Shown here: positions 1-35,913 of the stretch, piece after piece
How the letters are laid out: every line of letters begins with the position of its first letter
Position numbering within the stretch: the first letter of the stretch is position 1
Source: Gammaproteobacteria bacterium
GTDB lineage: Bacteria > Pseudomonadota > Gammaproteobacteria > Xanthomonadales > Wenzhouxiangellaceae
Direction of reading: 5' to 3'
Length of the DNA: 35,913 nucleotides
Assembly (NCBI GenBank): GCA_003567685.1
Contig: PWYW01000021.1
Coordinates: forward strand, 1 to 35,913
The notes under the pieces: model-generated
The model's input: the letters and a program-made list of their open reading frames with translations, nothing else
The model's database searches: none
Told to the model about the DNA's origin: nothing
Made by a program: the position numbers and the translations under genes

Positions 1-83
1 CATCACTTTCTCAACCCCGCCCCGCCAAAGAATCTTTCGTGCAACGGCAACTTCCCGGTGCGCCTCGGCGAGGCAGGCCGCGA

Positions 84-111
84 ATTATAGACCCCTCAAT
101 ACTCGCGTCAA
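84..111 (-). promoter_or_regulatory. Leftward sigma70-type promoter for a gene beyond the window edge
   Basis: Read on the minus strand, TTGACG (106-111) and TATAAT (84-89) are separated by 16 bases, a near-consensus sigma70 promoter. No start codon with a convincing reading frame follows before base 1, so the gene it drives lies left of the window. It sits directly downstream of argH, so it separates the next leftward gene from the arginine operon. Confidence 0.6.
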
Positions 112-123
112 GGGGTTTGGGGC

Positions 124-144
124 AAAAAGACGAAAATCTTTTCG
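124..144 (-). terminator. Possible terminator after argH
   Basis: On the minus strand, 20 bases past the argH stop, CGAAAA and TTTTCG form a short AT-rich stem (131-144) followed by TCTTTTT. The stem is weak, but GGGGC/GCCCC outside it could lengthen the structure. Position and T-run suggest the end of the arginine operon; the call is tentative. Confidence 0.35.
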
Positions 145-163
145 AACGCCCCGGCTGCCGCAG

Positions 164-1471
164 TTAGCGCCGGTCTTTGCCAAGCCCCTGCAGCCGGGCC
201 TTGAGGCGGTCCAGCAAGAGGTTCCGCGCTCCACCAGGTGAGACCCGGGCCTCCAGGCTGTCTTCCGGCCGACGTTCGGCCAGACTGTCCAGTTGTGCGG
301 CAGCCGCCCGGTACGCTTCGCGGAAGGAGCGCCCCTGCTGCACTTGCTCGTTGGCCAGGTCGGTGGCGTGCATCCCCGGACTGACCGCCTTGCGCAGACG
401 TTGCCGGTTCCACTGGACCCCATCCAGCAGGGCAGGGACCAGGGCGAGGCCGGCCAGGCCGCGGCTGAAGGCCCGAATCAGGGGTGGTTTGGTGTCCTGC
501 AAATCCCGCTGGTAACCCGACGGCAGACTCAGCACCGCTTCCAGTTCGCCGCGCGCGCCGACTATGGTGGCGTGGAGCGACCGCAACAGCTCCACGGTGT
601 CCGGATTGAGCTTGTTGGGCATGATCGACGAGCCGGTGCAAAAGGCTGCCGGCACTTCCAGGTAGCCAAATTCCTGACTTGCGAACAAGCTCAGGTCCCA
701 ACTCAGGCGGCGTAGATCGCCGGTGGCGGCTGCGAGGGCATCCAGCGCACGAAGCTCTGTCTTGCCGCGGCTGTTCTGCGCGTACTGCGGATTGACCACC
801 AGACGCGGGAACCCAAGCTCTTCGGCCACGCCGTCGCGGTCCAGCGGGAAGTTGACACCAAAGCCCGAAGCCGTGCCCAAGGGGCTCGCGTCGAGCCAGT
901 CGCGAATCCGCCATGCCAGGGCAGCATTATCAACAAAGGCTTCGGCGTGACCAGCCCACCACAGGCCTAACGACGAGGGCATGGCCTGCTGCAGGTGGGT
1001 GTGGCCGGGGATGACGTGGTCGGCTTCTGCTTCGGCGCGGACAAGACAAACCTCGGCGATGACACCGCATTGGCTGGCCAGCGTCCGCAACCGCTCTTTC
1101 ATGTACAGTCGAAGGGCAACCGCGACCTGGTCGTTTCGGCTGCGACCGGCATGGATGCGGCCGCCAATCTCGCCCAACTCGTCGGTCAGCCAGGCCTCAA
1201 TGGCCGAATGGCCATCCTCGAAACGGCCATCCAGCAGAAAATCGCCCGCCTCGAAAGCCGCCCTCAGGCGGTTCATGCTCTCGACCATCTTATTGGCTTG
1301 TTCGCTGGTCAGCACGCCGATCCGCGCCAGTCCACGAGCATGCGCCTGGCTTGCTTGAATGTCGTAGACCAGCAGCTCTCGATCGAGCACGACGTCGTCA
1401 CCGGCAAGGAAACGCATGACGCGCTCGTCGACCGCCTGGCTCGAGGCTTTTTTCCAGATGTAGTCAGTCAT
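164..1471 (-). CDS. argH: Argininosuccinate lyase
   Basis: Cleaves argininosuccinate to arginine and fumarate, the last step of arginine synthesis, in the cytosol as a homotetramer of the fumarase/aspartase superfamily. The 435 residues contain AGRSRNDQVA (about 108-117), GHTHLQQAMP (about 156-165, with the catalytic His) and the family signature GSSIMPNKLNP (about 280-290, with the mobile-loop serines). The start MTDYIWKK was chosen at 1471 because GGAG lies upstream; the frame is open for 19 more codons without homology-like sequence. It is the last gene of the arginine operon, about 100 bases after argC. The usual Thr of TGRSRNDQ is Ala, and the usual Arg after THLQ is Gln, so it is a divergent member like those of Xanthomonas. 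The call is secure. Confidence 0.95.
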   Translation of the reverse strand: MTDYIWKKASSQAVDERVMRFLAGDDVVLDRELLVYDIQASQAHARGLARIGVLTSEQANKMVESMNRLRAAFEAGDFLLDGRFEDGHSAIEAWLTDELGEIGGRIHAGRSRNDQVAVALRLYMKERLRTLASQCGVIAEVCLVRAEAEADHVIPGHTHLQQAMPSSLGLWWAGHAEAFVDNAALAWRIRDWLDASPLGTASGFGVNFPLDRDGVAEELGFPRLVVNPQYAQNSRGKTELRALDALAAATGDLRRLSWDLSLFASQEFGYLEVPAAFCTGSSIMPNKLNPDTVELLRSLHATIVGARGELEAVLSLPSGYQRDLQDTKPPLIRAFSRGLAGLALVPALLDGVQWNRQRLRKAVSPGMHATDLANEQVQQGRSFREAYRAAAAQLDSLAERRPEDSLEARVSPGGARNLLLDRLKARLQGLGKDRR

Positions 1472-1574
1472 GCTCGTCACTTCTCCATCAGCAAGTGGTC
1501 GACACTGCTCAAGCCCGGCAGATGCCAAACTCCTGCAGGGTCAAGACCAGGCGGCGTCGGTTCGCGCCCCGGGA

Positions 1575-2525
1575 TTAGACGGCAATCCCGTCGAGTTCGT
1601 CGAACCCCATGGCCAGATTGATATTCTGCAGGGCCTGGCTGGCCGCTCCTTTCAGCAGGTTATCAAGAACGACTACCAGGCTGGCACGGTGCGGCTGGCG
1701 TTCGTCGATGGCAAACCCGCCGATACGGAGCTCCGCTATGCCGGCCACGTCACGGATTTCCGGGATGGCCTGGGTAACCCGGACCAGCGGTTCATCCCGA
1801 TAATGCTCAGTGAAGCGCTCAAGCAGCTCAGTGGCGCAGGCCGGCTCCGACAGGTTGACCGCCAGGGTCAACGAAATACCGCGGAAGAATGGCGCGACAT
1901 GCGGATGAAACCGAACCGGCCGACCCAAATGGGTGGATATTTCCCGCTCATGCACATGACCGGTCAGGCTGTAAGGGATCAGGTTGTCGCGCAGCCGCTC
2001 CGGGTCGTTGCGCGGCGAAGGGGTCTTGCCGGCACCGCTGTAGCCCGACACGCCAAACACTACCGGCGGCCGGGTAAGCTGGTCGCGCAGGGGTAACAGG
2101 CCAAACTGGGTGCCCGTGGCATAGCAGCCCGGGTTGGCAATGCGGCGCGAACCCCGCAGGCGATCGCGGTTCCACTCGCTCAGGCCGTATACCCAGGATT
2201 CATCAAACCGCCAATCGGCACCAAAATCGATGATCAAGGCCTCCGGATGAGCCCGCCCAATCGCTTCGACCCAGGGCTGACTGGCACCGTTGGGCAAGGC
2301 CAGCACCCAAACGCTGGCATCGACCTCGCCGACCTGTTCCGGCGTCAGCGATTCAAGGACTTGCTCGGGATCTGGCCAGTCAGGATCGATGGCCGTCAAT
2401 GGCTGGCCGGCCTGAGAACCGCTCGACGCCAGCGCCAGTTCCAATTTGCTATGCCGGGCCAGCAGCGGCAAAAACGCCGATCCGGTGTAGCCGCGGCCGC
2501 CGATCAAGACCAGTCGATGAGTCAT
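1575..2525 (-). CDS. argC: N-acetyl-gamma-glutamyl-phosphate reductase
   Basis: NADPH-dependent reduction of acetylglutamyl phosphate to acetylglutamate semialdehyde, the third step of arginine synthesis. The 316-residue protein opens with a Rossmann dinucleotide motif, GGRGYTG (9-15), and carries the catalytic cysteine in ANPGCYATG (Cys134). A later GHVHEREI segment occupies the place of the family's catalytic histidine. The start MTHRLVLIGG at 2525 lies 4 bases after the stop of the upstream kinase/synthase gene, whose last codons supply the GGGAGAG ribosome site, so translation is probably coupled. The length fits the short argC form. Confidence 0.95.
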   Translation of the reverse strand: MTHRLVLIGGRGYTGSAFLPLLARHSKLELALASSGSQAGQPLTAIDPDWPDPEQVLESLTPEQVGEVDASVWVLALPNGASQPWVEAIGRAHPEALIIDFGADWRFDESWVYGLSEWNRDRLRGSRRIANPGCYATGTQFGLLPLRDQLTRPPVVFGVSGYSGAGKTPSPRNDPERLRDNLIPYSLTGHVHEREISTHLGRPVRFHPHVAPFFRGISLTLAVNLSEPACATELLERFTEHYRDEPLVRVTQAIPEIRDVAGIAELRIGGFAIDERQPHRASLVVVLDNLLKGAASQALQNINLAMGFDELDGIAV

Positions 2526-2529
2526 GCGG

Positions 2530-3843
2530 TCACTCTCCCTGCCAGCCGGACGTTCGACTTCGCGCATCATTGACCAGGACCGCCAGCTGGTCAAAATCCT
2601 CGGTGCCGATGACATGAACAATCCACTCGCCACGACGGAAGCTGGCGTGAGCTTGTTGCAAATACCAGCCGGCAATCGGGTTGGACGCTCGGGCGCGCCA
2701 ATAGATTCGGGGGAAACGGGCGCGCATCACCTGCCAAAGTGCAGCACCCAGACCTTCACCGCGCGCCTCTGGCGTCACCACGAACTTATCAAGGTAGGGC
2801 ATGCCGCCTGCGCCATTCACAATCAAGGCAGCCGCGCGACCAGATTCAGCCAGCAGCAGGCCGGCCACGTCGCGACCCTGGCGCCAGCCGGGTTCAAGCT
2901 CGCGCCCGAAGCTCGCTTCCAGCAGACGCTCCAGCGACTGCCATTGCTCGCTGCCAATCTCGGTCAGCCAATCGATGCGCTCACCCTTGCGAATCAGCGT
3001 GCCCGCGCCAGTGTGGGTAAACAATTCCCGAGTGAGCTTGGCGGCCGAGGTGATTGACACCGAGGTTTCACTCGGCAAGCGTTCAAGCATGTCCTTGATT
3101 TGGGCCAACTTGAGTTGCATCCCTGAATGCACCCAGTCCTGGGCAATCAGTTGCTCGTAATCACCGCTGATGGAGATCGCCGAAATGATGCGGCCGTTTT
3201 GATCCAGCAGCCCACCGGTGCCAGTCAGGAAAATGATCTTGTGCGGCCGAACGGCCCAAACCAGCTCGCGCGCGGCGATGTCGGCATTGATGTTCATGAC
3301 CTGGCCGCCGGAGGATTCGCCGAGACAGGCCACCACGGGCAGCGAGCCCGAGCGGACCGCCGAGCGAACAGGATCCAGCTCGACGCTGTCGATCTCTCCC
3401 ACCAGGCCCAGTTTCTCCGGATCGGCCAGATGGGCATTGAAAACGCCGTGCTGGATGCCGCGAGCGCGCACACCGCGTGCTTCCAGCGCATCGACAATCG
3501 CCGCATTGGCCTTGTAGATCACCGGACGGGCAACGGCCATCACGGCCTCGGTCGTCACCCGCAAGCCATCGTGCTTTTCGATCGGCACGCCGGCTTCGGC
3601 CATCGCCTCATCCAGTTGCGGGCCGGCGCCATGCAGAACAATTGGCGTCAGGCCCAGCCGGTGCAGAAAAGCCAGGGCCGCGGCCATTTCCTCCAGGTCG
3701 TCGCGCAGCACGGCGCCACCGACCTTGACCACGGCAAAGCGCGATTCTTCGATGCGGGCAAACTGCTTGAGGTATTGGCGTGCCTCGCGGTTCGAGCCAA
3801 GCTGGCCAAGCAGTTCGATGACGGTCTGGCGGACTTCGGCCAT
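2530..3843 (-). CDS. argB: Bifunctional N-acetylglutamate kinase / N-acetylglutamate synthase
   Basis: A two-domain enzyme expected to make acetylglutamate from glutamate and acetyl-CoA and then phosphorylate it, covering the first two steps of arginine synthesis. Residues 1 to about 285 are an amino-acid-kinase fold with VVKVGGAVL (38-46) and the substrate loop VLHGAGPQLD (69-78). The C-terminal part is a GNAT acetyltransferase with the acetyl-CoA loop ARGEGLG (360-366), then WRARASNPIAGWY. The 437-residue length and this fusion match the NAGS-K family of Xanthomonas and relatives. No separate argA or argJ is visible nearby, consistent with the fused enzyme supplying the acetyl group. The gene lies between the EF-hand gene (33-base gap) and argC (4-base gap). 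Confidence 0.93.
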   Translation of the reverse strand: MAEVRQTVIELLGQLGSNREARQYLKQFARIEESRFAVVKVGGAVLRDDLEEMAAALAFLHRLGLTPIVLHGAGPQLDEAMAEAGVPIEKHDGLRVTTEAVMAVARPVIYKANAAIVDALEARGVRARGIQHGVFNAHLADPEKLGLVGEIDSVELDPVRSAVRSGSLPVVACLGESSGGQVMNINADIAARELVWAVRPHKIIFLTGTGGLLDQNGRIISAISISGDYEQLIAQDWVHSGMQLKLAQIKDMLERLPSETSVSITSAAKLTRELFTHTGAGTLIRKGERIDWLTEIGSEQWQSLERLLEASFGRELEPGWRQGRDVAGLLLAESGRAAALIVNGAGGMPYLDKFVVTPEARGEGLGAALWQVMRARFPRIYWRARASNPIAGWYLQQAHASFRRGEWIVHVIGTEDFDQLAVLVNDARSRTSGWQGE

Positions 3844-3876
3844 GTCAGGGCTTACCTTGCGGGAAACTGAACGCGA

Positions 3877-4095
3877 TCAAAGCTGGTATTCGATCAGCAG
3901 GTCGATCAACTCGTCTTTGGAAATACGGTTGTCGTGATTGGCGTCGAACTGGGTGAAGATTTCACTACTGGTCTGATGACCATAGCGCCCGAACAGGCAC
4001 TCGACCAATTCCTTGAATTCGCCTCGCGACAAAACGCCATCGCGGTTTTTGTCGAATTCGTCAAACAGCTTTTCAGCCAGCTCTGTCCTGTCCAT
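3877..4095 (-). CDS. Small calmodulin-like protein with two EF-hands
   Basis: A 72-residue protein with no signal peptide or membrane segment, so probably cytosolic. It has two canonical 12-residue EF-hand loops: residues 15-26 (Asp15, Asn17, Asp19, Gly20, Leu22, Glu26) and 51-62 (Asp51, Asn53, Asp55, Asn56, Ile58, Glu62). All main calcium ligands are present; in loop 2 the usual Gly at position 6 is Asn. Helices flank both loops, so it can form one complete EF-hand pair. It sits inside the arginine operon on the same strand, 67 bases after argE and 33 before the kinase/synthase gene. The ribosome site is weak and a TATAAT lies 38 bases upstream, so it may have its own promoter. Its role is unknown; a calcium-dependent effect on arginine enzymes would be speculation. 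Confidence 0.85.
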   Translation of the reverse strand: MDRTELAEKLFDEFDKNRDGVLSRGEFKELVECLFGRYGHQTSSEIFTQFDANHDNRISKDELIDLLIEYQL

Positions 4096-4133
4096 GAGGC
4101 AAGCGTTCCATGCGATTGCGGGTTTGGCCGATG

Positions 4134-4139
4134 ATTATA
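4134..4139 (-). promoter_or_regulatory. Candidate -10 element upstream of the EF-hand gene
   Basis: A perfect TATAAT on the minus strand, 38 bases before the EF-hand start codon. No good -35 hexamer is found 16-18 bases further upstream, where the sequence is GC-rich. It may give an internal operon promoter or may be chance. Confidence 0.3.
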
Positions 4140-4162
4140 GCGGCTGGCGGCCCGGCATCCGG

Positions 4163-5227
4163 TCAGAGCAACGATTGATACAAAGAGGCCGCCTTCTCAA
4201 GCTGCTCCAGACTGACCCATTCATCCACCGCATGGGCCTGGGCAATGTCCCCCGGGCCCAGTACCAGCGCGCTGATGCCTGCATCGGAAAACAAGGACGC
4301 CTCGGTCCAGAAACCAACCGGCTGGCCGATGGGCAAACGATGCCGCTCGCAGAATGCCCTGGCCGCGCGATCATCGCGACCGCCGGCCGGCAGAGGCGGG
4401 CCGGAGAAGGGAATATGCCACTCGGCAAACTCATCGGCACCGGCCAGATCCTTGAGCGCATCAAACAGGGCCTCATTGGACTGGCCAGGACCCAGCCGGG
4501 CGGAGTAATGCAGGCTGGCCTCACCGGCAATCACGTTCGATTTGGTGCCGCCGTTGATCAGCCCCAGGTTGAAGCAGGTGTGGCGGTCGGCATCGGCCTC
4601 GGCCTGGCAGTAATCCAGGGCGGCGCTGGTCCAGCGAGCCAGGCGATGATTGGCGTTGTCGGCCAGCGCGCGAAATTCCGAGGAGTGCCCCATGACACCG
4701 GCAAAGCGGCCCTTGACCGACAGAAAACCGCGATGGGCCAGGATGGCTTCGCATTGGGTTGGCTCGCAAACCACCACTTGCGCATAACTGCGGCGGGCAG
4801 AGGTCTCCAGGAACTTGCGGATACAGCAGCTGCCGGCCCCCTCCTCGTCGCTGGAAAACAGGATGGCCATGGGTGCCTGGCTGGCTTCGGCCACGGCCAG
4901 CAGGGCTGCGGCCGCGCCCTTGATGTCGCAGACCCCGCGACCGTAGGCCCGACCGTCCTCGACAGTCAACTCCAGCGGCGGACGGGTCCAGCCGGGGCCA
5001 ATCGGCACCGTGTCGAGATGGCAGTTGAACAGCAGTGTCGGCTGGCCGCGCCGGGCGTGCAGGTTGACGTGACCGTCGCTGTAATCGTTGATCTCGACAT
5101 CGAAACCGGCGGCCTCGAGCCGCTCGCGGCAATACCCGAACATCGACGCCTCGCCATCAAACGCGCGCGGCGGATTCTGGCTGTCGCAGGCAATCAGCGC
5201 ATCCAGATGCTCAAGAATCTTTTTCAT
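4163..5227 (-). CDS. argE: N-acetylcitrulline deacetylase (ArgE-like, M20 family)
   Basis: A zinc/cobalt M20 amidohydrolase of 354 residues. Metal-site motifs are in order: NCHLDTVP (His70, Asp72), GVCDIKG (Asp101) and SSDEEGAG (Glu128 and Glu129, catalytic base and ligand), followed by the dimerisation domain and a C-terminal return to the catalytic domain. In the family it resembles acetylornithine deacetylase. The neighbouring acetylornithine carbamoyltransferase implies that its substrate here is N-acetylcitrulline, released as citrulline for argG. That assignment rests on context plus the Xanthomonas pathway, not on a diagnostic residue. Start MKKILEHL at 5227. The upstream gap to argG is filled by an inverted-repeat element. 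Confidence 0.92.
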   Translation of the reverse strand: MKKILEHLDALIACDSQNPPRAFDGEASMFGYCRERLEAAGFDVEINDYSDGHVNLHARRGQPTLLFNCHLDTVPIGPGWTRPPLELTVEDGRAYGRGVCDIKGAAAALLAVAEASQAPMAILFSSDEEGAGSCCIRKFLETSARRSYAQVVVCEPTQCEAILAHRGFLSVKGRFAGVMGHSSEFRALADNANHRLARWTSAALDYCQAEADADRHTCFNLGLINGGTKSNVIAGEASLHYSARLGPGQSNEALFDALKDLAGADEFAEWHIPFSGPPLPAGGRDDRAARAFCERHRLPIGQPVGFWTEASLFSDAGISALVLGPGDIAQAHAVDEWVSLEQLEKAASLYQSLL

Positions 5228-5247
5228 GTCCCCACTCTACAAGCTGG

Positions 5248-5454
5248 ACTAACCGCAAAGACGCGAAAAGCGCAAAGAGAAGCTCGATTTGCTGGTCGCC
5301 GCATGATCAAACGACGGGATCGGGTCGAGCTTGATGTTTCAGGACTGCTGGTCCAGCGTTGGATCACTGTAAATCTCGGGCCGTTCAGCGAGCCCGGCAA
5401 GGATCGTTTGCCCCGCAGCCCTTTCTTCGCGCCCTTTGCGCCTTCGCGGTTAGT
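5248..5454. repeat. 207-bp intergenic element with 36-bp imperfect inverted repeats
   Basis: The left arm 5248-5283 (begins ACTAACCGCAAAGACGCG) and the right arm 5419-5454 (its reverse complement begins ACTAACCGCGAAGGCGCA) match at most positions, and nearly all differences are A/G transitions. The 135-base interior has no credible ORF. The element fills the argG-argE gap, and its right end abuts the argG stop codon. It looks like a small non-autonomous palindromic or MITE-like repeat. No target-site duplication was identified. Confidence 0.6.
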
Positions 5455-6650
5455 CATTTCCTGACTCGGGCGGCAAGGGTGGAGGACTGGCCGATCAGTT
5501 TGACAAAGCCTTCGGCTTCTTCCGGCGTCCACGAGGCCGACTGGGCGTAGACCGAGTCGGGGTCTTGCAGCAGGTAGCGTGAACCCACGGCCACCGGCAG
5601 CACCGAGCCGCCATCGGTGGCCAGACGCACCACGCCGGTGACAAATCGGTTGGCACTTTCGAAGCAGGCTTCCAGATCGGCCTTGTGCGGCTCGAAGAAG
5701 AAGCCGGTATAGACCAGTTCCGCCCAGCGGTTGGCCAGGGTTTGCTGGAACTGGTTCTGCAAGCGGGTGTTGACCGCTTCGCGCAGGGCGCGCTGGGCAA
5801 TCATCAGGCCGTCCACGCCGGGGCACTCAAACACGATACGACCCTTGAGGCCAATCGATACATCACCGGTGTAGACGTGGCGGCCCACGCCGTAGGCACC
5901 CAGCCGATGATTCAACTCGGCCAGCAGCGCCGGGCCATCCATTGGTTCGCCATCCAGGCTGACCGCCCGCCCGGCTTCGAAACCAAGCGTCAGTTCCAGA
6001 CGCTGGGCCGGCCATTCGGCGCGCGGTCGACACCAGACGTGGGTGTCGTCGCCTGGCACGCCGAACTCGTCGATCTCCTGGCCCGACAACGTCACGCCCA
6101 GCAGGTTTTCGTTGATCGAATAGCAACTGTTGGAGGTCGGCACCTCGATACCGGCCTTGGCCATCAGTTCCAGTTCATGCGCACGCACATTGCTGGTCTC
6201 GCGCTGCAGTTCGCGAATCGGTGCGTGGATCACATAATCGCCCAGCGAGCGCACCGACTGGTCAAAACGCAGCTGGTCGTTGCCCATGCCGGTGCAACCG
6301 TGGGCAAAGTGCTTCGTGCCCAGCTCGTCGGCCAATTTCAGGCACTGCTGGACAATCACGTAGCGGTCGGAACACAGCATCGGGTACTGCTCGAGCATCC
6401 GCGCGCCCGACCACAGCAGCGGCACGACAAACTGGTCCCACAGCGGCTGGGCAGCGTCCAGCTCGTGATGCCTGGCCGCGCCCAGGGCCCGGGCTCGCTC
6501 GGCAATCCAGGCCTTCTGCTCACTGCTGATACCGCCGGTATCGACAAAGGCCGTATGTACCTCATAACCCTGTTCCTTCAGGGCCAGCACGCAGTAACTG
6601 GTGTCGAGTCCGCCGGAAAAGGCGAGAACGATGGCTTTTTGGTCGGTCAT
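5454..6650 (-). CDS. argG: Argininosuccinate synthase
   Basis: ATP-dependent joining of citrulline and aspartate to argininosuccinate, in the cytosol. The 398-residue protein begins with the PP-loop nucleotide motif AFSGGLDTSYC (10-20) and carries the ArgG segments GCTGMGNDQLRF and PTSNSCYSINENLLG. The frame is open further upstream, but MTDQKAIV at 6650 is chosen because the ATP-binding strand starts there and AAGGA precedes it; the 30 extra codons upstream are encoded by a low-complexity heptamer tract. It is the second gene of the operon, between argF' and argE. Confidence 0.95.
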   Translation of the reverse strand: MTDQKAIVLAFSGGLDTSYCVLALKEQGYEVHTAFVDTGGISSEQKAWIAERARALGAARHHELDAAQPLWDQFVVPLLWSGARMLEQYPMLCSDRYVIVQQCLKLADELGTKHFAHGCTGMGNDQLRFDQSVRSLGDYVIHAPIRELQRETSNVRAHELELMAKAGIEVPTSNSCYSINENLLGVTLSGQEIDEFGVPGDDTHVWCRPRAEWPAQRLELTLGFEAGRAVSLDGEPMDGPALLAELNHRLGAYGVGRHVYTGDVSIGLKGRIVFECPGVDGLMIAQRALREAVNTRLQNQFQQTLANRWAELVYTGFFFEPHKADLEACFESANRFVTGVVRLATDGGSVLPVAVGSRYLLQDPDSVYAQSASWTPEEAEGFVKLIGQSSTLAARVRK

Positions 6651-6666
6651 TGAAAAATCCTTGAAT

Positions 6667-6747
6667 GAAGACGGGGAGACGTGAGGCGGAAGACGGGAAA
6701 GGAATAGGCGCTTTTCCCTTTCACCTTTTTTACCTTTCACCTTTCCC
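6667..6747. repeat. Seven-base-period low-complexity tract, with opposed halves
   Basis: The segment 6667-6705 reads as degenerate purine-rich heptads (GAAGACG, GGGAGAC, GTGAGGC, GGAAGAC, GGGAAAG). The segment 6711-6747 reads as CTTTTCC, CTTTCAC, CTTTTTTAC, CTTTCAC, CTTTCCC. The halves are partly complementary and could fold together. The tract fills the argF'-argG junction and reaches into the end of argF'. The same heptad type recurs at 35849-35890. Confidence 0.6.
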
Positions 6748-7746
6748 CATCAGTTCGAGCATCAGGGCTTTCTGGACGTGCAGGCGGTTTTCGGCTTCGT
6801 CCAGGGCCACGCAGTAATCGGCGTCCATCACTTCATCAGTGGCCTTGATGTTGCGCCGCAGCGGCAGGCAGTGACTGAAACGCGCCTGGTTGGTCAGGGC
6901 CATCTTGGCGCCATCGACCATGAAGTGGCGATAGGGCTCGCGCAGCTTCGCCTCTTCCTCCGGTCGACCGTAAAACGGCAGGGCACCCCAGCTCTTGGCA
7001 TAGACAAAGTCGGCGCCGCGGTAGGCCGATTCAATATCGCGGGTGATTTCCAATGAACTGCCCGACTGCTCCACCTGCTCGTAGGCCGCGTCCATGAATT
7101 GCTCGTCGAGCAGATAGGCATTGTCGGGAACCAGCAGCTCGACGTTCATGCCGAACTTGCTGGCAATCAGCAGGGCCGAGTTGGCCACCGCGGTATTGAG
7201 CGGGCGCGGATGCCAGGTCCAGGTCAGCAGGAATTTCTTGCCGTCGGGCTGGCCGATATGGTCCTGGATGGTCCGCATCAGGGCCAGTTCCTGGCAGGGG
7301 TGAACAATGGTTTCCATATTGATGACCGGCACCGAGGCGTGAGCGGCCAGCGCCTTGATCACCCGATCCTGACGATCATGCGACCAGTCCTTGAACAGCG
7401 GGAAGGCGCGCAGGCCAATGGCCGAGCAGTAGCGCGACAGCACGCCGGCCCCCTCGGCGATGTGCTCTTCGGCTTCACCGTCCATGACGACCTTTGGCTC
7501 GAACTCGATCCCCCAGGCCGCCTTGCCCGGCTCCAACACTACGGCATGGGCGCCCAACTGAAAGGCGCCAATCTCGAACGAGGAGCGCGTTCTGAGCGAG
7601 GGGTTGAGGAACAACAGGGCCACGGCCTGGCCTTGAAGCGCCTGGCGGATTGGCTGGCGACGCAGCTCGGCGGCTGAATCCAGCAGCGATTGCAACTCAT
7701 CGCGCGACCAGTCGACAGTGGACAGAAAGTGGCGGGGCTTGCTCAT
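6730..7746 (-). CDS. argF': N-acetylornithine carbamoyltransferase
   Basis: Transfers a carbamoyl group from carbamoyl phosphate to N-acetylornithine, giving N-acetylcitrulline; this is the Xanthomonas-type variant of ornithine carbamoyltransferase. The 338-residue protein has the carbamoyl-phosphate loop FLNPSLRTRSSFE (about 46-58) and HCLPLRRNIK (291-300), whose final lysine aligns with the modified lysine of the Xanthomonas enzyme. WGIEFEP then MDGEAEE (Trp78, Glu93) matches the Trp/Glu pair that reads the acetyl group in that family, so acetylornithine rather than ornithine is expected. Start MSKPRHFL at 7746; a TTG nine codons upstream is less likely. The last residues (MGKGER) are encoded inside the heptamer tract. 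It is the first gene of the operon; no convincing promoter or ArgR box was recognised upstream. Confidence 0.93.
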   Translation of the reverse strand: MSKPRHFLSTVDWSRDELQSLLDSAAELRRQPIRQALQGQAVALLFLNPSLRTRSSFEIGAFQLGAHAVVLEPGKAAWGIEFEPKVVMDGEAEEHIAEGAGVLSRYCSAIGLRAFPLFKDWSHDRQDRVIKALAAHASVPVINMETIVHPCQELALMRTIQDHIGQPDGKKFLLTWTWHPRPLNTAVANSALLIASKFGMNVELLVPDNAYLLDEQFMDAAYEQVEQSGSSLEITRDIESAYRGADFVYAKSWGALPFYGRPEEEAKLREPYRHFMVDGAKMALTNQARFSHCLPLRRNIKATDEVMDADYCVALDEAENRLHVQKALMLELMGKGER

Positions 7747-7918
7747 GGCACAACTCGGGGCATCAGGGCACAAGGCTTTAGGATACTATCAAGCGGGCAG
7801 TTGGATTGCGCCCGGGGCCAGTGAGTTCAGGGAATCGGCTCACCTGCCATCGACGTTGTGCGTCGACGCGACATACAAATGAAAATTCAATTGGAGGAGA
7901 AAGCGTAGGGGTTTTGAA

Positions 7919-8086
7919 GTGGCAGGCATTTTCGGATTGATCTGGCTACTCATCGTGATTTGGGCCATCATCAAGGTTGCCAAAAGCGGCGCCGGCCCAG
8001 TGGCCAAGGTTCTTTGGATCCTGATTTTGCTGTTTGCACCGGTGATCGGCTTGATCATCTGGTTCCTGCTGGGACCAAAAGGCTAG
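7919..8086 (+). CDS. Small two-helix membrane protein, PLDc_N-like
   Basis: A 55-residue ORF with a GTG start at 7919, seven bases after AGGGG. It encodes two hydrophobic helices around a short loop (KVAKSGAGPVAK). The second helix ends LFAPVIGLIIWFLLGPKG, the pattern of the phospholipase D-nuclease N-terminal (PLDc_N) domain found at the start of cardiolipin synthases and in stand-alone small proteins. No catalytic domain follows, and the protein stops with TAG. It is probably an inner-membrane protein of unknown role. It is transcribed away from the arginine operon, and the next gene (tyrS) converges on it. Confidence 0.75.
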   Translation: MAGIFGLIWLLIVIWAIIKVAKSGAGPVAKVLWILILLFAPVIGLIIWFLLGPKG

Positions 8087-8234
8087 GGTTCCCAAGTGGT
8101 CATTCAACCTGATAGTTCAGGATGCAGCGGTCTATGGCGCTTCGCTGAAAAGCGTGGCTCGCAGTAAACGCTGACAGACCAACGGAACCTTTAATTGTTG
8201 GATTGAAGGACCTCTTTTCACGAGCCTGATTGAA

Positions 8235-8259
8235 TCAAGGTCGCCTCAGGCGATCTTGA
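8235..8259. terminator. Hairpin with the tyrS stop codon as its loop
   Basis: TCAAGGTCGCC (8235-8245) and GGCGATCTTGA (8249-8259) pair at 10 of 11 positions. The three-base loop is exactly the tyrS stop codon (TCA on plus, TGA on minus). No T-run follows on the minus strand (GATTCAATC), so intrinsic termination is uncertain. It may act as a 3'-end stabiliser. Confidence 0.45.
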
Positions 8260-9433
8260 TGCTGATTTTCACGATGCGCCTCTTGCCTACCTGAATCACG
8301 GCGGTCATGCCGGGTGCCAGCGTCAGTGCGGCATTATTGATCCGCTCCCCGTCGACGCGAACAGCACCCTGCTTGATCATGCGGAATGCCTCGGAGTTGG
8401 ATGCCGTAAGGCCGGAGGCAGTCAGCGCAGCTGCCACGCCCAGGCCCTCGCCGGAAGCGGGCAGGGTCTTTTCCGGGATATCGGCCGGCAGATCGCCCTG
8501 CTGGAACCTGGCAATAAACGCATCCCTGGCCTTTTCTCCGGCACCGACCCCGTGGAATCGATCCACGATCTCGACACCCAGCTCGAATTTGACGTCGCGC
8601 GGGTTGCGGCCCTCAGCGACGGCTTTCTTCAACCCCGCCAACTCAGTGCCGGGGCGGAAACTGAGCAGTTCGAAGTAGCGCCACATCAAGTCGTCCGAGA
8701 TGCTCATCAATTTGCCGAACATGTCGTCTGCCGGCTCGGTGATGCCGATGTAATTGCCAAGCGACTTGGACATCTTCTGAACGCCGTCGGTGCCTTCCAG
8801 CAGGGGCCAGGTGATAACCACCTGCGGGGCCTGCTGGTTCTGGGACTGCAACTGCCGGCCAACCAGGAGATTAAACTTCTGATCCGTGCCGCCCATCTCG
8901 ATGTCGGCCTTGAGGGCCACCGAGTCGAAGCCCTGAACCAGCGGGTACAAAAACTCATGAATGGCAATTGGCTGGCCACCCCGGTAACGCTTTTCGAAGT
9001 CGTCACGCTCCAGCATGCGGGCAACCGTGAACCGAGACGCCAAATTGATCATATCGGCCGAGCTCATGCGCCCGAACCATTCGGAATTGAAACGGACATC
9101 CGTTCTATCACGATCGAGAATCTTGAACACCTGCTCGGCATAGGTCTCAGCGTTGGCGCGGATATCATCTTCGGTCATTGGCTTGCGCGTCACACTTTTG
9201 CCCGTTGGGTCACCGATCATCCCGGTAAAGTCACCAATCAGGAAGATGGCCTTGTGACCTGCTTGCTGGAAACGCCGCATGGCATTGATGATCACGGTGT
9301 GACCAAGGTGAAGATCCGGCGCGGTCGGGTCAAATCCCACCTTCACCCGCAGGGGCTTGCCAGCCTCAAGGCGCTTTTCCAGATCATCTGGCTGAATGAC
9401 TTCGGCAGCGCCGCGAACAAGATCATGAATCAT
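8246..9433 (-). CDS. tyrS: Tyrosyl-tRNA synthetase
   Basis: Class I aminoacyl-tRNA synthetase charging tRNA-Tyr in the cytosol as a dimer. The 395-residue protein shows HLGH (42-45), the substrate segment [13 protein letters not shown] (about 181-193) and KMSKS (220-224). A C-terminal S4 RNA-binding domain contains [10 protein letters not shown] and ends KISIKIA. The start MIHDLVRG at 9433 fits the family; the 27 codons upstream in the open frame do not. The ribosome site is weak. It is divergent from the cell-wall peptidase gene, with 122 bases between them. Confidence 0.95.
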
Positions 9434-9494
9434 GACAAAACAGAAAACCCATGGCAGTGGAGTGACAAAGCAGGCGGCTGGCGGCAAGCTTTGA

Positions 9495-9524
9495 TTGACT
9501 TGCCAACCCGACAATCGTTAATGT
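9495..9524 (+). promoter_or_regulatory. Candidate promoter for the M23 peptidase / anmK run
   Basis: TTGACT (9495-9500) and TAATGT (9519-9524) are separated by 18 bases, 31 bases before the peptidase start codon. The -10 is imperfect; a shifted GTTAAT with a 16-base spacer is an alternative. Confidence 0.4.
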
Positions 9525-9555
9525 TACCGGGTTTTTACCAGCGAATTCTTATCTC

Positions 9556-11046
9556 ATGACGAGAAGACCAATGGCCAGCCGCCGGCAAACAGCGTCCCGC
9601 AACATCGCCGGGGAAGGCCGCTCCGCGCTCGCTCTCTCCGCCGAAAGTTACCTCCGCGCGGCCGCCGACGCCCTGCGCGCGCGTCCAGCGCTGGCAACCT
9701 TGGGCGGGCTGGCCCTGGCAACCGGCCTTGGCCTGTCGCTGATCGGTGGGGGTGGCGATAACAGCGGACCTTCAACCGTCGAAACGCTTGAACTGCCCCT
9801 GCCCATCATCGAGGCACAGCCAACCGGCGAGTTCCCGGCACCAGCGGCCGACGCAGCCGCGGCTACCGACGTGCCGACCGAAAACGAGTTGCTCAATGAC
9901 AGCACCGTTGGTGACCATTGGAAACTCGTCGAGGTGCGCAGCGGCCAGACGCTGGAACGTATCTTTCGCGACCAGGGTCTCAGCCCGCGCTTGCTGCATC
10001 AACTGGTCAATCACGATGAACACACTCGCCGTCTGACCCGGATCCGCCCGGGTGATGAATTCGCCTTCGAATTGGACGAAACGTTCGGCTTCACCACGCT
10101 CAGGGCCGAGTTCGACGAAGAACACTGGCTGTTCGTCGACCATGATGAAAACGGGCTGTCGACCCGCATCGAGTCGCGTGCACTCGACCGCCGCGTGGTC
10201 GAAGCCAACGGCGTCATCGCCACCTCGCTGTTCAATGCCGCCAAGGCGGCCGGCATGTCGGACAACATGACCATGCGCCTGGCCAACATCTTTGGCTGGG
10301 ATATCGACTTCGCCATGGACATCCGCGCCGGCGACCGCTTTTCGCTGGTGTACGAGGAAATCTGGCGCGACGGCGAGTTCCTGCGCGACGGCCCGATCCT
10401 GGCCGCCCGCTTCGTCAACCAGGGCGAAGCCTTCGAGGCCGTGCGATTCGATGCCGGTAACGGCTACGACTATTTCGCGCCGGACGGCCGGCCGATGCGC
10501 AAGGCCTTCCTGCGCGCGCCACTGAACTTCACTCGGGTAACGTCCAATTTCAACCCGCGACGCTTCCACCCGATCACGCAACAGATTCGTCCGCACAACG
10601 GTACCGATTACGGCGCACCGACCGGCACCCCGGTATGGGCCGCAGGCGACGGCCGCGTGATTCGCTCGGCCTACAACAACGCCAATGGCAACTACGTATT
10701 TATCCAGCATGGCAACAACATCGTCACGCGTTACCTGCATTTGCACCAACGCCGGGTAAGCGTGGGCGACCGGGTGCGCCAGGGCCAGACCATCGGCACC
10801 GTTGGCATGACCGGCATGGCCACCGGACCCCACTTGCACTACGAATTCCTGGTCAACGGCGCTCACCGCAACCCGCGCACCGTGGACCTGCCGGATGCTG
10901 ATCCGCTGCCGCCGGAGCTGATGGAAACGTTCCTTGCCCAGGGCCGCCCACTACTGGCCAAACTGGACCAGCTCGACGGCGACACCGGTGTCATGCTGGC
11001 CCAGCGCGACGTTGCCGACTGCGACGGCGAAGAAGCCAGTTGCTGA
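9556..11046 (+). CDS. mepM: Membrane-anchored M23 (LytM) murein endopeptidase, MepM-like
   Basis: Predicted to cut peptide cross-links in peptidoglycan in the periplasm. The 496-residue protein has a basic N-terminus, one hydrophobic anchor (about 45-63), an Ala/Pro-rich linker, then a LysM/OapA-like region (about 120-175, containing VRSGQTLERIFRDQG). The C-terminal LytM domain has zinc ligands in HNGTDYG (His347, Asp351) and GPHLHYEF (His426, His428). Domain order and position next to tyrS and anmK match YebA/MepM-type peptidases of gammaproteobacteria. The anmK start is only 15 bases downstream, so the two are likely co-transcribed and linked in cell-wall turnover. Confidence 0.88.
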   Translation: MTRRPMASRRQTASRNIAGEGRSALALSAESYLRAAADALRARPALATLGGLALATGLGLSLIGGGGDNSGPSTVETLELPLPIIEAQPTGEFPAPAADAAAATDVPTENELLNDSTVGDHWKLVEVRSGQTLERIFRDQGLSPRLLHQLVNHDEHTRRLTRIRPGDEFAFELDETFGFTTLRAEFDEEHWLFVDHDENGLSTRIESRALDRRVVEANGVIATSLFNAAKAAGMSDNMTMRLANIFGWDIDFAMDIRAGDRFSLVYEEIWRDGEFLRDGPILAARFVNQGEAFEAVRFDAGNGYDYFAPDGRPMRKAFLRAPLNFTRVTSNFNPRRFHPITQQIRPHNGTDYGAPTGTPVWAAGDGRVIRSAYNNANGNYVFIQHGNNIVTRYLHLHQRRVSVGDRVRQGQTIGTVGMTGMATGPHLHYEFLVNGAHRNPRTVDLPDADPLPPELMETFLAQGRPLLAKLDQLDGDTGVMLAQRDVADCDGEEASC

Positions 11047-11061
11047 CCGCAGGTTGACACC

Positions 11062-12174
11062 GTGGCCGATCACCTCATCGGCCTGATTTCAGGCACCAGC
11101 ATGGACGGCATTGATGCCGTCCTTGTTCGTTTTGAGCCTGAGTGCCGGGTGCTGTCCCAGGTGAACACGCCGTACTCCGACCCCATGCTGCGCGCACTGG
11201 ATACCCTGCGTCGCGACCCGGATGCCTTTCCGGTCGCGGCCATGGCCCAGCTGGACGCCGAACTGGGCGATGCCTTCGCCACTGCCGCGCTGGCGGTGAT
11301 GCAGCAGGCAGGGCTGACGCCAGACGCCATTTGCGCCATTGGCTCGCACGGCCAGACCGTGCTGCACCGCGCCGGGCCCAACGACCGTCCGGCCCATACC
11401 CTGCAGATAGGCGACCCGCACCGGATTGCTGCCAACACCGGCATCGTTACCGTGGCCGACTTCCGCCGGGCCGATCTGGCCGCCGGCGGCCAGGGTGCAC
11501 CCCTGGCCCCGCTGATTCACCAGGCCCTGTTGGCCGATTCCAGCGAATACCGGCTTGTCGTCAACCTGGGCGGCATTGCCAACCTGACCCGCCTGCACCC
11601 TGAACGCGCCGTCAGCGGCTTCGACACCGGCCCGGCCAACTGCTTTCTCGATGCCTGGTACCGCCGGCATCACCAGGGGCGCTTTGACCGCAATGGCGAC
11701 TGGGCCGCCAGCGGAACGGTCGATTCGTCCTGGCTGCTGCATTTGCTGGCCGATCCGTATTTTTCGCTGCCGCCGCCCAAGAGCACCGGCATCGAGTATT
11801 TCTCTCTCGACTGGCTGATCCAGCGCCTGCCTGACTGGGCCGACACACGGCCGCAGGACATCCAGGCCACCCTGGCCGAGTTCAGCGCCGTCAGCCTGGT
11901 CCAGGCGCTCAGCGATGATGACGCCCGGCCCGACCGGGTTCTGGTGTGCGGCGGCGGCGTCCACAACCACGACCTGCTTGAACGCATTCGCCGGCGGCTG
12001 AGTTGCCCCGTGCAGTCGACCAGCGACTTTGGCCTGGACCCTGATATTGTCGAAGCCACGCTGTTCGCCTGGCTGGCTCGCGAACGACTGGCCGGCCGTC
12101 CTGTCGCCACACCCGGCATTACCGGTGCCCGCGGCGCGGTGCTGCTTGGGGTGGTTTGCCAGCCGCCGCAGTGA
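11062..12174 (+). CDS. anmK: Anhydro-N-acetylmuramic acid kinase
   Basis: Phosphorylates and opens 1,6-anhydro-MurNAc to MurNAc-6-phosphate, salvaging cell-wall sugar in the cytosol. The 370-residue protein has the family motifs GLISGTSMDGID (about 6-17), GSHGQTVLHR, NLGGIANLT, GFDTGPANCFLD and VLVCGGGVHN, the ASKHA-fold phosphate and adenosine segments. The start is GTG at 11062 with AGGTTGA upstream; the homologous sequence begins within a few residues, so no later start fits. With ampG nearby on the other strand and the M23 peptidase upstream, it belongs to a peptidoglycan recycling neighbourhood. Confidence 0.95.
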   Translation: MADHLIGLISGTSMDGIDAVLVRFEPECRVLSQVNTPYSDPMLRALDTLRRDPDAFPVAAMAQLDAELGDAFATAALAVMQQAGLTPDAICAIGSHGQTVLHRAGPNDRPAHTLQIGDPHRIAANTGIVTVADFRRADLAAGGQGAPLAPLIHQALLADSSEYRLVVNLGGIANLTRLHPERAVSGFDTGPANCFLDAWYRRHHQGRFDRNGDWAASGTVDSSWLLHLLADPYFSLPPPKSTGIEYFSLDWLIQRLPDWADTRPQDIQATLAEFSAVSLVQALSDDDARPDRVLVCGGGVHNHDLLERIRRRLSCPVQSTSDFGLDPDIVEATLFAWLARERLAGRPVATPGITGARGAVLLGVVCQPPQ

Positions 12175-12228
12175 ACGATCCCGGCCCGCCGGCCTCCAAG
12201 CATTCAAGCTCTGATCAAGGACAGATTC

Positions 12229-12894
12229 ATGGCCTCATTCTCAAAGCGCTTACCGATGGCCGGACTGCTGCTCGCCAGCCTGTTTCTGACCGGCTGCCAG
12301 GACTCGGGCGACCATACCGACGCTGAGCCAGGCTCGCCCGGCGAGCAGGGCATCGACAGCCCGCTGGCCCAGCCGGCCAGCCCGCCGCGCCGAGCCGTCG
12401 ACCCCGAACAAGTGGCGGCCGAACAGGCCGCCGCACCCGCCGACCGCGATGCCCTGCGCGAGCAGGTTCGCGAGGAGCGCGAGCGCCGCGTTGCCGAAAG
12501 CACCACCGAATCGCGACGGGCCATGGTTCGCCAGCGCCAGCTGCTGGCCGACGGTCAATGGTGGCGGGATGCGTCGCTGGCCGACAGCCTGTCGCTAAGC
12601 AGCGAGCAAGCCGCCGAATTGGACCGCGCTTTCGAGGCCGAAGCCGGCCGGCGCGAGCAGGACGCCCGCCGCTTGCTGGTCGCCCGGCGCAACCTGAACC
12701 AGGCCCTGACCGCGGAAGATCGATCGCTTGCCCTGGATCAACTGGCCGACATCGAGGCGGCCCGAACCAGCATCGCGCGCGGCCAGACCGCCTGGCTGAC
12801 CACGCTGATCGAAACCCTCAACGACCAGCAGCTGGCCGAGTTGGCAGGCAACTACCCCCAGCTACTGCTGGGCCGCGACGGCGACAGCGACTAG
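12229..12894 (+). CDS. Lipoprotein of unknown function with helical C-terminal half
   Basis: A 221-residue protein with a lipoprotein signal: charged start, hydrophobic stretch and lipobox LTGC (Cys23). Asp follows two residues after the Cys, and a Pro/Ala/Glu-rich linker runs to about residue 75. From about 85 onward it is Arg-, Glu- and Ala-rich and predicted to be helical, including DASLADSLSLSSEQAAELDRAF. This layout loosely recalls periplasmic Spy/ZraP-like helical proteins, but no diagnostic motif confirms that. AAGGA precedes the ATG. It lies 54 bases after anmK on the same strand, so it may be in the same transcript. Function not recognised. Confidence 0.8.
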   Translation: MASFSKRLPMAGLLLASLFLTGCQDSGDHTDAEPGSPGEQGIDSPLAQPASPPRRAVDPEQVAAEQAAAPADRDALREQVREERERRVAESTTESRRAMVRQRQLLADGQWWRDASLADSLSLSSEQAAELDRAFEAEAGRREQDARRLLVARRNLNQALTAEDRSLALDQLADIEAARTSIARGQTAWLTTLIETLNDQQLAELAGNYPQLLLGRDGDSD

Positions 12895-12906
12895 TGGGCC
12901 ACTAGT
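12890..12906. repeat. Perfect palindrome over a stop codon
   Basis: ACTAGTGG-G-CCACTAGT, a perfect 8-base inverted repeat around one base, contains the lipoprotein TAG stop. Similar ACTAGT-centred palindromes cover the stops of purH (23914-23923) and the solenoid lipoprotein (33046-33053). Confidence 0.5.
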
Positions 12907-13224
12907 TCCCGTCGATAGCTCCGAGCATCCGGTGGCGCCAGGGGATTCGAGCAGGCTGAGAGATCGCAGGGAGCCAAGCCCGCCCTTTCCTCTAAACCCG
13001 AAGCGGGGAGTGGTGTTGGCTGCTGGCGAGCACTGGCGCGCGGAGGCGGGCACGGTGTTTCAGCCGTTTCAGGCGCCCGGGACCCAAACCGAAGCCGCAT
13101 AGCCTTCAATGGCCTCGGTGATATTCATTGGCACCCTGGCTCCCTTGAACCCGCAAACTCGACACCGCCGGATAGCGCCAGCGCTCGCCAGCAGCCGGCA
13201 CCGCTCGCCGCCAGCCATTTCTAT
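12895..13224. other. 330-base gap without a supported gene
   Basis: Between the lipoprotein gene and ampG. It holds the inverted-repeat element at 13003-13211 and, inside it, a 19-codon minus-strand ORF (13069-13128) too short to call. No terminator with a T-run was seen. The convergent arrangement means no promoter is needed here. Confidence 0.6.
13003..13211. repeat. 209-bp element with 37-bp inverted repeats
   Basis: Left arm 13003-13039 and right arm 13175-13211 match at 32 of 37 positions as inverted copies. The inner 22 bases (starting GGCTGCTGGCGAGC) have a single mismatch. The interior is 135 bases with no recognisable gene. The size and arm length resemble the 5248-5454 element, although the sequences differ. 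It is possibly a MITE-like or palindromic dispersed repeat. Confidence 0.6.
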
Positions 13225-14586
13225 TCAACCCTGGCGCGCGGCCGCGGCAATCTGTTGCTGCCGGCTCATCAGGTAGATCACCAGCAGCATCGCCGGAATG
13301 CCCAGCGCCGAGGCATAGAAGAAGAAAAACACGTAGCCGGCCTGGTCGACGATCCACCCCGAGGGCCCACCGAGGAACTTGCCCGGCAGGGTCATCAGTG
13401 AACTGAACAGCGCGTACTGGGTGGCGGTGTAGCGCCGGCTGACCAGGCCCGACATCCAGGCGATGAATACCGTGGCCGAGAAACCGACGAAGAAATTGTC
13501 GCCGGTGATGGTCAGGGTCAGCGCCCAGATCACCGGCTGCATGGTGGCCAGCCAGGCAAACAGCAGGTTGGTGGCGGCAATGCCAATCGCCCCGACCAGC
13601 ATCATCGGCATCAAACCGAAGCGGGCCACCATCAGGCCGCCGACCAGACCGCCGCTGATGGTCATGGCCACGCCGAACAGGCCACTGACGGCACCGATCT
13701 GCGACAGCGTGAAACCGACATCCAGGTACAGCGGGTTGGCCATGGCGGCCATCGACAGGTCGCTGGCCTTGTACAGGCCAACCAGCGCCAGAATAGGCAG
13801 GGCCAGCCAGCGAAAGCGCCGGACGAAATCAACAAACGGCGCGACCACCGCACCCAGGATCCAGGCGATCAGGTCAGCCGGCAGACCGCGCAGGCGGGTG
13901 CGCTCACGAAAGCCCATCACCAGCGGCTCGTTTTCGATGTTCAGGCGGTCCGGTGACGACGGCTCCGGCGAGATGGCCACGGCAAACAGGCCGACGAACA
14001 TCAGCGCGGCCATTGCCAGATAGGCCAGCGTCCAGCCGACCTGGTCGGCCAGGAACAGCGCGCCGGCACCGGTGGCCAACAGTGCCAGGCGGTAACCCAG
14101 CACGTAGGTGCCAGCCAGCGCCGCCTGGAACTGGACCTCGTCGGACTCGATGCGGAAGGCATCGATGGTGATGTCCTGGGTGGCCGAGGCAAAGGCCACC
14201 AGCACGGCCAGCAGCGCCAGCTGGGTGAGCTGGCTCAAGGGGTCGGTAAGTGCCATGCCGGCCAGGCCAAGCAGGATGGTCAGCTGGGCGGCCAGCATCC
14301 AGCTCCGCCGCTGGCCCAGCCAGGCGGTCAGCAGCGGCACCCGCACACGATCGACCACCGGCGCCCACAGCACCTTGATCGAATAGGTAATGCCCACCCA
14401 GGCGAAAAATCCGATGGCGGTACGCGACACCCCTTCCGTGCGCAACCAGGCAGTGAGGGTGGAAAAGACCAGCATGAAGGGCAGCCCGGCGGCAAAGCCC
14501 AGCAGCAGCATGCGGATGACGGTCGGCCGGGTGTAGACCGCCCAGGCCTGGCGCCAGCTGCGTTTCTCGCCAGACTCAGTCGGCAT
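13225..14586 (-). CDS. ampG: AmpG-type muropeptide permease (MFS)
   Basis: Inner-membrane transporter expected to import anhydro-muropeptides from the periplasm for recycling. The 453-residue protein has about 12-14 hydrophobic helices and the AmpG signatures TAIGFFAWVGITYSIKVLWAP (split here as FFAWVGI then KVLWAP), DRV near helix 2, GQRRSW, and SATQDITIDAFRIE in the middle. The start at 14586 overlaps the 3' end of the exonuclease gene by 11 bases with no clear ribosome site, suggesting translational coupling. AnmK, which acts on sugars entering by this route, is encoded about 1 kb away on the other strand. Confidence 0.92.
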   Translation of the reverse strand: MPTESGEKRSWRQAWAVYTRPTVIRMLLLGFAAGLPFMLVFSTLTAWLRTEGVSRTAIGFFAWVGITYSIKVLWAPVVDRVRVPLLTAWLGQRRSWMLAAQLTILLGLAGMALTDPLSQLTQLALLAVLVAFASATQDITIDAFRIESDEVQFQAALAGTYVLGYRLALLATGAGALFLADQVGWTLAYLAMAALMFVGLFAVAISPEPSSPDRLNIENEPLVMGFRERTRLRGLPADLIAWILGAVVAPFVDFVRRFRWLALPILALVGLYKASDLSMAAMANPLYLDVGFTLSQIGAVSGLFGVAMTISGGLVGGLMVARFGLMPMMLVGAIGIAATNLLFAWLATMQPVIWALTLTITGDNFFVGFSATVFIAWMSGLVSRRYTATQYALFSSLMTLPGKFLGGPSGWIVDQAGYVFFFFYASALGIPAMLLVIYLMSRQQQIAAAARQG

Positions 14587-15343
14587 AGTCGATGATCAAC
14601 GGGGCATGGTCAGAGAAGCGCTCATCCTTGTAGATTTCGGCCGAGCGCACCTTGTCGACCAGGCCGCTGCTGACCACCTGGTAGTCGATGCGCCACCCGG
14701 TATTGTTGGCCCAGGCCTGGCCGCGGTTGGACCACCAGGTGTACTGCTCGGGGCGATCATCAATCCGGCGGAAAGCATCGTGCATTCCGACCGGCCCGAA
14801 CAGTTCGTCCAGCCATTCGCGTTCTTCCGGCAGGAAGCCGGAATTCTTCAGGTTGCCGCGCCAGTTCTTGATGTCGATTTTCTTGTGGGCGATGTTCCAA
14901 TCGCCGCAGATGATGTAATCGCGGCCGTCGCGGGCCATCGCTTCCAGCCGTGGCTTGAGGAAATCCATGCACTCGTACTTGAACTGCTGACGCTCATCCT
15001 TGGACGAACCCGACGGCAGGTAGAGCGAAATCACGCTCAAGTTTCCCAGGTCGGCCTGCAACCAACGACCCTCGCTGTCGAAGGCTTCCCAGCCGATGCC
15101 AACGTGCACCTTGTCCGGTTCCTGCCGGGAATACAGCGCAACCCCGGAATAGCCCTTCTTTTCCGCATCGTGGTAGAAGCAGTGATAGCCCTCGGGGTAG
15201 AAGTGATCGGCCGTGAGCTGGGCCTCCTGGGCCTTGGTTTCCTGGATGCAGACAACATCGGCCTGCTGCCGGGGCAACCAGTCGAAAAACCCCTTGCGGG
15301 CGGCGGCGCGAATTCCGTTGGCGTTCAGGGTGATGATGCGCAT
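14576..15343 (-). CDS. xthA: Exodeoxyribonuclease III / AP endonuclease
   Basis: DNA repair nuclease that nicks at abasic sites and removes 3' blocks. The 255-residue protein has the exonuclease-endonuclease-phosphatase fold: MRIITLNANGIRAA at the N-terminus, the metal ligand in IQETKAQ (Glu35), the catalytic GDWNIAHKKID, the DNA-contact segment YTWWSNRG, and the catalytic SDHAPL close to the C-terminus. The length is normal for bacterial Exo III. It is the first gene of a two-gene unit with ampG, which starts inside its last codons. Confidence 0.94.
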   Translation of the reverse strand: MRIITLNANGIRAAARKGFFDWLPRQQADVVCIQETKAQEAQLTADHFYPEGYHCFYHDAEKKGYSGVALYSRQEPDKVHVGIGWEAFDSEGRWLQADLGNLSVISLYLPSGSSKDERQQFKYECMDFLKPRLEAMARDGRDYIICGDWNIAHKKIDIKNWRGNLKNSGFLPEEREWLDELFGPVGMHDAFRRIDDRPEQYTWWSNRGQAWANNTGWRIDYQVVSSGLVDKVRSAEIYKDERFSDHAPLIIDYAD

Positions 15344-15400
15344 GGGTTCGGGACAGAGCTAAAGCCAGCCGCTATGGTACCCATTGGCTTGGCGATGATG

Positions 15401-16621
15401 TCAGCCTTCTGGTGGCCACGTCGAAACCGAGTCGATGCGCAGGCGAACACCGTCTTCCAGACGGTCACCGGGATGGTTGACCACCTGGCTGCCGGCGTCC
15501 AGCCCGGCCGTGATGTGCACGGTCAGGCCGCTGCCGCGACCCCGTTCGACCGGCTGGAGCCGGGCGCGATCCTGTTCGATTCTGTAGACCGCCCAGCCAT
15601 CGCCGTGGCGAAACAAGGCGCTGGCCGGCACTTGCACGGCCTCGTCGGATTGCCAGAGTTGAAACTCCGCCTCGACCCGGAAGCCGATTCCCAGACCCTG
15701 CCACTGCTCGGGGTCGCCATCGATATCGACGATCACCGGCACCCGCTGCTCATCGACGCCCAAGGCGGACACCCGGGTAAAGCCGGCCGGCTCGACCCGG
15801 CGCACGGTGCCCGTCAGCCCATTCTCGCCACCCCAGCCTGACAGGCGAACCGTCATGCCGGGACTCACCCGGACCGCGGCCGCCGAGAGCAGGTCAACCT
15901 GGATTTCGAGGTCCTCCAGGCTGCCGACATCAAGCACCGCCTCGCCGGCGCCAATGGCGCCCTCGCAGCAGCGATGACGGCGCAGCACCAGCCCGTCAAT
16001 CGGCGAGCGCAGGGCCAATTCCGGCTGATCGCCATCCGGCCGCTGGCCGCTGGCAATGTCGAGCACGGCACGGGCACTCTCCAGTTCGAAACCGGCCACC
16101 TCGACCGCGTGCTCGGCGGCCCGGCGGGCAGCCTGCTGACGGTCGCGCTGGTTGCGCGCCCGCTCCATTTCGGTGGTCGATACCAGGCCGCGCTCGTGCA
16201 GCTCGCGATAACGCTGGTATTCGGCGGCGGCAAAGCGGGCATCGGCCTCGACCGTTTCCAAACTGGCCTGGGCGGTCTGTTGCCGGGCCCGGGCCGCCGA
16301 GAGGTTTTCGCGCGCCTGTTCCAGGCTGCGCGCGTCCAGCGCCGGTGCCGGCAGCGGCTCCATCCGAAACAGCACCTCGCCCAGCGCCACGGCATCCCCC
16401 GGCTCCGGGCGAACGCGCTGCAGGTAGCCGGCAATCGGGGCCGAGACGGTGTAGGTTTCACGCAGCCGGGTTCGGCCCTCCTCGCCCACCCATTCGGTGA
16501 ACGGCGCCAGCCGGGTCTCGACCACGTTGACCGGCACCGGTGCCGGGCGAAGCCCTAAGGCAATCAGCGCCAGCAGGCCCAGCGCCAGCAATAGCAGAAT
16601 GATCTTGCGGTTTTTCTTCAT
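15401..16621 (-). CDS. HlyD-family periplasmic adaptor of an ABC exporter
   Basis: Membrane-fusion protein linking an inner-membrane ABC transporter to the outer membrane or periplasm. The N-terminal anchor (residues about 5-25) is followed by a biotinyl-lipoyl-like half (VSAPIAGYLQRVRPEPGDAV), a long Glu/Ala/Arg coiled-coil hairpin (about 95-200), the returning lipoyl half (LRSPIDGLVLRRH) and beta-barrel domains. The start at 16621 is preferred over an ATG two codons earlier because GGAG then has an 8-base spacing. It is the last of three genes with the FtsX-type permease and ATPase upstream. No outer-membrane TolC partner is in the window. The substrate is unknown. Confidence 0.88.
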   Translation of the reverse strand: MKKNRKIILLLLALGLLALIALGLRPAPVPVNVVETRLAPFTEWVGEEGRTRLRETYTVSAPIAGYLQRVRPEPGDAVALGEVLFRMEPLPAPALDARSLEQARENLSAARARQQTAQASLETVEADARFAAAEYQRYRELHERGLVSTTEMERARNQRDRQQAARRAAEHAVEVAGFELESARAVLDIASGQRPDGDQPELALRSPIDGLVLRRHRCCEGAIGAGEAVLDVGSLEDLEIQVDLLSAAAVRVSPGMTVRLSGWGGENGLTGTVRRVEPAGFTRVSALGVDEQRVPVIVDIDGDPEQWQGLGIGFRVEAEFQLWQSDEAVQVPASALFRHGDGWAVYRIEQDRARLQPVERGRGSGLTVHITAGLDAGSQVVNHPGDRLEDGVRLRIDSVSTWPPEG

Positions 16622-16676
16622 GTCCATCTCCGGGTGCGGGTGGGCACTATTGACCTACTGTTGGCCTTGTACTGGC

Positions 16677-19040
16677 CTACTCCACGCTCTTGAGCGAGGA
16701 AACCATATCCAAACGATACAGCCGCCGGGCAATCATCAGCACCGACAGGCTGGCCGCCAGGATCACCCCGGCGGCGGCAAAGGCATAGCTGAAGGGCGTG
16801 ACGTGAAACGGCACTCTCAGCATGTCCATGGAAAACGCCAGGCTCAACAGCCAGGCAAACAGGGTGCCAAAAGCAAAGGCCAGCGGCAGCGACAGCAGGG
16901 TCAGCACCACCACCTCGGCAATCAGCACCCAGGCGACCTGCCAGCGGCCAAAGCCGAGCACCCTCAAGGTCGCCAGCTCGCGCATGCGCTCGGCAAAGGC
17001 AATCCGGGCGTTGTTGTAAACCAGGGCAAAGGCAATCGAGCCGGCCAGCAGCAGCAGAATGGCCATCAGGCTCAGCACGGTGTCTTCCAGATAGTCGCTG
17101 ATGCCGTCTTCGCCGGCGCCGATCAGGCCGATTCCGGCCACCCGGGGTGCCTCCCACAGTCGCCGCTGCAGGGCATCACGCTGTTCCGGATCAGTCAGCA
17201 GCCAGGCCCCGCTAACCGTCGGGCCCTCGCGCAGCAAGGTGTTGAGCGCCTCTCGTGCCATGTAAGCACTGACGCCAAACGGTTCGTCGAACACGCCGGC
17301 CAGGGCCAACTGAAGCTCGCGCTGGTCGCCGTCGAGCAGTTCGACCCCAACCCGGTCGCCAACCCGCAGTCCAAGCTGGTCGGCCAGGAAGCGGGTCATG
17401 AACAGGCCCTCCTCGGGCAGGCGAATCGGCTGCTCATGCCGGTCGACCAGGCCGCGCAGCGGGCCGTCCGGCTCCAGCCCGAGCAGGGCCGCGCGCTCAT
17501 GGCGGCGGCCATGGCTCAGGCGGACCGGGGCCTGGCGATAAGTTTCGATGGCCAGCACACCCGGCAGCGAGGCCAGTTCCTCGCGAACCCGAAGCGGGGT
17601 CGGGTCGGTGAATTGCACATGGGTGTCCATGGTCATGACCAGGCGATACTGCAGGTCGATGGCATGCGACACCGCCCCGAACTGGTAGCTGCCCAGCAGC
17701 AACAAGGCCCCCGACAGACCCATGCCCAGGGCGGTCAGGCCACTTTTCAAGCGATGACGAAGCAGGTTGCGCAGGGCAATGCGCGTGGTCTGGGCCAGCC
17801 AGCGGCCCAGCCGGGAACGGTCCAGCCAGCCGCTACGGAACACCGGCGGTGGCGGCGGACGCATGGCCTCGGCCGGGGCCAGCCGAACGGCGGCCACCAC
17901 CGCTCGCCAGGTACCCAGGCCGGCGGCCAGCAGCGAGACCAGCAGGCCCAGACCAATGACCCGCGGCTGAACCTGGGTGACCGTTTCCGGGAAACGGAAG
18001 TAGTCGGCGTACAACCGGGCCATCGCGTCACTGGCCCACCAGCCAAGGCCACCGCCCAGTGCCACGCCGATGGCCACCATCAGCAAGGTCAGCAGGGCAT
18101 AGTGCAGGGCCAGTTCGTGGTCGTGGTAGCCAAACGCCTTGATCACCGCAATCTGCTGGCGCTGGGTGGCGACGATGCGGCCCATCAGCACGCTGAGCAG
18201 AAAGGCCGAAACCCCGAGAAACAAGGCCGGCAGCACCACGGCCGTGACGCGAAGCTGGGCAATTTCCTCCGACAACATGCGATGGGAAATGACATCGTGC
18301 CGGTCGTGCGCGCCCAGCCCGCCGTAGCGGGCCAGCACCTGGTCGATGGCGTCAATCACCGACTCGGCGACGGCATCGCGCTGCAGGCTGAACAGTGCCG
18401 AATTGAAGGCCCCGTCCATGGCAAAGGCGTTGGCCAGGGCACGGCGGTTCATCCAGACCACGGAAAAGCGCTCGTAATCCGGCAGCAGATCCCCCGGGGC
18501 CACCTGGTAGACGAATTCCGGCGACAGCGCCGTGCCGCTCAACACCAGCGCCTGCTCCCGGCCGCGAATGATGGCGCGAAAGCGATCGCCCGGCTCAAGA
18601 CCATGGGCCTCGGCAAACGGCGCGCTCACCACCACCTCGTCGGCCCGGCCCGGGTCGGGCAGCCGGCCGCTGACCAGCGACAGCCGGTTGAGCAGCGGCT
18701 GCTGCCCGTCGGGCAGCGAAATCATCAGCCCCCGGATTGGCCGCTCGTCACCGTCCACGGCCAGGCGCAACGGCGCCACCACCCGGGTTTCGGCGCGGGC
18801 CACGCCGGGAATGGCCGCCAGGCTGGCCTGGAGATGGTCCGGCGCGCGGGTCAGGCTGACGAACAGGTCGGCGAATTCAGCGCTGGCGTAAAACCGTTCT
18901 TTCGACAGCCGAATGCTGTCCAGCGAGCTGACGGCGATCATCAGCGTCATCACGCCGGCGGCAATGACCACGGCAATGGCGGCGACCTGGCCCTTCATGC
19001 CGGCCAGGTCGCGCCACAGCTTGCGGTGCAAGGTCAACAT
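16677..19040 (-). CDS. FtsX/MacB-type ABC transporter permease, large two-module form
   Basis: A 787-residue inner-membrane permease. One helix is near the N-terminus (about 15-40), then a large periplasmic domain, three helices (about 265-405), a second helix near 450 with another periplasmic domain, and three C-terminal helices. This duplicated FtsX-domain plan is typical of YbbP- and LolE-like ABC systems. The proline run between the modules follows AEAMR. The start is either ATG 19040 (used here) or GTG 19049, which overlaps the ATPase stop codon. The last helix pair ends in LDMVSSLKSVE. With its ATPase and HlyD partner it should act as a mechanotransmission-type exporter; the substrate cannot be told. 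Confidence 0.88.
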   Translation of the reverse strand: MLTLHRKLWRDLAGMKGQVAAIAVVIAAGVMTLMIAVSSLDSIRLSKERFYASAEFADLFVSLTRAPDHLQASLAAIPGVARAETRVVAPLRLAVDGDERPIRGLMISLPDGQQPLLNRLSLVSGRLPDPGRADEVVVSAPFAEAHGLEPGDRFRAIIRGREQALVLSGTALSPEFVYQVAPGDLLPDYERFSVVWMNRRALANAFAMDGAFNSALFSLQRDAVAESVIDAIDQVLARYGGLGAHDRHDVISHRMLSEEIAQLRVTAVVLPALFLGVSAFLLSVLMGRIVATQRQQIAVIKAFGYHDHELALHYALLTLLMVAIGVALGGGLGWWASDAMARLYADYFRFPETVTQVQPRVIGLGLLVSLLAAGLGTWRAVVAAVRLAPAEAMRPPPPPVFRSGWLDRSRLGRWLAQTTRIALRNLLRHRLKSGLTALGMGLSGALLLLGSYQFGAVSHAIDLQYRLVMTMDTHVQFTDPTPLRVREELASLPGVLAIETYRQAPVRLSHGRRHERAALLGLEPDGPLRGLVDRHEQPIRLPEEGLFMTRFLADQLGLRVGDRVGVELLDGDQRELQLALAGVFDEPFGVSAYMAREALNTLLREGPTVSGAWLLTDPEQRDALQRRLWEAPRVAGIGLIGAGEDGISDYLEDTVLSLMAILLLLAGSIAFALVYNNARIAFAERMRELATLRVLGFGRWQVAWVLIAEVVVLTLLSLPLAFAFGTLFAWLLSLAFSMDMLRVPFHVTPFSYAFAAAGVILAASLSVLMIARRLYRLDMVSSLKSVE

Positions 19041-19042
19041 GG

Positions 19043-19771
19043 CTACCACTCGATCTCGGCCGGAGCGCGCCGGTCAGGGTTGGCGTGGTCCTCGTCCACC
19101 TGGCCGTCTTTCAGCCGGATCAACCGGTCGGCCATCTGACCGAGGGCCTGGTTGTGGGTGATGATCAGCGTGGTGGTCTTGAGTTCGCGGTTGATTCGGT
19201 CAATCACTTCAAGCACGCGCACGCCGGTGGCCGAATCCAGTGCGCCGGTGGGTTCGTCGCACATCAGCACGGCCGGCTGCTTGGCAATCGCCCGGGCAAT
19301 CGCCACGCGCTGCTGTTCGCCACCGGAAAGTTGAGAAGGAAAATGGTCTCGGCGGTCGGCCAGGCCGACCAGCGCCAGCGCCTCGTCGGGCGGCATCGGG
19401 TTGTCGGCGATGTCGGTGACGATGGCCACGTTTTCCAGCGCCGTCAGGCTGGGAATCATGTTGTAGAACTGGAAGACAAAGCCGACGTGGTCGCGGCGGA
19501 AGGCGGTCAACTCGCGGTCGGATGCCGCCGCCAGGTCGCGCTGGTGGTAGTAAAGGTGCCCACTGGTCGGCCGGTCCAGGCCACCGAGGATATTGAGCAG
19601 GGTGGATTTGCCCGAGCCCGAAGCGCCCAGCATGACCAGCATTTCGCCCGCCGTGAGAGAAAGATCCACCCCGCGCAGGGCATGGATCGTGACCTCACCC
19701 ATGCGATAGACGCGTGTCAGACCCTCGGCCCGGAACACGGGCGCGCTCGATGTCGTCAGATCCTGCATCAT
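19043..19771 (-). CDS. ABC transporter ATPase, MacB/LolD type
   Basis: Cytosolic nucleotide-binding subunit of 242 residues for the adjacent FtsX-type permease. Walker A is GASGSGKST, the Q-loop lies in FVFQFYNMI, the signature is LSGGEQQR, Walker B is [12 protein letters not shown] and the switch histidine is in IITHN. The GALDS/T pattern after Walker B is typical of the LolD/MacB branch. GGGGAA precedes the paired ATG codons (19771, 19768). The gene overlaps or abuts the permease start, so they are translated together. It is divergent from pyrE. Confidence 0.92.
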
Positions 19772-19889
19772 CAGATCATTTCCCCGACCCTTGCACTCAC
19801 GCTACACTGTAAGCAATTTTCGACATTCAGGGCAGCCGTCGTCCCGATTGACGGTGCCGATGATGCAAACAGCAGGAAACCAAAGCACC

Positions 19890-20552
19890 ATGCCCAAGGC
19901 CTGGAGTGACGACTTTCTCGAACTGGCGCTGGAATACGGTGCCCTGCGCTTTGGCGAGTTCACCCTTAAATCGGGGCGAGTCAGCCCGTACTTCTTCAAT
20001 GCAGGCCAGTTCAACGATGGTGCCGGCATTGACCGGCTGGCGCGCTGCTACGCCGCCTGCATCATGGCCAGCGGTGTCGAATTCGACGGCCTTTTCGGAC
20101 CGGCCTACAAAGGCATTCCCCTGGCAACCGCCGTGGCCATCAGCCTGCAGCGCGACTTCAACCGCAACGTGCCGTATTCGTTCGACCGCAAGGAAGCCAA
20201 GGACCATGGCGAGGGCGGCATCATCGTCGGCGCGCCGCTCAGCGGCCGAATCCTGATTATCGATGACGTGATTTCCGCCGGCACCTCGGTGCGCGCCTCG
20301 TGTGAGTTGATCGAGGCACAGGGCGCCACTGCCGCTGGTGTTGCCATTGCGCTCGACCGGCAGGAAAAGGGTCAGGACCAGCGTTCGGCGGTCGACGCCG
20401 TTCGCGCCAGCGGCCTGGCGGTCATCAATGTTTCCAGCCTGTCGGACCTGATCGACTGGCTTGACCAGCGGTTGCCGAGCCAATCGGAAAATCCCCTGCT
20501 CGGCGACCAGCTTGAGGCGATTCGCCATTATCGAGATCAATACGGTGTCTGA
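19890..20552 (+). CDS. pyrE: Orotate phosphoribosyltransferase
   Basis: Joins orotate to PRPP to form OMP in pyrimidine synthesis; the product goes to pyrF, also in this window (27445-28167). The 220-residue protein has the PRPP-binding motif ILIIDDVISAGTSVR (about 121-135), the flexible catalytic loop region FDRKEAKDHGEGG (about 98-110) and the substrate segment LKSGRVSPYFFNAG. The start MPKAWSDDF at 19890 is preferred over the open frame 33 codons upstream because the homologous part begins here, with AGGA in front. The stop overlaps the GTG start of the next gene. Confidence 0.95.
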   Translation: MPKAWSDDFLELALEYGALRFGEFTLKSGRVSPYFFNAGQFNDGAGIDRLARCYAACIMASGVEFDGLFGPAYKGIPLATAVAISLQRDFNRNVPYSFDRKEAKDHGEGGIIVGAPLSGRILIIDDVISAGTSVRASCELIEAQGATAAGVAIALDRQEKGQDQRSAVDAVRASGLAVINVSSLSDLIDWLDQRLPSQSENPLLGDQLEAIRHYRDQYGV

Positions 20553-21183
20553 GCGTTCCCGATTCCACATCAGCAGGCTGATTCTGCTGGCTGCACTCTC
20601 CGCCTGGATTTCGCTGGCGCAGGCCCAGACTGTCTACCGCTGGGTCGATGAGAACGGCGAAGTGCATTACGGTCATGCGGTGCCGTCCGAACACGCTCAT
20701 CGCGGCTTCGACCGTCTCGGCCGAGACGGTCGCGTCGTCGAGCGCGTCGAGCGTGCACTGACACCCGAAGAAATAGCCGAACGCGATGCCCGCATGGCTC
20801 GCGAGGCCGAGGAGGCGGCGGAGCAGGCCCGCCAGAACCGCCGTGACCAGCAACTGCTCTCGGCCTACGCCAGCGAAGCGGACATCGAGTCGGCATTGAA
20901 TCAGCAGATTGCCACGCTTGATCGGCGTCGAAGCACCCTGCAAGCCGCTTTGGAAGAACAAACCCGGCGCTTCGAAAACCTGGTTTCGCGGGCGGCCAAT
21001 CTGAACCGGGAAGGCCAGACCGTTCCGGCCCAACTCAACCAGTCGATCGAAGAGGCTCGCAACGAGTCCCGCCGACTGCGTAGTCAGCTCGCAGAGCTGG
21101 ACGAACAGGAACTTCAGACTCGCGCCCGTTTTGCCGCCGATCTGGCCCGCTTCCAGGCAATCCGGGCTCGAAGTGACGGCTGA
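20545..21183 (+). CDS. Secreted DUF4124 protein with long coiled coil
   Basis: A 212-residue protein starting with GTG at 20545, overlapping the pyrE stop by 8 bases. A signal peptide (cleavage likely after SLAQA) is followed by a short DUF4124 domain recognisable by VYRWVDENGEVHYGHAVP. Then comes a long charged helical stretch (about residues 70-205), rich in Arg, Glu, Gln and Ala, that should form a coiled coil. DUF4124 proteins are periplasmic or envelope proteins of unknown role. The frame is open upstream within pyrE, but only the GTG gives a proper signal peptide. The next gene begins directly after its stop codon (TGA then ATG). Confidence 0.82.
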   Translation: MSERSRFHISRLILLAALSAWISLAQAQTVYRWVDENGEVHYGHAVPSEHAHRGFDRLGRDGRVVERVERALTPEEIAERDARMAREAEEAAEQARQNRRDQQLLSAYASEADIESALNQQIATLDRRRSTLQAALEEQTRRFENLVSRAANLNREGQTVPAQLNQSIEEARNESRRLRSQLAELDEQELQTRARFAADLARFQAIRARSDG

Positions 21184-21954
21184 ATGCATACGCGCTGTCC
21201 CGCTTGCCAGACGGCCTTCGAGCTGACCGCCCATCAGCTCGCAGCAGCCCAGGGCAAGGTGCGCTGTGGTGAGTGTGGACGCATCTTCAATTCATTCGCC
21301 CACCTGTTCGACACATTTCCCAGTAGCGAGACCAGGCCCATTGAACCCAGCGGTGAACTGCCACTGCTGCAGCGACACGACATCGTGCAACCGCATTTGC
21401 CGGGGATCGAATCGGGACATCCACGGACTGACGATGAAACCGGGCTTCCACCATTGCTGTTTCCGGATAGCCAGACCGACCCCGAGGCAACGATAAGCAG
21501 CGGAAACGATCGACGGCGGGCCGCCTGGGCGCTGACCGTTGTGGCATTGGGCAGCGTGCTGGCCTGGCAGCTTTTCGGCCTGTGGAAAGACGATCAATCC
21601 TGGTTGCACACCATCGGCCATGGCGGCGAGATGATCAGCGCTGCCGATGCTGCGGACGCGCTTCAGATCCTGTCCAGGGACCTGCATCGTCATCCCAGCC
21701 TGGAAGATGCAATGGTGCTGAGCATCATGCTCAACAACCTCGAGTCACAGGCCGTTGCCTGGCCGATCCTGGAAGTACGACTCTTCGATGCCAGCCAGCA
21801 GATACTTGGCGCCCGGCAACTGCAACCGTCCGAGTATCTGTCTGCCGGCCAGGATCTCGAGCGCGGCATCCAGCCGGGCGTACTGACGCCGGTCATCGTC
21901 GAAATCGTTATTGGCGGTTCAGAGCCGGCCGGATTTGAACTGGCCTTTCGTTGA
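21184..21954 (+). CDS. Zinc-ribbon / DUF3426 membrane protein
   Basis: A 256-residue protein. A zinc ribbon at the N-terminus (CPACQTAF then CGECGRIF, four cysteines at about 5, 8, 28 and 31) is of the MJ0042 type. A Pro-rich acidic linker follows, then one membrane helix (about 115-135, ALTVVALGSVLAWQLFGLW) and a periplasmic DUF3426 domain. Families of this kind often sit near prmA or fis; here fis follows on the same strand. The start immediately follows the DUF4124 stop, so the two are likely co-translated. Function is unknown; a cytosolic zinc ribbon plus periplasmic domain suggests signalling or envelope assembly, which is inference. Confidence 0.85.
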   Translation: MHTRCPACQTAFELTAHQLAAAQGKVRCGECGRIFNSFAHLFDTFPSSETRPIEPSGELPLLQRHDIVQPHLPGIESGHPRTDDETGLPPLLFPDSQTDPEATISSGNDRRRAAWALTVVALGSVLAWQLFGLWKDDQSWLHTIGHGGEMISAADAADALQILSRDLHRHPSLEDAMVLSIMLNNLESQAVAWPILEVRLFDASQQILGARQLQPSEYLSAGQDLERGIQPGVLTPVIVEIVIGGSEPAGFELAFR

Positions 21955-22025
21955 ACGATTGAGGGTTCTTTTTCCGATTATGCCCGGCAAGGACGAGCAT
22001 AATTATCCAGAAGCCCCTCAAGCCT

Positions 22026-22349
22026 GTGCTATCTTCTACCGTCCCTTCAGCACAGGTCGCGCTCTTGGACTGCTCGGACAAAACGCCCCATGACACTGCT
22101 TCGAGCCAGGCCGGCCAGGCCCAGTCACCCTGCCTCAACACCTTCGTTGGCCGGGTGGTCAAGCAATTTCTTGAGGACATGGGCAACACGCCCCCCGACA
22201 ACCTGTTCCAGGTCATCCTCAGCGAAGTGGAACGACCGATGATTCAGGCCGTTCTTGAGCATACCGGCGGCAACCAGTCGCAGGCGGCCGAGCTGCTGGG
22301 CATCACGCGCGCCACCCTGCGCAGCCGAATCAAGCGCTACCAGCTCTAA
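22026..22349 (+). CDS. fis: Fis-family nucleoid / DNA-binding protein
   Basis: A small factor-for-inversion-stimulation family protein. The C-terminal helix-turn-helix reads GGNQSQAAELLGITRATLRSRIKRYQL in two parts (GGNQSQAAELLG, then RATLRSRIKRY), and the preceding helices (NLFQVILSEVERPMIQAVLEHT) match the Fis dimerisation core. The start is uncertain: GTG 22026 gives 107 residues; TTG 22065 gives 94, closer to the usual 98, with AGG at a good spacing. A TGCTATCTT extended -10-like site overlaps the GTG, which would favour the TTG start. It precedes purH, as fis does in Pseudomonas. It probably regulates growth-linked promoters and chromosome structure. Confidence 0.88.
   Translation: MLSSTVPSAQVALLDCSDKTPHDTASSQAGQAQSPCLNTFVGRVVKQFLEDMGNTPPDNLFQVILSEVERPMIQAVLEHTGGNQSQAAELLGITRATLRSRIKRYQL
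22027..22035 (+). promoter_or_regulatory. Possible extended -10 promoter for fis-purH
   Basis: TGCTATCTT fits TGn plus a -10 hexamer. It overlaps one of the two candidate start codons of fis, so it is only likely if translation begins at TTG 22065. No -35 match was seen. Confidence 0.25.
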
Positions 22350-22375
22350 ATCCAAAACCAACGCGTACCACCAAC

Positions 22376-23920
22376 ATGACCGCACAAAAAACCCGCCGGG
22401 CCCTGCTCAGCGTTTCCGACAAGACCGGCCTGGTCAACCTGGGCCAGGCGCTGGCCGAGCAGGGCTGGCAAATTCTTTCCACCGGCGGCACCGCCAAAAC
22501 GCTCCCCCAGGCCGGTATCGCCGTCACCGAGGTGTCGGATCACACCGGCTTTCCCGAGATCATGGGCGGGCGAGTCAAGACCCTGCACCCGACCATTCAT
22601 GGCGGCATCCTCGGACGACGCGGTCAGGACGAGGCCATCATGGAGGCCAACGGCATTGGGCCAATCGATCTGGTGGTGGTCAACCTTTACCCCTTTGCCG
22701 CCACCATCGCCCGACCCGACTGCACGCTGGACGAGGCGATCGAGCAAATCGATATCGGCGGACCGGCGATGATCCGGGCGGCGGCCAAGAACCATGCGGA
22801 TGTTTGCGTGCTGTGTGACCCCTCCGACTATGCCGGAGTGGTCAACGGGCTGCCCGAACTGCCGGATGCGGCCAGCCGGCGTCGCCTGGCCGTCAAGGCC
22901 TTTGCCCATACGGCCGCCTATGACGGCCAGATCAGCCAGTATTTGTCGGCCCAGACCGATCAGGCCGCCATGCCGGGCGTATTCAACCTGAGCCTGGACC
23001 GCGAAACCGCGCTTCGCTACGGCGAAAACCCGCACCAGGCCGCCGCCGTCTACCGGCTGCGCAACAGCCCGGCCCGGGGCCTGGCGGGCACCGAACCCCT
23101 CCAGGGCAAGGCGCTGTCCTACAACAACCTGCTGGATGCCGACGCCGCCTGGTCAGCGGTCGCCCAACTCGGTGAACGGCCGGCTTGCGCCATCATCAAG
23201 CACACCAACCCCTGCGGTGCGGCCTCGGGCGAAACCGCGCTGGAGGCCTGGGAGAAGGCACTGGCCTGCGACCCGACCTCGGCTTTCGGCGGCATTGTTG
23301 CCTTCAACACGCCGGTTGACGGGGAACTGGCCCGTGTGCTGAGCCAGCGGTTTCTTGAAGTCATCCTGGCGCCTGCCTTTGAACCAGCCGCACTGGAGGC
23401 CTTGGCCGCCAAGCCAAACCTGCGCCTGATCAGCCCCGAGGGCAGCCAACCACCTGGCGTTGAACTACGCGCCATTGATGGCGGCTGGCTGGTCCAGGAA
23501 CGCGACCGGATCGATGCCTCAGCCGTGGCCCTTGAAGTCGTCACCCAGCGCGCACCCAGTGAGACCGAACTGGCCGATCTGCGATTTGCCTGGGGCGTGG
23601 TGGCTTGCGTGCGCTCCAATGCCATTGTCTACGCCCGCAACCTGGCCACCATCGGCATCGGGGCCGGCCAGATGAGCCGGATTGATTCGGCCCGCATCGG
23701 CGCCCTGAAGGCCGCCGATGTCGGCATGAGCATGGACGGCGCGGTGATGGCCTCCGACGCCTTCTTTCCATTTGCCGACAGCATCGAAACGGCCGCCGAA
23801 CAGGGCATCCGCGCGGTGATCCAGCCGGGCGGCTCGATGCGCGACAAGGAAGTGATTGCCGCCTGCGATGCCCATGACATCGCCATGGTGCTGACCGGGA
23901 AGCGGCATTTCAAGCACTAG
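22376..23920 (+). CDS. purH: Bifunctional AICAR formyltransferase / IMP cyclohydrolase
   Basis: Catalyses the last two steps of purine synthesis: formylation of AICAR, then ring closure to IMP. The 514-residue protein has an N-terminal MGS-like cyclohydrolase domain ([33 protein letters not shown]). The C-terminal formyltransferase domain has [18 protein letters not shown] (with the catalytic Lys-His), [10 protein letters not shown] and the terminal VLTGKRHF. All expected landmarks and the normal length are present, so it appears intact. It is 26 bases after fis and 77 before purD. The stop lies in the palindrome GCACTAGTGC. Confidence 0.96.
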
Positions 23921-23925
23921 TGCAG

Positions 23926-23956
23926 GAAGAGGGAAGAAGGAAGAGGGGAGACGGGG
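23926..23956. repeat. Seven-base-period purine tract between purH and purD
   Basis: Reads as GAAGAGG, GAAGAAG, GAAGAGG, GGAGACG, GGG. The period and composition match the first half of the 6667-6747 tract (GGGAGAC, GGAAGAC). It lies between the purH stop and the purD -10-like site. Confidence 0.5.
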
Positions 23957-23957
23957 T

Positions 23958-23966
23958 TGGTACAAT
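23958..23966 (+). promoter_or_regulatory. Candidate extended -10 promoter for purD
   Basis: TGGTACAAT is an extended -10 (TGn plus TACAAT), 31 bases upstream of the purD start. No -35 is visible; the upstream bases are the heptad tract. It would allow transcription of purD, uvrD and pyrF separately from purH. Confidence 0.4.
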
Positions 23967-23997
23967 GAATCCTTCTGACCAAAAGACCTTGCCCTGA

Positions 23998-25275
23998 ATG
24001 AAAGTTCTTGTGATTGGCGGCGGTGGCCGCGAACATGCGCTGGCCTGGAAAGCCGCGCAGTCGCCGATGGTTGACGAGGTGCTGGTGGCGCCGGGCAATG
24101 CCGGCACTGCCCATGAACCCAAGGTGCGCAATGTGGCCGTGGCCGCCGAGGCCATCGACGCCCTGCTGGCGCTGACCCGCAAGGAGAATATCGGCCTGAC
24201 CATCGTGGGGCCGGAAGCGCCGCTGGCTGCCGGCGTGGTGGATCGCTTCCGCGCTGCCGGCCTGAACTGTTTCGGACCCACCCAGGCGGCCGCCCAGCTC
24301 GAAGCCTCCAAGGCCTTTGCCAAGGACTTCATGGCTCGCCACGCGATCCCCACGGCAGCCTATGCCGTGGTCAGCGATGTGGAGGCCGGGCTGGCCGCGC
24401 TTGAGAAGATGGACTTGCCGGTGGTCCTCAAGGCCGATGGCCTGGCCGCCGGCAAGGGCGTGGTAATTGCCGACACCGCCGAGCAGGCCGAAGCCACCCT
24501 TCGCGACATGCTCTCAGGCCAGGCCTTCGGCGAGGCAGGACACCGCGTGGTCATCGAAGAGTTCCTGCTTGGCGAAGAAGCCAGCTTCATCGTCATTGCC
24601 GATGGCGAGAAGGTACTGCCGCTGGCCACCAGCTAGGATCACAAGCGACGCGATGCGGGCGACCAGGGCCCGAACACCGGCGGCATGGGCGCGTATTCGC
24701 CAGCACCGGTGGTCGACGGTGACCAGTACCAGCGCATCATGGACGAGGTAATCCGTCCCACGCTGGCCGGCATGGTGGCCGACGGCCAGCCGTTTACCGG
24801 CTTCCTGTACGCCGGCATCATGCTCACCGATAGCGGGCCGAAAGTACTCGAATACAACGCGCGTTTCGGCGACCCTGAAACCCAACCCATTCTGTTCCGC
24901 CTGAAATCCGACCTGGTGGCGGTGCTGAACGAGACACTCGCCGGTCGGCTTGATGCCGTTGAACTGGTCTGGGACGAACGCTTCGCCCTGGGCGTGGTCA
25001 TGGCGGCCGGCGGCTATCCGGAGGCCTACGCCAAGGGCCTGCCGATTCGCGGCCTGGATGCCGACCTTGGCGATGCCGTCAAGGTGTTCCATGCCGGCAC
25101 GACGCTGGATGAGAACGGCCAGGTGGTGACCAGTGGCGGGCGGGTGCTGTGTGTCACCGCATTGGGGCTGACCGTGGCCGACGCCCAGGCCGCCGCGCTG
25201 AAGGGCGTGAGCGCGATCGACTTCGACGAGGCCTTCTTCCGCAACGACATTGGTGGCCGGGCCATTGGACGTTAG
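23998..25275 (+). pseudogene. purD: Phosphoribosylamine-glycine ligase interrupted by one in-frame amber codon
   Basis: ATP-grasp enzyme for the second step of purine synthesis. Read through, the frame gives 425 residues, normal for PurD: VLVIGGGGREHALAWKAAQS at the N-terminus, GPEAPLAAG, the ATP-binding VLKADGLAAGKGVVI, then PLATS, TAG, DHKRRDAGDQGPNTGGMGAYSP and the metal-binding LEYNARFGDPETQ. The TAG is codon 213 (24634-24636), where the family has Gln (SSQDHK-type). The two halves are in the same frame with no indel and no other damage. The 212-residue first product would lack the catalytic metal ligands. Either one base is a sequencing or assembly error, or it is a recent nonsense mutation, or it is read through. 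TAG ends several other genes here, so the code is not reassigned. Confidence 0.92.
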
Positions 25276-27433
25276 TTTTCTGCTCGATGAGCTGAACGAC
25301 GCTCAGCGCCAGGCGGTCACCGCCACTGATGACGGCCACGTGCTGGTTCTGGCCGGGGCCGGCTCGGGCAAGACCCGGGTACTGGTCCACCGCATTGCCT
25401 GGCTGATTCGCGTTCATCATGTTTCACCGATGGGCCTGCTGGCGGTGACCTTCACCAACAAGGCTGCCGGTGAAATGCGCGGACGGGTGGCCGAGCTGCT
25501 GCAACTGCGGCCCGACGGCCTGTGGATTGGCACCTTTCACGGCATCTGCCACCGCTTGCTTCGCATGCACGCCAGCGAGGCCGGCCTGCCCGAAACCTTC
25601 CAGATTCTGGATTCGGACGACCAGTATCGGCTGATTCGCCGGGTGATTCGCGAGATGGGGCTGGATGAGGGCGAGTTCCCGCCGCGCCAGGTTCAGGGTT
25701 TCATCAACAGCCACAAGGATGAGGGCCGACGACCCAGCCAGATCGACTCGGTCGATTACAGCTTCCAGGCTCGCCAGATTGAGATCTACCGCCAGTACCA
25801 GGATTACTGCGAGCGCGCCGGCCTGGTCGACTTTGCCGAGTTGATGCTGCGCGCCCTGGAGCTGCTGCGCGACAACGACGCCCGCCGAGCCCACTACCAG
25901 GCCCGTTTCAGCCACATCCTGATCGATGAATTCCAGGACACCAACACCCTGCAGTACGCCCTGGTGCGACTGCTGGCCGGCAACCGCAACAGCCTGTTCG
26001 TGGTCGGCGACGACGACCAGTCCATTTACGGCTGGCGCGGCGCCCGGGTGGAAAACGTGGCCCATTTCAGCCGCGACTATTCGCCCGAGATGATTCGCCT
26101 GGAGCAGAACTACCGCTCGACGGCAACCATCCTGGAAGCGGCCAACCGGGTGATTGACCACAATGCTGAACGCATGGGCAAGAACCTGTGGACCGAGGGC
26201 GAACGCGGCGAAGCCATCCAGGTGTTTACCGCCTATAACGCCGAGGAAGAAGCTGATTTTGTGATTGCCCGCATCCAGGACTGGATCGAGCAGGGCGGCA
26301 AGGCCTCGGACGTGGCCGTTCTGTATCGCTCCAACGCCCAGTCAAGGCTGTTCGAGCAGGCGCTGCTGCGGGAAGACATTCCCTACCGGGTTTACGGCGG
26401 CCTGCGCTTTTTCGAGCGCGCTGAAGTGAAGGACGCCATGGCCTACTTGCGGCTGGTCCACAACCCGCATGACGATACCGCCTTCGAGCGGGTGATCAAC
26501 GTGCCGGCCCGTGGCATCGGTGAGCGCACCGTGGCCATGATTCGCGACCAGGCTCGCAGCACCAGCCAGTCGCTCTACCAGACCGCCGTCGACCTGGTCG
26601 AGCGACAGGGTTTCACGGCCCGTGCCGGCAACGCAGTGAGCGGTTTCCTCGCCCTGGTCGGTGAGCTCTCGCGCGACCTGGCCGATCAGTCGCTGGGCCA
26701 GGTGATGCAGGCCGTGGTCAAGCGCTCGGAGCTGGTCGCCTGGTACCAGAGCCGGGAACCGGCCGACCGGGCGGAGGCGCGCGAGGAGAACCTGGCCGAA
26801 CTGGTTCGTGCGGCCGATGGCTTTGGCCAGCCTTTCGAAGACGAGCAAGCCGGCTTGAGCCCGATGGCTTCCTTCCTGGCCCAGGCGGCCCTGGAAGCCG
26901 GCGAGCACCAGGCCGAGCGCTGGGAAGACTGCGTGCAGCTGATGACATTGCACTCGGCCAAGGGGCTGGAATTCCCGCTGGTGTTTCTGGGCGGCATGGA
27001 GGAAGGGCTTTTCCCCCACCAGAAATCCATCGAAGACCCGTCGCGCCTGGCCGAAGAACGCCGGCTTTGCTACGTCGGCATGACCCGGGCCATGCAGCGC
27101 CTGGTAATCAGCCACGCGGAATCACGCATGACGCATGGTCAGACCAATTTCTCCCGCCCCTCGCGCTTTCTCAATGAAATCCCGGCCGAGCTGACGGAGC
27201 ACCTGCGGCCCGGCCTGAAAACAGCGCCGGCACGCCCCGCCGGACGCAGCGGACCCGGCTCGGAGACGGGTGGCCTCAGGCTGGGCTCGCAGGTCCGGCA
27301 CCCGCGCTTTGGTTTGGGCATGGTCGTTACCATCGAGGGCCAGGGCGAGAACGCTCGCATTCAGATCAACTTTGAAGACGCCGGCCCGAAATGGCTGGTT
27401 CTGGGTTACGCCACCCTGGAAATCATTCGCTGA
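25265..27433 (+). CDS. uvrD: DNA helicase II (UvrD), superfamily 1A
   Basis: ATP-driven 3'-5' helicase for mismatch and nucleotide-excision repair. The 722-residue protein shows all SF1A motifs: AGAGSGKTR (I, 30-38), TFTNKAA (Ia), DEFQDTN (II), GDDDQSIYGWRGA (III), LEQNYRST (IV), LHSAKGLEFPLVF (V) and YVGMTRA (VI). A C-terminal Tudor-like tail contains VRHPRFGLGMV. By comparison with E. coli UvrD (MDVSYLLDSLN), the sequence DVSFLLDELN points to TTG 25265 as the start; GTG 25253 and TTG 25250 are alternatives. The start overlaps the purD 3' end by 11 bases, so the purD nonsense codon could lower its expression. Confidence 0.94.
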   Translation: MDVSFLLDELNDAQRQAVTATDDGHVLVLAGAGSGKTRVLVHRIAWLIRVHHVSPMGLLAVTFTNKAAGEMRGRVAELLQLRPDGLWIGTFHGICHRLLRMHASEAGLPETFQILDSDDQYRLIRRVIREMGLDEGEFPPRQVQGFINSHKDEGRRPSQIDSVDYSFQARQIEIYRQYQDYCERAGLVDFAELMLRALELLRDNDARRAHYQARFSHILIDEFQDTNTLQYALVRLLAGNRNSLFVVGDDDQSIYGWRGARVENVAHFSRDYSPEMIRLEQNYRSTATILEAANRVIDHNAERMGKNLWTEGERGEAIQVFTAYNAEEEADFVIARIQDWIEQGGKASDVAVLYRSNAQSRLFEQALLREDIPYRVYGGLRFFERAEVKDAMAYLRLVHNPHDDTAFERVINVPARGIGERTVAMIRDQARSTSQSLYQTAVDLVERQGFTARAGNAVSGFLALVGELSRDLADQSLGQVMQAVVKRSELVAWYQSREPADRAEAREENLAELVRAADGFGQPFEDEQAGLSPMASFLAQAALEAGEHQAERWEDCVQLMTLHSAKGLEFPLVFLGGMEEGLFPHQKSIEDPSRLAEERRLCYVGMTRAMQRLVISHAESRMTHGQTNFSRPSRFLNEIPAELTEHLRPGLKTAPARPAGRSGPGSETGGLRLGSQVRHPRFGLGMVVTIEGQGENARIQINFEDAGPKWLVLGYATLEIIR

Positions 27434-27444
27434 CAAGGAACCCC

Positions 27445-28167
27445 ATGAGCAAGCACGATGCCGCCTGGCACAAGACCATCCCCAACCGCGAACGCCTGAT
27501 TTTCGCCCTTGACGTACCCCACCTCGACCAGGCCCGCGGGCTGGTCAAGGAACTCGGCGACAGCGTCCAGTTCTACAAGCTGGGACTGGAGTTTTTCCTG
27601 AGTGGCCACTACTTCGAACTGGCTGCCGAGCTCAAGGCCCAGGGCAAGCGCATTTTTGCCGACCTGAAGCTGTTCGACATTCCGCCCACGGTCGGACGGG
27701 CAGTGGCCCAACTGGCCCGCCATGACGTCGATTTCCTCACCGTGCACGGTAATGACAGCATGCTTGAAGCGGCCGTGGCCGCGCGCGGCAAGATGGGCAT
27801 TCTGGCGGTGACCGCGCTGACCAGCCTGGACCGGGGCGACCTGGACGACCTGGGCTTTGACTGCGACGTGGAAGCACTGGTGCTGTCGCGCGCAAAGCGC
27901 GCGCTGGCCCTGGGCTGCGCCGGGGTGATCTCATCCGGCCTGGAGGCGGCTGCCCTTCGCCAGGCGGTCAACCCGGCCCTGACGGTGATTTGCCCGGGTA
28001 TCCGACCGGTCGACAATACCGATGAACAGAAACGCACCTTGTCGGCCGGCGAGGCCTTTGCCGCGGGTGCCGACTACATCGTGGTGGGCCGACCGATTCG
28101 TGATGCCGCGTCGCCGCGGGCAGCAGCCGAGGCCATCCAGACAGATATAGATAACTATTTCAATTAG
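27445..28167 (+). CDS. pyrF: Orotidine 5'-phosphate decarboxylase
   Basis: Decarboxylates OMP to UMP, the last pyrimidine step, as a TIM-barrel dimer. The 240-residue protein has the catalytic motif FADLKLFDIPPTV (the Asp-Lys-Asp array), an N-terminal IFALDVP strand and the phosphate-binding PGIRPVD with VVGRPIRDA near the C-terminus. The start ATG 27445 has a strong AAGGA site and lies 11 bases after uvrD, so it is in the same transcript. A terminator follows at 28283-28319. Confidence 0.95.
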   Translation: MSKHDAAWHKTIPNRERLIFALDVPHLDQARGLVKELGDSVQFYKLGLEFFLSGHYFELAAELKAQGKRIFADLKLFDIPPTVGRAVAQLARHDVDFLTVHGNDSMLEAAVAARGKMGILAVTALTSLDRGDLDDLGFDCDVEALVLSRAKRALALGCAGVISSGLEAAALRQAVNPALTVICPGIRPVDNTDEQKRTLSAGEAFAAGADYIVVGRPIRDAASPRAAAEAIQTDIDNYFN

Positions 28168-28282
28168 TTACAGGCCTTATATAAATCGCTTGATAAGGTT
28201 GCCTCGCCAAGCTATTATTTGTTCGGGCTTTCCACGCGGATGTTGCCCAAAGTCAACAATCAACAATGACAACAAAACGCTT

Positions 28283-28319
28283 GCCGGGCCAGCCATCTTG
28301 GGTTGAGCCCGGTTTTTTT
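28283..28319 (+). terminator. Intrinsic terminator after pyrF
   Basis: GCCGGGC (28283-28289) pairs with GCCCGG (28307-28312), followed by seven Ts (28313-28319). CCA/TGG inside the loop can add pairs. It ends the purH-purD-uvrD-pyrF run about 115 bases past pyrF. The bases before it (28168-28282) are AT-richer and hold no gene. Confidence 0.75.
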
Positions 28320-28333
28320 AGCCGTTGGCCGAA

Positions 28334-28342
28334 TGGTAGAAT
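28334..28342 (+). promoter_or_regulatory. Extended -10 promoter for plsB
   Basis: TGGTAGAAT, an extended -10, lies just after the pyrF terminator and 27 bases upstream of the plsB start codon. No clear -35 hexamer, as is common for extended -10 promoters. Confidence 0.5.
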
Positions 28343-28369
28343 GCAGTTTGATTCCGTGCGGACGCCACC

Positions 28370-30880
28370 ATGCCTGAGACGTCGATGCCAAGGCGGCTGT
28401 ATTTCAAGGCCCGCCGACGCTGGCTGCAACTACTCGGCTGGCTGTTGCATCTTTGGGTACGCACCACCGTTCTGCCGGAAGAGCTGGATGAACTGCAGCT
28501 TGACCCCGAACGGCCGGTCTTCTACGTCCTCGATAACTATGCGCTGACCTCACTGCTGATCCTTGATCGCATTTGTGCAATCAATGGCTGGCCGCGCCCG
28601 GACCGGGTGTTCGAGCGAGAGGATGTCTGGTTACCACGCAGCTATGGCGCCAACCGCCGCTCGTCAGGCTGGCTGTTCTCGCGCCAGCAGGCCCGTCGGC
28701 ATTCGAAAATGCTGGCGCGCCTGGTTGATGCCGGCGCCATCCATGCCGGCAGCGATCTGCAGATTGTCCCCGTTACGGTGCTGATTGGTCGTGCCCCTGA
28801 CAACGAAGACAGCCTGTTCAAGATCCTTTTCTCCGAAAACTGGAACGTTGGCGGGCGCTTCCGGCGCTTGTTGTCGACACTGGTCAACGGTCGAGCGACC
28901 ATGGTGCAGTTCGCTCCACCCCTGGACCTGCCTCGGTTGTTGGAACAGACCGACAGTGATGAGCAATCGCTTGGCCGCCTCAGCCGCGTCTTGCGCGTCC
29001 ACTTCAAGCGGGTTCGAACCGCAGCAATCGGGCCGGACCGCTCGCACCGACGAACCCTCGTCGAAAGGTTGATACGCACCGACGAGGTGCAGCAGGCCAT
29101 CGCGGCCAAGAGCCGCCGCGACAAGATCAGCCTCGACAAGGCCGAAAGACAGGCACGCAGCTACGCCCGAGAAATTGCCGCCGACTATTCCTATACCGCC
29201 GTGCGGGTGCTGGATCTACTGCTGACCTGGTTCTGGAACCGGATTTACCGTGGCGTGCAGGTCTTCCACTTCAGTCGCTTTCGCGATGCCTCTGCCGGGC
29301 ATGAAATTGTCTATGTCCCGTGCCATCGCAGTCACATTGACTACCTTTTGCTGTCCTACCTGCTTTATCACCGCGGGTTCGTGCCGCCACACATTGCTGC
29401 CGGCATCAATCTCAACATGCCGGTGGTTGGGTCGATCCTGCGACGCGGCGGTGCGTTCTTCCTGCGGCGATCGTTCCGCTCTCAGCCTTTGTATGCGGCG
29501 GTATTCAACCAGTACGTCTCGCTGATCCTCAGCCGCGGCGTGGCGCTGGAGTATTTCATCGAAGGTACGCGCTCGCGCACGGGGCGGCTGCTGCCCCCTC
29601 GGGCCGGCATGCTGTCGATCACCGTGCGGGCTTTCCTGCGGTACCGCAACCGGCCGGTGATGTTCCAGCCGGTCTATATCGGCTACGAGCGGCTGGCCGA
29701 AGGCAATGCTTACATTCACGAGCTGTCGGGCCATCAGAAGAAACCAGAGTCCTTGTCAGACCTTCGCAACGTCGTCAACATCCTGCGCAAGAATTACGGC
29801 GAGGTTGCCGTGAGTTTCGGCAAGCCAGTAATGTTGAACGATCTTCTCGACAAGCACCATCCGGCCTGGTCCGAGGAAACGCTGGACGTGGACAGCAAAC
29901 CCAAGTGGCTGCCCGGCCTGGTTGATGACCTGGCCGATCAGATTCTGGTCAACATCAACGGCTGTGCGCACGTCAACCCGATTAATCTGCTGGCAAGCGC
30001 TTTGCTGGCCAGTCGCAAGCACGCGCTGGATGAAGACGACCTGCTGCAGATGATTGACTTGCTGCGCACCATCATTCTTCAGACTCGCAGCAACCCACTG
30101 ATCACGGTGACCGAAAAATCGGCCCAGGAAATCGTCGATTACGGGCTGGAACTCAAGATCATCGAGCGCCAGCCTCACCAACTGGGAACCATCATTCGGA
30201 CGGATCCGACCTCGGCGGTATTACTGACCTACTTCCGAAACAACATCGCACACCTGCTGGCCCTGCCCTCATGGATTGCGAGTTGCTTCCTGAACAGCCA
30301 GACGGTTCGCGAGGCCCGCATTCATAGTCTGTCGACCCTGGTTTACCCGTTCCTGAAACGGGAGCTTTTCCTGGGTTGGTCTGAAACCGATGTACCCGAC
30401 GCGGTAGCCAGTTGCATCGAATGCCTGAACGAGCAGGGCCTGCTCAAACGCAGCGGTGAGCGACTGCAACGGAATCCGGGCGGCAGCGATCAAACCTATT
30501 ACCTGCGTCTCCTGGCGCATAGCCTGATCCAGACCTTCGAGCGCTATTTCATCACGGTATCCGTTCTGGTCAAGAACGGCTCAGGGCTCATGTCGCGGGG
30601 TCAACTCGAACAGCTCTGCATCCTTTGTGCGCAGAGAATCTCGATACTCCACGAGTTCGAGGCACCAGAATTCTATGACCGAACGCTCTTTCGTCAATTC
30701 ATTGATTCGCTGACCGCAAGCGGGATACTGGGTCGTGACGAGAACGGTTGTCTGACCTTCGACAACCGGCTGGAACAGTTTGCCCGCGACGCCCGCTTGA
30801 TTCTCGGCAAGGAAGTGCGTCACACCATCATCCAGACCGCACCCGAAGTCCTGGAACTGGAGAGTGATTCAGCCGCCTGA
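28370..30880 (+). CDS. plsB: Glycerol-3-phosphate acyltransferase
   Basis: Inner-membrane enzyme adding the first acyl chain to glycerol-3-phosphate in phospholipid synthesis. The 836-residue length is typical of PlsB. Acyltransferase motifs are in order: CHRSHIDYLLLSY (His319, Asp324), GGAFFLRRSF, FIEGTRSRTGR and a later PVYIGYE. A long C-terminal region with no other enzyme signature is also family-typical. The start MPETSMPRR is at 28370; an in-frame ATG five codons later is an alternative. It is convergent with the DUF465 gene, 11 bases apart. Confidence 0.95.
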   Translation: MPETSMPRRLYFKARRRWLQLLGWLLHLWVRTTVLPEELDELQLDPERPVFYVLDNYALTSLLILDRICAINGWPRPDRVFEREDVWLPRSYGANRRSSGWLFSRQQARRHSKMLARLVDAGAIHAGSDLQIVPVTVLIGRAPDNEDSLFKILFSENWNVGGRFRRLLSTLVNGRATMVQFAPPLDLPRLLEQTDSDEQSLGRLSRVLRVHFKRVRTAAIGPDRSHRRTLVERLIRTDEVQQAIAAKSRRDKISLDKAERQARSYAREIAADYSYTAVRVLDLLLTWFWNRIYRGVQVFHFSRFRDASAGHEIVYVPCHRSHIDYLLLSYLLYHRGFVPPHIAAGINLNMPVVGSILRRGGAFFLRRSFRSQPLYAAVFNQYVSLILSRGVALEYFIEGTRSRTGRLLPPRAGMLSITVRAFLRYRNRPVMFQPVYIGYERLAEGNAYIHELSGHQKKPESLSDLRNVVNILRKNYGEVAVSFGKPVMLNDLLDKHHPAWSEETLDVDSKPKWLPGLVDDLADQILVNINGCAHVNPINLLASALLASRKHALDEDDLLQMIDLLRTIILQTRSNPLITVTEKSAQEIVDYGLELKIIERQPHQLGTIIRTDPTSAVLLTYFRNNIAHLLALPSWIASCFLNSQTVREARIHSLSTLVYPFLKRELFLGWSETDVPDAVASCIECLNEQGLLKRSGERLQRNPGGSDQTYYLRLLAHSLIQTFERYFITVSVLVKNGSGLMSRGQLEQLCILCAQRISILHEFEAPEFYDRTLFRQFIDSLTASGILGRDENGCLTFDNRLEQFARDARLILGKEVRHTIIQTAPEVLELESDSAA

Positions 30881-30898
30881 CGGTTCGCCAATCAGGCG
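30874..30898. terminator. Symmetrical hairpin shared by two convergent stop codons
   Basis: CGCCTGA (30874-30880) and TCAGGCG (30892-30898) form a perfect 7-base stem with an 11-base loop. The stem contains the plsB TGA and the DUF465 stop on the other strand, which pair with each other. No T-run follows on either side, so it may work as a weak bidirectional terminator. Confidence 0.4.
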
Positions 30899-31095
30899 CC
30901 GAGATCAGGGATAAGGTGGGATTCCCAATAGGCAATTTGGTCTTTCAGCCGGAGCTTGCGCTTTTTCATGCGCGTGAGCTTGAGCTGGTCGGTAGCCGGA
31001 TCATCACTCATCACGGTGATGGCGTCGTCCAGGTCACGATGCTCTTCGCGTAACCGGGCCAGCTTTTCCTCAATGTCCGCGTCTGCGGTCGACAT
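30892..31095 (-). CDS. DUF465 (YdcH-like) small protein
   Basis: A 67-residue, highly charged helical protein. The pattern [12 protein letters not shown] then [22 protein letters not shown] is that of DUF465, a two-helix coiled-coil family of unknown function. No signal peptide. The start [11 protein letters not shown] at 31095 has AGGAG upstream; the 44 extra codons in the open frame are antisense to the ttcA start and are rejected. It is divergent from ttcA, with their 5' ends touching or overlapping, and convergent with plsB. Confidence 0.85.
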
Positions 31096-31138
31096 GGTTA
31101 AAATGGCTCCTGGTGAGGATGAAGGATCTGGATTCGAC

Positions 31139-31975
31139 ATGGGCGGGCAGCCAATACCCTTGCGCCTGACTGACGCCCCTCGGGGCGATGCGCGCAAACA
31201 GAAATATAACACCGACAAATTGATCAAACGTCTTCGCCGCCAGGTCGGCCGGGCCGTAATGGACTATGACATGATCAACGAGGGCGATCGAATCATGGTT
31301 TGCCTATCCGGCGGCAAAGACTCCTACGCCATGCTCGATCTGCTGCTCAGCCTGAAACGATCCGCCCCGGTCGACTTCGAGCTCATTGCGGTCAACCTCG
31401 ACCAAAAACAACCCGGCTTCCCCGCCCATGTGCTTCCCGAATTCCTGGAGGGGCTTGGTGTTCCGTGGCACGTCATCGAGAAAGACACCTATTCGGTAGT
31501 GAAGCGGATCATCCCCGAGGGCAAGACAACCTGCGGGCTTTGCTCACGCCTTCGCCGTGGCACCTTGTATGAGTTTGCCCGAAAGCATGGAATGACCAAG
31601 ATTGCCCTCGGCCACCACATGGACGATATCGTTGAGACTTTCTTCCTCAACCTGTTCCATGGTGCGTCGCTTAAAGCCATGCCGCCCAAACTACTCAGCG
31701 ATAATGGCCAGCATGTGGTGATTCGCCCCCTGTCTTACTGCCGTGAGAAGGATCTTGCACGGCTGTCGTCAGTGCGAGGGTATCCCATCATTCCCTGTAA
31801 TCTCTGCGGAAGCCAACCAAAACTCGAGCGGCAAAACATCAAGGCAATGCTGGCCGCGTGGGAGCGTCAACAGCCCGGTCGTACGGAGAATATCTTCCGT
31901 GGCCTGGGGAATATCGCGCCTTCGCAGTTGTGTGACCGGTCGTTATTCGACTTCACCGCGCTGGGTAAGCTCTGA
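31139..31975 (+). CDS. ttcA: tRNA 2-thiocytidine biosynthesis protein TtcA
   Basis: Makes 2-thiocytidine at position 32 of some tRNAs, using ATP and a cysteine-bound iron-sulfur cluster. The protein (278 residues from this start) has the PP-loop [13 protein letters not shown], the CxxC motif [12 protein letters not shown] and a second cysteine pair PCNLCGSQ, plus [15 protein letters not shown]. The start is uncertain: 31139 is used here because about 27 residues precede the conserved [10 protein letters not shown]; ATGs at 31103 and 31094 are possible but run into the divergent DUF465 start. There is no following gene for 349 bases. Confidence 0.93.
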
Positions 31976-32324
31976 GCAGCAGAGGGCCGATAGCGATGGA
32001 GTGCCTCCCCCAGCCCGGACAACTCATGATTCTACGCACGTCCCTCACGAGTTCATCAATAGCCAGGCAGGTGGCGGGTACGACTGTCAGTTATCTTGCC
32101 AAGCCATCCCCCGGGTCTCCCTCTATTCGGCTGTGGCGTCCCTGGAAAGGGCCCGGCAGGGATATTTGGCCGGGAACCGGATTGGTTCTAAACTGGTCAA
32201 GCAAGACTCAAACGACGATCCTGTGAGACCCGTCAGGTTCGGGACCCATCTGCTGCGGAAACGCGACGATCGCCCGAAACCATGGGTTTCCGGGGCGGGA
32301 AACCTTTAGTCAGGGAGATTCATT
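31976..32324. other. 349-base gap without a supported gene
   Basis: Between ttcA and the solenoid lipoprotein. An open frame here is GC-biased, lacks start signals and looks like noise. Near its end, GGTTTCC (32285-32291) and GGAAACC (32298-32304) form a hairpin just before the ribosome site GGGAGA of the next gene. No clear sigma70 promoter was seen, although the lipoprotein gene should need one. Confidence 0.55.
32285..32304 (+). promoter_or_regulatory. Leader hairpin before the solenoid lipoprotein gene
   Basis: Perfect 7-base stem GGTTTCC/GGAAACC with a 6-base GC-rich loop, ending 20 bases before the start codon and followed by TTTAG. It could be a weak terminator for ttcA or a translational control structure; which one is not known. 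Confidence 0.3.
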
Positions 32325-33050
32325 ATGCGAAGCTGGATCGTTACTGCCATGTTGGCGTTCTTGGTTGCCGGCTGTGGCGGCATCAATCAACCCATCCAGA
32401 TCGAGCCCGATTCCACCATCGACCGGGATCTGAGCTCGGTCAACGGTGCAATTCGGATTGGACAAAGCAGCCGAATCAATGGCGATGTCAACAATGTCAA
32501 CGGGGCCATCCATATTGGCAATGAGGTGGCACTGGGTTCGGTCAAATCCGTCAATGGTCGAATCCAGCTCGGCTCGGGCGTACGCTCCGGCGCAGTCGCG
32601 ACAACCAACGGGGCTCTGGATATCGGACCGAATTCAATCATTGACGGCGACGTGTCCACGATCAACGGCCGTTTGCAATTGGCCGAGTCAGTTCAGGTCA
32701 GCGGCACTGTCTCAACGCGAAATGGCATGCTCGGGATTGCCTCGGGGAGCAGGGTCGACGGCAAGGTTTCGACAGGCAATGGCGCTCTTGAGGTGGTCGG
32801 CTCGACTGTCGGCGAAGTAGAAATTGGTGCTGGCCGGCTGTCGCTGCTGGAGGGGACGCATGTTCGGGGCGACGTCACAGTGAGGGCATCTGGTCGACCG
32901 GGCAGGGACGAGCCATCGCTTGTGGAAATCGGTGTCGGTACGGTCATCGAAGGCAGCCTGATTATTGAACGCCCGGTCACCCTCAGGGTTCATGAATCGG
33001 CCAGCATCGGGCACATCGAAGGTGCCGAACCAGAATTTTTCAGCGACTAG
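32325..33050 (+). CDS. Lipoprotein with seven Asn-Gly repeats, predicted beta-solenoid (bactofilin-like)
   Basis: A 241-residue protein. The signal ends in lipobox VAGC (Cys17), so it is lipid-anchored. Asn-Gly pairs fall at residues 40, 59, 77, 95, 114, 133 and 152, spaced 19, 18, 18, 19, 19 and 19. Each repeat reads roughly VNGxIxIGxxSxxxGDV, with alternating hydrophobic residues. This is the pattern of a one-turn-per-repeat beta-helix, related in style to polymer-forming (bactofilin) domains. After residue 155 the repeats continue more loosely to the acidic C-terminus. GGGAGA precedes the ATG. It is convergent with the DUF3465 gene. Function is unknown; a structural envelope role is inference. 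Confidence 0.85.
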   Translation: MRSWIVTAMLAFLVAGCGGINQPIQIEPDSTIDRDLSSVNGAIRIGQSSRINGDVNNVNGAIHIGNEVALGSVKSVNGRIQLGSGVRSGAVATTNGALDIGPNSIIDGDVSTINGRLQLAESVQVSGTVSTRNGMLGIASGSRVDGKVSTGNGALEVVGSTVGEVEIGAGRLSLLEGTHVRGDVTVRASGRPGRDEPSLVEIGVGTVIEGSLIIERPVTLRVHESASIGHIEGAEPEFFSD

Positions 33051-33057
33051 TCAGTGA

Positions 33058-33086
33058 CCCGCCCCCAGCGGGATGCCGGGGGCGGG
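33058..33086. terminator. Strong GC hairpin between convergent lipoprotein genes
   Basis: CCCGCCCCC (33058-33066) and GGGGGCGGG (33078-33086) form a perfect 9-base stem with an 11-base loop. It lies between the two convergent stops. No T-run is present, so it may terminate with help or act as a barrier in both directions. Confidence 0.55.
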
Positions 33087-33089
33087 AAT

Positions 33090-33494
33090 TCAATCGTAGC
33101 GTTGGCCGTTGTGGATAATCCAACCGCCACCACCCGGTTGTGCCGGGTCGGCATGGGTCAGCAAGATATCGCCGCCACCACCGTGAAATTCGTAGCGGCC
33201 CTGGAACTGGAGCATGTCACCTCGCTCCGCCGGCACGGGACCGCTGTCGCCGATGTTATGCCGAACCATTACCGAAAAATTTTCCTGAATCCTCACCAGG
33301 AAGCGCTGACTGCCTCCGCTTGGGCTGAAAGCCTGCACCACGGTTCCATGGCCGTTCAGCCAGATGCCGGTGCGCCCATCGGCAAAGGCATCAATCAATC
33401 GCTCATTATCAGGCAGCTCATCCGACGCACAGGCCACGAGCAAAGCCGTCACTACTGAAACCACGACAAGAACAACCCCGAAGCGTCTCATCAT
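33090..33494 (-). CDS. DUF3465 lipoprotein
   Basis: A 134-residue protein with a lipoprotein signal ending LLVAC (Cys about 22). The mature part fits DUF3465: GHGTVVQAF, QRFLVRI, VRHNIGDSGPV, GDMLQFQGRYEF and the terminal GGWIIHNGQRYD. Members are secreted or envelope OB-fold-like proteins of unknown function. The start is at the paired ATG 33494/33491, just after a strong AGGAGG; the 55 codons upstream in the open frame lack any ribosome site and are not used. Confidence 0.85.
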   Translation of the reverse strand: MMRRFGVVLVVVSVVTALLVACASDELPDNERLIDAFADGRTGIWLNGHGTVVQAFSPSGGSQRFLVRIQENFSVMVRHNIGDSGPVPAERGDMLQFQGRYEFHGGGGDILLTHADPAQPGGGGWIIHNGQRYD

Positions 33495-33880
33495 GCAGTC
33501 CTCCTTTTTTTCCAAGCGTAACAGATTTACTGGCAAATTCCCTTCATTGAACCAGAGAGACGAATCATTCCGAACCAATTGCCGTGTTTCCGGATGATCC
33601 GATCTATCGCGAGGCGCGAGCGGCATGGCCCACGCCTTCGCGTGATAAGCCTGCGACACCCTTCCAGCATCAGACCCGTCATCGTTTACGACGGTCAGAC
33701 CGACGCCTGAATTCTGTTCACGACCAATAGACTGATCGAGATGTGCGGAAGTTCATGAAGAAACCTGCAGGAAGAACGATCTGAGGGGGCTGGATCAATA
33801 TCAGTTACAAGACCCGACACGAAAAAACCCGGCCAGGAGGCCGGGTTTCAACAAGTACCGTCTTTCGTCCGGGAGCTGAA
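33495..33880. other. 386-base gap without a supported gene
   Basis: Between the DUF3465 gene and atpC. Apart from the atp terminator at 33822-33848 it holds only scattered short inverted repeats (for example CCGTC/GACGG near 33680). The promoter of the DUF3465 gene should lie here, but no clear hexamer pair was found. Confidence 0.55.
33822..33848 (-). terminator. Intrinsic terminator of the ATP synthase operon
   Basis: On the minus strand, AACCCGGCC and GGCCGGGTT form a perfect 9-base stem around TCCT, followed by TTTT. It lies 33 bases past the atpC stop. The opposite strand also has a short T-run, so it could work both ways. Confidence 0.85.
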
Positions 33881-34306
33881 CTAGCGCTTGACCTGCTTGC
33901 GAAAGCGCTCGAGGGCGGCAAGCTGGGCCATTGCCTGGGCAAGCTGGGCCTGGGCCTGAGCCACTTCCATGCCGGCTGACCGATCAGCCAAGGCTTTTTC
34001 AGCCTCTTCCTTGGCCTTGACTGCCGCCGCCTCATCCAGATCACCGGCCCGCTGGGCGGTATCGGACAGCACCGACACCAGGTGCGGCTGGATTTCGAGC
34101 ATGCCGCCGGATATGTAGTAGAACTCTTCCTCGCCATCGGGGCGAATGACCCGGACCTGGCCAGGGCGCAGACGAGTCAACAGCGGGGCGTGACGCGGGG
34201 CAATACCCAGATCGCCCTGCTCACCCGGAACGATGACCATCTTCGCGTCACCGGAAAAAATTTCCGCTTCGGCGCTGACGATGTCGCAATGAATGGTGGA
34301 TGCCAT
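33881..34306 (-). CDS. atpC: ATP synthase F1 epsilon subunit
   Basis: Central-stalk subunit of F1, which couples rotation to catalysis and can inhibit ATP hydrolysis. The 141-residue protein has the N-terminal beta-sandwich ([23 protein letters not shown] in parts: [11 protein letters not shown] then [19 protein letters not shown]) and an Ala/Gln/Glu-rich C-terminal helical hairpin. The start at 34306 and the length are normal. It is 34 bases after atpD, as in other ATP synthase operons, and ends with TAG before the operon terminator. Confidence 0.95.
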
Positions 34307-34340
34307 GGGCTAATTCCTGTTGTCAGTGGTCAGGCCGCCT

Positions 34341-35735
<1,395 letters not shown>

Positions 35736-35848
35736 CTATACCTCAAGTTTTGGTGGCTTTGTTTGCTCATCAATCAAAGCCGAACGTTTTCAAATTCAGT
35801 GAACAGTGAAATCTAAAAAGTGAAAGGTAAAAGCAGCTCCAACGTCAC

Positions 35849-35890
35849 CCTTAACCTTTAACCTTTAACCTTTCACCTATTACCTTTTAC
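35849..35890. repeat. Perfect seven-base-period tract upstream of atpD
   Basis: Six consecutive heptads: CCTTAAC, CTTTAAC, CTTTAAC, CTTTCAC, CTATTAC, CTTTTAC. A related inverted piece, GTGAAAGGTAAAAG (35820-35833), lies nearby and can pair with ACCTTTCAC. The tract sits between atpD and the gene upstream of it in the ATP synthase operon. It shares the CTTTNAC unit with 6711-6747. Confidence 0.7.
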
Positions 35891-35913
35891 CAACCAGCTA
35901 TACCGCCGCGGCG

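Follow-up and report, generated by a model that had tools for sequence, protein, structure and literature searches.

An in-frame amber codon at a conserved glutamine of purD in a Wenzhouxiangella-like draft genome, probably a recent mutation or a consensus error

In Escherichia coli lacI, amber hotspots lie at methylated CCAGG sites, which gives one well-known route from a glutamine codon to a stop. More broadly, in-frame stop codons in bacterial genes have been surveyed (PMC7918605); the main example of that survey lies at a CAG/TAG position, and the in-frame stops that are trusted are those common to at least two species. Here we describe a purD gene, for phosphoribosylamine--glycine ligase, that carries one TAG within a frame that is otherwise open from end to end. 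Narrow literature searches found no published report of this allele.

The window, by which we mean the whole stretch of DNA analysed, is the entire contig C17 (35,913 bases) of a draft genome of 107 contigs and 2,735,550 bases that is 99.64% complete. Its nearest named relatives by purD are Wenzhouxiangella MAGs and strains, and the genome is Wenzhouxiangella-like. Far from purD, positions 164-7773 on the minus strand hold an arginine gene cluster that suggests the acetylcitrulline route, as one of its genes encodes an N-acetylornithine carbamoyltransferase (NF003384, 514.7 bits). The coordinates of purD, its parts and its neighbours are collected in Table 1.

Table 1. Features in and around the interrupted purD gene (positions in the window)
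Feature	Position	Strand	Description
purH	22376..23920	+	Intact; NF002049 3-510 of 510; TAG at the normal end
purD (phosphoribosylamine--glycine ligase)	23998..25275	+	425 codons plus terminal TAG; one interruption
N-terminal purD part	23998..24633	+	212 codons; GARS_N and start of ATP-grasp (PF01071 1-109 of 194)
In-frame amber TAG	24634..24636	+	Codon 213; replaces the conserved Gln of SQDHK
C-terminal purD part	24637..25272	+	212 codons; open and conserved 3' of the stop
uvrD	25265..27433	+	Intact; NF008743 1081.8 bits (match span 25250-27430); start probable
pyrF	27391..28167	+	Intact; TIGR01740 1-216 of 216; TAG end

Translation of the purD frame contains a single internal stop, a TAG: the product reads KVLPLATS, then the stop, then DHKRRDAGDQGPNTGGMG. 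A preliminary description of this DNA had reported the amber in the local letters GCTAGGA, with a PurD frame on both sides, and each of these statements agrees with what we see. With codon 213 taken as an amino acid, the product matches the NCBIfam purD model TIGR00877 over model positions 1-424 of 425 with 546.7 bits (cut-off 288) and aligns end to end, as query residues 1-425, with the solved PurD structures 3mjf and 1gso. The cut-off is passed only in this read-through form; as it stands, the frame stops after 212 codons, and the break falls inside the ATP-grasp domain, at position 109 of the 194 of PF01071. The genome holds one copy of purD, its other matches being weak ATP-grasp relatives; a second purD, which the preliminary description had suggested looking for, was sought in the assembly and not found. 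A purT-like bypass could not replace PurD, because PurT acts one step after it.

Comparison with relatives, which the preliminary description had recommended, bears out its view that the codon had almost certainly been CAG in the ancestor and that the interrupted position is the conserved Gln of SQDHK. All 109 relative purD loci encode Gln at this position (100 CAG, 9 CAA), a total that sums two sets in which some genomes occur twice, and this agreement gives good support to an ancestral CAG. The first set gave Gln at 94 of 94 loci and left out 15 of the 109 that are stored on the minus strand; the second, for which loci L005-L033 were re-read on both strands, gave 29 of 29 and takes in those 15. 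A search with the first half of purD matched 39 of 41 genomes, a few of these matches being partial or merely weak ATP-grasp relatives (G009, G015, G021), and the two genomes that gave no match are incomplete. TAG occurs at the amber position in none of the 109 relative loci and, as far as seen among the relatives examined, appears to be confined to the present genome.

The half of purD behind the stop looks constrained much like the first half, and clear relaxation of selection is absent. In a selection test made coarse by dS values near saturation (0.7 to 1.3 to the nearest relatives) and able to show no more than that any drift of the second half has been short, dN/dS between this genome and relatives L005, L006 and L007 was 0.132, 0.203 and 0.237 before the stop and 0.238, 0.186 and 0.192 behind it; against L005 the ratio was thus higher behind the stop (0.24) than before (0.13). 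Pairs among the same three relatives gave 0.079-0.127 before the stop position and 0.133-0.180 behind. Replacements unique to this genome among the four nearest numbered 20 before the stop and 16 behind it. At 188 columns that are invariant in 19 genus relatives, the present sequence departs at four, two on either side of the stop, and the same comparison with the relatives left out in turn gave 0 to 5 departures, so that its four exceed the number for 18 of the 19 relatives.

Other purine genes appear sound: purH is full-length, purL and purF are open without stops, and the purine pathway seems not to be decaying, as far as tested on these three genes. No other interrupted conserved gene was found in a 236 kb sample of this genome (the window plus ten 20 kb stretches, L189-L198), a sweep that is insensitive since it relies on a rough codon model, which places part of its 109 calls antisense (for example 24514-25302, minus) and gives approximate counts. 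The model yielded ten more in-frame-stop candidates, all but one of which had no Pfam match on both sides; the remaining one proved to consist of adjacent, ordinary genes for a PTS EIIA and an HPr kinase. Immediately downstream of purD, the start of uvrD is probably the TTG at 25265, placed from the MDVS beginning of its relatives, which would overlap the last bases of purD. In the relatives, uvrD has an ATG start a few bases 3' of purD.

We consider it very probable that the TAG arose from the CAG of the conserved Gln by one C-to-T change confined to the tip of this lineage, and that this change is either recent or an error, with no maintained device behind it. A consensus error or a minor-strain base in the draft assembly, which is slightly the likelier source, stands close to an even chance; it is also a serious possibility that the sequenced strain does carry a nonsense mutation, and a very recent one. 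The comparison took in one genome per species, and at that depth an error and a mutation look alike. We infer the recency or error of the TAG, having observed directly the codon, its uniqueness among the relatives examined and the intact frame behind it. If the mutation is real, PurD would be cut within its catalytic domain, the ATP-grasp domain, and the strain would be a purine auxotroph, save for leaky near-cognate readthrough. Since purD and uvrD probably overlap, expression of uvrD might in addition fall if ribosomes no longer translate the second half of purD.

Of the alternatives to a recent or erroneous change, readthrough fares best, though we think it unlikely: the amber would be decoded by a near-cognate Gln-tRNA or another suppressor, and PurD would be throttled, not lost. 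Such decoding would accord with the single-copy state of purD in a pathway that is elsewhere intact where tested and with the fact that only part of the RF1 gene is seen in the assembly, and readthrough is proposed for bacterial in-frame stops generally in the survey cited above (PMC7918605). Constraint on the C-terminal half would fit as well, but is equally expected under recent mutation or error, and the stop is absent from every relative examined. Nor does the tRNA complement favour it: an amber suppressor tRNA, raised as a possibility in the preliminary description, was sought, and no CUA anticodon occurs among the 41 tRNAs of a list that is itself incomplete (Ile-GAT and Ala-TGC are missing). 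Both Gln tRNAs are ordinary.

The amber had been attributed to a Dcm-type methylase, whose 5-methylcytosine in CCAGG would have been deaminated, and this cause we regard as very unlikely. The ancestral codon would indeed have stood in CCAGG, as AGC CAG GAT/GAC is the commonest context among relatives, and 71 of the 94 loci of the first set, or 81 of all 109, have CCAGG here. Yet the CCWGG methylase that this cause calls for did not appear: the search for C5-cytosine methylases (PF00145) gave no match in this assembly and matched 10 of 14 control genomes, a negative that only lowers the hotspot idea, because a draft assembly may miss a methylase gene. Vsr (PF03852) likewise had no match in this assembly, with 5 of the 14 control genomes positive. 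Across both strands of the 236 kb sample, CCAGG is not depleted (1592 observed against 1615.6 expected from a Markov model, ratio 0.99) and CTAGG is not enriched (28 against 34.6, ratio 0.81). Moreover, the CCAGG context is unremarkable and needs no special cause, because about a quarter of other CAG codons share it (53 of 217 in 14 other genes of the window; 5 of the 11 remaining in purD). As a separate observation, the tetranucleotide CTAG is rare in the 236 kb sample, at 0.48 of its Markov expectation.

The partial RF1 gene invites a further reading, which we judge highly improbable, in which RF1 is truncated or lost, UAG is widely read as Gln and the purD amber is tolerated as an early step towards the loss of UAG as a stop. 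Here prfA runs off the end of contig C76 (L154, C76:1-1998), with model positions 2-166 seen, and a 172-residue query taken from a relative's RF1 to cover the second half returned only prfB and three chance-level matches in the assembly. The genes 3' of prfA in relatives are, we take it, the UPF0047 gene yjbQ (PF01894) and cydA, and PF01894 has no match in this assembly either. A contig gap that has swallowed the second half of prfA together with the UPF0047 gene is the simplest reading, and the most likely. Full prfA is present in 27 of 30 genus genomes, including every one of the 14 besides this genome that are at least 90% complete. The purD amber would bear on how stop codons become reassigned only in the event of a true RF1 defect in the strain. 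The gene for the second release factor, prfB (L153, contig C1), appears to have near its start a CTTTGA site, the usual frameshift motif.

It is scarcely credible that PurD is made as two pieces, the second by re-initiation at the ATG at 24685 or nearby. In-frame ATG and GTG codons do occur at least 49 bases 3' of the stop, but the break lies within the ATP-grasp domain, a start at 24685 would drop 16 more conserved codons, and the sequence upstream of it has, judged by eye, no obvious ribosome-binding site. Outright reassignment of TAG to Gln in this organism has a negligible probability and is rejected even though the codon occupies an invariant Gln position, since TAG terminates purH, pyrF and purD itself at family-normal ends and closes 15 of the 109 codon-model calls in the 236 kb sample (14 of 108 once the amber-ended purD piece is removed), and no tRNA with a CUA anticodon was found among the 41.

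If real, then, this is a purine-auxotroph allele of one strain; chiefly, it warns that draft consensus bases can break essential genes. Its likeness to the amber hotspots at methylated CCAGG in E. coli lacI extends to the CCAGG-to-CTAGG context; unlike that system, the present assembly has neither a C5 methylase nor a Vsr match, nor a genome-wide signature. With the in-frame stops described in the bacterial survey (PMC7918605) it shares a CAG/TAG position and purifying selection on the flanks, and it departs from the trusted cases there, which recur in at least two species, in being seen in one genome only. From ordinary nonsense or pseudogene alleles it differs in that purD is normally needed for purine-free growth and in coming from a draft genome without reads; it resembles them in being a single C-to-T change in CAG, in a frame that is otherwise intact, unshared with its relatives.
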